Assembly: GCF_020614375.1 (NCBI RefSeq)
Contig: NZ_CP085333.1
Coordinates: 1 to 64,000, forward strand
Reading direction: 5' to 3'
DNA length: 64,000 nt
Source: Haladaptatus salinisoli
GTDB lineage: Archaea; Halobacteriota; Halobacteria; Halobacteriales; Haladaptataceae
Part shown: piece after piece, positions 1-64,000 of the stretch
Position numbering within the stretch: the first letter of the stretch is position 1
Layout of the letters: each line of letters begins with the position of its first letter
Position numbers and translations under genes: made by a program
Notes under the pieces: model-generated
Databases searched by the model: none
Told to the model about the DNA's origin: nothing
The model's input: only the letters and a program-made list of their open reading frames with translations

Positions 1-44
1 GCTCCTCCATCGAATCGATCGAGAAACGACTGCCGACGACATGA
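1..44 (+). CDS. 3' end of an upstream gene (partial)
   Basis: Reading frame 3 is open from the window edge to a TGA at 42-44, encoding a short tail that ends in EKRLPTT. The stop overlaps the ATG at 41 of the next gene (ATGA), an arrangement typical of translationally coupled haloarchaeal genes. The product cannot be identified from 13 residues. The overlap is the main argument that this frame is coding. Confidence 0.35.
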   Translation, partial: SSIESIEKRLPTT

Positions 45-244
45 GCGTCATTGATCCGCCACCACTTGAGGTCTTCCAATCGTTCGAAACGCTCGACGCT
101 GGTGGCACGCAGTTCTCCATCGCTCAGCTCGAAGCGATCCAGGCGGTTCTCGCAAAGTACCATCATTCAATATGGTGGGAGGGAGAAGAATTGCAGCTAG
201 AACGCCTCCTCCATCGCGTCACAACGATACTTGAAGGAAATTAA
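41..244 (+). CDS. small hypothetical protein, 67 aa
   Basis: An acidic 67-residue protein with no membrane segment and no recognised motif. It begins with MSVIDPPPLEVFQ and has a predicted helical C-terminal half containing WWEGEELQLERLL. The ATG overlaps the stop of the preceding frame by 4 bp, so it is probably the last gene of an operon that enters the window from the left. It is followed by a hairpin at 290-355 and then by a convergent gene. The function is unknown. The coding call rests on the overlap, the acidic composition and the lack of a better competing frame. Confidence 0.5.
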   Translation: MSVIDPPPLEVFQSFETLDAGGTQFSIAQLEAIQAVLAKYHHSIWWEGEELQLERLLHRVTTILEGN

Positions 245-289
245 CTCCCATACCTACATCCTGAGTAACTGCCAGCTCACCGATACTGG

Positions 290-355
290 CCCCTCTCTAC
301 AGGCGGAGCGGGCCGAGTGCCTCTGAGTCACGCCCCGAGGCGGGTCACAGAGGGG
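290..355. terminator. hairpin between convergent genes
   Basis: CCCCTCT at 290-296 pairs perfectly with AGAGGGG at 349-355. An inner GCCTC (319-323) pairs with GAGGC (337-341). It lies between the end of the gene at 41-244 and the end of the convergent gene at 365-976, the expected place for a bidirectional terminator. No strong T-run follows, so the function is inferred. Confidence 0.4.
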
Positions 356-364
356 AAAGAGCAA

Positions 365-976
365 TTAGCGCTCTTCCTGTGCAAGCTGTAAGATCCACTG
401 CGTAAACGCCTCAGAGTCAATTGGGTCAATCTCTTCTTCGTTCTCGATCAGTGGAGAGAGCATGTCCCCTGCCGTGAGGAGCGAGAAGTCGAGATCCTTT
501 GTTGCCGGGAGAAGGAGATACGTTCGCTGTCCATTGTAGGTCGCTTCTTCTCGTTGAATTACTCCTGCTTCCTCCAGGCTGGTTGCGAGACGGCTGCCGG
601 TTCGGCTACTTACATCAAGTTCCTTCCACAGCTCGCTCTGGTAGATACCCTCTCGATCGGCAATGAGTGCTGCTGCACGTGTTCTGAGATCATCCGATGT
701 ATCTTGGGATACGTCTTTTGCGTGTTCGCTCTCTTTCTGGGTGGGGATAGGAGAATCCCCATTTGTCAGCTCTAGTAGATAGGTTCGGTGTCCATTACTC
801 GTTGTCTGCTCCCGTTTGAGGAGGTCCTTTTCCTCCAGCGAGGTTGCAAGACGGCTACCTTTGCGACTCGTTACATCGAGTTCCTTCCAGAACTCGCTTT
901 GGAGGAGCCCATCGCGAGAGCTGATTAGTTCGTATGCTCGTTGTTCGTCTGTAGTGAGATCATCAACTACGCTCAT
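365..976 (-). CDS. tandem winged-helix transcriptional regulator, 203 aa
   Basis: Two copies of one winged-helix unit lie in tandem at about residues 12-70 and 95-155. Each contains a SE(F/L)WKELDV helix followed by SR(K/T)GSRLATSLEE, then a wing ending in a NG(H/Q)RTYLL strand. The linker is acidic and Ser/Thr rich. A C-terminal stretch of about 35 residues ends in FTQWILQLAQEER. The units resemble MarR/Lrp-type DNA readers found as unannotated HTH proteins in haloarchaea. No ligand domain is visible, so it probably acts as a simple DNA-binding regulator. The ATG at 974-976 is the natural start. The target genes are unknown, and no operon partner lies upstream. Confidence 0.75.
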   Translation of the reverse strand: MSVVDDLTTDEQRAYELISSRDGLLQSEFWKELDVTSRKGSRLATSLEEKDLLKREQTTSNGHRTYLLELTNGDSPIPTQKESEHAKDVSQDTSDDLRTRAAALIADREGIYQSELWKELDVSSRTGSRLATSLEEAGVIQREEATYNGQRTYLLLPATKDLDFSLLTAGDMLSPLIENEEEIDPIDSEAFTQWILQLAQEER

Positions 977-1580
977 TCGCCTATCTGTCGCTAGGAGATC
1001 AACAAATAAATCTTCAGCGTATTATCGCACGCATTTCGGACGATCTGCTCACGTTCCACTTGTACTGCGAACTGAAACCAACAAAAAAGAAAACGACGCA
1101 AACGACGTGCGTTATTTGAGTATTCAGCCACGGGTCTCGTGCTGGAAGACCGTGATCGCGGTCTCACTGAGGAAGCGTTCGGCAATCACATGCGATTTTT
1201 GTAATGTGGGCCGCCATTTTTACTCGCGTTCGTACGCTCCCCTTCACTGATGCCCCCTTGGATTGTCCCAGCGTCCTCCAGCAACCGCACACGCAATCGA
1301 AAAGCTCTCCTCAGTTGTCCGTCGTGTGACCATGAAAGTCCACCAAGCGGGGATTGGCACATCTAGCAGAAATCCCTCTCAACAACCAATCGGCTATACT
1401 CCGTGTATCGGTGCCCCGGGTGTAACACGGTCATAACGGTGCGGCCTCACTTTCGCCAGACAGCATGAGCACAGCGGTAGGGATATTCGTCACCACTAGC
1501 AAAGTCAGCTCGTCTCGAATGGCGTTCCCGTTCTCAGTAATCTGGATGTAGTTTCTACTAATGGGGGCGAATGCGATTGT
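977..1580. other. gene-poor stretch with gene debris
   Basis: No complete gene is convincing here. On the minus strand, 1431-1578 is open and encodes 49 residues containing NYIQITENGNAIRDEL, which looks protein-like. It has no ATG and directly continues the frame of the small gene at 1581-1763 beyond its stop codon. Reading frames further left are interrupted. The stretch is best read as decayed coding DNA. Confidence 0.4.
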
Positions 1581-1763
1581 TCATCGCCATGCATCCAGTT
1601 CTGCTGCAGCTGCACTGTCGATCGCGATCCATGCATTGTCTTTCGTGATATCTGCAATGATCGCTGTCTCAGAGGTTTTCCCAGGGAGCGCCGTATCCAC
1701 CGCAAACACGACATTGGAGTCCAGATTCCCTGTGCCCAAGGTGCCGCTTTTTGAGTCGGTCAT
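1581..1763 (-). CDS. small haloarchaeal protein, 60 aa (DUF7556-like)
   Basis: A 60-residue acidic protein with the pattern VVFAVD...IIADITKDNAWIAI...LDAWR. Small proteins of this form (a short beta-rich domain with an IADI(T/S)xDxAWI signature and an LxxWR end) are common single-domain hypothetical proteins in Halobacteria, and from memory I would place it in DUF7556. The ATG at 1761-1763 is the only sensible start, and the gene is monocistronic. The role is not known. The identity of the motif is the main evidence, and the family label is recall rather than a search result. Confidence 0.6.
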   Translation of the reverse strand: MTDSKSGTLGTGNLDSNVVFAVDTALPGKTSETAIIADITKDNAWIAIDSAAAAELDAWR

Positions 1764-2208
1764 TATTCTTAGTTGCTGCTGGTGATTTGTCGGCTATTCT
1801 ACTTGCTTGGCTCTACTTCGAGTTCAAAATTACTGTGGCTATAAAAGGCAATTCTGACCGAATCGTCAAAACAACAGTACTATGCTAACGTACTGCACTA
1901 TTGCGTGTTTCCCACCGTTATTCCCTTGTGGTAGAATAATAGTTAGACACCGCTAACACGACGCTAATATCGGAAGAAATGTTCATTCAGTGGGTTGTTA
2001 GTTTTCTATTCCAGTAATGAGCACTGGTGCTGTACTTAGTATATGTCGTATTTAATATGCAATTTAAGAAATGTGAAGGTTGGAGACTCTTGGTAGGCTC
2101 ATCTGAAATTACTACGTCTAATGGTAGTTGTAATCGGTGATTACTACCTAATACCGCATTCAGACTACTCATAACAAAGTGTGATCTGGTCTTCTGCTAT
2201 GTCGCAAC
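1764..2208. other. AT-rich intergenic region
   Basis: About 445 bp of AT-rich DNA lies between a minus-strand and a plus-strand gene. It must hold both promoters. AT-rich tracts near 2035-2065 are possible TATA regions, but no single box or ribosome binding site is clear. No coding frame is supported. Confidence 0.4.
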
Positions 2209-3735
2209 ATGATGGAAACCAATAGACTTAGTGGGAAGGTTAATCGAAGAGGGTACCTAAAAGGAATCGCAGCAACCGGCATAGGCGCTAGCCTCCTTTC
2301 TAGCGCCTCTGGCCGCTCACGTGCCGCCTCGAATAATACTACGCACGTAGATGGGGACGATATCTTCCTCGTCTTCGGTGCTGATACGTCATCAACCGAC
2401 CTTGAATCGTGGGTCGAAAATAACAAATGTGACATCAAAGCAAATTCGCAACAATCCTCGGCGGAAGTCATCCAGTTTCAGGATGTCTCCCAGCTGAATA
2501 TCACTCAGCAGGGTGTGGCCGTTGCTATCTCCATTGATGGTGGTGAAGCAGACGCAATTCAGCGCACCTACCAGAATAATGAAAACACGCAGGCCGGGAG
2601 CGCACAGTCGATAAACGAATCGCAGGAAAAAGAGAAGCAGACATTCAAAGATGTCGGGAACGCATATGTAGTCTTCGCAGAAGAAACGAACTGCCGGGAA
2701 TTTTCTGGATGGGTCATCAGCGACGATGCATATCAGAGCGAGCAGTCTGCTGAGGCAACGGTCGACCAAGTGCAAGAGGTTGAGCAGGCTAACTATAGTA
2801 CCCAAAGTACTGCTGTCGCTATCTCGGAAGGCGGCAGCTATTCGCGGGCGTATCAACGGAGCTATCAGAAGAACAAGAACGTCCAGACTGCTGACGCGGT
2901 CGCAGCCAACGTTGGCAAAGGTGATTCTCAGAGTGCTGAATCGTCAGTTGAACAGTCCCAGACCGTTGATCAGTTGAACGCCAGCGAGCAGGGTGTCGCA
3001 ATCGCGATTGCTATTGGTGAGGGAAGCGTCGCAAAAGCTTGGCAGATTAGCTGCCAGTTCAATGTGAATAAGCAGCTTGCCACTGCCACGGCAGTTAACA
3101 TCGATCCGAAATCACTCAAGGAAGTCACTGCGAGCGCAAAGATGAAGGGTGATTTCTCGAAGAAGGATATGACGCATTCAAAAAATGGATCGGATCAGTC
3201 CAATATACAGACTGCGTCAGCCAATATCGAGCAGTTCCAAGAGGTTAGTCAACTGAACGTCAATGAGCAGAACACAGCCGTTGCCGTCGCACTTGATGAT
3301 AGTTCGGCGACGGCGACGCAAGTTAACTACCAGGCAAACCTCAATGCGCAGGTTGCCGAAGCAACTGCGCTAAATATTGATACAGGGCAGTACAAGGCGT
3401 GTAAGGTGATGAAGGGTACGGATATCAAAGGTGACGACTCCTGGGCGGTCGCATACGATAATGGCAAGCAGACTACTCAGCAGGCAGCTGACGTTGATAT
3501 TACGCAGGTTCAGTTTGTTGAACAGCTGAATGTCAATGAACAGCTCAGTGCTATTGCTTTCGCTATAAACGATGGCAATGCGACGGCAGAACAAGCTAAC
3601 TATCAAGTGAACACGAACGTTCAAAAAGCCGAAGCAGCTGCGGTTAATACGAGTGATAGTAAAAGTAATAATCGCAATAATGGGAGTGACAACCACAATA
3701 TGAGGAAAGCAGCGGGAATGATCCTCCGCACCTAA
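2209..3735 (+). CDS. Tat-exported Gln/Asn-rich tandem-repeat protein, 508 aa
   Basis: The N-terminus carries a twin-arginine signal (KVNRRGYLKG at about residues 8-17, then a hydrophobic stretch ending near SGRSRA), so export in folded form by Tat is expected. The mature part holds about five degenerate repeats of 60-70 residues. The core of each is Q-x-Q-x-V-x-Q-x-N-x-x-x-Q-x-x-A-(V/I)-A-(V/I)-A followed by A-x-Q-x-x-Y-Q-x-N-x-N-x-Q-x-A. Regular Q/N ladders and alternating Ala/Val strands suggest a beta-solenoid or curlin-like fold, as in secreted amyloid or adhesive fibres. That is inference from pattern, not a family match. No C-terminal anchor is seen. ATGs at 2209 and 2212 are both in frame. 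Confidence 0.8.
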   Translation: MMETNRLSGKVNRRGYLKGIAATGIGASLLSSASGRSRAASNNTTHVDGDDIFLVFGADTSSTDLESWVENNKCDIKANSQQSSAEVIQFQDVSQLNITQQGVAVAISIDGGEADAIQRTYQNNENTQAGSAQSINESQEKEKQTFKDVGNAYVVFAEETNCREFSGWVISDDAYQSEQSAEATVDQVQEVEQANYSTQSTAVAISEGGSYSRAYQRSYQKNKNVQTADAVAANVGKGDSQSAESSVEQSQTVDQLNASEQGVAIAIAIGEGSVAKAWQISCQFNVNKQLATATAVNIDPKSLKEVTASAKMKGDFSKKDMTHSKNGSDQSNIQTASANIEQFQEVSQLNVNEQNTAVAVALDDSSATATQVNYQANLNAQVAEATALNIDTGQYKACKVMKGTDIKGDDSWAVAYDNGKQTTQQAADVDITQVQFVEQLNVNEQLSAIAFAINDGNATAEQANYQVNTNVQKAEAAAVNTSDSKSNNRNNGSDNHNMRKAAGMILRT

Positions 3736-3736
3736 G

Positions 3737-3753
3737 CTAGTATTCAATACTAG
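3737..3753 (+). terminator. palindromic terminator hairpin
   Basis: CTAGTATT and AATACTAG flank a single C, giving a perfect palindrome that begins 2 bp after the stop codon of the repeat protein. Its position directly behind a monocistronic gene suggests a terminator or mRNA 3'-end structure. Confidence 0.5.
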
Positions 3754-3957
3754 TACTACAGATCAATAATTTACGTACATTGCGTAGTTCTTGATAATAG
3801 TTTTCTCGCTGATGTTCATAAAGGCAGTTATTGATACACGACGGCCTTGATCACTCATCACCCCACCAGCGTAGATGAAGAGTATAGTGGGTGATGTCGG
3901 TATTTCGTAGAGTTTGAAACCCCTATAACTAATACACTCACAGTGGTAATTGGTACC

Positions 3958-4068
3958 ATGGCAACACGCCAACGAAAAGTGTACCTCCGTCTAGTGTTGA
4001 CGATTCAATTACTCTCTTGGATTGGGCTTCTCGTGCTCGTCTGGATAGCTGCAAGTATTGTATTATAG
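3958..4068 (+). CDS. putative 36-aa membrane microprotein
   Basis: ATG at 3958 opens 36 codons ending in TAG at 4066. The product starts with a basic tail (MATRQRKVYLR) followed by about 25 hydrophobic residues (LLSWIGLLVLVWIAASIV). This is a classic positive-inside single membrane helix that ends at the C-terminus. It is short, so chance cannot be excluded, but the topology signal is clean. No partner gene is evident; the next gene is convergent. Confidence 0.45.
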   Translation: MATRQRKVYLRLVLTIQLLSWIGLLVLVWIAASIVL

Positions 4069-4089
4069 AATAAAAGCTGCGAGATCCAG

Positions 4090-4629
4090 TTACTCCCACC
4101 ACTGATCGCGCTCGGGGAAATGCACAGTACTCCACCCAGTCAGGGCTATCGAGACGCGCCCGTTGTACCAGTTTTTCGCCGCACCGTGAATGCACACTTG
4201 CTCACCTTCTTCCATCCAGGGGGCATCCGACGCTTTCCAGCTCGTGAACTTCGTTCGCCCACTCTCATCTTCGATAAGTCCAACTTGGGCAATGCTTGGA
4301 TTCGATGGCTTCCATAGCTGGGTGATCGTTCCTTTGATGCTCACCTCCTTCCGATTCACAACCTGTATATCCGCGATCGGAATCACCTGCCCAGGGGCTG
4401 CCCGCAATTCCTCGTACACCCTGACGACTGCACTCATCACGCCTGTCCCATTCACAACCTGTTCGGCCAATCGCCGACTGATCGCTGCTCGCGACCACCC
4501 ATCGAGTTTCTTCGTTAACCGCATCGCTTGCGTGTTCACTGCCGCCAGCTGCTCCTGAGCCAACTCCTCCAGCACCACGCGCCGTAGAGAATACTTCCTC
4601 CCGGGTTCTACGCGAGGTAAATCGGCCAA
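4090..4629 (-). CDS. RPA-like OB-fold DNA-binding protein, N-terminally short copy (179 aa)
   Basis: From about residue 20 (ELAQEQLAAVN) to the end (RDQWWE) this protein matches the last 160 residues of the 285-residue protein at 10413-11270. The shared part has a helical segment (KLDGWSRAAISRRLAE) and an OB-fold (VNRKEVSIKG, QVGLIEDESGRTKFTSW, KNWYNGRVSIALTGW), the layout of haloarchaeal replication-protein-A-like single-strand DNA binders. The first 19 residues are unrelated to the longer copy, so a recombination event probably removed its roughly 125-residue N-terminal part. Whether it is functional is uncertain. Confidence 0.7.
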   Translation of the reverse strand: MADLPRVEPGRKYSLRRVVLEELAQEQLAAVNTQAMRLTKKLDGWSRAAISRRLAEQVVNGTGVMSAVVRVYEELRAAPGQVIPIADIQVVNRKEVSIKGTITQLWKPSNPSIAQVGLIEDESGRTKFTSWKASDAPWMEEGEQVCIHGAAKNWYNGRVSIALTGWSTVHFPERDQWWE

Positions 4630-4711
4630 AACAGGTCCTCATAGAGTAGCGTAGGTTGGATATTCACAGTAATACTCATTAGGTATTACCCTGTAGTCAG
4701 TAACGAGGACG

Positions 4712-4999
4712 ATGCCACGTGTCACCACCAAAGGCCAGGTCACTATTCCGAAGGAGATTCGCGACGCACTCGGGATTGAGCCAGGTGACGAACTCGCCTT
4801 CGAGAAGACCGATTCCGGCTACATGATCCAGAAGGAAGAACCGACCACTGCGGAGGGCGACAACCCCTTCGAGAAGTATCGAGGGAGCGCCGAGACCGAC
4901 GAGACGATGCCCGAGCGGATGCGCCGGCTTCGCGGTGAATACCCCAGAGACGTCGACGACGAGACGGATGAAGACGCTAACTCAGAGGTTGACGTGTGA
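4712..4999 (+). CDS. vapB: AbrB/SpoVT-type antitoxin (VapB-like), 95 aa
   Basis: The first 45 residues form a swapped-hairpin AbrB DNA-binding domain (VTTKGQVTIPKEIRDALGI, then GDELAF). The acidic tail (FEKYRGS, then MRRLRGEYPRDVDDETDED) is typical of the toxin-wrapping part of VapB antitoxins. The gene overlaps the PIN toxin at 4996 by four bases (GTGA), so the two are translationally coupled. Such antitoxins bind their own promoter and are assumed to neutralise the adjacent ribonuclease. ATG at 4712 is the only good start. Confidence 0.88.
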   Translation: MPRVTTKGQVTIPKEIRDALGIEPGDELAFEKTDSGYMIQKEEPTTAEGDNPFEKYRGSAETDETMPERMRRLRGEYPRDVDDETDEDANSEVDV

Positions 5000-5487
5000 C
5001 GACGGCAGTCGACACGAACGCCTTGCTCGCATTACTCTACGAGGATGACTACGCCGACACCAGTGAAGCAGAGCTCCGGCGTGCCTACCAAGAAGGACGA
5101 GTCGTCGTCACGTCGGTCGTCTACGCCGAACTCGCGGCTGACGGGCATTTCGATACCGCGTCTGAACTCACTCAATTCCTGAAGGACTTCAGCATACAGC
5201 TTGTAGAGCCATCCGAAGCGGCCCTGTTTCGGGCTGGCGAACAGTTCCAACAGTACACCAAGAACCGACCTAATGGCCTCCAATGCCCCTCGTGTGGCAC
5301 GAAACAGATCGTCACCTGCGAGGAGTGCGGCGAAGATCTCGCCCCGCGCCAGCATATTGCCGCAGATTTCGTCATCGGTGGTCACGCTGTCGCTGACGCT
5401 GATGCACTCATTTCCTTCGACAATGCATTCTACCAGACGTATTTTCCGTCACTGACTGTTTCTCCCGAGTCAGCTACCCACGACTGA
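4996..5487 (+). CDS. vapC: PIN-domain ribonuclease toxin (VapC-like) with zinc-ribbon insertion, 163 aa
   Basis: PIN-fold acidic residues are visible: Asp6 in AVDTNALLALL, Glu45 in YAELAAD, Asp124 in AADFVIGGHA and acidic residues around 134-142 (DADALISFD). A C-x2-C-x7-C-x2-C ribbon (Cys 97, 100, 108, 111) is inserted between the helices before the last catalytic segment. VapC toxins cleave tRNA or rRNA; the target here is unknown. The start is GTG, overlapping the antitoxin stop. The last residues and the stop codon are encoded by an IS200/IS605-like terminal hairpin, so the native C-terminus may have been replaced. Confidence 0.85.
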   Translation: MTTAVDTNALLALLYEDDYADTSEAELRRAYQEGRVVVTSVVYAELAADGHFDTASELTQFLKDFSIQLVEPSEAALFRAGEQFQQYTKNRPNGLQCPSCGTKQIVTCEECGEDLAPRQHIAADFVIGGHAVADADALISFDNAFYQTYFPSLTVSPESATHD

Positions 5488-5556
5488 AGTTGTGGGCTTC
5501 CGCGCTGTTATCTGGATTGCAGGCGCTAAAACCCCGTCCGTCAGGGCGGAGAGGAG
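5469..5556. mobile_element. IS200/IS605-type terminus remnant
   Basis: CCCACGAC at 5478-5485 pairs with GTTGTGGG (5488-5495) around a short loop, followed by a second hairpin from CCGTCC and GGGCGG near 5535-5550. The string CTACCCACGACT...GTGGGCTT plus a CCCCGTCC/GGGCGG stem resembles ends flanking haloarchaeal tnpB (IS1341-like) elements, as I recall them. No transposase or tnpB frame is present nearby, so this would be a solo end or a deletion remnant. The boundaries are approximate. Confidence 0.5.
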
Positions 5557-5622
5557 TCACTGTGAAGGCAATGTTCATAGCGGCAGTTCTTATCCTCGTG
5601 AACGTTGGCTGGTCATCGGTCT

Positions 5623-6612
5623 CTATCCGGTTTGCGGTTCAAAGATGTTGGCGATACGAGCGATGATTGAGTTTCGTGCGGTTGGATCAGAGATGATTTC
5701 GTATTCACGTTGAAGCGTATCGTCTTTCGTCAACTGCAGAATCGTCACCTGATCATCGGTGATGAGCTGGTCGATATCTTCTCCGACGACCGTTCCAGAT
5801 GTCGTGACCACCATTGCATGTGCGTCCACGTCTACCGCGATCGCGAGAAGGTTTGTAATGTCACCCTCATCCGGTCGTTCGTGTACCGCAGCGACGACGT
5901 GGTCATTTAGTAGTTCGTCCTGCCCAAAGACGTGAACTGGAACCTCCTCGCCCGACCCATTAGTCACGGTCGTATCTATCTCCGTCCGCAGCGTTCTGTT
6001 TTGCAATGTCTCGGCGACCAACTGTCGTGCGGTTAATTGTTCTTCGATCCACTTTGCTCCCTGGTCTGTGAGATGGTATTGGTAGAGGATTCGTTCGGTT
6101 GCCCGTGTCGGTTGGGCGATAAGACGGCAGTCTCTGCACAGAAGTCGGTGTTTCGCTGTTTCGAATATCGTATCGCAGTTTTGGCAGAAATTTGCAGTCT
6201 CTGATTTCAAATAATCATGCGATTCGAGAACCATTTCACACTTTGGACAAACGACGCCGTCATCATCGACGAATTGGTCGTGTATCCCTTCGTAACCACA
6301 CTCGACATGACGATATCGCTCCGTCCGAATCGTCTCTGGAGAGTCACAAGACGGACAAGCGGACGTATACTGCATTCCCTTCGTCTCACAGTGAGGACAG
6401 ATATACTGTTTCTCTTGAAACTCTCGATGCAGCCGGTCTTGTTCTGCGAGCGTTTCCAACACTTCGAAGGTAGAGTCGTCGCGTTCGTCGAGGCGAGCTG
6501 TCGCTTCAGGATATGTGACCTCGCCTGTTTCGATGTCGACGGTCGGATAAATCCCATCCAACGAGTCCTCCCAGAGGTCGGTCATCAATCGGACTGTCCC
6601 CGGTGAAGCCAT
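5623..6612 (-). CDS. TackOD1-like multi-zinc-ribbon protein, 329 aa
   Basis: The central part carries repeated Cys pairs: CPHC and CPSC, then a C-GYEG turn, CPKC, CQNC and CRDC. This is the pattern of the metal-binding TackOD1 output domain found in haloarchaeal and thaumarchaeal regulators. The N-terminal about 60 residues (DIETGEVTYPEA) are typical of the same proteins. The C-terminal 150 residues are mixed alpha/beta with no motif I recognise. ATG at 6612 is preferred over an upstream TTG because a TATA-like box lies 21-30 bp before it, implying a leaderless message. A role in signalling or defence-linked regulation is inference. Confidence 0.65.
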   Translation of the reverse strand: MASPGTVRLMTDLWEDSLDGIYPTVDIETGEVTYPEATARLDERDDSTFEVLETLAEQDRLHREFQEKQYICPHCETKGMQYTSACPSCDSPETIRTERYRHVECGYEGIHDQFVDDDGVVCPKCEMVLESHDYLKSETANFCQNCDTIFETAKHRLLCRDCRLIAQPTRATERILYQYHLTDQGAKWIEEQLTARQLVAETLQNRTLRTEIDTTVTNGSGEEVPVHVFGQDELLNDHVVAAVHERPDEGDITNLLAIAVDVDAHAMVVTTSGTVVGEDIDQLITDDQVTILQLTKDDTLQREYEIISDPTARNSIIARIANIFEPQTG

Positions 6613-6632
6613 GCAGTGCAACAACAGTAACC

Positions 6633-6642
6633 AAATATTTAA
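6633..6642 (-). promoter_or_regulatory. TATA-like box for the zinc-ribbon gene
   Basis: TTAAATATTT on the minus strand lies 21-30 bp upstream of the ATG at 6612, the spacing expected for a leaderless haloarchaeal transcript. It supports choosing ATG 6612 as the start. Confidence 0.45.
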
Positions 6643-7151
6643 TTATCATCCAACTACTAACAGTACTATTAGATTAGTTGCATATTCTCTACCCAAGCGA
6701 ATTGCTGCAGTCAGTCGGTGATAGTTACAATGTCGTGACCAGAAAACGAAGTACAGAAAATGTCGATTTGGCGTTTGAGTCCCTGATCCAGTGTTCGATA
6801 GTGTTTCTAAGACTGTGCTGACGAATGATTCACGGAAGTCTTAATCGGGTGAAAACGGAGCCAGAGTCGAACCCGTGTGTCACCATGATCGCGGAATCGT
6901 CCACACAATTCGTGCCCTCGTTCGAAAAACCGCCACGTCATCGGATCAATTCACCTCTGTTCGGCTGCCGCGTGAGTATATGGTGCGTTTTTATAGCAAC
7001 CGCCGCTACCAGCGTCGGCTAATCACCGTGCTGGCTGTTCGCCGTCTCATCCAAGAGACAGACAAATTGGGCGGGCGGCAACGGCGAGGCATGCCGTACT
7101 CATCGCACCAGTCAAACAGTGAGAGAAGCCACCACGACTACCAAACCAGGT

Positions 7152-7258
7152 GGGACTGAAAGGGGGCCGGGCGCTCGATGCATTTCCGACGATGCAAGCA
7201 CCACAACGGAGTGAAGAACGCAGCGAGGCACGGACATCGAGTGCTCCGGGGCTTTCGG
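7152..7258. ncRNA. structured inverted-repeat element, copy A
   Basis: GAAAG (7158-7162) pairs with CTTTC (7252-7256). Inside, a G-run faces a G-run (7163-7166 against 7249-7251 region) as an unpaired internal loop. Next CCGG pairs with CCGG, and GCGCTCGATG (7171-7180) pairs with CATCGAGTGC (7235-7244) with one G-U. The same architecture with a different inner stem occurs at 11671-11794. Whether it acts as RNA or DNA is unknown, so the type label is provisional. Confidence 0.45.
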
Positions 7259-7548
7259 AGTGATCAATCACTCCCGCCTAGAACTCACTGACAGATTGCC
7301 ACCACTGGCAGCTGCTGTAGTAGCAGTTCGCACAGAATACCGGCCATGTCCCTGACAGCCAGCAATCAGACAAGAGGCACTGAACTACTGTTCCACAACC
7401 GGACATAGCGATCGCGATCAGTCCCGACAAACTGAACAAGATACAGGTAGTTCCTGTTTTGTTGTCTCTACAGCGAAACCGAAAACCAATTACGGACGTC
7501 CGCTCAGAACAACTATTTACACATCGACGTCGTCTGGCCACAGAATGC

Positions 7549-8094
7549 ATGGACGACCACGTGCCTAGAGTTTCAGCTATCACGAATAGAGAGGAGATTC
7601 CGGAAGGCCACCGTCACAATTTCGACCTCATTGAAGAGAGTCGAGGGCAGGTAAGCGGGCCATTTGCCGTCCTCCTGAATAGTCCAGAAGTCGGTGGGAG
7701 GGTCGGTCATCTTGGGACGTACATTCGCTTCGAGAGTCAACTGTCTGACCAGGAGCGAGAGCTGGCGATCCTTACGACCGCGAGAGAGTTCGACTGCGCC
7801 TACGAGTGGGCAGTCCACGAACCGCTCGCTCGTGAAGCGGGTGTTCGAGACGAGGCTCTCGAGATTGTGACTGACCGACGAAGCGTCGATACCCTGACTG
7901 TAACGGAGGCTATAATCGTCCGATACGGACGGGTACTGCTTCGAGATCACGAGGTTCCAGACACCCTCTTCCACACGGCGAAAGACCATTTCGGCGTCCA
8001 GGGAATAACCGACTTGACCGCAACGATCGGCTATTACAGCCTGCTCGCCTGCGTACTCAATGCATTCGATGTAACCCCCGACGAAGGAACGTAG
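7549..8094 (+). CDS. carboxymuconolactone decarboxylase (AhpD-like) family protein, 181 aa
   Basis: An all-helical CMD-family protein. The signature helix is LAILTTAREFDCAYEWAVHE, with Glu80, Cys83 and His90 in the E-x2-C-x-YEW-x2-H arrangement, followed by AREAGV. One Cys is present where AhpD-type reductases have a CxxC pair, so it is nearer to the decarboxylase/dehydrohalogenase-like group than to peroxidase reductases. The substrate cannot be told. The ATG at 7549 (MDDHVPRVSA) is preferred to one 90 bp upstream, whose extra residues are basic and unlike the family. It stands alone on the plus strand, facing a convergent gene. Confidence 0.78.
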   Translation: MDDHVPRVSAITNREEIPEGHRHNFDLIEESRGQVSGPFAVLLNSPEVGGRVGHLGTYIRFESQLSDQERELAILTTAREFDCAYEWAVHEPLAREAGVRDEALEIVTDRRSVDTLTVTEAIIVRYGRVLLRDHEVPDTLFHTAKDHFGVQGITDLTATIGYYSLLACVLNAFDVTPDEGT

Positions 8095-8157
8095 CGTTGG
8101 CACGAACTACGTCGATCCCAGACCCATCGTCTCTCGATTCGGTCAGTAGGAGTGGTC

Positions 8158-8649
8158 TTAGTAGTGGACATCTGCCGGGATGATCCACACCTGTTCGTCG
8201 GCATTAAGTACGTGCTCAAGGTGGTCACGATTGCGAATCGCGTCGCCGAATTCGGTGTACAGGTAGAGCGATGGGCCACGATATGCGCCAAGATTGTAAC
8301 AGGCGTGGCGGGCGAGATCTTTGTCGTGCATGAGTTCCTCATCACTGAACTCGGTGACCGCCGTTCTTACCCGCTCGAGATTCCGTTCGAACTCTTGCCT
8401 GGTTGCCTCCCAGCCACGTTCTAAGAGTTTTTCACCGTCGTCCGAGTCCACTGGTGCGACGACCGGAAGCTCGCCCCACCGGGCCTTGCCCGCGACGGAC
8501 GACCGCTCGTCATCGAACATCACATAGTAATCAAAGATGGCAGTATTGTCGGGACCAGCGCCGACGAGCCGGTCGAATGCTGATTTTCCGCATGCGAGTG
8601 CGGTGTCTTCAGTCGATGCTTCTACGAGTGCGTAAATTATCTGGTGCAT
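8158..8649 (-). CDS. conserved haloarchaeal hypothetical protein, 163 aa
   Basis: The protein begins MHQIIYALVEASTEDTAL and contains FDYYVMFDDERSSVAG and KARWGELPV, then long helices and a C-terminal SLYLYTEFGDAI stretch. I recognise this as a recurring haloarchaeal family of about 160 residues (I recall DUF7995) with no known function. A GAGGTGA ribosome binding site precedes the ATG at 8649. The longer frame to 8826 adds residues of a different character. An N-terminal ferredoxin-like strand-helix is plausible but unproven. Confidence 0.65.
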   Translation of the reverse strand: MHQIIYALVEASTEDTALACGKSAFDRLVGAGPDNTAIFDYYVMFDDERSSVAGKARWGELPVVAPVDSDDGEKLLERGWEATRQEFERNLERVRTAVTEFSDEELMHDKDLARHACYNLGAYRGPSLYLYTEFGDAIRNRDHLEHVLNADEQVWIIPADVHY

Positions 8650-8777
8650 TTTGGTCACCTCGCCGACGAATTGATCCGACACAACTCTATCATCCAACAC
8701 CTCATTCTGCGCCGGCACCCATCGCCGGCGCCAATAAAATCCTCCTGCAAGAAGCGCAGATTCACACAGGATTTGCA

Positions 8778-9215
8778 CTACTCTTCCGGGAGATCGCGAC
8801 GCCCGGATCGGACACAAGGCCAACACGGAAATCCACCAAGCCCAGCACAGTCACAGTCCTCCGGCTGGTCACTATCGCTGTCTTCTACATGAGTTTCAGG
8901 TTTGTTCTCAATTTGTGTCCCGCCGTCTGCAACGAGGGAGTGGTCTGTTGCCGCTTGCAGGAGTGGCGTTCGAATTGCGACGCCAACGCGGTGTTTGCAT
9001 GCACCGTCGTACCGTGCATCAGCAGGACACTCACAGGCAATCGGTATTCCATTGTGAACAGTAACGAGATATTCGTGATCCGCTGGTTTTGTGTGACTGG
9101 TATTCCGAACACGAACACCCCTCGTTGTGAGTGAAAATTCGAAGGCTTCGTACTGGGCGCGCTTTGCAACTCGTTTCGTGAACGTCAGCTGGGATAGGAC
9201 GTTGTTACTGGACAT
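8778..9215 (-). CDS. SWIM zinc-finger protein, 145 aa
   Basis: A SWIM finger is visible: Cys61-x-Cys63 in ACECPAD, then Cys73-x-His75 in GACKHRVGVAI. A second Cys cluster near the C-terminus (DCDCAGLGGFPCWPC) is characteristic of the small haloarchaeal SWIM proteins. The middle of the chain is acidic. SWIM fingers bind DNA or protein; this family is scattered across haloarchaeal accessory DNA, and its role is not established. The ATG at 9215 (MSSNNVLSQL) is preferred over a TTG 54 bp upstream. It sits 128 bp upstream of, and on the same strand as, the gene at 8158-8649. Confidence 0.75.
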   Translation of the reverse strand: MSSNNVLSQLTFTKRVAKRAQYEAFEFSLTTRGVRVRNTSHTKPADHEYLVTVHNGIPIACECPADARYDGACKHRVGVAIRTPLLQAATDHSLVADGGTQIENKPETHVEDSDSDQPEDCDCAGLGGFPCWPCVRSGRRDLPEE

Positions 9216-9358
9216 ACTCGCTCCACGAGGCACGCAGTGTGCCCCGCACCCCTTGGGGGCAGAAAACAATGTCTCTAAGAGTCATATCTCTCTCCTCATC
9301 GTTGGAAGCTCATCGAGTGACATAACGCTTATTATACCTTGTTGCATAGAATCGAACG

Positions 9359-10039
9359 ATGATTGACGAGGAGCAACGAGGTATAAGGGCATGTATCCAA
9401 ATTCATCCAGGCGACGAGTCCAGGATTTTCCGACTCGGCGCCGCTGACGACATTCTCCGCATATTGATTGATGCTCATGAGACAGAATTCACGCTAAAAG
9501 AACTTGGTCGAGAAACCGACTATTCCCGATCAACCGTCTGGCGAGCACTTGAGTTGCTCACTGAGTTGGATATCATTCAGATCCGAGAGACCACACAGCG
9601 AAAGTACGTTTCCATCGATACAGAGCATATAGAGAAGGCAGATCCCATCCTCGCCATCGAACAACCAGAGTTTCATCAACCGGTTCGGACGTATGTTCAG
9701 CGGATCCAAGACGCTCTCGATGACACTGATGAGGTCCAGGACATCATTGGCGTCCTTGTGTTTGGAAGCGTTGCACGGGGCAAAGCAGATCGGAAGAGCG
9801 ACATCGATCTCTTCGTCCTCGTCGAGGGGGATCGAACTGTCGCTCGACGAATCGTCACAGAGGTTGCTGCTGAGCTGGGAGACGAACAATTCGACGGTGA
9901 TCGCTACGAGTTTGAATCGTATGTCGAATCCGTAGAGAGCACACTGCGTGCCCGCACGAAACTCCGAGAGATCTTCCGTGAGGGAATTACCGTCCACGGC
10001 GGGAATGAATTCCAGCAAGTCAGAAAGGAATTCGAATAA
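9359..10039 (+). CDS. winged-helix plus MNT-type nucleotidyltransferase, 226 aa
   Basis: Residues 28-90 form a winged helix (TLKELGRETDYSRSTVWRAL). Residues 125-205 form a minimal nucleotidyltransferase with Gly136-Ser137 in GSVARGKADRKSDID and Asp148/Asp150 as metal ligands. MNT proteins usually pair with a HEPN protein, where the MNT AMPylates or otherwise silences the HEPN ribonuclease. No HEPN gene follows here: 370 bp of non-coding DNA and then a convergent gene come next. It may be an orphan antitoxin or a DNA-binding regulator. The ATG fits the domain boundary. Confidence 0.8.
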   Translation: MIDEEQRGIRACIQIHPGDESRIFRLGAADDILRILIDAHETEFTLKELGRETDYSRSTVWRALELLTELDIIQIRETTQRKYVSIDTEHIEKADPILAIEQPEFHQPVRTYVQRIQDALDDTDEVQDIIGVLVFGSVARGKADRKSDIDLFVLVEGDRTVARRIVTEVAAELGDEQFDGDRYEFESYVESVESTLRARTKLREIFREGITVHGGNEFQQVRKEFE

Positions 10040-10412
10040 TTGTAGTCCTACCCAGATATTTGATTAACAGGTGTTTTGGCACAAAAGGGGAGTATCAACG
10101 CCACCGATGGAGGATGGCGACTCTCAAACTTCCCTAGCTGGACGACAATCTCCGATAACACACCGCGCATCCCACTACGCGGTGGTACGTCGCCCACTAG
10201 GGTGGATGGGTTCAAGGAATAAAGATATTGTCCGCTTAGCTTCCATTCATTTGGCTTACTAGGGAAGAAACGCAGCATCGGATATAACCCAGGAACTTTG
10301 ATAACGTCGGTCGTGGCTGCGCGCGCAGCGACGCGAGCACGGAGCGGAGGGTGGGGCGGCGGGGGCTGGGTTGGTCCGGCACACAATAAAAAAAGAAATC
10401 CACGCTACCGGA
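10040..10412. other. non-coding gap with G-quadruplex motif
   Basis: No gene is supported. Four G-runs at 10349-10351, 10353-10356, 10361-10365 and 10368-10370, with loops of 1, 4 and 2 bases, make a canonical G-quadruplex motif on the plus strand. It lies about 45 bp beyond the stop of the minus-strand RPA-like gene. A short GC-rich patch contrasts with the AT-rich sequence around it. Confidence 0.45.
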
Positions 10413-11270
10413 CTATTCCCACCAGCGACCCCGTTCGGGGACATGGATACCGCTCCACCCAGTCACTGCCACCGAGACACGTCCCTCATACCAATTCTTC
10501 GCGACTGACCGCAACTGCACGGTTTCACCCTCACGAACCATCGTCTTCTGTGACGCTCGCCACACGGTGAATTTGACACGACCACTGTCGTCTTCGATCA
10601 GTCCAACTTGCTGGATCTTCGGACTGCCAGGTGTCCACAGCTGGGTAACTTGTCCCTCGATGCTCACTTCCTTTCGATTCACATCCTGTACATCCGCAAT
10701 CGGAATCACCTGCCCGGGGGCTGTCCGCAATTCCTCGTACACACCCACAACCGCACTCATCACACCTGTCCCATCCACGACGCGTTCAGCTAACCGCCGA
10801 CTGATCGCTGCTCGCGACCACCCATCGAGCTTCTCCGCTAACCGCATCGCTTGCTTGTTCACCGCTGCTAACTGCTCTTGAGCCAACTCCTCACGAGGAT
10901 CTCCTCTCTCCGGGTCACACCACGGATCCACACTCGCCGCCCGCTCCTGGAACGCACAGCGCCACTCTCGACTCACTGCTTTCGATACTCGCCGACACTG
11001 CACTTCTCGCTTTGAATCTTGGGATCGATCCCACCGTTCTCGCGTTCGTGTGATTTCCGTCTCTCGTGCCACCAATCGCTCTTCTGCCGCTAACGTCAGT
11101 CCACGCCCAATCCCATCCGGATAATTTGTATCGACTTTCCCTTGGATCGTCTGCTCAACTGACGGCCGCAGCTCAGGTGTCTCCTCAACACTCTCGATTT
11201 CTGCTTCGTCACATTCAATCGCCTGTTCATCAACCGAAACTATTTGACCGATCGTGTGTTTACTACTCAT
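10413..11270 (-). CDS. RPA-like single-strand DNA-binding protein, 285 aa
   Basis: The N-terminal about 60 residues are acidic and probably disordered, followed by a charged helical part (LAAEERLVARETEITRTR) and a helical domain (LDGWSRAAISRRLAE). A C-terminal OB-fold follows (VNRKEVSIEGQVTQLW, VGLIEDDSGRVKFTVW, KNWYEGRVSVAVTGWSG). The end GRWWE is shared with the shorter copy at 4090-4629. Proteins of this build occur on haloarchaeal plasmids and are related to replication factor A; they probably protect single-stranded DNA in replication or transfer. It is transcribed away from the Mre11/Rad50-like pair, with a GC-rich intergenic region between. Confidence 0.78.
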   Translation of the reverse strand: MSSKHTIGQIVSVDEQAIECDEAEIESVEETPELRPSVEQTIQGKVDTNYPDGIGRGLTLAAEERLVARETEITRTRERWDRSQDSKREVQCRRVSKAVSREWRCAFQERAASVDPWCDPERGDPREELAQEQLAAVNKQAMRLAEKLDGWSRAAISRRLAERVVDGTGVMSAVVGVYEELRTAPGQVIPIADVQDVNRKEVSIEGQVTQLWTPGSPKIQQVGLIEDDSGRVKFTVWRASQKTMVREGETVQLRSVAKNWYEGRVSVAVTGWSGIHVPERGRWWE

Positions 11271-11670
11271 TGGATTACAACTCCGAAGGCGCGTCCACTA
11301 CCGCGTCTTTTCCGACACTCGCCACTACACGAGTCACATCTTTCCACTGCACAACTCATCCGTCACCTCCGCGCGCTCGCTTGCGCCTTCGCGAGCGTCC
11401 CTTGGGCGCGAAGCGAGCGCGCCATAGAGGGATACACAAACGAGCACGCGCGCCGTCCCGGTCGGGCCGAGTGGCCAGCGGAGTTAGTCTGTCGCCGAAC
11501 GGAGTGAGGGCAGTTCCGAGCACCGACGGCGCGCAGGAACCGACCGACTAACCCGATGGCGGTCCGGGAGGGAGCGAACGACGGCCCGGCCGAAGTGGAC
11601 GGCGAGCGGGCGTACACTGCGCACACACAGAGACGACATCGCGAAAAGTAGACCGACCAGTCCACAGGGC

Positions 11671-11794
11671 GGGATTGAAAGGGGCCGTCCGCTCGCGTTA
11701 GCCGTGGTCGTCTCGGTGACCTCTATCGCAGAGCGGGCGGTGCGGAGAGAGTCGCGATATGTTGCCGAGCGGCCGCGAGCGGACGGGGGCTTTC
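11671..11794. ncRNA. structured inverted-repeat element, copy B
   Basis: GAAAG (11677-11681) pairs with CTTTC (11790-11794). GGG (11682-11684) faces GGG (11787-11789) as a symmetric internal loop. CCGTCCGCTCGCG (11685-11697) pairs perfectly over 13 bp with CGCGAGCGGACGG (11774-11786). The 76-base interior is unrelated to that of copy A at 7152-7258. RNA or DNA function is unknown, and the type label is provisional. Confidence 0.5.
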
Positions 11795-11871
11795 GACGTC
11801 ATCACGGTGCACCACTCCTTTTTCTCCCCGCAGAACTCCTCAAAACCGAAGACACTACGAGCCATCTACAA

Positions 11872-11880
11872 TTTTATATA
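11872..11880 (+). promoter_or_regulatory. TATA box of the Mre11-like operon
   Basis: TTTTATATA lies 37-45 bp before the ATG at 11917 in a local AT-rich patch that follows a GC-rich stretch. A start site about 25 bp downstream would leave a short leader. It supports the ATG at 11917 over in-frame starts further upstream. Confidence 0.5.
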
Positions 11881-11916
11881 GTGTTAATACAATATCTCAT
11901 CCAGAAATGTGTCAGC

Positions 11917-13218
11917 ATGAGCGATGATGATATTACCATTCTTTGTACCGGCGACCTTCATCTAGGCCGCCATCCCAGTCGGATTCCCGAGCGATTAGGT
12001 GGCCCGGAATTTTCTCCGAAAGCCGTTTGGCGTAAAACGGTCCAACGAGCCATCGACCGTGACGTTGACGCGGTTGTTGTCACTGGTGATGTCGCTGACC
12101 GGGAGAACCGATACTTCGAAGCATACGGCGCCTTTGAGGACGGTGCTATCCGCCTCGATGAGGCCGAAATTCCGACGATTACTATTGCTGGAAACCACGA
12201 CTTCGACGTGTTACCACGGATTGTGAAGGACTTAGACCTCGAAAATCTCCATTTGCTCGGTGAAAACGGAACGTGGGAACGGTGGTCACTCGAACGGGAG
12301 GGCGACCCCATCGTGAATTTTGATGGCTGGTCGTTCCCGGACGAACACGTATACGACTCTCCGTTTGACGAATACAACCTACCCGAGGGGGACATTCCCT
12401 GTATTGGCGTCCTTCACGCAGAGTTAGATTCCCGTGGGAGTCAGTACGCCCCGGTCCAATCGAGCGAGCTTCGAAACACCCACGCGATTGCGTGGTTGCT
12501 CGGCCATATTCACAGTCCAGGCATTCGGATCGACTCTGACCCAGTAACACTCTACCCAGGATCACCACAGGCGTTAGACCCTGGCGAATCCGGTAGGCAT
12601 GGCCCGTGGATACTCACCGTAGATGCTGACGGGGCTATCGCGCACGAACAGATTCCTTTGGCGAGCGTCCGATACGACCAACTCAAGGTAGACGTAACTG
12701 GCGTGAATGACCCACAGGCTGTTGCACCACTGCTATCGGATGAAATCCACGACTACATCCAGTCCTCGTCCAGTGTCGGAGCCCTGGACCTCTTCCTCGC
12801 CCGAGTTTGCCTCACTGGCCGAACGAATGCACATACAGCCCTCACCGAGCAACGCCAGACGATACGAGAGCAACTCGGAACCAAAACCGGTTCTGTCGAC
12901 GTTCGCATCGAATCAATCGACATCGAGACTCAGCCTGAAGTCGATCTCAAAACGCGAGCAGAAGGCGACGACGCACTCGCGTACGTAGCGAACCTACTGT
13001 TGGAACTCGAAAATGGAGCACCGAGTGACGAATACGAGCCACTCATAAAGAACTCGCTGGACGCGATGCGCCAGACACACCGAACGAACGCGTACAACAT
13101 CCTTCGGCGAGAATCAGACATCGACCAACCAAATCGGGACGATGCTGTTTCAGTACTCAAACGGGAGGCCCAAGTCTTACTTGATACATTAGTGAATCAG
13201 AAGGAGGCCGAACGATGA
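11917..13218 (+). CDS. Mre11/SbcD/YhaO-like metallophosphoesterase, 433 aa
   Basis: Calcineurin-like phosphoesterase motifs appear in order: GDLHLGR (residues 12-18), GDVADREN (57-64), GNHD (92-95), VLHAEL (165-170) and GHIH (196-199), then a YPGSPQALDPGE capping turn. All metal ligands expected of an Mre11-type nuclease are present. The C-terminal 200 residues replace the usual Mre11 capping and Rad50-binding region with a helical extension. The gene overlaps the following ATPase gene by 4 bp (ATGA), so the two products should form a complex. An upstream in-frame start at 11704 would add a basic tail absent from the family and is rejected. Confidence 0.88.
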   Translation: MSDDDITILCTGDLHLGRHPSRIPERLGGPEFSPKAVWRKTVQRAIDRDVDAVVVTGDVADRENRYFEAYGAFEDGAIRLDEAEIPTITIAGNHDFDVLPRIVKDLDLENLHLLGENGTWERWSLEREGDPIVNFDGWSFPDEHVYDSPFDEYNLPEGDIPCIGVLHAELDSRGSQYAPVQSSELRNTHAIAWLLGHIHSPGIRIDSDPVTLYPGSPQALDPGESGRHGPWILTVDADGAIAHEQIPLASVRYDQLKVDVTGVNDPQAVAPLLSDEIHDYIQSSSSVGALDLFLARVCLTGRTNAHTALTEQRQTIREQLGTKTGSVDVRIESIDIETQPEVDLKTRAEGDDALAYVANLLLELENGAPSDEYEPLIKNSLDAMRQTHRTNAYNILRRESDIDQPNRDDAVSVLKREAQVLLDTLVNQKEAER

Positions 13219-16200
13219 CGGACGACCCAATCGGCGTCGAAGAGCTGACCATTCGCCGGGCACCTGGCTTTGAATCCGAGGGATTCGCTGTTGAGGACAT
13301 CTGTTCAGGGATCAATATCGTCCACGGCCCGAATGCGACCGGAAAAACGACGGTCGCCAAGTCGATAGAGCGGTTATTTTGGCCAGAGGCCACCGAGGGC
13401 CATGCCGAACTTGTCGCCCGTCTCTCAGTCAATGGAGATGCGTGGCGAGTAGAGTTGAACGGCAGTCGTACAAGCTATCAGCAGGATGGAAAGGATGTCA
13501 ATCGGCCGAATCTACCGCCTGTCGACCAACGCGATCGCTACCGACTCTCGCTTCACACCCTCCTCCAGCAAGAAACCCGAAACGCGACCTTTGCCGAGAC
13601 TATCGAGCGGGAATCCGCTGGCGGGTATGACCTCGCTGACGCACGCGACGAACTCGGATACGCCGACTCCACAATCACCCGTGGGAAAGGGGTTGTCAAG
13701 GATGCCGAACAGGCCGTTGAGGACCTGCGTGACGCACAAAGCAACGTTAGCACGTTACGACGGAAGCAAGATCAACTTGCGAGACTTCGTGACGATCTTG
13801 AGGACGCCAGACGAGCCAAGGAGCGAGTCGAGCTGCTTGAACAGGCGATCAGTTACGTCGAGGCTCGGGACAAGCTCGAAGCCGCCGAAGCAGAACTGGA
13901 GGCGTTTCCTGAGGTATTGGAGCGCGTCAACGGTGATGAAGCCGATGAGGTTGTGAAGCTCGAAGAGCAGCTTCAGGAGTGGACAGAGAAGAAAACCAAG
14001 GCGGAAGATGCCAAAGACGAAGCTGAGCAGGAACTCGAAGACGCTGGCCTCTCAGAGGATGGTCTCCCCGATGGGAGGCTCCAACAGCTGAAAGGGCTCC
14101 AAGATAAATTGGAGTCGTTCGAGACCCGATCAGATAGCCTCAAAAGCGAACTCACCGGTGCAAAAGGTAAGAGGGCTAATGCGCGCAACGACATCCCGCT
14201 CGACGTCACCAAGAATGACTTGAGTGAACTTGACCCGGTGAGTTGGAAAGATGTCTCGAAGTTCGCTCGGAAGGCAGAAGAAGTACGAGCGAAACGGGAG
14301 TCTCGGACGGCTGTCGAAGAACTACTCGAAAACGACGAAGAGCACGAACAGGACCTTCAAACGCTGCAACGAGGGAGTCAGTTCCTTGAGGAATGGTTGG
14401 CAACGGCCTCACCGAGTGCTTCGAACGGGGGTGACGCGGCATTCAGGGTTGCTCTCGTTTCTGCTGCACTACTCTCGGCGGCAGGTCTCGCACTCGGAGT
14501 GCTAGTCAATCCTGTCCTCTTAGTGACGCTCCTTGCTGCTGCTGGCGTGCTCCTGTATGGTCATCGATCTCGTACGTCGACTGATGAGGAGAGTGATCCG
14601 CGGAAGCCACATCGCGACTCCTTCGAGCAGACGAGGTTGGGGGTACCGGATTCGTGGACGGTAGATGGAGTGCGAGCCCGCCTCACTGAACTCAACGACT
14701 CGATTGCACAGCAGCAACCCGCAGTGGAACGCGACCAACGACGTGAAGCTCTCACAGCGAACGGAGACCAACTTGAAGAAGACAAGCAGTCACTCGAAGC
14801 GACGCGGGCAAAACTACGTGAGAGCTTGGGTGCGGCCCCGGACACGACCGACGTCGAACTCACCGTAATTACGAAACGGGTGCTGGAGTGGCAGAAGGCC
14901 CACGACGAGGTAGTGAGACTCCAAGACGAACTTGATGCTGTCGAGGAACAACTCGATTCGGCGAAGAACGAACTTCAATCGAAAGTACAGCCGTACGGGT
15001 ACGAGGATGTCGAGAGTGCGCCAGCCGCAAAAGAAGCTATCCGGAATCTTGAACAGCGGAACAGTCAGCACGAGACTGCACAAAGCGACCTTGAACGCGC
15101 CAAGCAAACGATATCAGAGGCCAATGAAAAAGTCGAGGAGCTACGCTCGGACCGAGATCAGATTTTTACTACGCTCGACCTCGCTCCGGGAGACCACGAC
15201 GAACTGCAAGCTCTCTGTGAGCAGATTGAGGACTTCGAAGACGCAAAGACCACGGTCGAAACAGCGAGCGCTCTCGCAGAAAACGAGGCAGGAAAGCTCG
15301 AGAACCTCCCAGGGTACGAGCATGACCTCAAAGAGCGAGCCATTCCCGAGCTCAGAGAGGAACAACGTCAAGCAGAAGAGACAGCGGCAGGCTACGACGA
15401 CACTCAGACCAAAATCACTGAGATAGAGACGAGAATAGACGACGCAAAGACTGACGATACGGTCGAGAACGCGATCACCGAGAAAGAACGAGCGTTGGAC
15501 GCTCTTCAAGAGCAATTCGACGACGATTATTCTTCGACAGTCGGTGATGTGCTCGTCGACCACGTTCAGGAGACGACGATGGACGCGAGCAGACCGGCGG
15601 TGTTTCAACGTGCTCGGGAAATCCTAACGACGATTACAGGGGGGCGCTATCGGTTGGATCTCGCCGAGGAAGAGACGACGTTCCGAGCCTTCGACACGGC
15701 TAAACAGAAGGGGTTTGCACTGGACGAACTTTCCAGTGCGACTCGGGTGCAGGTGCTGCTGGCCGTCCGAATTGCGTTCATCGAACAACAAGAGCAGGGC
15801 ATCAAGCTCCCGCTCTTGCTCGATGAGACATTAGCGAATACCGACGACCACAGGGCCACTGTGATTATCGAGTCGATGATAGAGCTTGCCCGGGACGGTC
15901 GACAGGTATTCTATTTCACCGCACAAGGCGATGAGGTGGCAAAGTGGCTCAATGCACTGGAAGAGACAGCGACCATCGACCACAACGTAACCGACTTGGC
16001 AAACGCACGGGGACTCGAGAAAGCGGTCCAAATTCCGGACGTAGACGGCGGGGTCACCCTGACGCCTGACCTCCCCAGTCCTGATGCCCACGACCACGCC
16101 ACATATAGAGACGCGCTCGGCGTGGAACCGTTCGATCCCCATCAGGGGGTTGGCACAGCACACCTCTGGTACGTCGTTGAGGACGTCGAGTTGTTACACC

Positions 16201-16712
16201 AACTGCTAGAACTCGGGATCGAGCGATGGGGACCACTAAATAATCTCCTCGAACGCGGGAGTGAGGAGATTGTGGTAGAGGAGACAGATCGTTTAGAGCC
16301 GGTCCGGCAGAACGCAGAGGCGCTTGATGCGTTCGTAGCAGCGTGGAAAGTCGGCCGTGGGAAACCGGTCGAGAGACAAGTCCTCGAATCGTCAGGTGCC
16401 GTCAGCAGTAGGTTCATCGATGAAGTGGTGGCACTCGCCGAGTCTGTCGGGAACGATGGCGAGCGAGTCATCGACGCCCTACGAGATGGGGAAGTCAATC
16501 GATTCCAAACTGGGAAGATCAACGATCTCGAGACGTATTTCGAAGACTGTGGCTACATTGAGCCGTCGGCTTCACTCGATGGAGATCAGATTCGCATTCG
16601 AGTGATCGAAGGATTTGTCGACGCTGGCGTTTCCCGAGAATGTGCAAACGAGAAGGCTACGACGCTGCTCACGCGACTGAGTGAAACTACGACAGTCGAA
16701 GCAATCGAGTAG
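13215..16712 (+). CDS. Rad50/SbcC/YhaN-like ATPase with central membrane hairpin, 1165 aa
   Basis: The Walker A is GPNATGKT (38-45), the ABC signature is near 836-846 (LDELSSATRVQ) and the Walker B is LLLDETLA (about 865-872). Long charged coiled coils lie on both sides. Instead of a zinc hook with CxxC, residues of about 409-453 form two hydrophobic helices (VALVSAALLSAAGLALGV, then PVLLVTLLAAAGVLLYG). This is the layout of the bacterial membrane-linked YhaN type. About 265 residues beyond the ATPase core form a C-terminal extension I cannot assign. Paired with the overlapping Mre11-like gene, it probably processes DNA ends or acts on foreign DNA at the membrane. Confidence 0.85.
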   Translation: MTDDPIGVEELTIRRAPGFESEGFAVEDICSGINIVHGPNATGKTTVAKSIERLFWPEATEGHAELVARLSVNGDAWRVELNGSRTSYQQDGKDVNRPNLPPVDQRDRYRLSLHTLLQQETRNATFAETIERESAGGYDLADARDELGYADSTITRGKGVVKDAEQAVEDLRDAQSNVSTLRRKQDQLARLRDDLEDARRAKERVELLEQAISYVEARDKLEAAEAELEAFPEVLERVNGDEADEVVKLEEQLQEWTEKKTKAEDAKDEAEQELEDAGLSEDGLPDGRLQQLKGLQDKLESFETRSDSLKSELTGAKGKRANARNDIPLDVTKNDLSELDPVSWKDVSKFARKAEEVRAKRESRTAVEELLENDEEHEQDLQTLQRGSQFLEEWLATASPSASNGGDAAFRVALVSAALLSAAGLALGVLVNPVLLVTLLAAAGVLLYGHRSRTSTDEESDPRKPHRDSFEQTRLGVPDSWTVDGVRARLTELNDSIAQQQPAVERDQRREALTANGDQLEEDKQSLEATRAKLRESLGAAPDTTDVELTVITKRVLEWQKAHDEVVRLQDELDAVEEQLDSAKNELQSKVQPYGYEDVESAPAAKEAIRNLEQRNSQHETAQSDLERAKQTISEANEKVEELRSDRDQIFTTLDLAPGDHDELQALCEQIEDFEDAKTTVETASALAENEAGKLENLPGYEHDLKERAIPELREEQRQAEETAAGYDDTQTKITEIETRIDDAKTDDTVENAITEKERALDALQEQFDDDYSSTVGDVLVDHVQETTMDASRPAVFQRAREILTTITGGRYRLDLAEEETTFRAFDTAKQKGFALDELSSATRVQVLLAVRIAFIEQQEQGIKLPLLLDETLANTDDHRATVIIESMIELARDGRQVFYFTAQGDEVAKWLNALEETATIDHNVTDLANARGLEKAVQIPDVDGGVTLTPDLPSPDAHDHATYRDALGVEPFDPHQGVGTAHLWYVVEDVELLHQLLELGIERWGPLNNLLERGSEEIVVEETDRLEPVRQNAEALDAFVAAWKVGRGKPVERQVLESSGAVSSRFIDEVVALAESVGNDGERVIDALRDGEVNRFQTGKINDLETYFEDCGYIEPSASLDGDQIRIRVIEGFVDAGVSRECANEKATTLLTRLSETTTVEAIE

Positions 16713-16747
16713 TTGAGCGACATTGAGGCTCGAAGATTTTTAACACC

Positions 16748-16879
16748 TCACAGACGGTATCGAGCGTTCTCCCGGAGCGAGTGGACTAATTCGGCGTCCT
16801 CAAGAGAGCCGCCATCCGTGTCTAATACCAGTCCAGCTACAAAGAATTCCGTCTCGCTTGTTGGTGCAAATAGACCTTC
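16748..16879 (-). pseudogene. C-terminal fragment of an unknown protein
   Basis: This open minus-strand stretch of 43 codons encodes LFAPTSETEFFVAGLVLD followed by an acidic helix and ENARYRL before a stop. The composition is haloarchaeal, but no start codon is available and the upstream frame is closed at 16880-16882. It is probably the 3' end of a gene lost by deletion. The parent family is not recognised. Confidence 0.35.
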
Positions 16880-17345
16880 TCAGTATGATATGGATTTGAT
16901 ATATAATGATGAAAGCTGGCGATTGTACTGTTCACGATACTGGGGTACCACTCGACTCAATCCATGGTAGTCTGTCCTCACTCGACCGACGACGACTGCA
17001 CGCACTCTGCTCAAAATATGCTATTGTTGAAACAATTTGGTAGTAGAAACTGCGACCTCATTTACGCCCGGCCCGTCCATTGGTTGACCACTCATTTTTG
17101 TTTCTCGCTGTCGGGTCGCCACCTCTCTCTGTACGGTCCCAAATACTCCATATTCTTTGTCCCTCATCGTTGATACTTCCGGGATCTCGGCGGTCTTTGA
17201 CCTCCCTCGCAATTCAGCAATTACATACTCTCCACCTGCACCCCTGTACCCCACCATTACTTTGGAAGAATTTGGAGGTACAGGTCGGCCGCTGACAGTT
17301 TTAAAATCGCGTATAGGGACGTAGGGCTGGTTTCCGGCCGTAAAA

Positions 17346-17568
17346 CCCAGCCTTAGGATTGTCTAGAGCAATTCTAAATCGTAAATGTAGCCTTACAGCG
17401 TCCCAAACCGCTACTAACGCCACTTTTCGATCTGCCATCCAATTGTGTAAATCATCCAACCTTAGGCTTCAAATTTCTTGTTACTATTCCAACCTTAGGA
17501 TTTGGAGGTCAAAACCGCTGAGGAGCCGAAAATCCTTGCATAGAAGAGCTAAATCCAGCCTTAGGTTT
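17346..17568. repeat. iteron-like CC(A/G)CCTTAGG array
   Basis: CCTTAGG occurs at 17351-17357, 17460-17466, 17493-17499 and 17559-17565, each preceded by CA(G/A), with a degenerate copy (AGCCTTACA) at 17389-17397. Steps between copies are about 40, 69, 33 and 66 bp, so several are near multiples of 33. All copies are in one orientation. They lie just beyond the 3' end of the primase-associated gene. Spaced direct repeats beside replication genes suggest Rep-binding iterons or transfer-regulator operators; neither is proven. Confidence 0.55.
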
Positions 17569-17640
17569 GCAGCATTGTCGCCAACTGGAAAACAATGGCT
17601 GACATTTGACTATTTTGTGGTAGAGTAGTCCATTCCCAGT

Positions 17641-19146
17641 TCAATTGGTTCCCGATGTCGATTGACTATCGAGCTGCTCGTACATTTCGTCTGGGAACGG
17701 AAGGCTCCCATAGATTGAGTACGGACACTGATCGCGCCCGATACAGTAGCGCTGCATATCATCGTTCGAACAATTCATTGGAAGGGGAATCTCGCCGTCG
17801 ATCTCGTTCTCAAGTTCGTATCGAATCTGGTACTCCGTTGTCTCCGCATCGTACCAGGACCATCGGGAAAACAGGTCTTTCACATCACTGATGAATTCTG
17901 CTGTGCTTGCGTCTCGATACTGGGGCAACCACCATGCCATCCGCACGAGATTGAACAAGTCTTTGCGGACCGGTTTTTTCTCCTGGAGCCGTTCGTCCAT
18001 CGCCGCCAGGCAGGGAAGTTCAAAGAGGTCCTCGAGATCGTCGATATAAATCGGTTGTGCGCCATCGCTGTACTCGGTAAGTGTATAGCGATTTTGCCAG
18101 GCCTGTTCGACAGTTACGCTCGCGTGATTTTGCATCGCGGAGAGAATGTTCCCGAGGCTTCGTGGGGTCGAAATCGCGTCACAGGCGTGTTGTTCCCACA
18201 GTTGATCGGGCTCATAGGCGTCCAATGCATCATACAGTTCTCGTGCTGTCTGCGATTTGCCCAACTGCGCCATGTCGGCGTCCGCTGCCTTGACAGCGTT
18301 GATGATCGTCAGCAAATCCCGTTTCTGTCGGCTCCAGTTCTTCCAAAGGCGGTGGGTCTGACCTGCCTGGAAAAATCGATCGATCCGCTCGGTGATCGCT
18401 GACTCGTTCGCAGTCAGCCAACTGCGTTGCTCAGGCGTGAGTGCTTCTTCTTGGGCAGTGAGTAGTCGTCCAAATGCATCCTCGGCATACGACCGATACT
18501 TCTGCATAAAATCCGAGACTGGGACGTACAGATGATTGTCTGCGACGTGTGCTTGAATCTCGCCTTGCTGGTCACCGTCACGATCTGTCCGTGCCAAGCA
18601 TTTCCGCGAGGCAGCGACGAGTGGAATCTCAAGATAGTATCCGTCACCGAACGCAGAGCGTGTCGTGATGTCCGTACAGACGCGCCCAGAGTGGGGGCCG
18701 TCTTCACCAGGCTCTTTCGCGTAGAGGATTTCGGCGATTTCCTGATGTAGGGTGAAATCATCATACTCCCGAATGACTGAGGCGATGTTGTTCACATAGA
18801 GTTCGCGTAGATCCCTAAGAAGTGCGAGGTGACGTGGTGGTGTCTCTTCGAGTTTCGGGTGATCCATGATACAGACCGCACCGAGGGTTGCGAGGACGGC
18901 AAGCATCCCTGGATCATCAACATAGGGTCGCTCTGCAGCCTTCCGACGTGTGCTTGGCGTGAATGCATCACACGTGAACTGCTCAATATCTGCGAGCAAC
19001 TTCTCGGTTTCTTGTGTATCGTCGACCGTCCAGCGCTGATACCCACGTTCGAACAACTGTGTGAGCTGGACCTCTCCTTCATCGCGCGGCAGCGCTGCCA
19101 CTCGATACGCCATGTATTCGTCGTTTAGCGGTGTTGTTCGGCTCAT
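17641..19146 (-). CDS. primase-associated protein (possibly PriL-like), 501 aa
   Basis: A long helical protein that overlaps the primase gene upstream by 4 bp (ATGA). Its C-terminus has a Cys cluster (Cys459, Cys468 and Cys474 in NCSNDDMQRYC-IGRDQC) followed by PYSIYGSLPFP, loosely recalling the iron-sulfur end of primase large subunits. Haloarchaeal plasmids often carry a gene of this size next to their primase, where it is called primase-associated. A role as a regulatory or template-binding partner of the small primase is inferred from the coupling. It is the last gene of the minus-strand operon that starts at 27941. Confidence 0.65.
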   Translation of the reverse strand: MSRTTPLNDEYMAYRVAALPRDEGEVQLTQLFERGYQRWTVDDTQETEKLLADIEQFTCDAFTPSTRRKAAERPYVDDPGMLAVLATLGAVCIMDHPKLEETPPRHLALLRDLRELYVNNIASVIREYDDFTLHQEIAEILYAKEPGEDGPHSGRVCTDITTRSAFGDGYYLEIPLVAASRKCLARTDRDGDQQGEIQAHVADNHLYVPVSDFMQKYRSYAEDAFGRLLTAQEEALTPEQRSWLTANESAITERIDRFFQAGQTHRLWKNWSRQKRDLLTIINAVKAADADMAQLGKSQTARELYDALDAYEPDQLWEQHACDAISTPRSLGNILSAMQNHASVTVEQAWQNRYTLTEYSDGAQPIYIDDLEDLFELPCLAAMDERLQEKKPVRKDLFNLVRMAWWLPQYRDASTAEFISDVKDLFSRWSWYDAETTEYQIRYELENEIDGEIPLPMNCSNDDMQRYCIGRDQCPYSIYGSLPFPDEMYEQLDSQSTSGTN

Positions 19147-20042
19147 ATCGTGAGAAAACTGGGGGCGGCCTCAGTTCGGAAGTCAAAATCCGGGCTCTCG
19201 ACCGGTTGGACGACCCGCGAGACATCAGCGTGCAGCGAGTATGGCAGTCGCAGTACGCGGCGACGGTCGGCCGTGACAACCGGATCGATGGGGATCTCGT
19301 ATTCTTCGAGCAGCAGGCCGTTGATCACTTCCCGACTTTGCTCGTCGTAGCGATGTTTGCGGTCAGTATCGAGCAGGTAGACGTGACATCCCTGACCCGA
19401 GTAGACGACCATCGTTTCCGTGGCTGCAAAGTCATCCTTGAAGATCTCCTGGACAGCAAATCCGTATTCGAGAGCCTGCTCGATATCCGCAAACGTATAG
19501 GGATAGCCCTCGGGTGCGCTGTCGAGAATGCCGGCATCTTGAAGAGCATCAGATCCGACTGATTCCGTGGGCTCAGCAGTCGTTTCTGTCTGGGAAGTCG
19601 CTCGTTGTGCTGCAATATCTTTGGCGTCGATATCGACGGCAAGGACCCACGGACGCTCCCAGTGATCAAGCGCATAATAGACCGCGTCCGGTCGTGGTTC
19701 GGGACGTTCGAGGAGATCCGGATCGGCAAGCGCGTAAGTACTTCCTTGGAACGGATCGTGCCGAGCTGGATACTGGATGAACTTGACTAGCTCGTCTAGT
19801 GAGTCGAAGTGTTGTGCAATTCGATCTCCTGAGTCGCTTGTCTGCCACGTTTCTCGGCGGATGAACGTTCGATCGGGTGTATTCTGCTTCCGAACTGGGT
19901 ATGGTTCACTGAACGCGAGAGCGTACTCCTTCGGCCCTTCGACGGTAATGAACGACGGTAGTGCGTCGATTTTCCCTGGGAAGGATTCCGTGTAGTAAGT
20001 ATGAAGCTCGTCGTGAGTTGCTTCGCGCCACGTCGACGTCAT
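19143..20042 (-). CDS. archaeo-eukaryotic primase, PriS-like, 299 aa
   Basis: AEP-superfamily motifs are present: the metal-binding pair Asp137-x-Asp139 in VLAVDIDAKD, SGQGCH (215-220) for nucleotide binding, and RRRVLRLPYSLH (about 260-271) with the conserved basic residues. The N-terminal third is a family-specific extension. It should synthesise primers for plasmid replication or for the complementary strand after transfer. It is coupled by 4-bp overlaps to the VirD4-like gene upstream and the primase-associated gene downstream. The chain is shorter than chromosomal haloarchaeal PriS, which supports an element-encoded enzyme. Confidence 0.82.
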   Translation of the reverse strand: MTSTWREATHDELHTYYTESFPGKIDALPSFITVEGPKEYALAFSEPYPVRKQNTPDRTFIRRETWQTSDSGDRIAQHFDSLDELVKFIQYPARHDPFQGSTYALADPDLLERPEPRPDAVYYALDHWERPWVLAVDIDAKDIAAQRATSQTETTAEPTESVGSDALQDAGILDSAPEGYPYTFADIEQALEYGFAVQEIFKDDFAATETMVVYSGQGCHVYLLDTDRKHRYDEQSREVINGLLLEEYEIPIDPVVTADRRRVLRLPYSLHADVSRVVQPVESPDFDFRTEAAPSFLTI

Positions 20043-23000
20043 CGCTCTGTGTCAACCTCCGTTTTGAGACTCCGGAACGTGTTCACCGCGGTCATACCGG
20101 GGATTGCCGTTTGGCTGAGGGCAACACGAAGTGCACTGACCGTCTGTTTCTGGGTGGCAGTCAGCGAAAGATCGAGCTGACCGGTCTCGATGAGCGTGTC
20201 GATCACGTTGATCGCACACCGTCGGTCTTCGAATGCCCACGCGGCGTTCACGTTGGCCTTCGCGAGCTTTTCGTAATCAGCGACCACGGCGTCTGTATTA
20301 TGGCTCTTCGTTTCAACTTCACCGACCCAACAGAGGTCGCCTGAAGCGTCAAATCCTGCAACATCGAAAACAGTCCCTGAGTCGTGCTGATAGTAGCGTT
20401 CTGTCCGGTCGACATCGTGGTACTGGACAAGCCACTGTTCAAGGAATACGACACCAGCTTTGTGTGGGGTTTTCTCGCCGAGATCGCCCACCCCCGGGTT
20501 CACAGCCAGTGACCGGTCGAGGAAGGTTCGCCCGGCTGGCAACACGGTGTAGTACGTCTGCCGGAAGGCGCGATGCTTCTCGAGGAACCCCTTCTGTATG
20601 AGCGTCTCTACGTCAAGATTGGCAAACGGCTCGTCGAAATCAGCCATACTCTCGATGAGCGAGTACTCGTCGAGCTGGTGGTTCATCGCATCGAGCACGA
20701 GGCCAAGAAACGCTGCCTCATCGCGTGTCACACCCTCTGCTCGGAGCGTTGTATCGGGAATGTCCGTCGTCGCTTCGCTGAAACGACCTGCTGCCGTCGT
20801 ATCTGGAGCCTGTGTCTGTTCGGGTTCTGGACGTGGCTCTGACGTCTCTTCCTCCGACGGGACGGATTCAGCAGGCGAATCGAGCGATGCAAACTCCTGG
20901 ATAGAGATTTCAATGCCGTAGTCTTCGGCATGGGCAGCGATTTTCCGGAGTCGATCGAGGAGGTCACTCGTGGAGCCAGTCGTTTTGTGCGCTCGACGAG
21001 CGGCAACGAAGACTTCGTCTTTGGATGCGAACTGACAGCAGGCGCTCGCTCGTCGCTTCTCAGCATCGGCATATTCGGTGCCACAGAGATCACAAACGTA
21101 GCAATCGGTCTCCGTATTGTAGCGAACGTGCTCGGAGAGCGCAGCGTCACTTGATCGTTCGGCCTCGTCATCTGTGTCCCTCGGCTCTTCGCCTGCGTCT
21201 GTGGTTCCTACCTCTCCTTCGCCACTATGTCCATTCTGGATGTTTGTCGCTGTCTGATCGGGTGAAGTGGATGTCGGTGGGTCTTCGGCTGATAACTGCT
21301 CCGTCGTCGGTGCACCGAACATGGAAGCACCTCCGAAATCCTGTTCGTCACTCGGCCGGTCGCTGGCTGGTGTGTCTTCTGTGCCCGTTGCTGCCCTGTC
21401 GTCTGCAGCTGTGCCTGTGGCGTCACTCACACCACCTGTACCGAAGAAGGGTGTCTCGGCTGGAGTGCCACCGTCGGCAGCTTCAGCGGCGGCTGTGTCC
21501 TCTTGAGACCCGTCTGTGCCTGCAGTGTCCGCATCACCCATCTCCACAAACGTATCCCGTGCATCAACACGCCCGATTGTGCTCGGGCGATCGGGGATGC
21601 TACATTCGTTCTGAGTTCGTCGTCTGACCTGTGGTCGAGCCATCTCCTCAAAGAGGTGGCGCACATCACCGGAAAGTGGCTCATCACTTTCCGGGTGCCC
21701 TTCTGGAATTGGCAACGGAGCAAGCGAGAATGTCGTCGGATCTGTTTCACCAAAGTCGGGACTCGGGAGTTGCACGATCCACTCGCCAGACGGCAACCGT
21801 TGTATCCGCTTGCTGAGATCCTGTTTAGACAAATTCTCATGGGCCATCGATTTCGCGAGCTCATCGTCAACCTCGATGTTCCCGATGATTTTCGTCTTCA
21901 CGTTGTTCAAAATCTCTTTATACGGTCGATTCGATCGACTGTGATCGTTCACTTGATCGGGGTACTGCATGATCAGGCCAAGGCTCACACCGAAGCCCCT
22001 ACCTTGGGGCAAAAACTCCTCATAGACGAGTTCGGAGGTCGCGACCGCTGCTGCCTCTTCAATAATAACGTTTGCAATCTTCTCGTCACTGGCCATTGGT
22101 TCTTCCTCGCCTGTCCTGCTCTCATCGGACCATCCCTGCGCAGCATCCCAAAGGTTGCTCAGCAGAACCATCGTCAGCGCGTTGCGCGAGTCGGTACGCA
22201 ACTCACCGATATCGAACAGAATCACTGCATCTTCCACAAGAAAATGCCGAAAGTCGAAAACGTTCTCAGTGTATTCGCCAGCCTCATCATCCCACTCAGG
22301 GACGTGATTGAAGATCTGGTAGAGGTGCTCGAGTTCAACCAGTTTGTTCAGTCGATTCGCAGCACCACCCATCGACTGCTGGAACTGCGCCTCGTCCAGC
22401 TGACATTGTTGGAGTAACGCCCGCTCGATGTGGGCGTTCTCTGCACAAATTTCCGGGATGATGCGTTCATGGCGCATTTGATAGACGGCTTCAATGAGCG
22501 AATCCAGGCTGAACGCGTCTTGTCCGAATTCCTTATCAAACAACGCTTTGATCAAGAACGTCAGGATCTCGTTCGCAACAAATGCTCGATCATGTGTTTC
22601 TTTCCCGAGAATCAGCCGCATGACTTCATGGAAGTGCTCGACGATATCCTGGATTGCATCTTCGCGGCGGCGGCCCATCGCAAGCTTGGGACGAATATCG
22701 AAAAACGAGAAGGCTGGTAACATATCCGGCGCATCAAAGTGATAGACGTTATCCAGCGTGCCGAATTTCGTGTAATGGGCTTTGAGATAGTTTTCAACCA
22801 TCCCATCGCCTTTCGACTCGAGCAGCACCGTTGGTCCCCCAACGTGCTCACTCAGTGTCAGCATATCATTCAAGACGCTTTTGGACTTGCCCGACCCAGT
22901 CGAGGCGGCGCGAATGTAATGTGTAACGAGTGTTGATCGGTGGACGTGGATCGCATCGTCAAGTGGCTGATTCCGACCTTTGAGTGGCAGACCAATCGCC

Positions 23001-24250
23001 ATTCCAGGTGCTGATAAGCGGTCTACCATCTCTGGTGCCGGAAGCGGAAGTGGCTGACGCAATCGCTCTTTGCCGCGAGTCCCGCGAGCACCCTCAGTGG
23101 TCAATGTATGTGCACTCGGTACAGCCACGAAATTGGCGAGTTCGTCCGCATTCAAAATGAGCTGCGGGCGCTTCCGTCCTTGGCGTGAAATCTTGAGCGA
23201 CCGATCGAGCAGCCGTTGTAGCTCTTTCTTTGCCGGGTCACGAATATTGGTCAGTCCCTTCGTGAGACGGCTCCCGTCGAGTTCATAGTACGCCCCATCG
23301 AGATGGTTGAACGCGTTCGCAAGTGCGTCGACGTCACTCTGCACCGTTCCAATAGTCGTCTCGGTAGCGTCTGCGGGTGGCACCCCCGCTGCACGCATGT
23401 TTACTAGAAACGTCTGTGAAGGGTTTTTCTGGTCGATGAGTGCTTGCCGGGAGGCAGCTCCTCCACTTGTGGCGTTTGGTGACTGTCGGATATTCTCCCC
23501 GATTTGAGGGGCATCTCGGCCACGCCGTCGATCGCGAATATGCTCCTCGTCATAGCCCCGGAGCATATCATTGAAGCTGGTTTTTGCAGACTGGACGAAC
23601 CCATCGTGTTTCGTCTGAATATTCTCTTTGCGTGTATTGGCTGCCTTCTCCCAGTCCGCATACCGAGTGAACAACACTTGCAACACAGTGGGGGCACTCG
23701 CTTTCGCAAGCCGCTCGACGGCCGTTGCAAGCGGGGCCTTTGCCGATGCACTGTCGTCATTATGTGTCGCGTGGAGCTGTGAATACTGTGTGAGCGGCGT
23801 CATCCAATCGTCAGTACGCGTTGCCACGCCCTGCCACCGAGCTGCAATTGGTGTTCGGTTCAGCAGTTCCGATCGCGCATCATCGATAGGCTGGGACTCG
23901 ACAGTATCTTCGTCCGTATCGGGTTCCCTGGTGGATGGCCCAAGTAGTTCCTCGGGCAGCGTGAGTTCTTCTTCTGAAAGATTGTAACTCGCCGGATATG
24001 CAGTAGTCAACTCCGAGCGGACCGTCGACAAGAGCGATTCGTCAGTGGCACCGAGATAGAAGCGCACCGGCGTTTGGTTCCCCTGTGTGAGCGCGAGAAA
24101 CTCGAACGTGGGTGCACTCTTCTGAGGGAGATATTTGACTTTCCAGCCAGATTTGAGCTTGCGTAGCCCGGCGAATCGGGAGATGATATCGGAGGGTGTG
24201 ACACGTTCGTGGGCTGGTTCGATTCGAATGTAGCGACGAGTGGTTGTCAT
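20039..24250 (-). CDS. VirD4/TraD-like conjugative ATPase with zinc and nuclease-like C-terminal domains, 1403 aa
   Basis: The ATPase core has Walker A near 450 (AASTGSGKSKSV) and Walker B near 730 (NVIIEEAAAV), as in coupling proteins that pump DNA into the secretion channel. Residues of about 830-1040 are an acidic low-complexity linker. A Cys-rich finger follows (CYVCDLCGTEY, about 1050). The last 200 residues end in a PD-(D/E)xK-like motif, Asp in FDVAGFD and then GEVETK near 1311, and may be a nuclease. It has no N-terminal membrane helix. Coupled to the primase gene by a 4-bp overlap, it probably links DNA processing to transfer. Confidence 0.8.
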   Translation of the reverse strand: MTTTRRYIRIEPAHERVTPSDIISRFAGLRKLKSGWKVKYLPQKSAPTFEFLALTQGNQTPVRFYLGATDESLLSTVRSELTTAYPASYNLSEEELTLPEELLGPSTREPDTDEDTVESQPIDDARSELLNRTPIAARWQGVATRTDDWMTPLTQYSQLHATHNDDSASAKAPLATAVERLAKASAPTVLQVLFTRYADWEKAANTRKENIQTKHDGFVQSAKTSFNDMLRGYDEEHIRDRRRGRDAPQIGENIRQSPNATSGGAASRQALIDQKNPSQTFLVNMRAAGVPPADATETTIGTVQSDVDALANAFNHLDGAYYELDGSRLTKGLTNIRDPAKKELQRLLDRSLKISRQGRKRPQLILNADELANFVAVPSAHTLTTEGARGTRGKERLRQPLPLPAPEMVDRLSAPGMAIGLPLKGRNQPLDDAIHVHRSTLVTHYIRAASTGSGKSKSVLNDMLTLSEHVGGPTVLLESKGDGMVENYLKAHYTKFGTLDNVYHFDAPDMLPAFSFFDIRPKLAMGRRREDAIQDIVEHFHEVMRLILGKETHDRAFVANEILTFLIKALFDKEFGQDAFSLDSLIEAVYQMRHERIIPEICAENAHIERALLQQCQLDEAQFQQSMGGAANRLNKLVELEHLYQIFNHVPEWDDEAGEYTENVFDFRHFLVEDAVILFDIGELRTDSRNALTMVLLSNLWDAAQGWSDESRTGEEEPMASDEKIANVIIEEAAAVATSELVYEEFLPQGRGFGVSLGLIMQYPDQVNDHSRSNRPYKEILNNVKTKIIGNIEVDDELAKSMAHENLSKQDLSKRIQRLPSGEWIVQLPSPDFGETDPTTFSLAPLPIPEGHPESDEPLSGDVRHLFEEMARPQVRRRTQNECSIPDRPSTIGRVDARDTFVEMGDADTAGTDGSQEDTAAAEAADGGTPAETPFFGTGGVSDATGTAADDRAATGTEDTPASDRPSDEQDFGGASMFGAPTTEQLSAEDPPTSTSPDQTATNIQNGHSGEGEVGTTDAGEEPRDTDDEAERSSDAALSEHVRYNTETDCYVCDLCGTEYADAEKRRASACCQFASKDEVFVAARRAHKTTGSTSDLLDRLRKIAAHAEDYGIEISIQEFASLDSPAESVPSEEETSEPRPEPEQTQAPDTTAAGRFSEATTDIPDTTLRAEGVTRDEAAFLGLVLDAMNHQLDEYSLIESMADFDEPFANLDVETLIQKGFLEKHRAFRQTYYTVLPAGRTFLDRSLAVNPGVGDLGEKTPHKAGVVFLEQWLVQYHDVDRTERYYQHDSGTVFDVAGFDASGDLCWVGEVETKSHNTDAVVADYEKLAKANVNAAWAFEDRRCAINVIDTLIETGQLDLSLTATQKQTVSALRVALSQTAIPGMTAVNTFRSLKTEVDTER

Positions 24251-24282
24251 GGCTGGTGAATTGATTCCTGTAATTTCGCGCG

Positions 24283-26502
24283 TTAGCTGGCGGGTGGTGT
24301 GGATTCGCGAGCTTTCTCTAGCAGTGATTGAGGAATATCGTACTCCTCGGCGCGTCCGTCCGCAAGAAGGTAGGAGATATCACTCGTGTCGAGCGCATTC
24401 TGCTCGATCAAGTACTCCCACGGGTCGAGGTCTTCGTCGAGTACATGGACGGCAAACTCGTCAACATGCAATTGGATGCGCTTTTTCCAGTCATTAACGA
24501 GCAGTAAACTCTCCGAGTGGGTCCCGTCCTCACCGGTCTGTGCAGAGGCGATGAATCGCTGTTCGTTATGCGTGAGATCGTGGGCGGAAATCATCTCCTC
24601 GCTCACCGATTCGTGCCGGAAAATCTGCTTGATATTACAAAGGTTGTAAATCTCGCGGGCCTTCTCTAGCGCGTCTGCTGACTGCTCAGTGGACTCAACC
24701 AGGAACTCATCCACCGTCTGGGAGATTAAGGTCAGCCCCGTGTTGAAGTGGCGACTATGCCTGATGAAGAGGTCGATTAGATCCGTCGTGGCTGCTCGGC
24801 GCAAGAGATAATGAGCTTCGTCAATCGTCACCTGCGTCCGGCGATCGCTGCTCTGTGCTCGCTGGTAGATCCAGCCGAACATCACGTGCATAAACAGTGG
24901 TGCTTGCCCCGTATCGGAGAACATCGACATGTCGATGGTCACAAGCCGATTATCGAGTTCGACGTTCGTCCGGCCGTTCAGATTCGCGTTCTCGCCGCCT
25001 TCTTGGAAGGCCTCAAGTCCAAGGAGAAGTTGGTAGGCAAGCCGCTCGTCCGTGTCTCGGAATCGGTCGGCGATATCTTGGACTTTCGGAGCAACTCGTC
25101 GTTTGTCGGCATCAGGATGATAGTCGAGGAACTCAGTGGGATCATCGCCATCAGTGATGTGTTCAAGGATATCGATGATATCCCTGATAATCGGACTCGT
25201 GTTCTCGTGGGTTGCTGGATCTTCGGTGATGCCGTACTGGTAATACGAAAGCAAGACGGCACGCCGTAGAATCCCCTCTTGTTCATTTGAGAGGGCTTGG
25301 CCGTCACCCGAAGCAAAATGCAGTCGGAATAACTCCATCACTGATCGGTACTTCTTGAGAAACGGATCTTCGACGACGTCGTCGATCCCACGACGAATCT
25401 CGAGTGGGTTGATCGTGTTCTCGCCACCAAACCGAATGACTTGCCCACCAAGATCCTCCGCAAAGTCGACAAAGTCAGCCAGTGGATCCAGGACGAGAAG
25501 TTCGATCTCGGGATCCATCATCATGCGATGGAACATCTCGTATTTCTCGGCGAACGTCTTCCCGGAGCCCATCTCACCAGCAATCACCTTCGAATATGAG
25601 GAGAACCGGTAGCGATCGAGGAGAACGGGGGTATGCGTCCCGTCGAACCCGTAGTAGACACCTTCGTCATCGGCCAGTGCAGGCTCAATAAATGGGAACA
25701 TGGTGCCGACAGCCGTCTCCTGCATGAGTTGGGTCGCTTTGATCGGATCACTCCCGAGCGGTGCGAGGGCATCCTGTGACTCAACTTGCCGTTTCTCCAA
25801 GGGAACCGCTTCTGTATTCGCCTTGGCGATAATCTCCAAGGCACGCTCGGTCGCCTCATTTAGTTCCTGCTTCGAGTCGGCAATGATCTCGAAGTAGATA
25901 GCAAAGGTGAACAGTTTCGTCTCACCGCGAATAATATCCCAAATGAGATCGGAGACAGCCTCGTGGTCGGATTCAAGTTCGTGGGTATCACTCTGATTTT
26001 TTTCGTCTTTCCGATAGAGACGGGCACGAAGTTGTGTGAGGCGATTGCGGAGTTTCCGCAGAATCTCGTGTGAATCACGCGGCCGGATGTGCTGTGTCAC
26101 CCGAATATTGTCGTGGGTCGTGTAGAGGTCGTCAAGCCAGCCGAGCGGAACACGCTCCGGATAGCCATGGATCGTCATCGTGCGCACGTACTGGCCTCCA
26201 CGAACCATGTATCCCGACTCTAGGAACCCTGATCTCTCGGATATCTCGTGTGGAGCGATGATATCCCGGTCGGCGAGTGAACGTTCCGTCTCATCTTGAA
26301 GAACGCCCAGACGAATCTCACCCTCCTCGGCATTTTCGAGTTCGAGGAGATGTTTCGCTTGGGCCTGGATGTTTTCCTTCGAGAGTTCGTCGCCATTCGC
26401 TTCGAGAATGGCGGTCGCTCGGTCGAAGATCTCATCATCGATTTCATCGAGTCCTGGTTCGCTCTTCAGGCCGGGAATGAGTGATCGGAGTCGAGAACCC
26501 AT
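24283..26502 (-). CDS. VirB4/TraC-like secretion ATPase, 739 aa
   Basis: Walker A is GEMGSGKT (about 311-318) and Walker B is QVTIDEAHYLL (about 558-568), with the LDPLADF strand after Walker A typical of HerA/VirB4 proteins. The N-terminal 250 residues contain the substrate-channel part (ARLYRKDEKNQSD) of TraC-like proteins. VirB4 powers assembly of type IV secretion channels from the cytoplasmic face. The preceding gene at 26505 encodes the likely missing N-terminal domain and ends 2 bp away, so the enzyme appears split in two. It lies 32 bp upstream of the VirD4-like gene. Confidence 0.88.
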   Translation of the reverse strand: MGSRLRSLIPGLKSEPGLDEIDDEIFDRATAILEANGDELSKENIQAQAKHLLELENAEEGEIRLGVLQDETERSLADRDIIAPHEISERSGFLESGYMVRGGQYVRTMTIHGYPERVPLGWLDDLYTTHDNIRVTQHIRPRDSHEILRKLRNRLTQLRARLYRKDEKNQSDTHELESDHEAVSDLIWDIIRGETKLFTFAIYFEIIADSKQELNEATERALEIIAKANTEAVPLEKRQVESQDALAPLGSDPIKATQLMQETAVGTMFPFIEPALADDEGVYYGFDGTHTPVLLDRYRFSSYSKVIAGEMGSGKTFAEKYEMFHRMMMDPEIELLVLDPLADFVDFAEDLGGQVIRFGGENTINPLEIRRGIDDVVEDPFLKKYRSVMELFRLHFASGDGQALSNEQEGILRRAVLLSYYQYGITEDPATHENTSPIIRDIIDILEHITDGDDPTEFLDYHPDADKRRVAPKVQDIADRFRDTDERLAYQLLLGLEAFQEGGENANLNGRTNVELDNRLVTIDMSMFSDTGQAPLFMHVMFGWIYQRAQSSDRRTQVTIDEAHYLLRRAATTDLIDLFIRHSRHFNTGLTLISQTVDEFLVESTEQSADALEKAREIYNLCNIKQIFRHESVSEEMISAHDLTHNEQRFIASAQTGEDGTHSESLLLVNDWKKRIQLHVDEFAVHVLDEDLDPWEYLIEQNALDTSDISYLLADGRAEEYDIPQSLLEKARESTPPAS

Positions 26503-26504
26503 CG

Positions 26505-27545
26505 TTAGATCTCCCCCTTGGAGAATGTTGCATGATCAAAGCGATCGAACTCCGGTTTCACGTGATTGTAGTAGTGGTACAGGAGTTCCATCGTCTCCTG
26601 TCGAGTGCTGACTAATTCAGTCGCGACGTCCGTTCGCCCAAGCTTGTCGATGACGCGGCGCTGGCGATTGTGTACTTCCCGGATGCATAGCTCGGTTTCC
26701 GCGTTCTCGTACGTCTCCACCCACGGAAGCCGTTTGAGAATGTTTGCGCCAGCAGAGCCGATAAGCGGGAGCGTGCTCAGCTGGTTGAGGACGCTCCCAG
26801 TATCCAGATTTGTCGTGACCTGCGCGGCGTTGACGCGAATGACAATGTAGTAGTCGCGTGTTTTGATCCCTGAGCCGTCGATGTTGTCCTGTGCCCACTG
26901 GATGTAATACCGGCGTCCATACTGCAGAATCGGAGATTGCCCACGTGCGGCGACACTCGTGCCACCGCGAATGAACTTGTTGTAGTGCTCACCGAGGTCG
27001 AACTCACGGGGATAGCACGGGATGGCGATCGACCAATCAAGTGCCATAAGAAACGAAATGTAGTCGCTCATCACCTGCCGACGTTGCTCATAGTTGAGTG
27101 TCAACCAGTTCCGTGGCTTGACTTTCACGAGTCCGATATAGTTCTCACCGTCGACCGCGATACCGTCATCACGCACATAGTCAAAGCCGAGTTGCGCCTG
27201 TGTCGTCGTTTGCTTGTTGAGTTTATCTTCGAGGTGGAACTGGTCACGAGCTCGTGCTTCGTTACGAGCCGTTGGGAGATCCGTGTCAATTTCTGCGAGA
27301 GCTGCATCTATCGCCCGGAGAACGTCCAAATCTGATTCAGGCCGGTCCGCATCGGTCCCAAGGTCACGATCGGCTATCCCGAGCGCTGTCCGTACTGTGG
27401 GGCCGTCATCGGATGACTGAGTGGTTGACTCATCTGGTGCTGTCGTGGAATCAGATTCGGTAGTCTCGGTTTCTGCTTCGTCTCGAGTGCCAGACTGTCC
27501 AGTAGTGGCTGTCGAGGTGTCGGTGGCAGGCGGTGGTGAATCCAT
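26505..27545 (-). CDS. VirB4 N-terminal-domain-like conjugation protein, 346 aa
   Basis: The first 80 residues are Ser/Thr/Asp-rich and probably disordered. The rest (GENYIGLVKVKPRNWLTLN, YISFLMALDWSIAIPCYP, YYIVIRVNA) matches the style of the N-terminal domain of TraC/VirB4 proteins, which contacts the membrane complex. It ends 2 bp before the VirB4 ATPase gene, consistent with a split VirB4. It contains no nucleotide-binding motif. The neighbouring VirB3/PrgI-like gene upstream fits, because VirB3 and VirB4 act together and are often fused in other systems. Confidence 0.7.
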   Translation of the reverse strand: MDSPPPATDTSTATTGQSGTRDEAETETTESDSTTAPDESTTQSSDDGPTVRTALGIADRDLGTDADRPESDLDVLRAIDAALAEIDTDLPTARNEARARDQFHLEDKLNKQTTTQAQLGFDYVRDDGIAVDGENYIGLVKVKPRNWLTLNYEQRRQVMSDYISFLMALDWSIAIPCYPREFDLGEHYNKFIRGGTSVAARGQSPILQYGRRYYIQWAQDNIDGSGIKTRDYYIVIRVNAAQVTTNLDTGSVLNQLSTLPLIGSAGANILKRLPWVETYENAETELCIREVHNRQRRVIDKLGRTDVATELVSTRQETMELLYHYYNHVKPEFDRFDHATFSKGEI

Positions 27546-27551
27546 GGTTGT

Positions 27552-27941
27552 TTACTGGTGGGAGTCGTGACCGTTTTCCGCTTCGATCGTCTCAATGTCG
27601 AGGCCAGCGTGGCGGACGCCGACGACATCTTGGGTTTTCGTCGTTTCTGTGGTGGGTCGTGTCCGGCGATTTCGATACACCGTGGTGCCGAGATAGTAGT
27701 GCACACAAGCTCGCGCGTAGCTGAGCGGCCGTTGTGCGGCAGGAGTGATGAGGAGAACCACGACACCGAGAGCGAGCGCAAGGCCGGTCGCCATGAGAAA
27801 GAGATCGCCTGAAGCGCCGAGACTCTGGGCAATGCCAAGGCCGAGAAACGGAAGGACGAGTGCTTCACCGATATCGCGGGCGGTCAGACCAAAGATGAGC
27901 TTTGTGTTGATGATTTGGCCGGCGATTGGGAACGTTTCCAT
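27552..27941 (-). CDS. VirB3/PrgI-like membrane protein, 129 aa
   Basis: Two membrane helices are adjacent near residues 28-75 (ALVLPFLGLGIAQSL and LFLMATGLALALGVVVLLI), after a short N-terminal segment (IINTKLIFGLTARDIGE). The tail is cytoplasmic and polar. This topology and the place directly upstream of the VirB4 genes match PrgI/VirB3, the small inner-membrane partner of VirB4. It is the first gene of the minus-strand transfer and primase operon. Motif-level identity is weak in this family, so position carries much of the assignment. Confidence 0.65.
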   Translation of the reverse strand: METFPIAGQIINTKLIFGLTARDIGEALVLPFLGLGIAQSLGASGDLFLMATGLALALGVVVLLITPAAQRPLSYARACVHYYLGTTVYRNRRTRPTTETTKTQDVVGVRHAGLDIETIEAENGHDSHQ

Positions 27942-28027
27942 TTGATATTATCTTATACCGTGACTAGTTAATAATTACTCCACGTGTCGGCTTTTGTTTT
28001 GATTTTCACTAACACTAAGGTATTATC

Positions 28028-28144
28028 CTAATCAAAGAATAGTTCCCTGGAGTCAAGCCATACTAATGGGATAAGAGCGCCACGATTGATGTACTCGCGA
28101 GTCTTCGTCGGCCTCGTTCGGTAGTAGTTCAGATCAATATATTC
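28028..28144 (-). pseudogene. 3' fragment of an unknown gene
   Basis: The minus strand encodes EEYIDLNYYRTRPTKTRE, then YINRGALIPLVWLDSRELFFD and a stop at 28028. The sequence looks like a genuine C-terminal segment, but the same frame to the left is overlapped by the well-supported plus-strand gene at 28189 and turns into shadow-like sequence. It is probably a remnant cut by insertion of the 28-31.6 kb island. Confidence 0.3.
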
Positions 28145-28188
28145 TTCTAAGGGCCAAATATATGATCTTCGAGCACGAAGGATCGTGT

Positions 28189-28725
28189 ATGTCCAATCCC
28201 GGTCATCCAGATGATGCAGACGCCGTTGAGAAAGAGCGGCAGCAGTGGGATCACGGGTCCTCGACGCGTGATCGTGTCTACGACACAGCCATCCAATTGT
28301 ATGAACCAGCAACCGTTGACGAGGTTGCGAGCCGCGCTCACTGTTCGGAAGGAGCTGCACGAGAACACCTAGAGTGGTTGAGCGACCGCGGGATTGTCGA
28401 ACCAATTGATGGGCGGCCGAAACGATACCAGAGAAACCATGCGTACTTCGAGTGGGTTCGTGCGAACGAGCTTCGCCGTGAGCACACCGACGCTGAACTC
28501 GAAACCAAACTTTCCGCCCTCGTTGCAGAAGAGCAAGCGTATCGTGAGCAGTACGGTGTTGCTGACCCAGGACAGATTGACGCACTAGCGGAAGCAGACT
28601 ATGATTCGCTTGAGACGGTCTGGGAAGACATCGGTGACTGGAAAACGATTCGTCGTGAGCTTCGGATCATTGAACGGGCACGAAAGGATCGAGACACACT
28701 CAGCGGTGCTGGAATCGTTGGGTAG
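28189..28725 (+). CDS. winged-helix regulator (DUF7342-like), cassette copy 1, 178 aa
   Basis: An N-terminal winged helix (VYDTAIQLYEPATVDEVASR, then AAREHLEWLSDRGIVEPI) is followed by RPKRYQRNHAYFEWVRANEL and a helical C-terminal part (YDSLETVWEDIGDWKTIRREL). The minus-strand protein at 31032-31565 has the same domain order and many identical words. Each is followed by a small protein of the same family. ATG 28189 is preferred to an upstream ATG because an AT-rich box (AAATATAT, about 28156-28163) lies 26-33 bp before it. It probably represses its own operon. Confidence 0.75.
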   Translation: MSNPGHPDDADAVEKERQQWDHGSSTRDRVYDTAIQLYEPATVDEVASRAHCSEGAAREHLEWLSDRGIVEPIDGRPKRYQRNHAYFEWVRANELRREHTDAELETKLSALVAEEQAYREQYGVADPGQIDALAEADYDSLETVWEDIGDWKTIRRELRIIERARKDRDTLSGAGIVG

Positions 28726-28730
28726 TCTGG

Positions 28731-29147
28731 ATGGACGAAACTGACACTGGTCCCCTTGATGAGGATGTTTTGCGAGCAATTCGGGGACGGTTACTGCAGG
28801 ACGACCGGTTCAAACATGTGAAGTTTGAACCGTCTTCAAATCGAGTTCGGAACCTTGGCGCGGAGTATGATCCATCCCTCTTTCCCAATCGAATTCAGGG
28901 TGCTCGACTCGACATCCGATGGTATATTGGCGGTGATTTTTCCGTCCATTATTGTGAAGAGTGGCGAAATGGAACACAGTGGGAGTGTCGATGGGACCGG
29001 CATCCAAAGCCTGTTGGACGAACGCACTTTCACCCCTCACCGAATGCAGGACAGGCAACAGCAGCAGACTTTCCGAGCGACTATCGCGATGTCCTCGCAA
29101 TTGTGCTTGCATATGTCGCTGAACGGATCGAAACCCTCTGGAGTTAG
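28731..29147 (+). CDS. small partner protein of the winged-helix cassette, copy 1, 138 aa
   Basis: It begins 5 bp after the regulator stop. The core is LDIRWYIGGDFSVHYCEEW, then ECRWDRH and a HFHPSPNAG turn, with a C-terminal helix VLAYVAERIETLW. The protein at 30607-31029 shares CRWDRH, HFHP and the C-terminal helix, and also follows a winged-helix gene. Conserved Trp, Asp, His and Arg residues could form a metal or catalytic site. The pair resembles a regulator plus effector (toxin-antitoxin-like) module, but no activity is known. No membrane segment is present. Confidence 0.7.
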   Translation: MDETDTGPLDEDVLRAIRGRLLQDDRFKHVKFEPSSNRVRNLGAEYDPSLFPNRIQGARLDIRWYIGGDFSVHYCEEWRNGTQWECRWDRHPKPVGRTHFHPSPNAGQATAADFPSDYRDVLAIVLAYVAERIETLWS

Positions 29148-29251
29148 CACTAACAACGAACCATGAGCAGAAAACTCGTGTCTCCATTGTCTAAGTAGGC
29201 CAGAGACTGGTACGCGAAGTGTTATTGACGGCAACTTCGAAGCTATCATGT

Positions 29252-29782
29252 ATGGTCGTGTTTCCGGTTCGTGAGTATACGAGCTACGATGAGTTTGTTC
29301 GTGAATGGTGTGCTGAGGCTCTTGCCGACGAAGAGTGTTCATTGACGGAGGCGCGTGACCGCGGATTGATTGATGAACAAGCGACGCAGTGGCGGTGGCA
29401 ACTGCTGGGCGAACTCAACCCTGATGAACTGCTACTCAAAATCCCGAAATGGCTTGCAGAGGAGAAAGTTGGGTTTACAGAGGGTGGAACCCCAACAGAG
29501 CTTGTCGGTCGAATCGGTGATGAAACAGAGAAAGCGATTTTGTTCATTGACTCCGCACCAGCGCAACCACTCATGAAACGCGCCCATCGCATCCACATGC
29601 TCGAAACAAGTCTCAAGGAGCAGAACACAGATACGCCTGATGTCGAGCAACGGGCATGGTTGCAAGATCGGCTCACCGAACAACGCAACCAGTATGCCAC
29701 AGACCGAGAAACGACAGGGCTTGTTGACGAGTGGCTCCCTATCTCACAAATCATCCAAGCAGTCCGCCGTTCAGATCCCTGA
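29252..29782 (+). CDS. hypothetical protein, 176 aa
   Basis: An acidic, mostly helical protein beginning MVVFPVREYTSYDEFVREWC. It has a Trp-rich middle (QATQWRWQLLGELNPDELLL) and a C-terminal WLPISQIIQAVRR. No family is recognised. It lies between the two inverted cassettes and ends 44 bp before a convergent gene. ATG 29252 is chosen over one 33 bp upstream because the extra residues have no acidic character; this choice is uncertain. Confidence 0.55.
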   Translation: MVVFPVREYTSYDEFVREWCAEALADEECSLTEARDRGLIDEQATQWRWQLLGELNPDELLLKIPKWLAEEKVGFTEGGTPTELVGRIGDETEKAILFIDSAPAQPLMKRAHRIHMLETSLKEQNTDTPDVEQRAWLQDRLTEQRNQYATDRETTGLVDEWLPISQIIQAVRRSDP

Positions 29783-29825
29783 TTCGAGTTCCTCGGTCAT
29801 CTCTAATTCCTCGGCTGAACCGTCA

Positions 29826-30119
29826 TCAGGCACGGTGGGATTCAAGACTCTCGAATACCTTCTTTCCCTTTCGTGTTGCGAGTTCCGATGGTGGTGCAAC
29901 GCGATACGCGAGTTCAGTTCGTTGCTGCTCATCGGACGTTGCGTTGTCACGAAGAATCGCGACCAGCATTCCATCTTGTGAGCGCAAGAGGATTCCGTCC
30001 TCTGTGATTGACGACCGCAATCCCTTCAGTGTTTGCTGGACGAGTTCTTGGGCTTCCCCTGGCTTGATGGTGAGTTGCACTGTGTCAAATTCTGGTCGAT
30101 CTTGCGTCGCTGCTGTCAT
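29826..30119 (-). CDS. small conserved hypothetical protein, 97 aa
   Basis: A 97-residue protein with FDTVQLTIKPGEAQELVQQT, RSSITEDGILLRSQDGMLVA and TELAYRVAPPSELATRKGKK. The alternating strands and a GILLRSQDG hairpin suggest a compact alpha/beta fold. I recall similar small proteins on haloarchaeal plasmids but know no function. It follows the truncated toxin remnant on the same strand, with 40 bp between. Confidence 0.6.
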   Translation of the reverse strand: MTAATQDRPEFDTVQLTIKPGEAQELVQQTLKGLRSSITEDGILLRSQDGMLVAILRDNATSDEQQRTELAYRVAPPSELATRKGKKVFESLESHRA

Positions 30120-30159
30120 GCTTCGTTTCCACCAGGCTAGGCGTCTCTAAATCCATCTC

Positions 30160-30267
30160 TCACATAAACTTGTGGCCGCGCGTTCTCCCCTGTCCAAGTT
30201 CTTTCAGTGCTCGCTCAAAGATGCGGCTTACATGCTCATCCAGCCGGATCTTTGTTGCGGCAGTCAC
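30160..30267 (-). pseudogene. truncated DUF5615 PIN-like toxin remnant
   Basis: A GTG at 30265-30267 overlaps the stop of the DUF433 gene (GTGA) and opens 35 codons reading TKIRLDEHVSRIFERALKE before losing family similarity and stopping at 30160. The LDEHV-x-RIFERAL start is the N-terminus of DUF5615 (VapC45-like) PIN toxins, normally about 110 residues. Loss of the remaining residues, with the acidic active-site positions they carry, makes it non-functional. Confidence 0.65.
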
Positions 30268-30539
30268 TGAACTGATTGCTTCGGTTTGAGTGAGTGGGTG
30301 TGGACGCGGTCAAACGCAGTATTGTTTTCTCGTCTCAGAGCACGTATCTCATCGATATGTGAGTAATAGTATGAAAGAGCTTCATACACCTCCGTAAGTG
30401 CGAGATCAAGCTGGTCAGCAATATATGCAGGTGACTGGCTCGTGTCAATCACTCTGGCTACGATGTGACGAACGCCGATACGAGTCCCCTCAATTCGTGG
30501 TTCCCCACTGAGTACATCATCGTCACAAATGATGGTCAT
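30264..30539 (-). CDS. DUF433 antitoxin-like protein, 91 aa
   Basis: The core is IICDDDVLSGEPRIEGTRIG followed by VRHIVARVIDTSQSP, ADQLDLALTEVYEALSYYY and HIDEIR. This is the compact helical DUF433 domain (VapB45-type antitoxin) that normally precedes a DUF5615 toxin. The start is ATG 30539; the longer frame adds basic residues outside the domain. The C-terminal 20 residues would bind the toxin, but the toxin gene just downstream is truncated. It may persist as a relic or as an antitoxin against related toxins elsewhere. Confidence 0.75.
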   Translation of the reverse strand: MTIICDDDVLSGEPRIEGTRIGVRHIVARVIDTSQSPAYIADQLDLALTEVYEALSYYYSHIDEIRALRRENNTAFDRVHTHSLKPKQSVQ

Positions 30540-30606
30540 GGGTCTGGATACGTAGCAAAGTCGTATATTCCTTGTTCGGACATTTTCAGCTCTCATCGTG
30601 TTCCGC

Positions 30607-31029
30607 CTAGATCGTTCCAAGGCGCGTCTCCACCCACGGGAAGACGACTGTTTTAAGAAGAGCAGTCACATCGGTCGGGAAGTCCCGATTCTCGGCATCA
30701 CTTGTCCCTGCAGCCGGAAACGGATGGAAATGATCCTGTGTGTTGTGATTTTGCTCATGTCGGTCCCACCGGCAACGCCGGATCTCCCCGACGTAGGTCT
30801 CGATATACAAGACATGGAAATTGCCGTTTGTGTACACTCGCAGTTCGAGTCGGACGTTGCCTATGGTGTCCGGAGAATAGTCGGCGTTAAGGTGAATGAG
30901 CAGTGTCTCCTGCTTGTTTGCGGGGAACAGCGATGTAGTCTGTACCTCGTCCAGACTGGCAAGGACACGGGCAAGATAGCGAAGCAACTCTTCATCAACC
31001 GATTGTGTTTCATCGGTTTCGTTGGCCAC
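30607..31029 (-). CDS. small partner protein of the winged-helix cassette, copy 2, 140 aa
   Basis: It shares with the protein at 28731-29147 a strand-rich core (LELRVYTNGNFHVLYIETY), RRCRWDRH, a DHFHPFP turn and the C-terminal helix before a final WVETRLG. It starts 2 bp after the stop of the winged-helix gene at 31032, so both are expressed together. The acidic, soluble composition argues against a membrane toxin. The function is unknown; the repeat of the gene pair is the main clue that they work together. Confidence 0.7.
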   Translation of the reverse strand: MANETDETQSVDEELLRYLARVLASLDEVQTTSLFPANKQETLLIHLNADYSPDTIGNVRLELRVYTNGNFHVLYIETYVGEIRRCRWDRHEQNHNTQDHFHPFPAAGTSDAENRDFPTDVTALLKTVVFPWVETRLGTI

Positions 31030-31031
31030 AG

Positions 31032-31565
31032 TCAGGCGGCCTCCGACTCCGAATCGGCCGCTCGCTGCTTTCGCACATCATCAAGCCGTCTGATCCGACG
31101 TCGGACTGTCTCCCACTCGCTGAGTTCCATCCACACCTCTTCGATCTGGTCGTAGTCAGCGTGATCGAGTGCGTTGACGTCGCTTGGTCGCTTGGCATCG
31201 TACCGATCTCGGAGTGTCTGTTCACGAGTCGTGAGGTCCTCAAGTCTGTCCTGGAGCTTGCTCGGCGAGAGTTGTTCGAGGCGGCTTCGCTTGCGCCACT
31301 CGAAGTAGGACTCGTTCCGTCGGTACGTCGCGGGGTTTTCGGCGACGCGTTCAAGCACACCAATATCGACGAGGCGTTCTAGGTGGCGACGGGCGGTATC
31401 GGGCGCACAATCAGCCCGCTCTGCGATTGCAGCCACTCGCGCCGGCTCATAGAGTTGGAGCGCGACCCGGTAGACGCGCTCATCAGCTGGTTCCGCGGCC
31501 AGTTTTGTCTCGAACTCGCCAGCGAGATCGAATTTGGACGGTGGGTCGGCGTCCGGCGTGGGCAT
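31032..31565 (-). CDS. winged-helix regulator (DUF7342-like), cassette copy 2, 177 aa
   Basis: The winged helix spans about residues 30-85 (VYRVALQLYEPARVAAIAER, DTARRHLERLVDIGVLERV) and is followed by YRRNESYFEWRKRSRLEQL and the shared C-terminal signature DYDQIEEVWMELSEWETVRR. It is the paralogue of the protein at 28189-28725 in the opposite orientation. The N-terminal 25 residues are a variable linker. ATG 31565 has an AT-rich region upstream. It probably regulates itself and its partner gene. Confidence 0.75.
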   Translation of the reverse strand: MPTPDADPPSKFDLAGEFETKLAAEPADERVYRVALQLYEPARVAAIAERADCAPDTARRHLERLVDIGVLERVAENPATYRRNESYFEWRKRSRLEQLSPSKLQDRLEDLTTREQTLRDRYDAKRPSDVNALDHADYDQIEEVWMELSEWETVRRRIRRLDDVRKQRAADSESEAA

Positions 31566-31692
31566 AACTAGTAGCTAGTGTTGCTGACTAATATGTTTCC
31601 CTCCTGCCGATCTATTTCGTCAGCAGTGTCCTAACATTGGATCTCTCTCGACCAATCACCCTACAGTTGCTGATCAAAGCTGAAGAAGCAAA

Positions 31693-33099
31693 TTATTCGA
31701 GAGACGCTTCAGGGAAGGACTTGCGGAGATCTTTCGCTGTAATCGCTGTTGCGTCGCGTTCAGCGGCCTGCATCGCTGCATCGTCAACAATACCGACGAT
31801 ATCAGCACTACTGAGACCTTCCGAACGATCAGCGAGATACTGGTAGGCGTCCTCGTCGAGAGCAGTCGGCAGTTCACGGAGCCGCACGCGGAAGATTTTC
31901 TCGCGAGCTTCTGTGTCCGGAAGGTCAACCTCGTACTGCTGATCAAAGCGACCACGACGAGTCGCAGCTTCATCCAATAGGTCCGCACGGTTCGTTGCTG
32001 CAATAAGAAGGAAACTCGGATCTTCATCGTCCAAGTGTGCGAGAAACTCGTTGACGACTTGGGCATGTTCACGATGAAGATCGTTCCCACGACCGGCGAG
32101 GAGGGCATCGATCTCGTCGACGAAGATCACACAGCGTTCAAACTGCTCGGCCTCGTTGAACAATTGGTTAACTTGCTCGGTGGACTCGTTCACCCATCGG
32201 CTTTTGATATCGCCAGCGCTCAGCTCAAGGTACGGGTGGCCGAGTTCACCAGCAATCGCCCGAGCAAAATGAGTCTTCCCCGTGCCAGGGGGGCCATATA
32301 GGAGGATGCCATTTGGTGGAGAGACGTTGAACCGCTCGTAGGCAGCATCGGTGTGTGAGAGCGGGCGAAGAACTGACCGCATTATATTGCGTTTGAGGGT
32401 GTCCATGCCACCAACATCGCGAAACGTCGTGGTGGGAGCTGACTCCCAACCAAATGTGAAATCAGACTGAATATCCGTCATCGTCTCTTTGTTGTGATTC
32501 TGATGCTGACTCTGCTCTTGTCGTTTGGTGGATTGGCTATTCTGGTAGTTACGATCTCGAGATTGTTCTCGCTGTTTCTTTGTCTCCTTTGAGTGGTCCT
32601 CATCCGAGCCGAGAACTACTGAAAAGCTCGTCAACTGTATCGGAATACATGCTATCCAACTAAGGCCCATTAGCCATGGCCCGTCGAGCATGGGAGCAAC
32701 ACGGAAGAGTTGCAAGACTCCTGCAAGCTGTGGGGAAAGATGGCTCCAAAGAGGAAGAAACCACACACCTGTTAGTAGAGTTAGTCCGATAACCTCTCCA
32801 AGAATCCATCCAGAATCTATGTCTTGGGAATCCAATCGAGCTACCTGGTTCGTGAGGTCATAGATTACAGAGGTTACAAGAGTTGGAATGGTCCAGATAG
32901 CAAATACCCCGATAATTGCTGGGATGAGTATACCAACAGTCGAGACGAGTTCACCTGTGACCAGTAATAATCCAAGTGGAGAAAGGAAATAACACACCGA
33001 AGCAATTAGTGTCGAGAGCGCAATTCTAGTAAGTCTCTTGGGATCGCGTGAGCGATTGTTCTGCGCTGCGGTGGACGTTATCTTTTCTTGACCGTCCAT
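31693..33099 (-). CDS. membrane-anchored AAA+ ATPase, 468 aa
   Basis: The first 170 residues hold about four membrane helices (IALSTLIASVCYFL, ILIPAIIGVFAIWTI, VIGLTLLTGVWFLPL, GLSWIACIPIQLTSF). A Gln/Ser-rich linker leads to one AAA+ module of the Cdc48/spastin/FtsH class: GPPGTGKT (about 268-275), VIFVDEIDAL (about 325-334), ATNRADLLDEA and RRGRFD with arginine fingers, then a helical lid. No protease or MIT domain follows, so it is not FtsH. It ends the pilin and VirB6-like gene cluster, and may remodel the transfer apparatus or surface proteins. Confidence 0.82.
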   Translation of the reverse strand: MDGQEKITSTAAQNNRSRDPKRLTRIALSTLIASVCYFLSPLGLLLVTGELVSTVGILIPAIIGVFAIWTIPTLVTSVIYDLTNQVARLDSQDIDSGWILGEVIGLTLLTGVWFLPLWSHLSPQLAGVLQLFRVAPMLDGPWLMGLSWIACIPIQLTSFSVVLGSDEDHSKETKKQREQSRDRNYQNSQSTKRQEQSQHQNHNKETMTDIQSDFTFGWESAPTTTFRDVGGMDTLKRNIMRSVLRPLSHTDAAYERFNVSPPNGILLYGPPGTGKTHFARAIAGELGHPYLELSAGDIKSRWVNESTEQVNQLFNEAEQFERCVIFVDEIDALLAGRGNDLHREHAQVVNEFLAHLDDEDPSFLLIAATNRADLLDEAATRRGRFDQQYEVDLPDTEAREKIFRVRLRELPTALDEDAYQYLADRSEGLSSADIVGIVDDAAMQAAERDATAITAKDLRKSFPEASLE

Positions 33100-33146
33100 G
33101 AGTTATCTTAGATTTCCCCCGTCATAAGTGCGTTCTGTGAACCAGG

Positions 33147-34622
33147 TTATCTGGTTCCCCGTTTCTCCTGGGATGAATCGGTCCATTCGTTCAACGTGCT
33201 TTGGTCTGCTTTTGATCCATTCTCAGATGGGTCTATAACTGGATTTTCGCGATAGTGGCCAAGTCCAGCTTCTGCCCAGTCAAGGGGTGAGCGGTCAAGA
33301 TTTCGCAATGCGAAATTTGTGCCGACACGAGCATCGTTTGCAGCACGCTTTCCACCGCTCTTTGCTCGCTTTCCCTTTCTCTTCATGAATTCAACCCCTT
33401 GCTCTGTCCTCGGTCCTTCAATTTTGGATCCAGCACGACTTTTTACACTTCCAACAGTTGAACTGGCTTTACCGACACTTCCACTAACCGCTCCACCAGT
33501 GAGACGCTGATCAAGAGAGCCCATCTTAGAACCTGCATAGCTACCAGCTTGCTTCCCTCCAAACCGAGCCTGCTTCATGATACTCGCACGGCTCGACTCC
33601 TGCGACCCGCCTGCTGATGCCGACGACCGACTTCGAGATGTCCGCTTCCGCCGACTGCGTATCCGACCAGGGACAAAACCTGAGGACATGGCTGTTTTCA
33701 GCCCATAGATCGCAGGCGCCACCAAGCCGATCAACCAGAAGAGGAACGACTCGAGCACATCGTTAAACGAACCTGGATCGGCTCCTGCAGTGGTCGCTGC
33801 CTGTGTAGCTGCACCGGATCCAGTGATACCCATTGCCGTCGCACCCACAAACATGAGTGCAGCCATGAAGACACCTGCAAGCAGGAGCGAGAGTGTCGCG
33901 TTGATGAACATCTTCGCAGCTTTCGCCGAATCCTCGAACGGCCCAAAGTCGAGATAGAGCATGACCGCCAGAATAGGCAGCGTCACAAACATCGCCACGA
34001 AGAGGAACTCCCGAATCACCAGCATCGCAAACAACAGGAGAATTCCAATGATCGAGGTCACACTCAGAATCACCATACCGACTGCGACAACGCCTGCGGA
34101 GGCGGCTGCACCCTCCATCCCTGTTTTGAGCATCTCGGTCCCGAATGCGCCATAGCTCTCGGGGTAGATGTAGGCGATGACTGCATTCACGAGTAGCAGG
34201 CCGAAATGCATGAGCTGGCGCCCCACGGCCACGAAAATGATCGCCTTGAGTGCCTTCCAAACAAGAACAATACTATCCACGTCGGCGTTCCTCGCGAATG
34301 GCTGCGACGCAAACCCAGCCATCACCACTACCACAAGCAACTGTGGAAAAATACCCAGCAGGTGGTCAAACGCCTGGAGGTACTGCGGATCGGTATAGGG
34401 ACTATCGAAGACCAGGAAGGTGTACACGCCACCCGACATCAATAATCCAACAAAGCCCATCAACTTCGTCATGAGCCAGGTGAACAGATCTGCGATCCAC
34501 CCGGTGAATCCAGCAGCAAGAACGAATGACATCATCTCTGCAGGATATTGCGTGGATTCGACTGTGAGCTTGGGAACACTATGAACGAGGGACGCAGCGT
34601 GTGAGTGGAGGGTGGGGATCAT
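33147..34622 (-). CDS. VirB6/TrbL-like polytopic channel protein, 491 aa
   Basis: Six or more hydrophobic helices lie between residues 30 and 310 (WIADLFTWLMTKLMGFVG, LLVVVVMAGFASQP, GILLLFAMLVIREFLFVA, ATLSLLLAGVFMAALMFVG). They are followed by a long basic and Ser/Gly-rich cytoplasmic tail. This is the build of VirB6/TrbL inner-membrane proteins, which line the DNA path of type IV secretion systems. The gene sits between the AAA+ ATPase and the large surface protein on the same strand. The sequence of this family is weakly conserved, so topology and neighbours are the main evidence. Confidence 0.75.
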   Translation of the reverse strand: MIPTLHSHAASLVHSVPKLTVESTQYPAEMMSFVLAAGFTGWIADLFTWLMTKLMGFVGLLMSGGVYTFLVFDSPYTDPQYLQAFDHLLGIFPQLLVVVVMAGFASQPFARNADVDSIVLVWKALKAIIFVAVGRQLMHFGLLLVNAVIAYIYPESYGAFGTEMLKTGMEGAAASAGVVAVGMVILSVTSIIGILLLFAMLVIREFLFVAMFVTLPILAVMLYLDFGPFEDSAKAAKMFINATLSLLLAGVFMAALMFVGATAMGITGSGAATQAATTAGADPGSFNDVLESFLFWLIGLVAPAIYGLKTAMSSGFVPGRIRSRRKRTSRSRSSASAGGSQESSRASIMKQARFGGKQAGSYAGSKMGSLDQRLTGGAVSGSVGKASSTVGSVKSRAGSKIEGPRTEQGVEFMKRKGKRAKSGGKRAANDARVGTNFALRNLDRSPLDWAEAGLGHYRENPVIDPSENGSKADQSTLNEWTDSSQEKRGTR

Positions 34623-34698
34623 TGGGTGTCAAAAAGATGGTGTTTGCTTGTATATCAGTACCATCGCGTAAAAATATTTTCTTAGATATTCTGAATTA

Positions 34699-36528
34699 TT
34701 ATCGGCGGAGATAGTGAAATGGGAGATAGAACAGCACAAACGCGATGACAGCCACGAACCCCTTACTCAACGCCACCAGAGCGCTATAGATGTTGAACGG
34801 CGTCGGCGCGAACCGAATCTGATTGTGCGATGGGGCGTAGTAGATTCCCTGTGAATCGTTGGTGACTCCCCGAAACGTGGCCTCGACGGCGCTCTCATCA
34901 CGTGTGACGACAGCAACACCGTTGCTATTGGTGGAGACCCGACCCTTAATGGCCCCGTGAAGGTAGATCGATTGGTTAGGGACCGGGCTCCCAGTCCGTG
35001 TGTCGGTGAGTTTGATCCGAACGTGTCTCTTATCCTGCTTCGTTAGTGTGAGCGAAACCGGGTGTTCAGAGACTGTCCTCGTTTTCAGCGGGATCGCATC
35101 ACCATGGATCTCGTAGAGCGTAGTGAGCGGCTGATCGACGTTTGTGATAACCACACGAGTGGACGCCCGTGGCCGAACCGATGAGAGGTTGACAGTCGGC
35201 TTGAGCGGTGCAGCCTTTGGAGCGAGCGGAACAGTACGAACACGCCCAACGGTTGCCGTCGACGCTGTCTGTGAGCCAGTCCCAGCAATCGCTGGTTTGC
35301 TTCGAATGGCGATCAATTGTTTCTCGAGAACACCTGGCGGCGGGACCGTTCTCTGTGAGGTCGTGGTGGCTGGTGAGGTCCGATTGACTGACCTGTTGAG
35401 CGGAGCTAGTGGCTGTGATGGATTGAGTGAGAGCGTCGTGTTCGGGAGCTGGGTGCCGATCGTTGCATTCCGGTACCGATGCTGAGAATAGACGCCCCAC
35501 ACGTTCTCGAGGCGCATCTTCCCGGATTTGAATGACGCATAACTCCAGTGTCGACGATTGGTGACTGTCTCCGGCCCGTCCAGGCGGAGAATTATCTGTT
35601 TGAGTTCGCCGTTGTCAGTGACGAGGGTTTGCGTCGCATTGAGTTGCTGATTCGGTGTGATCACGACGGGTGCTGCATCGCGGACGGTATGCGAAAGGAG
35701 AGTGGTATTTGAGGTCACGTTTGTCTGTTCCCACCCTGACTTCGTCTGGACAGAGACGGTCTTGTGAATAGCCAACTGCGTTGTAATCGTCCCTTTCACG
35801 ACCATTGTCGTGCGTTCAGTCGCCTGTGCATTCGTGTATGTGAGCGGCCGCGATGCTCTGGCTTCCTGTGAAGTCTCTCCAATAGCCCATGTTTGCGAGC
35901 CGATTCTGAGTGATCGATTGATAGACTGGCTCGTGATGGAGTAGTCGAGACAGGTCTTGGTTCCATTCGTGACCGTACAGGTCTGATTTGGAAGCACTGT
36001 CGAGTAATCGAGCGAAGCGAGAACAGTCCCATTCCGGGGAAGCAAGAAGAGGTTTTGTGACGATGTGTTCGGCCGACCGAGACGGGTTTGCGTCCCGTTC
36101 TGCGTCCCGAGGATCGTCACATGCGCATTCTTGACGACAGTGCCGTTCGTACGATTCGAATCAGGAAACCACACGCTCGTCGAGCGATTGTGCGGAAGGG
36201 TCTGGAGGTTGGTGCGACGGTGCTCAGCAAGTGTCTGATTGCGAGGTCCGACTTTGTGGGATGGCTGGGACGTTGAATACGTGAAATCACGAGCGCGACT
36301 AGCATTTGCTGCCGAGATCTTCGGGGAGTGGAGAATCGCCCGGAGATCTGGCTGAATGAATGGTGGCAGTGCACCGATGTTGGGATCTGGATCGTCAGAG
36401 ACGAAGACGTCAGTAGCAGTAGCGAATCGGTTTGTGCTGACGCCAGTTGCAAACGAACTGAGTAGCAGAAGCAGGACAACGAGTCCAAGAATGAGTGGCC
36501 GAATACGTGTGTCCGAGAGTGGTGGCAT
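34699..36528 (-). CDS. large surface-exposed conjugation-cluster protein, 609 aa
   Basis: An N-terminal signal helix (LILGLVVLLLLLSSFATGV) and a C-terminal membrane helix (FVAVIAFVLFYLPFHYL) bracket an extracellular part rich in Thr, Asn and Ser with many N-x-S/T sequons (NRS, NGT, NRT, NVT, NTT), so it should be heavily N-glycosylated. An Ig-like or carboxypeptidase-regulatory-like domain near 510-560 (VRIKLTDTRTGSPVPNQSIY) precedes the anchor. It follows the pilin gene, which suggests a role in mating contact or pilus attachment. No close family name is known to me. Confidence 0.65.
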   Translation of the reverse strand: MPPLSDTRIRPLILGLVVLLLLLSSFATGVSTNRFATATDVFVSDDPDPNIGALPPFIQPDLRAILHSPKISAANASRARDFTYSTSQPSHKVGPRNQTLAEHRRTNLQTLPHNRSTSVWFPDSNRTNGTVVKNAHVTILGTQNGTQTRLGRPNTSSQNLFLLPRNGTVLASLDYSTVLPNQTCTVTNGTKTCLDYSITSQSINRSLRIGSQTWAIGETSQEARASRPLTYTNAQATERTTMVVKGTITTQLAIHKTVSVQTKSGWEQTNVTSNTTLLSHTVRDAAPVVITPNQQLNATQTLVTDNGELKQIILRLDGPETVTNRRHWSYASFKSGKMRLENVWGVYSQHRYRNATIGTQLPNTTLSLNPSQPLAPLNRSVNRTSPATTTSQRTVPPPGVLEKQLIAIRSKPAIAGTGSQTASTATVGRVRTVPLAPKAAPLKPTVNLSSVRPRASTRVVITNVDQPLTTLYEIHGDAIPLKTRTVSEHPVSLTLTKQDKRHVRIKLTDTRTGSPVPNQSIYLHGAIKGRVSTNSNGVAVVTRDESAVEATFRGVTNDSQGIYYAPSHNQIRFAPTPFNIYSALVALSKGFVAVIAFVLFYLPFHYLRR

Positions 36529-36598
36529 TCGTGAGGGAAGCGTGTCTACGGAGATGGTCGGCCGATGATATACGGGAGGTGAAACTGGCGCACCGTCG

Positions 36599-36952
36599 TT
36601 AGAAGAACGGTGGGACGATCATCCCCGGAGCAAGGTTTTCAAAGAGTGTGACGAACACATTATAGCTGACCGAGAGGACGATCATGCCAGCGCCGCCCCA
36701 GAGGGCACGCCATCCCCACTGTGTGCGACTTGCGTTCCGCCCGGAGACGAACCACAGCGCTGCGCCAACGAGGAAGACGATGACTCCGATTTGGCCTAAC
36801 GTGGTTGCGACGAATTGTTCGATTTCACTGAGCGAGTTGTTGATCTCGCTTTGTTGTGCAGCAGCGATACCAGTACTGATACTGATCGCGAGCAAGGCAG
36901 TGACCAGATACCTAACTCGGCAATGGAATGGAAGGCGCATACACAATTTCAT
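36599..36952 (-). CDS. VirB2/TrbC-like pilin, 117 aa
   Basis: A signal peptide (YLVTALLAISISTGIAAAQQ) is followed by a short mature chain with two membrane helices (IGVIVFLVGAALWFVSG and ALWGGAGMIVLSVSYNVF) separated by a short charged loop. That is the VirB2/TrbC pilin hairpin. The gene heads the cluster of surface protein, VirB6-like and AAA+ genes and is divergent from a PadR-type regulator. Start ATG 36952 or the in-frame ATG four codons on; the latter gives a shorter n-region. Confidence 0.75.
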   Translation of the reverse strand: MKLCMRLPFHCRVRYLVTALLAISISTGIAAAQQSEINNSLSEIEQFVATTLGQIGVIVFLVGAALWFVSGRNASRTQWGWRALWGGAGMIVLSVSYNVFVTLFENLAPGMIVPPFF

Positions 36953-37119
36953 TCTTTTCCCCGAGATAAAAATCTTAGCCTTTATGAATAATATTCTGAA
37001 TTTATGTGGCGTAGTGAGACGCTACAAGTTTATTTCGAGAGTAATTTCAGAAAGGTTCGGTGGTTGATACTATTTTCTTTCAGCAAAGGTGAGTATTCAC
37101 CCTAAATTCTTCCGTCAAG

Positions 37120-37129
37120 TTAGCGCTAA
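37120..37129. promoter_or_regulatory. palindromic operator candidate
   Basis: TTAGCGCTAA is a perfect 10-bp palindrome in the 230 bp between the divergent pilin and PadR-type genes, 53 bp before the regulator start and just upstream of its TATA-like box. PadR proteins bind such dyads, so self-regulation and control of the pilin cluster are plausible. A second dyad (GTGGCGT/ACGCTAC) lies at about 37009-37026. Confidence 0.4.
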
Positions 37130-37153
37130 TTCTTTGATGTGATTATAGCAGGA

Positions 37154-37160
37154 TTTAAGT
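37154..37160 (+). promoter_or_regulatory. TATA-like box of the PadR-type gene
   Basis: TTTAAGT lies 23-29 bp before the ATG at 37183, which predicts a leaderless message starting at the ATG, as is common in haloarchaea. Confidence 0.45.
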
Positions 37161-37182
37161 AACAAAGATCAGTCACTCCAGT

Positions 37183-37554
37183 ATGACTAATTCGGATTTT
37201 GACCGAGATGACGCATCTTCTGATAGCAATGAGAATGAGCCATCTATTGATTTCTCGACATACAATCTCCCAACAGACCTCACTGCGTTTCAGACACACC
37301 TCTTATGTCTCATCTATCGGTTAGGACCAACCGAAGGTGTTGATCTCCAAGAAGCCCTTGAAGAGCTCTATCCAGAGCCGATCAATCATGGTCGATTATA
37401 TCCAGGCCTTGACCGACTCGTTGAGAAAGGATTGATCTCGAAGCAGACGAAAGCAAGCGATAAGCGACGGAATGCGTATGCAACGGTCGGACGAGGGGAG
37501 TGGGCGGTTGAGGAATATCACCGATTCATACACGATATTGTGATGTCGGAGTAA
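37183..37554 (+). CDS. PadR-type transcriptional regulator, 123 aa
   Basis: An acidic N-terminal tail of 30 residues precedes a winged helix (LTAFQTHLLCLIYRLGPTEG, LQEALEELYPEPINHGRLYP, LDRLVEKGLISKQTKASDKR, YATVGRG). The NHGRLYPGLDRLVEKGL stretch is the recognition and dimer helix of PadR proteins. Only a short C-terminal helix follows, as in the small PadR-like regulators of archaeal mobile elements. It is divergent from the pilin and transfer genes, which it probably represses. Confidence 0.82.
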   Translation: MTNSDFDRDDASSDSNENEPSIDFSTYNLPTDLTAFQTHLLCLIYRLGPTEGVDLQEALEELYPEPINHGRLYPGLDRLVEKGLISKQTKASDKRRNAYATVGRGEWAVEEYHRFIHDIVMSE

Positions 37555-37694
37555 CCGTCAAGTATCTCTGACAACTATGGTCCTTGTACCAACTCTGTAG
37601 AAAAAACTGACTTTTATTCAGTAGTATCATTAGAATAATCTACAAAACCGTCTTACTCAACCTCAGTCGAATCACGCTCCACCCCTAATGAGCA

Positions 37695-37758
37695 ACGGTG
37701 GTTGGTCGGAGATATGTGCCTCACGGCCCGAAGACACATGTTTTCTCTTTTCCACCGT
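37695..37758. repeat. hairpin unit 0
   Basis: ACGGTGG (37695-37701) pairs with CCACCGT (37752-37758). Inside, ATGTG (37714-37718) pairs with CACAT (37735-37739). The outer arm recalls the AACGTGG arm of the later units but is not the same sequence. It is the least certain member of the array. Confidence 0.35.
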
Positions 37759-37957
37759 GACGTGACGATGGGACTTAGTAGGTGGGTAGGTGGCAAGGGG
37801 AGCAGTCGCGTGACCAGATTTGCGCGTTTTCTCTGCTTTGCCGTCCTACCGAATACTATGATGAACTATCCCACTATAGTTCCTCTGGCTACATACGTTG
37901 GTAAATAATATCTGATCTGTATTGAATAGGAACACGCTTCTCTAACAGGCATGTATA

Positions 37958-38183
37958 GAACGTGGAAATAAGCAGTGAGTTTGGTTGTTTCTCGTTTTGC
38001 AACGCTGCCCACATCCGTCGAGTAGAAGACAGTAAGTTTCAACAATGAACTTGCTATGAGTCACTCAACACAAATAGGATACTAATCACAGACTTGTATC
38101 TTACTTCCGTTCTTACCACTATCTCGAAAGAGGGGGCACACTGATTGGCACGATCTCCTGCCCTCAGAGAGATGACGTGCCCC
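37958..38183. repeat. hairpin unit 1 (degenerate)
   Basis: GAACGTGGA at 37958-37966 and the tract 38011-38076 align with unit 2; the latter tract is about 76% identical over 66 bases to 38463-38528 with mostly transition differences. The arms are decayed (CCCACATCC instead of TCCACGTTC). A third stem, GGGGCAC (38133-38139) with GTGCCCC (38177-38183), is intact. Confidence 0.45.
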
Positions 38184-38419
38184 GGCGATAAATACGGGTT
38201 AAATGATAAAGTCCATGGATAGAAGTGATATGATTTCGTGCCAACCGAATTTTCTCAATTATTTATACTCACTAATAATACATTGCTTATCGTATCCCAT
38301 GTATTTAATAGGAATAGACGACGACACGCTTATCTTGTGATATTCGCGGAATAGAGACGTTTATTTCCGTCTTACATCGGAACCACGGTGTGTTAGTTTA
38401 ACAAGCATGTCACCGTATT

Positions 38420-38620
38420 GAACGTGGAGTGATAGAGGTAGGTGCTAGTCACCGCGAGTTCCACGTTCGTCGGGTGGAAGACAGCGGGTTTCAATCGTGA
38501 ACTCACTATGATCCACTCGACACAAGAAATACACTAGCTCTCCCCTTAGTAATTGGGCTGTCTGTGGGCGGTGAGATGGGGGACTTGGCACGCGAATGGT
38601 CTCCTCGCGGTTGTCCCCCA
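38420..38620. repeat. hairpin unit 2
   Basis: Stem 1: GAACGTGGA (38420-38428) with TCCACGTTC (38460-38468), perfect. Stem 2 begins at the next base: GTCGGGTGG (38469-38477) with CCACTCGAC (38513-38521), one G-U. Stem 3: TGGGGGAC (38577-38584) with GTCCCCCA (38613-38620), plus inner CGCGA/TCGCG. It is the best-formed unit. Confidence 0.55.
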
Positions 38621-38701
38621 CTCAAATGATTGATTAACTAACCAAAAATCTATTGATTGAAGCAAGGTAGCGAACTCGATCATCGCTTCAGTGTCGTATC
38701 G

Positions 38702-38789
38702 AAACGTGGGTGAGCGGTGGTGAAGTTGTGATCGCGCTGCCCACGTTTGTCGGGCATGCTTATCCAACAACCGTCACGAATGCCCGACA
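38702..38789. repeat. hairpin unit 3
   Basis: Stem 1: AAACGTGGG (38702-38710) with CCCACGTTT (38740-38748), perfect. Stem 2: TGTCGGGCAT (38748-38757) with ATGCCCGACA (38780-38789), perfect with a 22-base loop. Compared with unit 2, both ends of stem 1 change together (G-C to A-T, A-T to G-C), keeping pairing. Confidence 0.55.
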
Positions 38790-38935
38790 CTAGCTAGCAT
38801 TGTGCAAGGTGATAAAGTAATTTTGGTAGCAATTGAATAAATAAAGTTGATGGGAATTATTTACAACTGTAATAGTAGTACACGTAAGTGGCCATGGTTA
38901 GGACAACATGCTAACAGCCTCGACATTGTCTAGAA

Positions 38936-39031
38936 CGTGAGGACTATGGAAGAAAGCGATTCACCGGGTGAATGGTACATCCCCACGCCCGCCAAACACA
39001 TGAGGTGGCTTCACTATGACTTGTGTTTGGC
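38936..39031. repeat. hairpin unit 4
   Basis: Stem 1: CGTGAGGA (38936-38943) with TCCCCACG (38980-38987), one mismatch. Stem 2: GCCAAACACA (38991-39000) with TGTGTTTGGC (39022-39031), perfect with a 21-base loop. The order and spacing of the two stems match units 2 and 3, although stem 2 has a different sequence. Confidence 0.45.
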
Positions 39032-39294
39032 ATACATTATTACGCTAGTCAGTAATATATCTCTGTCGCTACTATAGAAGAAAGTTCCCATTCAAGGAAA
39101 GTACCCATAACTCCTATGCCCCCGTCATAGACTAGCTTTCCGCTGCGGAGATGACTACCAATCGTAAAACGAACAACCAACGAAAGTGGTCTATCGCCGT
39201 CGAGAACGGATAGTACGTCAATGGTGAAGGACGGCAGACGATCATGAGTACCGTGATACCTAGTCAGACCACTACCTGAATTGAGTCGCTAAGG

Positions 39295-39337
39295 CCCCTT
39301 CCTCAACGAGCGACCGAAGGGAGCGAGTAGGGAGGGG
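39295..39337. terminator. strong hairpin, possible IS605-type end
   Basis: CCCCTTCCT (39295-39303) pairs with AGGGAGGGG (39329-39337) with one G-U, and the loop holds CGAGCGACCGAAGGGAGCGAG. Words like this occur at ends of haloarchaeal IS200/IS605 elements as I recall them, but no transposase is present. It could equally be a terminator of a transcript through the hairpin array. Confidence 0.35.
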
Positions 39338-39434
39338 ATACAGCGCCGTCATCGTCTGTCTTGCGATGGCGTCCCGAACGAAAGTAGCGAAAAGTAAATA
39401 ACACTTGATTCATTCGATTCAAATGTAAACATCA

Positions 39435-39641
39435 ATGGAACAAAAAGAGACGGACGACAATAACACACTCGAGTTCAGAACACTTGATACTGGCAACCTC
39501 GTCAGCATGGTTGCTCATAGACGGACACACAATCTCAGCGAGAATGCCACCGAACTTCTCGAAGCCATTGCTGAGTCGATGGAAGAGGAGTTTGAGGCGA
39601 TCTGTGACGAGGTAGAACGGTTGGATACCAGCGCTGAATAA
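39435..39641 (+). CDS. small acidic protein, 68 aa
   Basis: A strongly acidic 68-residue protein (MEQKETDDNNTLEFRTLDTG, then a helical ENATELLEAIAESMEEEFEA and EVERLDTSAE). The composition is typical of soluble haloarchaeal proteins and contrasts with the non-coding DNA before it. It has no recognisable motif and no operon partner. An AT-rich stretch just upstream (about 39390-39430) could hold its promoter. The overlapping minus-strand frame is basic and Cys-rich, and so is rejected. Confidence 0.6.
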   Translation: MEQKETDDNNTLEFRTLDTGNLVSMVAHRRTHNLSENATELLEAIAESMEEEFEAICDEVERLDTSAE

Positions 39642-40219
39642 CAGATATCTTCCCTCTTCGTGTGGTTGTATGAGTGACGTATCTCTTTCAGAAAAATAGT
39701 CTCGGCATTTCATTGGTGGCTTTGATACAAGCGCTGGAAGCATGCGACGGTATCGCCACATGGTTGGGTTGGCACATTCTCTTCTCCTTCCGACCTTATG
39801 AGTAGCCGTGAAATGGGAACGAGTGCCCCTCTGTGGCATATATTTCGCTATGTAGAAACACTAGTAAAACTCAAGTTGAGGTGGCCGAATGAATCACTTG
39901 GGGCGACGTCTGAAACAGTATGGTCATCTCAACGGCGCTCCCCCACTTCACCCACTTGTGTGATTTTGACAATTAGTGCGCCAGATAGTTAGAAAGGTGA
40001 TCGACTATTATCACATAACAATATATTATACATTCGAATGAAAGTCTGCCGCAATTCTATACTATTCACGGAAGGATCTCTCCGCATGTCCGTGTAAAAG
40101 GTAGACGAATAATGGCCAACGAAACCCCTTGAACGGTGTACCTATGACGCTTCTCACCTCTCGGCAACTTGCTGGCCAACGAAAAATCTCACATCAAGAA
40201 AACGTGGAAGGATTACTTT
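39642..40219. other. AT-rich gap, no gene seen
   Basis: About 580 bp with no supported frame. A 12-bp direct repeat, TGGCCAACGAAA, occurs at 40113-40124 and 40173-40184, exactly 60 bp apart, just beyond the end of the PGF-CTERM gene. AT-rich tracts near 40010-40035 show nothing further. Confidence 0.4.
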
Positions 40220-41239
40220 TTACGGTCTGCGCCTGGCGAGGAGTGCTGCTCCAAGGAGGGCAACAACGGCAGTAGCAACGCCAAATCCAGGTTGACCATT
40301 GCTTTCAGTTGTCGTTTCGTCTCCACCCGACCCACCGTCCGACGAATCAGTAGTGGTCGTGTCCTCTTCAGCGGTCGTAGTTGTGGTCGTCGTCGTCGTT
40401 GTTTCGCCAGGATCTTCGCCTTCTCCTGAGTCACCGAAAACGAGTTTCACGTTGCGGATTTCGATATTCTGGATGATGACGCGATAGGTCTTGCCTTTCT
40501 TGACACCTTTTTTCGCCATCTTTTCTTTCACTTGATCCCGCACAGATTTCACCGCAGCCATCGACTGCTTATCTTCCTTTGTGGAAGAACCAACGGAGAA
40601 GGTGCGGTCTTTGAGGGTCACATCTCCAAGTGTGATTGTCTCATCTGGAGTCTCATCAGGGCCAACAACAAACGACCATTTCTCGATACTCAATCGTTCA
40701 ATCGTAATGTGGAACGAAGGGAGTTGCGAATCCTCCGACGTTAGCGACTGCCATTCAGCCGAAGAAATCAATTCCTCTCGAGAGACGTCGTCGGGCATCT
40801 TGTTTGGCAACTGCGCAATTACTTTGACGTTTTGAATCCGAATATTTTTGAAGCAGATACGGACAGTTTCTCCCTTTTTCCGCTTGACAGATTTTTTCGC
40901 CTTCGCCACTGCTTTCTGTTTTGCAGGGACTGATGCGACCTCAGACAAACTGTCTGCCTTCGCCAGCTTCTTCGCATTCACACGGTACGTCTTGTCCTTG
41001 ATCGACACAGGACCAACGAATACGGTTCGGTCTGGTTTCTCATCAGGGCCCACAACAATCGACCAGTTATGGATCGTCAGTTGCTCGACTTTGAAAACGA
41101 CCTTTTGTGGGTGTTTTTTCTCCTTATCTTTACCTTTATCTTTATCTTTTGCTCCGTCTGCCTGTACAACCCCAAATGCGGACACGAGGAGTATCCCTAC
41201 GAGGAAGATACTCACGATCTTGTTCTTATTCATTCTCAT
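40220..41239 (-). CDS. PGF-CTERM surface protein with duplicated domain, 339 aa
   Basis: A Sec signal (KIVSIFLVGILLVSAFGVV) begins the chain. Two copies of one domain follow: VEQLTIHNWSIVVGPDEKPD...GPVSIKDKTYRV and IERLSIEKWSFVVGPDETPD...GDVTLKDRTFSV, each ending in an IRIQNVKV or IEIRNVKL strand. A Thr/Asp/Ser/Gly-rich spacer leads to GQPGFGVATAVVALLGAALL and RRRP, the PGF-CTERM signal cut by archaeosortase A for lipid attachment. The domain itself is not recognised. The start is ATG 41239 or 41233; the longer frame begins with residues unlike a signal peptide. Confidence 0.8.
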   Translation of the reverse strand: MRMNKNKIVSIFLVGILLVSAFGVVQADGAKDKDKGKDKEKKHPQKVVFKVEQLTIHNWSIVVGPDEKPDRTVFVGPVSIKDKTYRVNAKKLAKADSLSEVASVPAKQKAVAKAKKSVKRKKGETVRICFKNIRIQNVKVIAQLPNKMPDDVSREELISSAEWQSLTSEDSQLPSFHITIERLSIEKWSFVVGPDETPDETITLGDVTLKDRTFSVGSSTKEDKQSMAAVKSVRDQVKEKMAKKGVKKGKTYRVIIQNIEIRNVKLVFGDSGEGEDPGETTTTTTTTTTAEEDTTTTDSSDGGSGGDETTTESNGQPGFGVATAVVALLGAALLARRRP

Positions 41240-41420
41240 TGTATGGAATTTTAAATTCCTTTGTGACCTCAAACCATCTTAATTTAGGCAGGTATTTAAT
41301 ACTTATCCAAATCTACTGTCAAATTCTTGCTCAGTACATCTCGATTAAGTAATATCCTTCGCCGCGAAAGATGGAGAAGGACACAAAATAGAGTGGGTAA
41401 ATAGCTCAACCACTACAGAA

Positions 41421-44400
41421 CTAGCGTTCTTGAGGTGTCGAAGTGTTACTTGAATTTGATTGTAGTGTCGTGGGTTCTGCCATGAGGAATGGTAGAACTG
41501 CAAGTGAGACACTGAGACAAGATAAGAGGAATGCGCCAACGCCGGTAGCAATGAGTATAAACGGATCAGTCGTCACCGACAACTGAATACCAAAGATCGT
41601 TAGCATATCCGTGAAAGACATGGCATAGACGATTCCGAAAGCACAGAGGATAGCCATGATCGAGGCAGGTATCGAGAGGCGAACAACATCACCAAGTAGA
41701 ATTTTGAGAAGTTGCCATTGAGAGGCACCTGTAGCACGGTGAATGCCGATCGCTCGTCGACGAGCATGGACTACCTGTGCGAAGGTTGCCGTCGTACTCC
41801 CGATCGTAGTCAGTCCGGCAAGTGCCACCATTCCTACTAAGAGCAACCTGAAATTCCCAAAGATGAGTTCTACGGCTTGTCCGAGGCCACTCCCGCTCGA
41901 AAATTGTGCGTTTTGAGCAAGGGTTGAGCGAACCCGCTCATCACCGACGACAGTATACGTATCGCTAGCAATCGTGTTCCCATCAGAAACAACCTTGATA
42001 GTATATTCTCCGGGTGCGATTTTGCTATTCGAATCGGACGTACCGAGTGTAATCGGCATGGTACTCATATTGTACGCCGGAATTGTTACTGAGCGATTCC
42101 GTGTCTGCACTGGCGTAACTAATGATAGATTTCGTGCGAGCGGTTGCCCCCACGGATTTGCGATTCGAATATCGGCTTTTGGTTTCGTATAAACACTTCC
42201 CGTATTCGGTGTGACATCGACGTCGGCAAACAATCGTCGTGATGCGTCTGGTGAGATTCGTATCTGGGTCGTTTTTGTCCGCTCACCTTTACGCGCCGTT
42301 AACTCATACGTGCCAGGTGTTTGTGGAAGTTGAATGAGTGCTAGTCCTTGGTCATTGGTTACTGCAGTTGTACTCCCGATTGTAACCGTTGCACCTGAGA
42401 CATTTTTTTCGGTGATAGTTTGAACTGAGACGGCAATCTGCGCTCCTGGTGGTGCTTGTTGTGGAGTAATCGGTAGAACAATTGGCGGGCGCTGATAGAC
42501 CTGCACTGGCTGTGAGTGGCGTCCCACGTTCAGCGTGTAGTTGCCTGCTTGTGAGACACTCAAATCCATCCGAATTGTCGTTTCTTCTCCTGGTTGGAGA
42601 GTTACTGTCTGGTGCTGTCTGGCATCGCCAAGTGACGCCGTCACGTTGTGAGTGCGCTTTGATGACCCGACATTTTGGACCGTAAAAGAGACATTTGTTG
42701 GCTGGTCAACAACCGTTACATTTGGGGCAGTAACGCTACTCACGACTATCTTGTCAGACTGAGAGTCAGTGGATTGGGTATCGAGGAGTTTGTTTGGTGT
42801 GCCACCTGACGTTCGGATAAAATGAACGATCCCTGGTTTCGTTGAGAGCGTGTGTGCAGTCGAAAGAGGGATAATGAGTTGATCATCAAGCATCCCAGGC
42901 GCTCGATAGACACCAACGACCGTCACTTGTGTCACGGCTGGCGATGTACTGCCGCCCACAAGAAGTGAATCACCAGTTGAAACGCCCAAGGTTTGTGCGA
43001 GATCTTGTCCAATAACCGCCTGTGCTGAAGACTGTGGTGGATGCCCTTTGACTAGGTTTGCATCGGAAACTGCAGCAAACGCAGTATAGTTTGCTCCTCT
43101 CGCTAAATATGGATCTCCATCAGAGACCTGTGCGATAATGATCTCTGGACTTGCCTCAAGCCCATGATCTCGCAGCGCCGTTGCATACTGACTCTCGATT
43201 CGACTTTCCATTGGATATGATGCGCCCGGTTCTGTGACGGTTCCTGTTGAGGTTGTTGCTAATGGAGCGAGCACACCTGCAAGCGATCCTGAAAGGATGA
43301 CGAGAAGGGCAAAGACAGTCAATGTGGTTGTGGTCGGAATCACAGCTCGCCATGAGAGTAGTCGAGGGTGGATGCGGAATCCGAGTGATGGCATTCGTCC
43401 ATTGTTTGCGTGAGTAGTTTCTCTAGATCCAGGTTTTTGGGCTAACTGCGAGGGCGGCGTCGTCACCGTCGACCACGTCGCGAGAACACCTGCAAGTACA
43501 CCAATGCCAACCACACCGAACAACAGTGGGAATAGAATACGAGCAACTGCTGGGGTGACAGTTGGATCCAATGAGATAGCCATCCCCGCGGCAATCGCGA
43601 TATTTACGACCGCTCGGATTGCGATTACGCCGATCGCGTACCCTAGTACAGACCCAACTAACGCGAGCAAACCAGCTCGAAGCGCAAAAATGCCGATAAG
43701 ACGGCGTGCCGTTCCGCCAGTAGATCGAATGACGATAATCGATCTGAGCCGATCGCGAACACTCATCCTCGTAATATTGTACAGAACGACAAGGATGAGA
43801 ACACTTGCAGCAATCGTTGCTGCGAACAGGGCATGGAGCACGCCTTGCATCCCACTCACAAAGTATGCGAATAATGAAGGACTGATAGTCCCATGTTGGG
43901 ACAATTGCCCCCCGTTGTTTGCCGTATTTGTCTGAATGAGGAGTGCATTAGTATCCCCTAACGAACGCACGGTGGCTGGCGTTCCAACATACCACGAGTG
44001 CGGGAAAATCGAATCATCCGTCTTGTATGGGGCGACCCGGACAGATACCTGCTTTCCTGTACTGGTTTGGAATTGCTGTTCGGTGGCTGTCGAGACGGTG
44101 CCACGGAAACCAGTTGATGGCGGTGTCGGGATCGTTGCATTCCGCCATGAAACAGAAAGACGCGTCAATTCAGACGGTGCACTTGGTGGGACACCAACAA
44201 CGTGGTGCGTTGTACCGTTCTGCGTGATAGTAGTGATTGGAAAGACGAAATCTGATTGTGCTGCGTTCTGGCGAGCAGCCGCATATGAGTCGTAGTGGTG
44301 GACGACCATTGAACTCCGATCAGTTCCCGCAATTGCTGCTGACTGCGTACTTGCTGCGGATAACAACAGCGTCGTGCCCACGAGAAAGGCGACTGTAATC

Positions 44401-44468
44401 GCGATAATAAGGACTGTCAGTCGATCTCGTCGTGACCACTGTGTAAGGAGGACTTTAATATAATTCAT
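41421..44468 (-). CDS. giant FtsX-like permease, copy 1, 1015 aa
   Basis: An N-terminal helix (LTVLIIAITVAFLVGTTLLL) and an external MacB-like domain are followed by three helices near 215-330 with the FtsX-type SVRDRLRSIIVIRSTGGTAR coupling loop. Then come a second external domain, a CARDB/Ig-like domain (NVSFTVQNVGSSKRTHNVTA), a carboxypeptidase-regulatory-like domain (GATVTIGSTTAVTNDQG) and three final helices with HARRRAIGIHRATGASQWQL. Such permeases act with a MacB/LolD-type ATPase, but none is nearby. It is divergent from its paralogue at 44789-47812. Confidence 0.8.
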   Translation of the reverse strand: MNYIKVLLTQWSRRDRLTVLIIAITVAFLVGTTLLLSAASTQSAAIAGTDRSSMVVHHYDSYAAARQNAAQSDFVFPITTITQNGTTHHVVGVPPSAPSELTRLSVSWRNATIPTPPSTGFRGTVSTATEQQFQTSTGKQVSVRVAPYKTDDSIFPHSWYVGTPATVRSLGDTNALLIQTNTANNGGQLSQHGTISPSLFAYFVSGMQGVLHALFAATIAASVLILVVLYNITRMSVRDRLRSIIVIRSTGGTARRLIGIFALRAGLLALVGSVLGYAIGVIAIRAVVNIAIAAGMAISLDPTVTPAVARILFPLLFGVVGIGVLAGVLATWSTVTTPPSQLAQKPGSRETTHANNGRMPSLGFRIHPRLLSWRAVIPTTTTLTVFALLVILSGSLAGVLAPLATTSTGTVTEPGASYPMESRIESQYATALRDHGLEASPEIIIAQVSDGDPYLARGANYTAFAAVSDANLVKGHPPQSSAQAVIGQDLAQTLGVSTGDSLLVGGSTSPAVTQVTVVGVYRAPGMLDDQLIIPLSTAHTLSTKPGIVHFIRTSGGTPNKLLDTQSTDSQSDKIVVSSVTAPNVTVVDQPTNVSFTVQNVGSSKRTHNVTASLGDARQHQTVTLQPGEETTIRMDLSVSQAGNYTLNVGRHSQPVQVYQRPPIVLPITPQQAPPGAQIAVSVQTITEKNVSGATVTIGSTTAVTNDQGLALIQLPQTPGTYELTARKGERTKTTQIRISPDASRRLFADVDVTPNTGSVYTKPKADIRIANPWGQPLARNLSLVTPVQTRNRSVTIPAYNMSTMPITLGTSDSNSKIAPGEYTIKVVSDGNTIASDTYTVVGDERVRSTLAQNAQFSSGSGLGQAVELIFGNFRLLLVGMVALAGLTTIGSTTATFAQVVHARRRAIGIHRATGASQWQLLKILLGDVVRLSIPASIMAILCAFGIVYAMSFTDMLTIFGIQLSVTTDPFILIATGVGAFLLSCLSVSLAVLPFLMAEPTTLQSNSSNTSTPQER

Positions 44469-44788
44469 TTATTCTTCATTTTCACCATATATGTTAGTAC
44501 TGTTCCAAATGAAATCAGTCGTAGCTATTTGCTTATCACAACCCCACGGTATTCAAGATCAATGAAAAATATCAATCATTACTTTTCTGTTAAGACACTA
44601 AGTAAAGAACTATACGTTAAGTCGTCTCCTAAACCTATCGGGGACTTTTTATTGTGGTAGCGCTCATACGGAATTGAATGATTCGCGATGTTGAGTCAAA
44701 GTTCCTCCTCTTCCCTTTGAGATGCCCTGCAGATTTGAAGACTCCAAACGCAAGCTGCTCACGAGCAACGCAAGGTATGAGGTAGACC
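44469..44788. other. divergent promoter region of the FtsX-like pair
   Basis: Some 320 bp separate the two divergent permease genes. The part next to the minus-strand gene is AT-rich (about 44465-44610). The plus-strand gene has a GAGGT ribosome binding site at about 44779-44784 before its GTG start. No small gene is supported. Confidence 0.45.
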
Positions 44789-47700
44789 GTGGGATATCGT
44801 CGTTCGGTTCTTACACGGTGGTCACATCGCGATAAGCTTGCTATCCTTGTTATCACGGTCACCGTTGCATTTCTGACGGGGACAACACTTGTCCTTACAG
44901 CCGCTGGCACACAGACGACGACCATCGCAGAAGAGTATGACACAGATGGAACTGCTACATACTATGATTCAGTCGAGACAGCCACTGCGCACGCATCTAC
45001 AAACGCACTTGTCCTCCCAGTAGCAACAGTTAGCCAGCCAAACGGCTCACATCAATATGTTGTCGGTATTCCCCCTGACAAAGCACAGACGTTCAGTAGG
45101 CGAACGGGAATTACCGTTCCATCCCCACCAGCGGCAGGTGTTAGTACGAGCCGCAGCTCAGGATTACCGAGTGATACACAACGCCTCGTCGGGACGAATC
45201 AATCACTCACAGTCCCAGTGACCGTAGAAACGGACACGGACTCGCAATCGAGTCTTCCACCATCCTGGTATCGTGCAACGCCAGCAACAGTCAACCGACT
45301 TGGATCGACTGGTGCGTTTGTCGTTCAGCCTGCCTCTTACAATTCGACGCCTGTTCCGGCAACTGGTGTCCCACTACGCGCTGCCCTTGCGTTTTTCGTG
45401 GCCGGAACACAGCAACTCCTCTCCGTCGTAGCGCTGCTTGCCCTCGGTGGCGCAGTGCTTGTTGGCGTTGTTGTCTATAGCGTCACGCGAATGAGCGTCC
45501 GCGAGCGCATCCAAGCAATTCAACTTATCCGTGCAACTGGTAGTCCACCAAGTATCGTGTGGCGGTTGTTCGGAGTACGTGCCGGACTGCTCACTGCCAT
45601 GGGAATAGGAATTGGATACGCCATTGGTGTAATCGCGACACGTGCCGCGGTCAATATCGCAGTTGCGTCTGGGCTCCCAACATCGCTTTCCGTTCGAGTA
45701 ACCCCGCAGGTAGCCCAACTCTTACTACTCGGCTATGGCGGGCTTGCACTTACGGGGATCATTGCTGGTGTTGGTGCAGCGTGGTCAGCAAGCCGAAGAC
45801 CACCAGCAACACTCCGTCAAGAGACTACTCGTACCCCATCGACATCGGCACGGTCATCGAGCTGGATTCCAGACTTTATCTCTTTGACACTGCTCGACTG
45901 GCGGGCACTCATCCCAAGTACTGCGACACTCGCTGTCTTCGCAACAGTTGTTCTCGTGGGGGCATCTGTGGCCGGTGTTCTTGCACCACTTATGAGCACC
46001 AGTGGGACGACGATTACAGAGCCTGGTGCAGTCCATCCCATTGCTAGTAAAGTTCCGAGTAACTATGCAAGCGTGTTGCAGAACCAAGGAACGACTGCAA
46101 GTCCCGAACTCCTCGTATTTACTGTTCACAATGGCCAGTCGCTCGTTGTTCGAGGTGTTGAATTCGACTCTTTTGCTGCTCTTTCAGGAGCAACGCTTAC
46201 ACATGGACGAGCACCGCGTGCACAGAACGAGGCAGTGATTGGTGCCGATCTCGCTCAGACTCGGGATATCGAGGTTGGTGAGTCGATTACCCTTGGCGGG
46301 AGTACAGCGACATCATTTACGCGCGTCAAGGTTGTGGGGATGTATACTGCCTCTGGCATTTATGACGATCAGCTACTCGTGTCACTTCGGACTGGCCAGC
46401 ATCTCTCACGTGCTCAACCAGGGATGGTACACTTTATTCGAACGTCAGAGCAACTCAATTCGACACCAAAGACACAATCTAAAGTTACAATTCTCGACGT
46501 CACCGTGCCGGAGACAGTCACGGTCACTGAGTCGCTGCCTGTACGAATTCGCACCCAGAATTTCGGTACAAAGGCGACTACTCGAACGATCCGTGTCCAC
46601 GTTGGACAGCAGGTGCGGGAAAGAACCGTCCAACTTCAACCACATGCACAGCGAACTATCACGCTTAATGTTTCGCTAGCGGACGTTGGGACGCAGGAAG
46701 TTACCGTTGGCAACAAAACTGCGACAGTGAGAGTTGTACCACAGAATGCACTTCAACTCCATGGCCTCCCCGCATCGGCACCTCCTTCGAGTAGTCCACA
46801 GGTGCAAGTGACGACGGTGACAGGACATCCGGTGGCCAATGCAACTCTCCGTATTCAGAACCGAACAGTCACGACGGGGCACAATGGCACTGCTCGGCTT
46901 TCACTTGAAGCACCTGGAACATACTCGCTAACGGTAACCCATAAAAATCAGTCTGTGTCAAGAACGATCAATGTCTCGAGAACAGCGACACGAACTCCGA
47001 CTGCCCAAGTACAGATCCGTCCTAACCAACCGTCACTCCTAGTACGACCCACCGCGCAGATCTCCATGTACAATCCCTGGCAGACGGAGATCTCAGCGCA
47101 GATTGATTTGACAGCGGCCGGAAAACAGTATACTCAACGCGTTACACTCGCTCCAGGTGAGACCACGACAAAGCAAATCCAACTGACGCGTGCTGCACCA
47201 GGGTCATATACTGCTCGTCTAACTACTGCTGGGCAAACGCTCGACACGGCTACCTACACTGTCACCGGTGATGAACGGATCGTAACAGCCTACGCAAACC
47301 AAGGCGGATATGCTGGCAGTAGTGGAATCGGCCGGATTCTTGAAACTGCATTCGGGAATCTGACGTTCCTCGTTGGAATTCTCGGTGTCTTAGCTGGTAG
47401 TATGACCATTGGCAGTACCACTGCCATGTTCGCACAAGCAATTCATGCCCGTCGGCAAGCCATTGGTGTTCATCGAGCCACTGGCGCACTTCCAAGGCAG
47501 GTCACTCTCCTCATCCTCACTGATGCGCTCAAGATCGGTGTTGTCGCGACTGGACTTGCACTTGGTGGTGCCCTTCTTACGACGACTGTACTTGCAAAGA
47601 GTGGTTTCTTAACGATATTCGGAATTCAAATTACGCCAATGGTAACGTTAACAGTGATTGGTGTTGTAATCTGCGGTGAGCTCATGATTATCCTCCTTAG

Positions 47701-47812
47701 TGCTCTCCTCGTTGCTCTTAGTCTGTTACGACAGCAACCAGTCGCGCTAGTTAGAGCCGCCGAGCAAACGAACAACTCGGCAACCAATTCTCGAGGTATG
47801 TGGAATGAATAA
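44789..47812 (+). CDS. giant FtsX-like permease, copy 2, 1007 aa
   Basis: It is a paralogue of the 1015-residue protein on the other strand with the same domain order: N-terminal helix, MacB-like external domain, three helices with SVRERIQAIQLIRATGSPPS, second external domain, CARDB-like (VRIRTQNFGTKATTRTIRVH) and regulatory-like (NATLRIQNRTVTTGHNGTA) domains, then three helices with HARRQAIGVHRATGALPRQV. The GTG at 44789 follows a GAGGT site; an ATG upstream is out of frame. It overlaps the next gene by 8 bp, so they are cotranscribed. The substrate is unknown; lipid or lipoprotein handling at the surface is possible. Confidence 0.8.
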   Translation: MGYRRSVLTRWSHRDKLAILVITVTVAFLTGTTLVLTAAGTQTTTIAEEYDTDGTATYYDSVETATAHASTNALVLPVATVSQPNGSHQYVVGIPPDKAQTFSRRTGITVPSPPAAGVSTSRSSGLPSDTQRLVGTNQSLTVPVTVETDTDSQSSLPPSWYRATPATVNRLGSTGAFVVQPASYNSTPVPATGVPLRAALAFFVAGTQQLLSVVALLALGGAVLVGVVVYSVTRMSVRERIQAIQLIRATGSPPSIVWRLFGVRAGLLTAMGIGIGYAIGVIATRAAVNIAVASGLPTSLSVRVTPQVAQLLLLGYGGLALTGIIAGVGAAWSASRRPPATLRQETTRTPSTSARSSSWIPDFISLTLLDWRALIPSTATLAVFATVVLVGASVAGVLAPLMSTSGTTITEPGAVHPIASKVPSNYASVLQNQGTTASPELLVFTVHNGQSLVVRGVEFDSFAALSGATLTHGRAPRAQNEAVIGADLAQTRDIEVGESITLGGSTATSFTRVKVVGMYTASGIYDDQLLVSLRTGQHLSRAQPGMVHFIRTSEQLNSTPKTQSKVTILDVTVPETVTVTESLPVRIRTQNFGTKATTRTIRVHVGQQVRERTVQLQPHAQRTITLNVSLADVGTQEVTVGNKTATVRVVPQNALQLHGLPASAPPSSSPQVQVTTVTGHPVANATLRIQNRTVTTGHNGTARLSLEAPGTYSLTVTHKNQSVSRTINVSRTATRTPTAQVQIRPNQPSLLVRPTAQISMYNPWQTEISAQIDLTAAGKQYTQRVTLAPGETTTKQIQLTRAAPGSYTARLTTAGQTLDTATYTVTGDERIVTAYANQGGYAGSSGIGRILETAFGNLTFLVGILGVLAGSMTIGSTTAMFAQAIHARRQAIGVHRATGALPRQVTLLILTDALKIGVVATGLALGGALLTTTVLAKSGFLTIFGIQITPMVTLTVIGVVICGELMIILLSALLVALSLLRQQPVALVRAAEQTNNSATNSRGMWNE

Positions 47813-49445
47813 CCGTCGTTCATACCTTCTCATCGGTGTGACTGTTTTCATGGTGGGAGTTGCAATGAGAACGATTCCACTTTACTGGAGTTATCTTCCG
47901 TTCAATCTTGACGGGCTCCAATTCGCTGCGCCCGCTCGATACACCCTGTCGCATGGCCACCTGCCGTTTTCGCATGGTTATTTTCATCCGGATAAGTACG
48001 TATTCACCGTACTGCTTACGATATGTAGCCAGCTAACAGGGATTTCTCCACTCCGAATCGCCCAACCAATGATTGCGGTTATTGGCAGTGTTCCAAGTTT
48101 GATTGCAGTTTGGCTCACCCGTCGTCTCGGTCGGCAGTTACGATGGCGGCCAAATGTCGTCCGTGTTGCAGCTGCACTTGCCGGTCTGGTGCTTGCAACA
48201 GAGGGCATTTACCTAGGGCGGTCGGCGGCAGTGACGAGTGAGGGTGCTGGTCTTGTCTTTGTCGCTGTATTGGCTATCGTCTTCTATCAAATGGTACAGA
48301 CTGGTCGACCTTCATGGGTGGTGTTGACGATACTTATCATCAGCTTGTTCCCGCTTACACATAACCTTAGTACGATGATTGGTGCACTTGTGATCACTGC
48401 TTTGCTTGCTCTATCTCTAGGTCAAACAACGAAGCGGGTAGTACTTGCTGGTGGCTTCGCTGTTGCTGGATTTTGGCTTTATCTTAGTGGATATTACTCA
48501 ATAATGGGGATGAGTGAGTTTTCGCGAGTCGCATCCTTGCCAGGTCTCTTTCTTGCCTGGCTTCTTGTGTTGATTGTGGTAGCGATCTGGCTCCCGTCGA
48601 CGAGTACTCGTGCACAACGCGGGGTGCCAACATTCGCGCTTCTCGGTGGTGTCGGTATATTAGTTGCCAATTTCTTTGTTCCTGTTTTCCCAGGAACAGC
48701 GGCGCTTCAACCTTCAGCACTACTGTTTACTCTTCCAATCGTCGTTGGCGGTTTCCTCGCAACTCGTGGACTTCCATATATTACGATGACAAAAGACGGT
48801 GCGATTGTACTCGCGATTCTGTTAGGGCCCCTCGCACTGATTGGCTTTGCGCTAACTGGGGATCTCACCTTTAAGTACCAAGGTATCGCTGTTCGTAGTC
48901 AAATTTTTATTCATCTGGCAGCAGCTGTGTTGGCCGCACTCGCGGTAGTGGATATTGGTCTTCGTGGTCGTTCACGTAGGAAATATTGGAATATCGTTCG
49001 GACGAGTTTCGTTCCCTTACTTCTCATATTTGCAGTTGTAAGTGCACCTGTTGCCTTTGCTGGACTTCGAGCGACTCCAGCAAAGGCAGTAATTGCACCA
49101 AATGAATTCGAGGCGACCACATTTGCTGTGACTCATATCCCTAACACCTGGGTAAGTGATGGACATATCACACGACTTGCATCTTATTACTATCCACTCC
49201 AGACGAACTCGACTGATACTGTACTGTATCAATGGCTTCGTGGCGGTGATCCGCCAGCATGTCCAGTTGTTTCTCAGCAGTCATGGACGACGGTTGGGGC
49301 ACAACTGTTCCCTGCGTCACCAGAGCAAGTCAAGTCGACTCGATACCAGACGATGCTTAGAAAGCGGAACGTTATTTATTCAGCAAGTGGGGATGACTCA
49401 CTCCTTATTTCGAGTTCCGTGACTAACCAACAGAATAATTGTTGA
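47805..49445 (+). CDS. polytopic membrane protein, glycosyltransferase-like, 546 aa
   Basis: About a dozen membrane helices fill the chain. An early loop (LDGLQFAAPARYTLSHGHLP, then FSHGYFHPDKYVF) faces outward, in the place where GT-C-type mannosyl and oligosaccharyl transferases carry their catalytic acidic loop; Asp in FNLDGLQ could serve. The C-terminal 110 residues are outside the membrane and contain two Cys. It overlaps the permease gene by 8 bp. The polytopic protein at 58832-60538 has a similar build. The GT-C assignment is inference from topology. Confidence 0.6.
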   Translation: MNNRRSYLLIGVTVFMVGVAMRTIPLYWSYLPFNLDGLQFAAPARYTLSHGHLPFSHGYFHPDKYVFTVLLTICSQLTGISPLRIAQPMIAVIGSVPSLIAVWLTRRLGRQLRWRPNVVRVAAALAGLVLATEGIYLGRSAAVTSEGAGLVFVAVLAIVFYQMVQTGRPSWVVLTILIISLFPLTHNLSTMIGALVITALLALSLGQTTKRVVLAGGFAVAGFWLYLSGYYSIMGMSEFSRVASLPGLFLAWLLVLIVVAIWLPSTSTRAQRGVPTFALLGGVGILVANFFVPVFPGTAALQPSALLFTLPIVVGGFLATRGLPYITMTKDGAIVLAILLGPLALIGFALTGDLTFKYQGIAVRSQIFIHLAAAVLAALAVVDIGLRGRSRRKYWNIVRTSFVPLLLIFAVVSAPVAFAGLRATPAKAVIAPNEFEATTFAVTHIPNTWVSDGHITRLASYYYPLQTNSTDTVLYQWLRGGDPPACPVVSQQSWTTVGAQLFPASPEQVKSTRYQTMLRKRNVIYSASGDDSLLISSSVTNQQNNC

Positions 49446-49727
49446 TAATTCGGTCGTATTTACCGGCGCGCGTTGGATTCAGATTATGGAGTGGAGCACA
49501 TAGCGTTCAATCGCTATTTATACTGGTATCTGAACCTCCTCATCCGGTTAATTAGTGTACCGGACTAAAGGGCACATTTAACTAGCATACTACCTTCCGT
49601 CATCCAACGAACCGGAAAGTATATACGATAACATAATAGTAGTTGATACTGGAATATCTCAAACATAAGCTTGAAGTACTACAATCAATAGATAATACTA
49701 TAGAAAAAATTGGAAGTTGTGAAAATT

Positions 49728-49910
49728 ATGACAAGGTTCCCAAAATCAGTTCGAGCAGCATCGATCAAATGTATCTCATGTAATGCACCGGTCATACGAA
49801 CGGTTGAAGATGCGTATGCCTGTGTGAAGTGCGGAAGAGCGCCTGTTGAGACACGATCCTCACCAGATCGAACAAAACTAGTAACCAAGAAAGAAACCAC
49901 CTCCGACTAG
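49728..49910 (+). CDS. small zinc-ribbon protein, 60 aa
   Basis: MTRFPKSVRAASIKCISCNA begins a 60-residue protein with C-x2-C (CISC) and C-x2-C (CVKC) pairs 19 residues apart, a zinc ribbon, and a basic Ser/Thr-rich tail. It lies 17 bp upstream of a glycosyltransferase gene and may be cotranscribed with it. ATG 49728 is preferred; an upstream start adds a few uncharacteristic residues. The role is unknown. Confidence 0.6.
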   Translation: MTRFPKSVRAASIKCISCNAPVIRTVEDAYACVKCGRAPVETRSSPDRTKLVTKKETTSD

Positions 49911-49927
49911 CTACATTCATATAATTA

Positions 49928-51154
49928 ATGTCACAAGAGAAAGCCACTGGCAGAACGACTCGTCAATCCTCCACACAGGATGGTACGCAGGTACCAAAAT
50001 CTGCAGATAACCTCATACTCAGTTCGGATAGCGTTGTTACTCCAACATTGAGTGTGATTATGCCTACGCTCAATGAAGAGGAGGGAATTGCTGAATGTAT
50101 CGAGATGGTCAAACGGGGTATTGATAGAATCGGAGTTACGACCGAGATCATCATTAGCGATAGTTCGACGGATCGAACCCCTGAGATTGCACGAGAAATG
50201 GGAGCGATCGTCGTCGAGCCAGACGAACCTGGGTATGGATACGCATATAGATATGCGTTTGAGCGAGCTCGAGGCGAGTACATCGTCATCGGCGACGCTG
50301 ATACGACGTATGATTTTGAGGATATCCCCCGGCTTCTCGATGAAGTCACTAACAACGATGCGGACATGGTGATGGGAAGTCGTCTTGGAGGTGAAATCAA
50401 ATCAGGAGCAATGCCTCCACTACACCAATATATTGGAAACCCATTACTGACGAAGTTCTTGAACACCTTTTATGGAGCTGGTGTCTCCGACGCACATAGT
50501 GGCTTCCGGATTATCAAGCGAGAAGCGCTTGAGAACTTGGAGTTGAAAACGGATGGGATGGAGTTTGCGAGCGAGATGATAATGGAGGCTGGGGCACGCG
50601 ATATGACGATCAAGGAAGTCCCAATTACGTACCACGAGCGAGAGGGTGATGCGACTCTCGACAGCTTTGAGGATGGCTGGCGCCACGTGAAGTTCATGCT
50701 CGTGAACGCGCCTGGCTATCTGTTCTCAATTCCAGCAATGATTTTGACTGGGATTGGAGTGCTAATCATGTCACTCGCATATTTCAGCATTCCAATTGGT
50801 GGAGTGAATGTGGGCATTCACTCGATGATAGCTGGAAGTCTGCTTGCTATTAGCGGCTATCAAATTGGCAGTCTCGGGGTGTTTGCGACAGTAGCTGGGA
50901 ATCCAATCAAGAAATCTCGACAGCCTGTGATGGGATGGTTATTGAAGCGGCTACAGCTTGAACATACAGCGACACTGGGATTGGTATTATTTACTGGGGG
51001 TGCTGTATATGCTGGCTATTTACTCATCCGATGGGTAACCAGCGGTTTCACCGTATTGCCGCTTTTGATGGAAGATATCGTCGCATTTACCGCAATCGTC
51101 CTAGGGGTACAGACGGTATTCTCGTCATTCTTCATGAGTACGATTGCAGAGTGA
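49928..51154 (+). CDS. GT2 polyprenyl-phosphate glycosyltransferase (DPM1-like), 408 aa
   Basis: A GT-A domain of the family 2 type is present: LSVIMPTLNEEEGIAECIEM, IIISDSSTDRTPEIAR, then GDADTTYDFEDIP with the D-x-D metal motif (about residues 118-122) and MGSRLGGEIKSGAMPPLHQY, GAGVSDAHSGFRI. Three or four membrane helices end the chain (LFSIPAMILTGIGVLIMSLA, LGVFATVAGNP, LGLVLFTGGAVYAGYLLI). This layout matches dolichol-phosphate sugar synthases of archaeal N-glycosylation. It probably charges the lipid carrier with a hexose on the cytoplasmic face for the glycan locus downstream. Confidence 0.87.
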   Translation: MSQEKATGRTTRQSSTQDGTQVPKSADNLILSSDSVVTPTLSVIMPTLNEEEGIAECIEMVKRGIDRIGVTTEIIISDSSTDRTPEIAREMGAIVVEPDEPGYGYAYRYAFERARGEYIVIGDADTTYDFEDIPRLLDEVTNNDADMVMGSRLGGEIKSGAMPPLHQYIGNPLLTKFLNTFYGAGVSDAHSGFRIIKREALENLELKTDGMEFASEMIMEAGARDMTIKEVPITYHEREGDATLDSFEDGWRHVKFMLVNAPGYLFSIPAMILTGIGVLIMSLAYFSIPIGGVNVGIHSMIAGSLLAISGYQIGSLGVFATVAGNPIKKSRQPVMGWLLKRLQLEHTATLGLVLFTGGAVYAGYLLIRWVTSGFTVLPLLMEDIVAFTAIVLGVQTVFSSFFMSTIAE

Positions 51155-51257
51155 CAACATATAGCTATAAAATTTGACTCATTAACTTTTGCTCACCGAA
51201 ATTCAATAAGCGGAATAAATCCAACAGATTTTTACAAACAAGGATTCCAAACATCAT

Positions 51258-52151
51258 ATGGATTGTATTAGCGTTATCATACCAACTAAAGATGCTGGGG
51301 AGAATTTTGAACAGGTACTTAAACTAATAAGGTCACAGGATGTACCAAAAGTCGAAATAATTGTAGTAGACTCTGGGTCTACTGATAATACTTTAAAAGT
51401 TGCGGAGGAAATTGCTGATATAGTCATTCAAATCCACCCTAGCGAGTTCCATCATGGAAAAACCCGGAATTTAGGAGCTGATGCTGCTTCTGGCGAAATT
51501 ATTGTCTTTACAGTTCAAGATGCATTGCCTGCATCAACTTCTTGGTTATCCAATTTGATTAGCCCAATTGTAACAGGTACTGCTGATGCTACTTACGGAA
51601 ATCAAATAGCTCATACTGAGGCCAAGCCTCCTGATAAGTTCTTTTATGAATATTTCTATCCTAACAGTAAGGTCGTTCTTAGCAAGCAAGACACATACGA
51701 CAAGAAAAGGTTTTACCTCGATAATATATTTCTATCAGATGTTTCCTCAGCAATATCGAGATCTATTTGGGAAGAGTTTAAATTTCGAGAGTCTATAGAA
51801 ATGTCAGAGGACAAAGATTTGGCATTCAGGATCGCGAATGCTGGCTACTCCCTACAATATTGTCCTAAGGCAAAAGTACACCATTCTCATGACTACTCTC
51901 TACAATCCTTATTCTTTAGGCGGTACAAGGATGGAATGGCTTTCGAAAATATTGCAACTGATGGATCGGATGATTTTTTAAACGAAGGTGTCAAGTATGT
52001 TTTTTCGGAGTTCCACTATCTATATAAAAAAGATCAACTTCAATGGATACCATATACTATTTTATATAACTTCACTTATTTTATCTCGTTTACTCTAGGG
52101 AAAAATCATAAATTGATCCCCAAGCCTATTCATAAGTTTCTTTCCAATTAG
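51258..52151 (+). CDS. GT2 glycosyltransferase (rhamnosyltransferase-like), 297 aa
   Basis: The GT-A start is ISVIIPTKDAGENFEQVLKL, then EIIVVDSGSTDNTLKVAEE and FHHGKTRNLGADAASGEIIV, with the catalytic region VQDALPASTSW standing in for D-x-D, as in rhamnosyl- and glycan-chain transferases. A later EMSEDKDLAFRIANAGY segment holds the general-base acid, followed by KVHHSHDYSLQSL. It is markedly AT-rich compared with genes left of 51.1 kb. It ends in a 4-bp convergent overlap with the next gene. The sugar donor and acceptor are not predictable. Confidence 0.83.
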   Translation: MDCISVIIPTKDAGENFEQVLKLIRSQDVPKVEIIVVDSGSTDNTLKVAEEIADIVIQIHPSEFHHGKTRNLGADAASGEIIVFTVQDALPASTSWLSNLISPIVTGTADATYGNQIAHTEAKPPDKFFYEYFYPNSKVVLSKQDTYDKKRFYLDNIFLSDVSSAISRSIWEEFKFRESIEMSEDKDLAFRIANAGYSLQYCPKAKVHHSHDYSLQSLFFRRYKDGMAFENIATDGSDDFLNEGVKYVFSEFHYLYKKDQLQWIPYTILYNFTYFISFTLGKNHKLIPKPIHKFLSN

Positions 52152-53209
52152 ATTACTTCTTCAAATACGTTTAGTAGTCTGTTAGTGGCTTCTCCCCATG
52201 TGAACTGTTGGGCTCTTTTCTTTCCTTTTGAAGAAAGCTCTTCAAGTCGGTCCTGGTCGTCTATAATTTTCAAGCCATCATGTATTGATTCCACTGAATA
52301 AGGGTCAACAAATTCTGCAGCATCGCCCATAACCTCCGGAATAGCTGAAACATTAGAAGTCAATACGGGTGTTCCACAAGCCGCAGCCTCAAGCGGTGGT
52401 AATCCAAATCCCTCATATAATGAGGGGTATGCGAAAAGTGTTGCTTGTTCGTAAATATATCGCAGCTCCTTTCTCGTAACATACCCAAGGTTGAGGACAT
52501 CATCTCGGTTAAAATTTTCCTGACCATACGCTATACTATTTTGCGGTCCAACTACGACAAATTCAATATCGTTATCAAATTCATTGTATGCTTCAAGGAG
52601 CCGTCCCAAATTTTTCCGTCGGTCTGCAGAACCTACAAAAAGAATATATTCATCAGGAAGATCAATAGAAACGCCCGCATTTTCTTCAAAGAACAACTGG
52701 TCGACACCGTTATAAATCACATGTACTTTGGACTCATCGATAGAAAGATGTTCAAGAATCTTTCTCTTTGAAAACTCTGAAACAGTCACTACCGCATCTG
52801 CACTGCGTGCTCCTAGGGGTATCATAAGCTTCCTATAGAACCGTTGGATTGGACTATGGCCTTCTTCTGCTCCAACATGGTGAATCATCATGACTGTTCG
52901 ATGGTTGCCGCCCTTGATTGGGGGTGCGTTAGCGTTTGGACAAAAAAGGATATCGAGATTGTCTCTAGAAGTTAAAATGGGTAGAACAGTTCGCTCCCAC
53001 ATCACTCCATATGGTTGTGAATTTTCCTGGAAGAAGATATTCCGAATAGGGGGAGCATTGTTGAACTGCCGCTGGCTGTCGGAGTGGCCATATAATGTGC
53101 AGGAGTAGTTCGAATTTTTAAGCAGATTCTCGGTATGTCGTATTCCCACTTGTGCCGAACCGTCAGGAGTATCGACGCAAAAAACTCGAGCATTTATTCC
53201 GATATTCAT
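52148..53209 (-). CDS. GT4-family glycosyltransferase, 353 aa
   Basis: GT-B fold with a GT4 C-terminal domain: [28 protein letters not shown], then [20 protein letters not shown] and [16 protein letters not shown] with the E-x7-E motif. The N-terminal half has the [20 protein letters not shown] acceptor region. Such enzymes usually use NDP-sugars and retain configuration. ATG 53209 ([10 protein letters not shown]) is chosen; the longer start adds a basic decapeptide. It is the only minus-strand gene among plus-strand glycosyltransferases and may be transcribed independently. Confidence 0.85.
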
Positions 53210-53364
53210 ATGTATAGACTTTCTTTTCTCTATGGTCATGATTGCTTCGGTCTACTTAGAGTAATGGTATAATTAAAGAAAATTAATAATAGCAGAAGTT
53301 CAGGGAAGAAGAGAATCGACACGCTTTTTATTACTCCAACCCTATTTACTACTTGATATTATCT

Positions 53365-54591
53365 ATGGCAAAAATTTGTTTCGTAAATGCACAATTACCG
53401 CCTCACCAAAATGGTGGTGCTGGAAATTATGTTCTTCGAGTAGCTAGATCGCTGCTTAATCGAGGGCACACAGTGAAAGTTCTTACTACAAAACCTTATG
53501 ATGGGAAATCGTCGCTTAGACCTCAGTCTGAGTCAATGGATGAAATACCAATCGAACGATTCTATCCAATGAACATCTCCCATAGAAGTGGTGACAACCC
53601 ATTCGGACTGCCAGGGAAGGTACTTTGGCATATAGGTGATGTTGTGAATCCCCACAGTTCAAAAGTTGCGGAAGAAGTCTTTTCGGAATTTGACCCAGAT
53701 ATCATACACACCAATAATTTAATGGGAATATCAGTAAAGCTAAGCAAAATTGCCCAGAAATATGATCGCTACCACGTTCACACCCTCCATGATTATGGTC
53801 TCATCTGCCCAAAAAGCACATTACTTCGTGAGTGGACCGCTGAGGATCAATTTGAGGTATGTGAAAGCCCCCCACTCCCTTGTCAGGCTTACTTAGGACA
53901 GAAGCAAAATTATATCGGAAGTCCTGATCTTGTGACTGGCCCGAGTCAACATATCATTGATATCCATCAAGAACATGGTTTCTTTGAAGGAGTAGAAACA
54001 GATTGTATCCCACTTGGGGTGTTAGATGTAAAAAATTCTACCACTGGTGTCAAAACCAAACGTTCGTTCTTATTCGCCGGTCAACAGACACATCCAAAAG
54101 GTTTAGAAACAATTTTTCAAGTTGCACGCCAGTTGCAAAGCGTGACATTCCACATTTGTGGAACTGGCCCACTCGAAAATAAAACAAAGTCTGTAGCCGA
54201 GTCGTTACCAAACCTCAAGTATCACGGTTTTGTTTCCAAAAACCGCCTGGAGGAATTACGGGAGGAAGTTACTGCAGCGATCGTTCCATCTCTTTGGATG
54301 GAAAACTCACCACTAACAATTTATGAGAGCTTTGCTCGTGGACTCCCAGTAATTGGAAGCAAAATTGGAGGAATACCAGAATTGGTCTCCGATGACGTCC
54401 GTGGAATATTAATGGAACCTGGTTCTACAGAATCTTTAAAATCTGCTGTCCGCGAAATTGTCGAAATGGAAAATGAAAAACTTGCCAATATGCAACAATC
54501 TTGTCTCGAATGGGCGCGGAGGCACACTCTCGAGAAACATGTAGATTATTTGGAGAGTGATGCATATGGAGAGGCTATGAATGAGAAGTAA
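53365..54591 (+). CDS. GT4-family glycosyltransferase, 408 aa
   Basis: The N-terminal GT-B motif KICFVNAQLPPHQNGGAGNY binds the acceptor, and the C-terminal domain has RSFLFAGQQTHPKGLETIFQ, FHICGTGPLE and AAIVPSLWMENSPLTIYESF with GLPVIGSKIGGIPELV. These are hallmarks of GT4 chain-extending transferases. ATG 53365 (MAKICF) is chosen over a TTG 12 bp upstream. The gene ends 5 bp before the flippase gene, so both are likely cotranscribed and act in one glycan pathway. Confidence 0.86.
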   Translation: MAKICFVNAQLPPHQNGGAGNYVLRVARSLLNRGHTVKVLTTKPYDGKSSLRPQSESMDEIPIERFYPMNISHRSGDNPFGLPGKVLWHIGDVVNPHSSKVAEEVFSEFDPDIIHTNNLMGISVKLSKIAQKYDRYHVHTLHDYGLICPKSTLLREWTAEDQFEVCESPPLPCQAYLGQKQNYIGSPDLVTGPSQHIIDIHQEHGFFEGVETDCIPLGVLDVKNSTTGVKTKRSFLFAGQQTHPKGLETIFQVARQLQSVTFHICGTGPLENKTKSVAESLPNLKYHGFVSKNRLEELREEVTAAIVPSLWMENSPLTIYESFARGLPVIGSKIGGIPELVSDDVRGILMEPGSTESLKSAVREIVEMENEKLANMQQSCLEWARRHTLEKHVDYLESDAYGEAMNEK

Positions 54592-54596
54592 GAAGT

Positions 54597-56123
54597 ATGA
54601 CCTCTGTTAATAATTCCCTTTCCTCGGTTGCATCCAGCGCCGTAATTATGTTGATTGGTTCCCTTTTCGGCCGCGGACTTGCGCTGGCTACGGAAGCATT
54701 AATGGCTCGTTCACTAACGCCCGAAATTTTTGGCCGTATTTCACTCGCATATACAATCATTATAACAATAGCTAATGTTCTTTTATTAGGGGTAAATCAG
54801 GGCATTCCACGGCTGTTATCAGCTAACGAGTCAGGAGAAAAGGAATCTTCACTCATTCAGTCTGCTTTCTTCTTCTCGCTGTTAACGGGTTCCATCGGGG
54901 TTATTGTGATATTGATGATCGTGCAGAATTGGCCGGGGCTTTACGGTGATGAAAATAAATACAAATACATCATCATATTTTCACCATTCTTGATCCTTTT
55001 CCCACTTTCACGTATTTCTGTCTCAGTGCTTCGATCGTGGGAACTAACTTGGCCCGCTATTTTTTCACGGGCTATTGTATCACGAACGCTTGGGCTAGCA
55101 CTTTGGGGTCTCCTTTTCTATTTCGGTTATTCTATTGAGGCTGCTATCAGCTATTGGATAAGCATTCCATTGATTATTGTTATAGTTTCTTCAATATTTA
55201 TCCACAGAAAAATACCGATACAAGATTTCATTTTGAAATACCCTGACAAGGAAGTGGCTAAACAACTTATTACATTCTCATGGCCTCTAGCTATGAGCGC
55301 AATCATGTTTATGTTCCTTTCAAGGATGGACGTCATTATGATTGGCTACTATCTATCATCTACAGAAGTAGGTTATTATCGAGCAATTCAACCCCTACGC
55401 CAGTCTACAGTTATTGTACTTGCTTCTTTTGGGTTCCTTTTTCTCCCCCTAGCGACGAATTTTTACGAAAATGACGCTATCGCCGATTTAGATCGGTTGT
55501 TCACAAGTGTTACAAAATGGGTTGTTGTGACTACCCTCCCGGTTATATTAGGACTCACTTTATTTTCGAAAGATGTAGTAACATTTCTCCTCGGCAAGAG
55601 TTATTTGCCATCAGCATTACCATTGAGTTTACTAGTCGGTGGATTTTTCGTAAGAGCAGTTACTGGACTCGATGGAGAGGTAACAAAAGCCATTAATAAA
55701 CCGAAGATAGAATTATATGCTGCTCTTGTAGGTACTTTGATAAATATTCTTTTGAATATAGTTCTTATTCCAAGGTATGGTATTGCCGGGGCAGCAGTCG
55801 CAACTGTATTTGGTTACGCAATATACAACGGAGTTGAACTCTACGCTATATATAGATTTGTTGGGATAACCCCGTTTTCTAACAATATATTCAAATCGGC
55901 TTTGTTTACCACGGCTGTTGCGCTGGTGTACGTACGGTTGGTTGACATTCCTTCAAGCATAACTTATGTTATTTTATCAACAATCCTATTCATGTTCGTC
56001 TCATTCTTATCTCTTCCATTAACAGGTAGTGTTAGTGAAGCTGATTTGCTACTTATTAAAAGACTTGAAAAACGAACTAATGTTGATTTTCAGTTCCTTA
56101 GACAGTTACTCGACATTAAGTGA
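54597..56123 (+). CDS. Wzx-like flippase (MATE/PST family), 508 aa
   Basis: About 12-14 membrane helices with the polysaccharide-transporter start (SSAVIMLIGSLFGRGLALAT, then EALMARSLTPEIFGRISLAY) and a later ALPLSLLVGGFFVRAVTGLD region characteristic of oligosaccharide flippases. It should turn a lipid-linked oligosaccharide to the outer face of the membrane. It follows a glycosyltransferase by 5 bp. Related haloarchaeal flippases serve N-glycosylation; the exact lipid substrate is not predictable. The next gene is convergent, with about 30 bp between. Confidence 0.88.
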   Translation: MTSVNNSLSSVASSAVIMLIGSLFGRGLALATEALMARSLTPEIFGRISLAYTIIITIANVLLLGVNQGIPRLLSANESGEKESSLIQSAFFFSLLTGSIGVIVILMIVQNWPGLYGDENKYKYIIIFSPFLILFPLSRISVSVLRSWELTWPAIFSRAIVSRTLGLALWGLLFYFGYSIEAAISYWISIPLIIVIVSSIFIHRKIPIQDFILKYPDKEVAKQLITFSWPLAMSAIMFMFLSRMDVIMIGYYLSSTEVGYYRAIQPLRQSTVIVLASFGFLFLPLATNFYENDAIADLDRLFTSVTKWVVVTTLPVILGLTLFSKDVVTFLLGKSYLPSALPLSLLVGGFFVRAVTGLDGEVTKAINKPKIELYAALVGTLINILLNIVLIPRYGIAGAAVATVFGYAIYNGVELYAIYRFVGITPFSNNIFKSALFTTAVALVYVRLVDIPSSITYVILSTILFMFVSFLSLPLTGSVSEADLLLIKRLEKRTNVDFQFLRQLLDIK

Positions 56124-56152
56124 TAAGATCAAACCAATATAACTATCTTATA

Positions 56153-57076
56153 CTATTCAATGTATCCGAGAGCTTGTAACTTCCTTTCTCGGCTGACTTT
56201 GTTTTCTTTGGCGTCTTTAAGATTAGGCTCATAATCCCCTACGTCAGATGCAGAAGTTTGTATCCAAGGTACTTCTCGAAGGCAACGGAGAGGCGATCCA
56301 GGTGGATGACCGTAAATATTCCACTCACCTTTCGCATTTCCATGATCACTGGTAATTATTACATTATCAGCATCAATGTTTTGAAGCAATAGCTTTATTT
56401 CATCGAGGACAATTTCTAAATTGTTCCGGTAAGCCGCCCAAACCTCCTTTTCGGTGAGCTCATTGTCCCGGAGACGCTCCCAAACGTCTTTAGTATCTTG
56501 ATTTCCCCATTTATCTTTTTCTTTTGAACTCATTAGTTCTGGATGGGGAATAAATGGGCAGTGGGGTTGCATATAATGTGCAATAGTGCGTTTCTGACTT
56601 TGTCCTCGGTTTACTGCTATTGTATGATCAGTAATCGCCCGTGGTGGAACAGTCCCGATATCAAGCCAGCTATGACGCCAAACCTCAATAAGTTGTCCAA
56701 AATCCACATTGGAAAGTTTAGTCGCTGAAAATGGATTGCCACAGATATAATTTGTTTTTTGGATTTCTTTGTTATACTTCTCAACAAAAGTTTTTTCCAT
56801 CCATTGTGCTGTAGTACTGTCAAGCGACCAAATAGATTCGATATCATTGATAAAGTCATATTTATTTTTCATTTCCTTCATTAAATCGAGACGGCAGGCG
56901 TCGGCAACAACCAGTAAATCCCAATCTTCATCATAAATATTTTCGCCACGCGGTCGAATGTAATTTCCTTGTTCTAATGCTTTGTTGTATACTGGACGCG
57001 CTGATGCTCTGAGGCCTTCTATTCCATCGCGCTTAATACGATTAAACGAACGTTTTGTCCATTGTTTAACTTTCAT
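56153..57076 (-). CDS. alkaline-phosphatase-superfamily (sulfatase-like) protein, 307 aa
   Basis: A short member of the superfamily. After a basic N-terminal helix, DEDWDLLVVADACRLDLMKE gives the first metal acid. IWSLDSTTAQWME holds possible Ser/Thr nucleophiles, but no clear PWT motif is seen. HYMQPHCPFIPHPEL follows, then NVIITSDHGNAKGEWNIYG with the Asp-His ligand pair. The end is RERKLQALGYIE, like the LExLGYI tail of its neighbours. A phospho- or sulfo-group transferase acting on surface glycans is plausible. It is about 160-190 residues shorter than the neighbours, and it lies downstream of the next gene on the same strand. Confidence 0.75.
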   Translation of the reverse strand: MKVKQWTKRSFNRIKRDGIEGLRASARPVYNKALEQGNYIRPRGENIYDEDWDLLVVADACRLDLMKEMKNKYDFINDIESIWSLDSTTAQWMEKTFVEKYNKEIQKTNYICGNPFSATKLSNVDFGQLIEVWRHSWLDIGTVPPRAITDHTIAVNRGQSQKRTIAHYMQPHCPFIPHPELMSSKEKDKWGNQDTKDVWERLRDNELTEKEVWAAYRNNLEIVLDEIKLLLQNIDADNVIITSDHGNAKGEWNIYGHPPGSPLRCLREVPWIQTSASDVGDYEPNLKDAKENKVSRERKLQALGYIE

Positions 57077-57146
57077 ATGTTCCGGTTTTTTCTTAGAGGG
57101 AATAAGTATTCCTGTTTATCGACGTATTTTACCAAGCTTGAATAGA

Positions 57147-58544
57147 CTAGATATATCCCAATTCTTCGAGTCTGTTTTCTACCGTTTTGTTAACGATAAC
57201 CTCTTCTTCGCTATTTGCGTCATAATCAATATCAATACGTTCCAACAATACGTCTGAAAGTTCTTCTTTTTTTTCCTCATTACACGAACTACAGTCATTC
57301 AAATCTACTAACTCTAAAGTTCCGTCTTCCCAATAGATAAGCTTATCTTTATTTGACTGAACCACACGACGGCGATCTGTATAAACTTCCTCATCGTGTC
57401 GTAATTTCGATGATTTTGAACGAAGTGTACCTATATCTGGGCGCGGTGAAAGATATTCTGAAACTGCGTATTTTCGAGTGCTTTTCGAATGAAAAGATAG
57501 CCCTTTTTTTGATGTCTCTCGTTCAATACCCGCCATATCTAAAATAGTTGGATAGATATCCCGAAGTTCTACTAATTCAGAGGATTTTGTCGGAGTATTT
57601 GGCCCAGAAATAATTAGCGGAACGTGAAGAAGTGTTTGTTGGACACTATATTGGTGATCCATAAGGTCAAAATCACCTATATTCTCGCCATGATCACCAG
57701 CTATTATAACAGTCGTCTCTGGCTTAAGGAAATTAATGAGATCGTTTAGTATCTCACCAAGATACTGGATTGACGCCCGATAGAGTGCTTTAAGCACCTC
57801 AAAGTCTCGATCACTCATATCTACAGCACCAGATACAAAATCCCATGGATTCTGATTTATCTCAAGTGCTTCTTCATAACTTACTTCTTCTGGAAGATGC
57901 TGCTCTGCATGCTGCCGAGGTGGTTCATACGGAAGATGAGCCTCTGTGAAATTGGCAAAGAAGAATGATGGCGCTTCAATATCAGCAAGAAGATTTTGCG
58001 CTCGGGAGGCAAGATGTAGAGCTCCACTTCCTTTTTTACGTGACTGATATAGTAAATATGCTAGGTTTCCCGCGTTCTTTATAGGAGAACCACTGGTTAA
58101 GTTTTTAGAAAGTGACTGTAGTCGATTACGCCAATTTTCGGCTCCAACCACAGCGGACATATCTTCACCATTAAAAAAGTATTCCCACTTGGTAAGAAAG
58201 TAGTCAAATCCGTCACTGAACCCGTAATTAGGAGAGAGCCAAGGATTGGCTGACACGCCAACTGTCGTGTACCCAACCCTTGAGAGTTCCTTCAAAAACG
58301 TCGGATGATTCCAAGTGGGGTTATCCCCTGTGATACCGTGTTGGGATGGATACATGCCAGTAAATATTGATCCGTGTGATGGAACCGTCCAAGGACCGTT
58401 CGTGATTGCCTGTGGGTATCGAACTCCATCCCTTTCAAGTGATTTAAATACAGGAAGGCATTTTTCATCAAGTAATTCATAGAATGTTGATGCCCTTACA
58501 CTATCGAGGACGATTAATGCGATGTCGGGTCGTTCTCCTTTCAT
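57147..58544 (-). CDS. sulfatase-superfamily protein with Thr nucleophile position, 465 aa
   Basis: The sulfatase/phosphotransferase fold is shown by IALIVLDSVRASTFYELL (Asp14 metal ligand), NGPWTVPSHGSIFTGMYPSQ with Thr53 at the position usually held by Cys or Ser, ANFTEAHLPYEPP, and VIIAGDHGENIGDFDLMDHQ. The C-terminal end NRLEELGYI is shared with the later sulfatase-like proteins. Thr at the nucleophile site recalls LtaS-type phosphoglycerol transferases rather than formylglycine sulfatases. ATG 58544 (MKGERPDIAL) is chosen because the longer frame adds a non-family segment. Confidence 0.8.
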   Translation of the reverse strand: MKGERPDIALIVLDSVRASTFYELLDEKCLPVFKSLERDGVRYPQAITNGPWTVPSHGSIFTGMYPSQHGITGDNPTWNHPTFLKELSRVGYTTVGVSANPWLSPNYGFSDGFDYFLTKWEYFFNGEDMSAVVGAENWRNRLQSLSKNLTSGSPIKNAGNLAYLLYQSRKKGSGALHLASRAQNLLADIEAPSFFFANFTEAHLPYEPPRQHAEQHLPEEVSYEEALEINQNPWDFVSGAVDMSDRDFEVLKALYRASIQYLGEILNDLINFLKPETTVIIAGDHGENIGDFDLMDHQYSVQQTLLHVPLIISGPNTPTKSSELVELRDIYPTILDMAGIERETSKKGLSFHSKSTRKYAVSEYLSPRPDIGTLRSKSSKLRHDEEVYTDRRRVVQSNKDKLIYWEDGTLELVDLNDCSSCNEEKKEELSDVLLERIDIDYDANSEEEVIVNKTVENRLEELGYI

Positions 58545-58831
58545 TGTTTTATGTACTGATGTTAAGGAGAGTTTAAAATGATTCGGTTTTTGAGTACAGC
58601 GGTCAACCCACTCGCAATATGAATATATATCGAATGCCACACCCCCATCAGATCGTACCTATGATATATCAGCCCAGGCGTAATGGGAATGCCTTCAACG
58701 CTACGCCAGAGAATGTAATTAACGACTAAGGGACCACACAAGCACCCAATTTATTGACGCTAAACAATTCAATTTGGGACATATGGATTAAAAACGAAGC
58801 ATTAATACCATTCCAACAAGTGGATGAGATA

Positions 58832-60538
58832 ATGGAGCGGCGTTCAAAACTTGGACTCACTATTGCCGCATCAGGCTTCTCGGCAGGCATCCTCCACGCA
58901 CACGCCGTAGGATCACTCTCCCCTGGCCTCCCACTTGGCACAACAATCGCCACTGTCGGCCTCCTCGTACTTGTTTGGAGCGAACAACTTTCCATTTCAC
59001 TCTCTGCGATTGTCACCCTCGGCGCACTTTACCGCGTAGTAGCGTTCGCTATCCCACCAACCCTCCTCAATTTCGATCCTGATGCCCACGCTGTTCGTAG
59101 TCAGATCGTGCTACAAACGGGAAGTACAAAAGATCTAGTCGGAGTCTTCTACGGGACTGCTGCCGCGTTCGACGTGCATGGTGCACAGATTGCACTCCTT
59201 ACTGGCCTGCCAATAGACGATGCCTATGTGTTCTACCCACTTGCGATTGGCGTCGGGATACCCCTTCTCGCACTGTTGGCCGTCAACGTCCTCTTTCGGA
59301 GTATCGACCTCCCCACGCACTCGAAACGGATTGGACTGGGTTGTGCGGCTATACTGGCAGTGGTTGAAGCTACCACGATTCAATACGGTGCAGCCCCTGT
59401 CCCAGTTGCGTATTCGGCTCTGTTCCTTGCTGCAATCGTCTTCACTATTGTTTCATTTCTGCCTCACCGCACGTGGGAATTTCTCACCGTTCTTGCACTC
59501 TTTTCCGCTGCACTACTAACGAGTGCAAAAGTGCCGTTATTGCTCTTTGTGGCCATTCTCTCGGTATGGGTGGTAGTCGACAGTGTGACATCTACTCAAC
59601 ACCCTTCGCCGAGACAAACACCGTTAACGTTCACATTACTCTTTGGGGTGCTTCTTGCACTCCAATGGATGTACATCACGGAATTTTTTTCATTCGGTGC
59701 CGGTGCCCTTGCAGTGTTGACGAAATTGGTCATCGGCGAAGCGGCGACCAGGACTCCCCCGGCGGCAACCCCGTACTCAAAAGGCCTCTTGGAAAAGTTA
59801 CTCGGCCTTTCTAACATTCTCTCTCTTTTAGTAGCAGGTGGGATTGCATGGCTCTATATCGCAGCTACACGACTATCAAACGAGTCTGTCAAACCACTTC
59901 TCGCCGCAAGTGCGGTAACAGTGGCCTTCATTATTCCCAACCTTGTATTTGGTTCCGGGCCGGGATTCCAGCGTGTATTTGTGTACGCCGTCCCATTCGT
60001 TTGCGCTCTCATCCCTACTGCTTTACTCCTTGCCCTCAACGATAACCACCCCCGCCTACCAATCCCTTACATCCCTCAGGGAAGTGCGATAGTTTGCGGG
60101 GCTATCTTCCTCCTCGTCATTGCTAATCTTGGGTCGATGGGTGCAACACCTGACCGAGTTGGAGGCCACCGATTCTATCTCACACAATCGGAAGTTGAAG
60201 GTAAGCACTTCACTAATGCCCATATCTCCGACAACGTATATATGGACATGTATTACGGGGATGAAGTTGTCAACTTTCAGCGTGCGGCGCGTGGTCCAGA
60301 GTATCATCAATATACAGTACCCCACTCATGGGGTCGGCCACTGTTGAGCCAGGAATTATTGACGAGAAATCTAATAGCACAACAGTACTCGTATGTTGCC
60401 TACCGGCCGACTGTAGATGTTTACCGTCTCTCAGGAGGCAGGTATCGATTGATGTGGGACCCTGGAAACGTACTGGATAAACATTACTATAAGGTCTATA
60501 GTAGTGGTGGGTCGAATATCTACCGACGCCCTCAATAA
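58832..60538 (+). CDS. polytopic membrane protein, glycosyltransferase-like, 568 aa
   Basis: About 12 membrane helices. An early external loop (LNFDPDAHAVRSQIVLQTGS) with acidic residues is followed by AAAFDVHGAQIALLTGLPID, and a C-terminal extracytoplasmic domain of about 90 residues ends the chain (VYRLSGGRYRLMWDPG). The build resembles that of the protein at 47805-49445. It may be a GT-C-type transferase using lipid-linked sugars. ATG 58832 is preferred to an upstream TTG. It is divergent from the sulfatase-like gene at 57147-58544. Confidence 0.6.
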   Translation: MERRSKLGLTIAASGFSAGILHAHAVGSLSPGLPLGTTIATVGLLVLVWSEQLSISLSAIVTLGALYRVVAFAIPPTLLNFDPDAHAVRSQIVLQTGSTKDLVGVFYGTAAAFDVHGAQIALLTGLPIDDAYVFYPLAIGVGIPLLALLAVNVLFRSIDLPTHSKRIGLGCAAILAVVEATTIQYGAAPVPVAYSALFLAAIVFTIVSFLPHRTWEFLTVLALFSAALLTSAKVPLLLFVAILSVWVVVDSVTSTQHPSPRQTPLTFTLLFGVLLALQWMYITEFFSFGAGALAVLTKLVIGEAATRTPPAATPYSKGLLEKLLGLSNILSLLVAGGIAWLYIAATRLSNESVKPLLAASAVTVAFIIPNLVFGSGPGFQRVFVYAVPFVCALIPTALLLALNDNHPRLPIPYIPQGSAIVCGAIFLLVIANLGSMGATPDRVGGHRFYLTQSEVEGKHFTNAHISDNVYMDMYYGDEVVNFQRAARGPEYHQYTVPHSWGRPLLSQELLTRNLIAQQYSYVAYRPTVDVYRLSGGRYRLMWDPGNVLDKHYYKVYSSGGSNIYRRPQ

Positions 60539-60977
60539 CACACGATTAGTATACTATATATAAAATTGCACATATTTAACAGTGGGCAAAAATGATTACA
60601 CAGTATGTCTGAATGAATATATTTGACCGTAACGATACGATGGATTGCCACTCTTGGATCTTCACAGCCAGTATGTATCAAATAGCCAGATGGATTCGAC
60701 GGAACTTGCTGCTAGTATATTGTATCAGTTCTCGACAGAATAAGTAGAGTCATTGGTTGATTATTACGTGTCAGAGCAGTCATGAGCCAGCGTTGCTTGG
60801 TTCAGCTATCTTGCTTGGTTTTTTGCAGTCATCGATTTCCGAACCATCATTAGAAGACCATTCTGAGCGAAAACCAAGTCGTAACCAACATACCTAATTT
60901 GACCCTTTATGTAGTTATCCATCGAATATACTAATCATAATCATGCTCCTTAACGATCTTCACTAGACGATATTGGG
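60539..60977. other. AT-rich gap, no gene seen
   Basis: About 440 bp with only short interrupted frames. A few protein-like words (such as QMDSTELAASILYQFSTE near 60690-60745) suggest decayed coding DNA, but no family can be named. Confidence 0.35.
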
Positions 60978-61265
60978 ATGGAAAACCATTGCATTAATGT
61001 CGCTCTAGAACATGGCTCTGGAACTCTGATACAAATACATTCAAGTTTTTCTTACGACCAAATTCAAGACTGTTGTGTGCTATTAAATTGGAAAAGCGAT
61101 GACTTCGAGAACATGTCATCGAATGGTCTTCTCGAGAGCGCGGTCAACGAGATCTTCAGCGGTGTTACTAAACTCTCCTATCAATTAAACTATAATGAAA
61201 ATTCACTACTTCAGCCAACACTCCCAAGGACGGGGCAATTTGCACGGGTCAATGACTATGAGTAA
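60978..61265 (+). CDS. hypothetical protein, 95 aa
   Basis: A 95-residue frame starting MENHCINVALEHGSGTLIQI. It is mildly acidic, with possible strands at the N-terminus and a helix SNGLLESAVNEIFSGV. No family is recognised, no ribosome binding site is clear, and it stands alone between two AT-rich gaps. It could be real or a chance frame. Confidence 0.35.
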   Translation: MENHCINVALEHGSGTLIQIHSSFSYDQIQDCCVLLNWKSDDFENMSSNGLLESAVNEIFSGVTKLSYQLNYNENSLLQPTLPRTGQFARVNDYE

Positions 61266-61534
61266 AGCCTTTCATTGATATCTTTGTTGATTCTTTGAGT
61301 CGATAGTACCTATAGTGTTGTGACAGCATACCTGCTCTACGAGAATATCTATCACTCCCGGTCGATTCTAGGTTATTCATTAAATAAATTAAATATCTTA
61401 TATATTGGCCAATCTGATTTCTGATCTCGGGTCTAGCGTGAGAACCCTAAATGATATGATTAATAAGTGGAAATCTGACTTTGTTCTCTTGATTTATCGG
61501 TAGATACATTATGCTCACCTATCTACCTTAACAC

Positions 61535-62935
61535 ATGCAGGATAATTCCGCGGCAATATCTGTTGCAAGAGGGGTACAACGAGTTATCCCGGATTCTCTC
61601 TTCCAGAGGCTCACAAATGAGTACACATCGTTATCTAACTGGGTAAGGTTCAAGCAACGTCAGAGGAAGGTGCCGTCAATTCCATCTCTAAATAAGGACG
61701 TCCTTTTCATCGTGGTCGATTGCTTAAGGGCAGATCATACGTCCATGGAATCTTATCAACGTGAAACAACACCATTCCTTAAGGATTTTGGAACCGGCTA
61801 TGCGAATGCGGTGAGTGCCGCACCCTGGACGTTCCCGTCCGTTCCATCACTACTAACTGGCAAATACCCCCACGAACATGGAGCAACATTCACAGATAAT
61901 TTTCGGAATTTTGATACAGGTAACCTCCCTGGAGCACTGGATGACAAAGTCTACACGCTTAGTGAATTATTCGCTGGTAGTGGGTATGACACATATTTTT
62001 CGTCGGCCATTGTAACTGCGTCACTACCGATCAATGGTCGCTTTGGACAAATCCATGTTAACCACAATGCTTCTGCAGAACGGATGATAAATGACTTCAT
62101 GAATTGGTGGAAAAGCTGCGATAATAGGTTTGGTTACTTACATCTCGGCGATCTCCACCAACCACTTCATATTCCTGATAAACAACCGTTTGGTGTCATT
62201 GATGAGGGTTTAGAGAGCTTGATTGGTTGGGATTTCCGGAACGAATCGGAGTCTAATGGTGATTTTGAATACTATCGGGAGCAGAGAGTTAAACTATACG
62301 ATACTATTCTAGCTGAGGTTGATAGACAGATTGAACGACTAATTGAGTTCCTCCGTACGCGTGATGAACTTGAAGAGACTATCGTGGTGGTGGTTGGCGA
62401 CCATGGTGAAGAATTTTGGGAGCACGCTGCTCGGGAATACGAACAATATCATGATCCACGAGGATTCTATGGCGTTGGTCATGGACACAGTCTATTTGAA
62501 CCGGCCATCCGGGTTCCACTTATTTTTCACTTCCCGTCGGAAATCTCTGATCTCCCCCAGCGCATATCAACAGTAGAGATCGCCCCTCGCATTCTGCGTG
62601 AAGCAATTGTTAGATCGGATAACGACGTCCTTCGCCATGTGGGGACGGATTTTGAGCCTGATTCTGATATTATACTTTCCGAGGGTATTGGATATGGCTA
62701 CGACAAAAAATCTTTGTATAAAGGTGACTATAAACTCATCCATTCGATAAATGAGGAAGAAACCGATTTCTTGTTCGATCTCTCTGAAGATCCAAGCGAA
62801 AAAACCAACCTAAATGACACAGACAGAATAATTAAATTGATGAATTTACTCCCAAATAAGGCTAAGCATACTGGCGATGAAGTAAATGTAAATTCCGAGG
62901 CTCGTGATCGGTTGGAGGACTTAGGATACATATGA
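61535..62935 (+). CDS. sulfatase-superfamily protein, tandem copy 1, 466 aa
   Basis: DVLFIVVDCLRADHTSMESY holds Asp62, a metal ligand. AAPWTFPSVPSLLTGKYPHE places Thr99 at the nucleophile site, and FGYLHLGDLHQPLHIPD and TIVVVVGDHGEEFWEHAARE complete the metal site. The end is RDRLEDLGYI. The enzyme should move or remove a phosphate or sulfate ester on a surface polymer; Thr instead of Cys/Ser favours phosphotransfer. It overlaps its tandem paralogue by 4 bp (ATGA). No membrane helix or signal is evident, so the cytoplasmic or exported location is unclear. Confidence 0.82.
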   Translation: MQDNSAAISVARGVQRVIPDSLFQRLTNEYTSLSNWVRFKQRQRKVPSIPSLNKDVLFIVVDCLRADHTSMESYQRETTPFLKDFGTGYANAVSAAPWTFPSVPSLLTGKYPHEHGATFTDNFRNFDTGNLPGALDDKVYTLSELFAGSGYDTYFSSAIVTASLPINGRFGQIHVNHNASAERMINDFMNWWKSCDNRFGYLHLGDLHQPLHIPDKQPFGVIDEGLESLIGWDFRNESESNGDFEYYREQRVKLYDTILAEVDRQIERLIEFLRTRDELEETIVVVVGDHGEEFWEHAAREYEQYHDPRGFYGVGHGHSLFEPAIRVPLIFHFPSEISDLPQRISTVEIAPRILREAIVRSDNDVLRHVGTDFEPDSDIILSEGIGYGYDKKSLYKGDYKLIHSINEEETDFLFDLSEDPSEKTNLNDTDRIIKLMNLLPNKAKHTGDEVNVNSEARDRLEDLGYI

Positions 62936-64000
62936 CACAGTTATTCCGTCATCTTGAGCGTATAGCTGTTGACCGTGTTCCAGAAAGGATAAAACCATAT
63001 CTACGAACAGTTCGCAACCGCATCAAAGATTCTCATAATACGGTCGAATATCATCGGCGTCTCAACGGCACACCACTTGTAGAGACTAACGGAAAGGACG
63101 TGATCATCGTTGTAGTAGACTGTTTAAGAGCTGATCATACCTCACTCCGTGACTATGAACGTGAAACGACCCCGTTTCTCTCTACATTAACAGGCCAGTA
63201 TCCCCACGCCATATCTGCGGCTCCATGGACTTACTCATCGGTTTCGTCAATTCTCACAGGGCGTTATCCTCATAATCACGGTGCTCTTCCACAGGGAGAA
63301 TTCCGGAACTTCGATGACAATGTCCCCCGAGAAATTGACGATGATGTCATGTTTCTCAGTGAATTGCTTGGCAACGCAGGATATGATACATTTGCACTCA
63401 CATCCATTGGTTTCGCCGATATTGTTTCTCAGGGTCGGTTCCTAGATCGGCAGTACCGCCATGACGCTGACGCAACGACACTAGTAGATGAACTCCTTGA
63501 GTGGTGGCATAGCCATGAATCCCCCCGGTTTGCGTATCTTCATTTAGCCGATCTGCACGAGCCTTTATCCATACCCAACAACCAACCGTTTGGGCATATT
63601 GAAGAGGTAGACGGGCTTCAACGGTGGAATTTCCATAACTCCACAACCCCAACTGAAGAATTTCAGCATTATCATACGGAAAAAGTCAGGCTATACGATA
63701 CATTAATCCGTTATGTGGACAACCAATTAGAGAGACTCTATGAAAATATTGGCTATGGTGATAACCGTCCGTTGGTTGTGATTACAGGTGATCACGGTGA
63801 GGAATTCTGGGAGCACGTTGATATCGAACGAAAGCATTTCGAAGACCCTCGCAATTATTATGGTATTGGCCATGGGCATGCGTTGTTTAATGAAATTGTG
63901 AACGTCCCATTAATCATTGATCACTCAGATATTGAAGAGTCATCGGATGATTGGGTGTCCCTTGTTGATATTGCACCAACAGTGCTTGATGCTCTTGGAG
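62932..64000 (+). CDS. sulfatase-superfamily protein, tandem copy 2 (partial at window end)
   Basis: ATG 62932 overlaps the previous stop, and the frame stays open to base 64000 (356 codons). It repeats the motifs of copy 1: DVIIVVVDCLRADHTSLRDY (Asp63), AAPWTYSSVSSILTGRYPHN (Thr100), FAYLHLADLHEPLSIP and VVITGDHGEEFWEHVDIER, then GHGHALFNEIVNVPLI. It is a clear tandem duplicate that continues beyond the window. Being in one operon, both copies probably act on related acceptors in the surface glycan pathway. Confidence 0.85.
   Translation, partial: MTQLFRHLERIAVDRVPERIKPYLRTVRNRIKDSHNTVEYHRRLNGTPLVETNGKDVIIVVVDCLRADHTSLRDYERETTPFLSTLTGQYPHAISAAPWTYSSVSSILTGRYPHNHGALPQGEFRNFDDNVPREIDDDVMFLSELLGNAGYDTFALTSIGFADIVSQGRFLDRQYRHDADATTLVDELLEWWHSHESPRFAYLHLADLHEPLSIPNNQPFGHIEEVDGLQRWNFHNSTTPTEEFQHYHTEKVRLYDTLIRYVDNQLERLYENIGYGDNRPLVVITGDHGEEFWEHVDIERKHFEDPRNYYGIGHGHALFNEIVNVPLIIDHSDIEESSDDWVSLVDIAPTVLDALG

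Follow-up and report, generated by a model that had tools for sequence, protein, structure and literature searches.

A double-hairpin array in Haladaptatus salinisoli is part of a new structured noncoding family, detected in this analysis in Haladaptatus alone

The window analysed here is a stretch of 64,000 nucleotides at the start of a 338-kb contig of the haloarchaeon Haladaptatus salinisoli. Within it, a gene-free stretch of plasmid DNA between positions 37555 and 39434 contains an array of four units, which belong to a new structured noncoding family encountered in this analysis in the genus Haladaptatus alone. The folds of this element are preserved by matched mutations across copies scattered through Haladaptatus genomes, and the element is therefore very probably functional or actively maintained. 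Haloarchaea have few described structured noncoding families beyond the universal ones. The present family shows unusually clear covariation, is found in seven of nine Haladaptatus genomes examined with about 30 copies in one species, and has at least one copy with sharp borders. It also offers a clean case in which to ask whether a family of dispersed archaeal hairpins consists of RNA genes or is a parasite of single-stranded DNA.

Each unit consists of a first hairpin, H1 (core AACGTGG/CCACGTT), which directly abuts a second, H2 (core GTCGGG/CCCGAC). Read as in the window, the H1 loop often contains GGTAGGTG or GGTGG, and in many copies H2 is followed by a tail in which a YATG-like motif and the letters TTTGG occur with spacing that hardly varies; the two tail types, A and B, have by eye a CTTAGTNNTTGG-like core in common. 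The units lie at 37957-38084 (U0), 38419-38536 (U1), 38701-38802 (U2) and 38932-39048 (U3), all on the plus strand. U0 is degenerate and is placed on the plus strand as modelled, its folded strand probably being the complement; its H1 (37958-37966/38009-38016) has the arms GAACGTGGA/CCACATCC and its H2 (38017-38025/38062-38069) the arms GTCGAGTAG/CACTCAAC. U1, of type A, has H1 at 38420-38428/38460-38468 and H2, with an inner stem, at 38469-38477/38513-38521. In U2, of type B, H1 is found at 38702-38710/38740-38748 and H2 at 38749-38757/38780-38788, followed on the same strand by a conserved tail at 38789-38851 (TTTTGG at 38821-38826, with a spacing from H2 that is nearly gap-free in type B copies). 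The first stem of U3 is weaker (CGTGAGG/CCCCACG, 38936-38942/38981-38987, one mismatch) and its second perfect (GCCAAACACA/TGTGTTTGGC, 38991-39000/39022-39031); a copy 84% identical to this unit is located at locus L007, 6105-6265. When the 64-kb window was searched at E up to 10 with R1, a covariance model trained on a set that includes all four units, these four alone were recovered, all on the plus strand. Scores for these training members were 56.4 bits (U0), 85.1 bits (U1) and 72.4 bits (U2), and U2 scored 123.1 bits with a second model, R2, which was likewise trained on it.

Direct reading of region 37555-39434, together with a repeat search, confirmed hairpin units at the positions originally predicted. 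That prediction had counted at least three units; the three are present, and the degenerate copy at 37957-38084, which falls outside the coordinates first given, brings the total to four. Compensatory changes in the arms are real, although they separate U1 from U2 rather than U2 from U3 as first described: between these units the first stem changes from GAACGTGGA/TCCACGTTC to AAACGTGGG/CCCACGTTT and the second from GTCGGGTGG/CCACTCGAC to GTCGGGCAT/ATGCCCGAC. A shared tract of roughly 66 to 76 bases also exists (74% identity over 76 nt), but the partner of U1 is U0 and not U2. Likewise, a third, G-rich stem does follow U1 on the plus strand at 38578-38619 (GGGGGAC 38578-38584/GTCCCCC 38613-38619, with an inner CGCGA 38591-38595/TCGCG 38605-38609), and by eye it is U0 that is followed by a looser one (GAGGGGGC 38130-38137/GCCCTC 38160-38165). 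Counterparts of the G-rich stem, compared by eye only, occur after units in L007, L008, L009 and L015. A possible pairing between the tail and the H2 loop showed up by eye in a few copies only and was dropped. As a separate observation, a block upstream of the array (window 37690-37960, with counterparts in L007 4700-5000, L026 and L004) contains, by eye, a long hairpin of the AAACGTGT/ACACGTTT type and a TGACGACRGYGTCA near-palindrome.

The strongest evidence that the array is more than chance comes from matches to R1 outside the window. A blastn search of plasmids with 37900-39100 as query matched four Haladaptatus halobius records and, weakly, one Rhizobium record, and further copies were located in the window's own genome and in an H. 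halobius genome (G003). R1 was built from 31 units drawn from copies of genomes G000 and G003 only. Out of sample, it gave ten full-length matches in three other genomes, G004, G005 and G008 (per-genome E 1e-5 to 8e-4), in which the letters of the arms differ from those of the training set and H1 and H2 can still be read, some with mismatches. At E up to 0.05 R1 returned 52 matches in five Haladaptatus genomes (the identical halves of contig C9 of G003 being counted apart), and in the 19 other genomes of the family one marginal match (E 0.0475, in genome G012 of another genus), which was left out of the members. Two matches that looked coding by eye were also set aside (E 0.139 in G005 and 0.218 in G002), and one at E 0.17 (L061) was kept as a copy since it reads like a unit.

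R2, which includes the tail and was trained on 21 sequences with copies of G005 and G008 among them, yielded 53 matches in seven of the 28 family genomes, all of them Haladaptatus (seven of nine; G002 and G006 gave no match). Newly recovered were G001 (1.2e-9) and G007 (6.3e-5), with one full copy detected in each, both stems readable and the sequence diverged. No match to R2 was obtained in the 19 other family genomes. A sample of 40 genomes from the order gave a match in the window's own genome and none in the remaining 39, of which two had been included in the family set as well. In a sample of 242 genomes from the class, with 15 candidates scored per genome, the own genome was likewise the one with a match. 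A strict pattern scan, which catches some true copies only, gave no matches in viral contigs and seven stretches in genome contigs, of which four belong to H. halobius and three were judged to be chance (Nostoc twice, Nocardia). Copy number per genome ranges from one to about 30, the latter in H. halobius, and the covariance-model search that had been proposed with the original prediction has turned up further homologues with compensatory changes in seven of nine Haladaptatus genomes.

Covariation was examined in several alignments, with pair counts referring to sequences and not to evolutionary events. Alignment A1 holds the 31 training units of R1, which were collected by hand and by eye since the automatic unit finder was too noisy, and were aligned with plain MAFFT: 85.5% of its cells are paired and double changes occur in 11 of 17 pairs. 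In A3, also made with MAFFT, 85.6% of cells are paired and seven of 17 pairs carry double changes; a pair count of seven was reached by 29 of 500 shuffles, and the 15 double-change cells were reached by none. Two larger alignments were fitted to the covariance model. In A4 (57 rows, 56 distinct) double changes are present in 15 of 17 pairs, with 96 double-change cells as against 37.9 in shuffles, and in A5 (56 copies) double-sided changes are present in 16 of 17 pairs, with 83 cells as against 30.8. Paired cells in A5 amount to 88.8%, compared with 23.7-52.6% when the partners are slid by one to three columns, a percentage that leans towards the model because the alignment was fitted to it. 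RNAalifold applied to A1 by itself predicted H2 only. Conserved secondary structure with covariation, as is expected of a structured noncoding RNA, is thus present, and A1, A4 and A5 lend strong support to the original description of the array as conserved, folded RNA or single-strand DNA.

Folding energy gives a more uneven picture. The z-scores as read are -3.83 for U1, -3.60 for U2, -1.73 for U3 and -1.29 for U0, so that on energy alone two of the window units are clear and two are not. For the stretch 38410-39060, none of 20 shuffled versions folds as well as the real sequence, whichever strand is taken (z -3.62 and -3.55).

Comparisons of related copies with their flanks are similarly mixed. 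In the orthologous pair G0C5_196k/G3C2_44k, four of 80 core sites have changed as against 82 of 487 in the flanks (p = 0.004; p 0.0061 with longer flanks, 0.026 for core plus tail). Core against flank gave p 0.027 for 44k/174k (core plus tail 0.021), p 0.057 for 78k/153k (0.15) and p 0.26 for 196k/174k (0.44). In two pairs the direction is reversed, the element having changed more than its flanks: significantly for core plus tail in G5C3/G5C5 (p 0.044; core p 0.08), and not significantly in G0C5_78k/G3C3_229k (p 0.18; core plus tail 0.29). Conservation above the flanks is therefore not general among the pairs compared, and selection, which is shown for base pairs when copies are compared with one another, is less firmly so for the individual copy at its locus.

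The nature of the imperfect pairs points to the strand that folds. As read in the window, A-C mismatches outnumber G-U pairs by 58:18 in A1 (without row L7c), 92:29 in 54 rows of A4, 81:37 in A5 and 15:3 in 11 copies from G004, G005 and G008 (L061 included). An A-C pair as read is a G-U pair on the complement, where it folds well, and the folded strand, whether RNA or single-stranded DNA, is thus probably the complement, running from a CCAAA box to H2' and then H1'; this assignment is supported but not proven. Mean fold z-scores of 49 units, which are corrected for composition, agree (-2.21 on the complement, -1.56 as read), whereas the raw minimum free energy favours the reading strand (means -32.0 against -30.6 on the complement, which is lower in 20 of 49; Wilcoxon p 0.034), and departures in the G-rich third stem of L007, L009 and L015 are, by eye, G-U as read, which counts against the complement. 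On the complement, seven of 43 copies have a strong TATA-like match 25-28 nt ahead of the CCAAA box, the largest count of any of 23 bins. Mean TATA-like scores show no peak at that position and matches also occur upstream of H1 on the reading strand (six of 42 at -36 to -29), so that the promoter evidence is weak both ways. A scan of the array region for bacterial promoters and terminators gave counts that did not clearly exceed those in shuffled sequence, and archaea do not follow sigma-70 rules in any case.

The best explanation, which we favour tentatively and hold at somewhat below an even chance, is that the element represents a multicopy family of small structured RNAs; it is rated above a gene-less mobile single-stranded DNA element, which follows close behind. 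Each copy or array would give rise to a small RNA of roughly 130-160 nt, transcribed from the complement strand, and this RNA may act in trans by binding protein or by base-pairing. Many H1 loops retain, by eye, a GGTAGGTG-like motif, with its complement on the other strand. Copies would multiply and be reshuffled as units recombine with one another, in part close to the H1/H2 junction, which is conserved, and such recombination would account for the arrays, the mosaics and the scattered single copies. The RNA is preferred to the mobile element because the single copies detected in G001 and G007 keep both stems in diverged sequence, which is easier to explain by a function in place than by an active parasite, and because neither a target site nor a link to IS605 emerged from what was examined. 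The range of copy number resembles that of a mobile repeat and counts against the RNA.

A gene-less mobile element is a possible but somewhat less likely alternative: its hairpins would be read on a single folded strand of DNA by an enzyme acting in trans, in the manner of haloarchaeal PATEs or IS200/IS605 ends, and the structure would be kept because only foldable copies spread. Copies occur scattered across chromosomes and plasmids, no gene being common to most of their surroundings, they are heterogeneous, and one strand is seemingly the folded one; moreover, the two reversed pairs described above have changed at least as much as their flanks. The borders also fit: three other copies align with G0C2_459k over the span from 0 to +150-156 counted from the start of H1, with no match of the flanks at E 1e-6, and since the match ends so sharply at least this unit is discrete, at about 155 nt. 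Such a unit is too short to encode a transposase and, judged by eye, the units have no terminal inverted repeats from end to end, features of PATEs and related elements of IS200/IS605. With discrete borders and dispersal, a MITE or PATE type of mobile repeat, MITEs having been named in the original prediction, may apply, and PATEs provide a precedent (PMC3119063). No ends of the MITE type, which are terminal inverted repeats shared with a transposon and usually accompanied by target duplications, were seen by eye. Against mobility, R1 and R2 at E up to 1 found no element in the 30 TnpB loci fetched, of 89 TnpB matches in three genomes, and palindromes related to IS605-type ends were accordingly not found in these 30. 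With one TnpB fragment omitted from the comparison, a TnpB domain is found within 2 kb of two of the 34 element clusters, and contig C7 of H. halobius has six element clusters and no TnpB match. No constant target tetranucleotide was seen by eye before H1; at the one site tried, that of G0C2_459k, there was no clean empty site, the flanks being found at two different places in G003; and no transposase-bearing relative was found among the neighbouring ORFs or TnpB loci examined. The readable single copies of G001 and G007 likewise speak against it.

The neighbourhood of the array bears on whether it serves a particular replicon or gene. Upstream lies a gene for a PadR-type regulator (37183-37554, plus strand; Pfam PF03551), relatives of which were found by blastp upstream of copy G000:C2:12 kb and downstream of copy G000:C5:78 kb; with three of 36 loci in all, the gene is regarded as context of the array. 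Downstream is a 68-codon ORF (39435-39641, plus strand), also context, with no Pfam match in a search of 39438-39641; a relative (tblastn, 74.6% identity over residues 6-68, in the sole plasmid record matched) lies downstream of a related H. halobius array. Clustering of neighbouring ORFs at 36 loci by blastp gave gene families common to at most ten of them, the most shared being mainly HalOD1-like and winged-helix-like proteins, named in part from plasmid annotation, and no gene recurs beside most copies. Two further features of the window were noted. A separate repeat of about 76-95 nt at 39273-39359, matched by 17 of the best 20 of 110 plasmid records from many haloarchaeal genera, overlaps the end of a transposase gene in one record, lies near an IS66-family transposase in another, and looks like a transposon end or MITE; and at 11704-16712 a metallophosphatase gene is followed by one for a 1165-aa AAA protein (Pfam), a pair presumably Mre11/Rad50-like in layout.

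That the element is a cis-acting site of replicons, a single-strand hairpin read on one strand in replication, segregation or transfer, is unlikely. In its favour, the matches in G005 fall on six of seven contigs, close to one locus each, and contig C9 of G003 (L087, 21.46 kb) has two copies 10.73 kb apart with 3 kb around them identical, so that it is probably a small 10.7-kb plasmid assembled as a dimer that carries one copy along with genes for a TrwB/TraG-type coupling protein and, at sub-threshold score, a relaxase-like protein. The array itself was originally placed next to a conjugation cluster. Conjugation-like genes do lie near it (pilin-like and HerA/TraG-like proteins, with Pfam matches below curated cut-offs), but the link looks incidental, other copies having different neighbourhoods. 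On the other side, G003 and G000 have several clusters per replicon, copies occur on the largest contigs, and the C9 copy is more than 2 kb from the relaxase-like gene; spread over chromosomes with several loci per replicon speaks against a transfer origin. The suggested replication origin seems unlikely: a few copies lie within about 1-8 kb of orc1/cdc6 and most are far away, distances that look unremarkable as judged from positions by eye, without a statistic.

A cis-regulatory leader or upstream element of neighbouring genes is improbable, despite the copies upstream of purL in G000, G004, G005 and G007, which share the same relative orientation, such that the complement strand reads in the direction of the gene. 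The majority of copies lie elsewhere than near purL, and the other five Haladaptatus purL loci have no copy detected within the stretches fetched. Directly upstream of purL in all nine Haladaptatus genomes is a block, CACGTTCGTGCAYATGGAAAGGCATTAAT, with small differences, and where the element is present it lies beyond this block, about 100 nt to 1 kb upstream of the gene. With no copy detected at five loci and a nearly invariant block between element and gene, the position upstream of purL is read as a recurrent or ancestral landing place and not as a leader. The block may itself be a site for a purine regulator.

Equally improbable is a gene-less cassette system, which would be the archaeal analogue of integron attC arrays but lack cassette genes. 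In such a system a site-specific recombinase acting in trans would add, remove and swap noncoding units made up of H2, the tail and the next H1, working at the H1/H2 junction on a single folded strand of DNA. The hints come from the halves of the element, as similarity in the H1 half and in the H2-plus-tail half is nearly uncorrelated over pairs of 56 copies (r = 0.145), owing partly to deletions within H2 and partly to apparent mosaics. In one of these, G3C4_35k, about 145 nt split two pieces that are contiguous in G3C7_174k, the break falling within about 15 nt of the H1/H2 junction; in the other, G3C4_291k (L020), a type A-like H1 adjoins an H2 that is type B-like. Template switching between repeats, or their recombination, would be another way to arrive at these patterns. 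Finally, chance hairpins or neutral decay of repeats, with no selection on structure, are hardly credible: U3 and U0 do show only a small folding advantage over shuffled sequence (z -1.73 and -1.29) and conservation above flanks is patchy and reversed in one comparison, but double changes far exceed shuffled and slid controls and out-of-sample copies have recoded, readable stems.

Set beside known systems, the element itself is matched by no Rfam model. In the window at 36900-40300 there was no match on the units and one of 24.1 bits (E 3.6) outside them, and at 16 loci with copies the only match was sot0042, which did not reach its gathering score and does not overlap the element. The latter (RF02656; L044 1201-1374, minus strand; E 1.9e-9, 48.1 bits against a gathering score of 88) ends 127 nt before the G8C2 element. 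The sotRNA or omegaRNA of IS200/IS605 is a structured haloarchaeal noncoding RNA linked to mobile DNA; the element described here differs in that no Rfam model falls on it and no TnpB link was found. REP, BIME and REPIN repeats, which are paired with RAYT transposases, are by their general description alike in being dispersed intergenic hairpins in mosaic clusters, and the present element differs in its larger units, covarying arms, copy number of one to about 30 per genome and archaeal host. Integron attC sites are recognised as one folded DNA strand and form arrays; the units here also form arrays, and their insertion and exchange seem to take place close to a junction that is conserved, although they are without cassette genes. 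Readings as K-turn, box C/D, H/ACA or attC were dropped for lack of fit on inspection of the letters. Among the literature matches listed, which mostly do not extend to subscription papers and preprints, no title or opening of an abstract names such an element. The PATEs (palindrome-associated transposable elements) of Haloquadratum are described as transposase-free, lacking inverted repeats and target duplications, and having near-terminal palindromes (PMC3119063). They differ from the present element in having such palindromes near each end, where here two abutting hairpins and a tail occur in arrays with mosaic units; at the 30 TnpB loci examined, moreover, the sequence around TnpB has no match to the hairpins. 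Both are haloarchaeal, dispersed, non-coding, palindromic and heterogeneous in sequence, with no inverted terminal repeats seen (PMC3119063).
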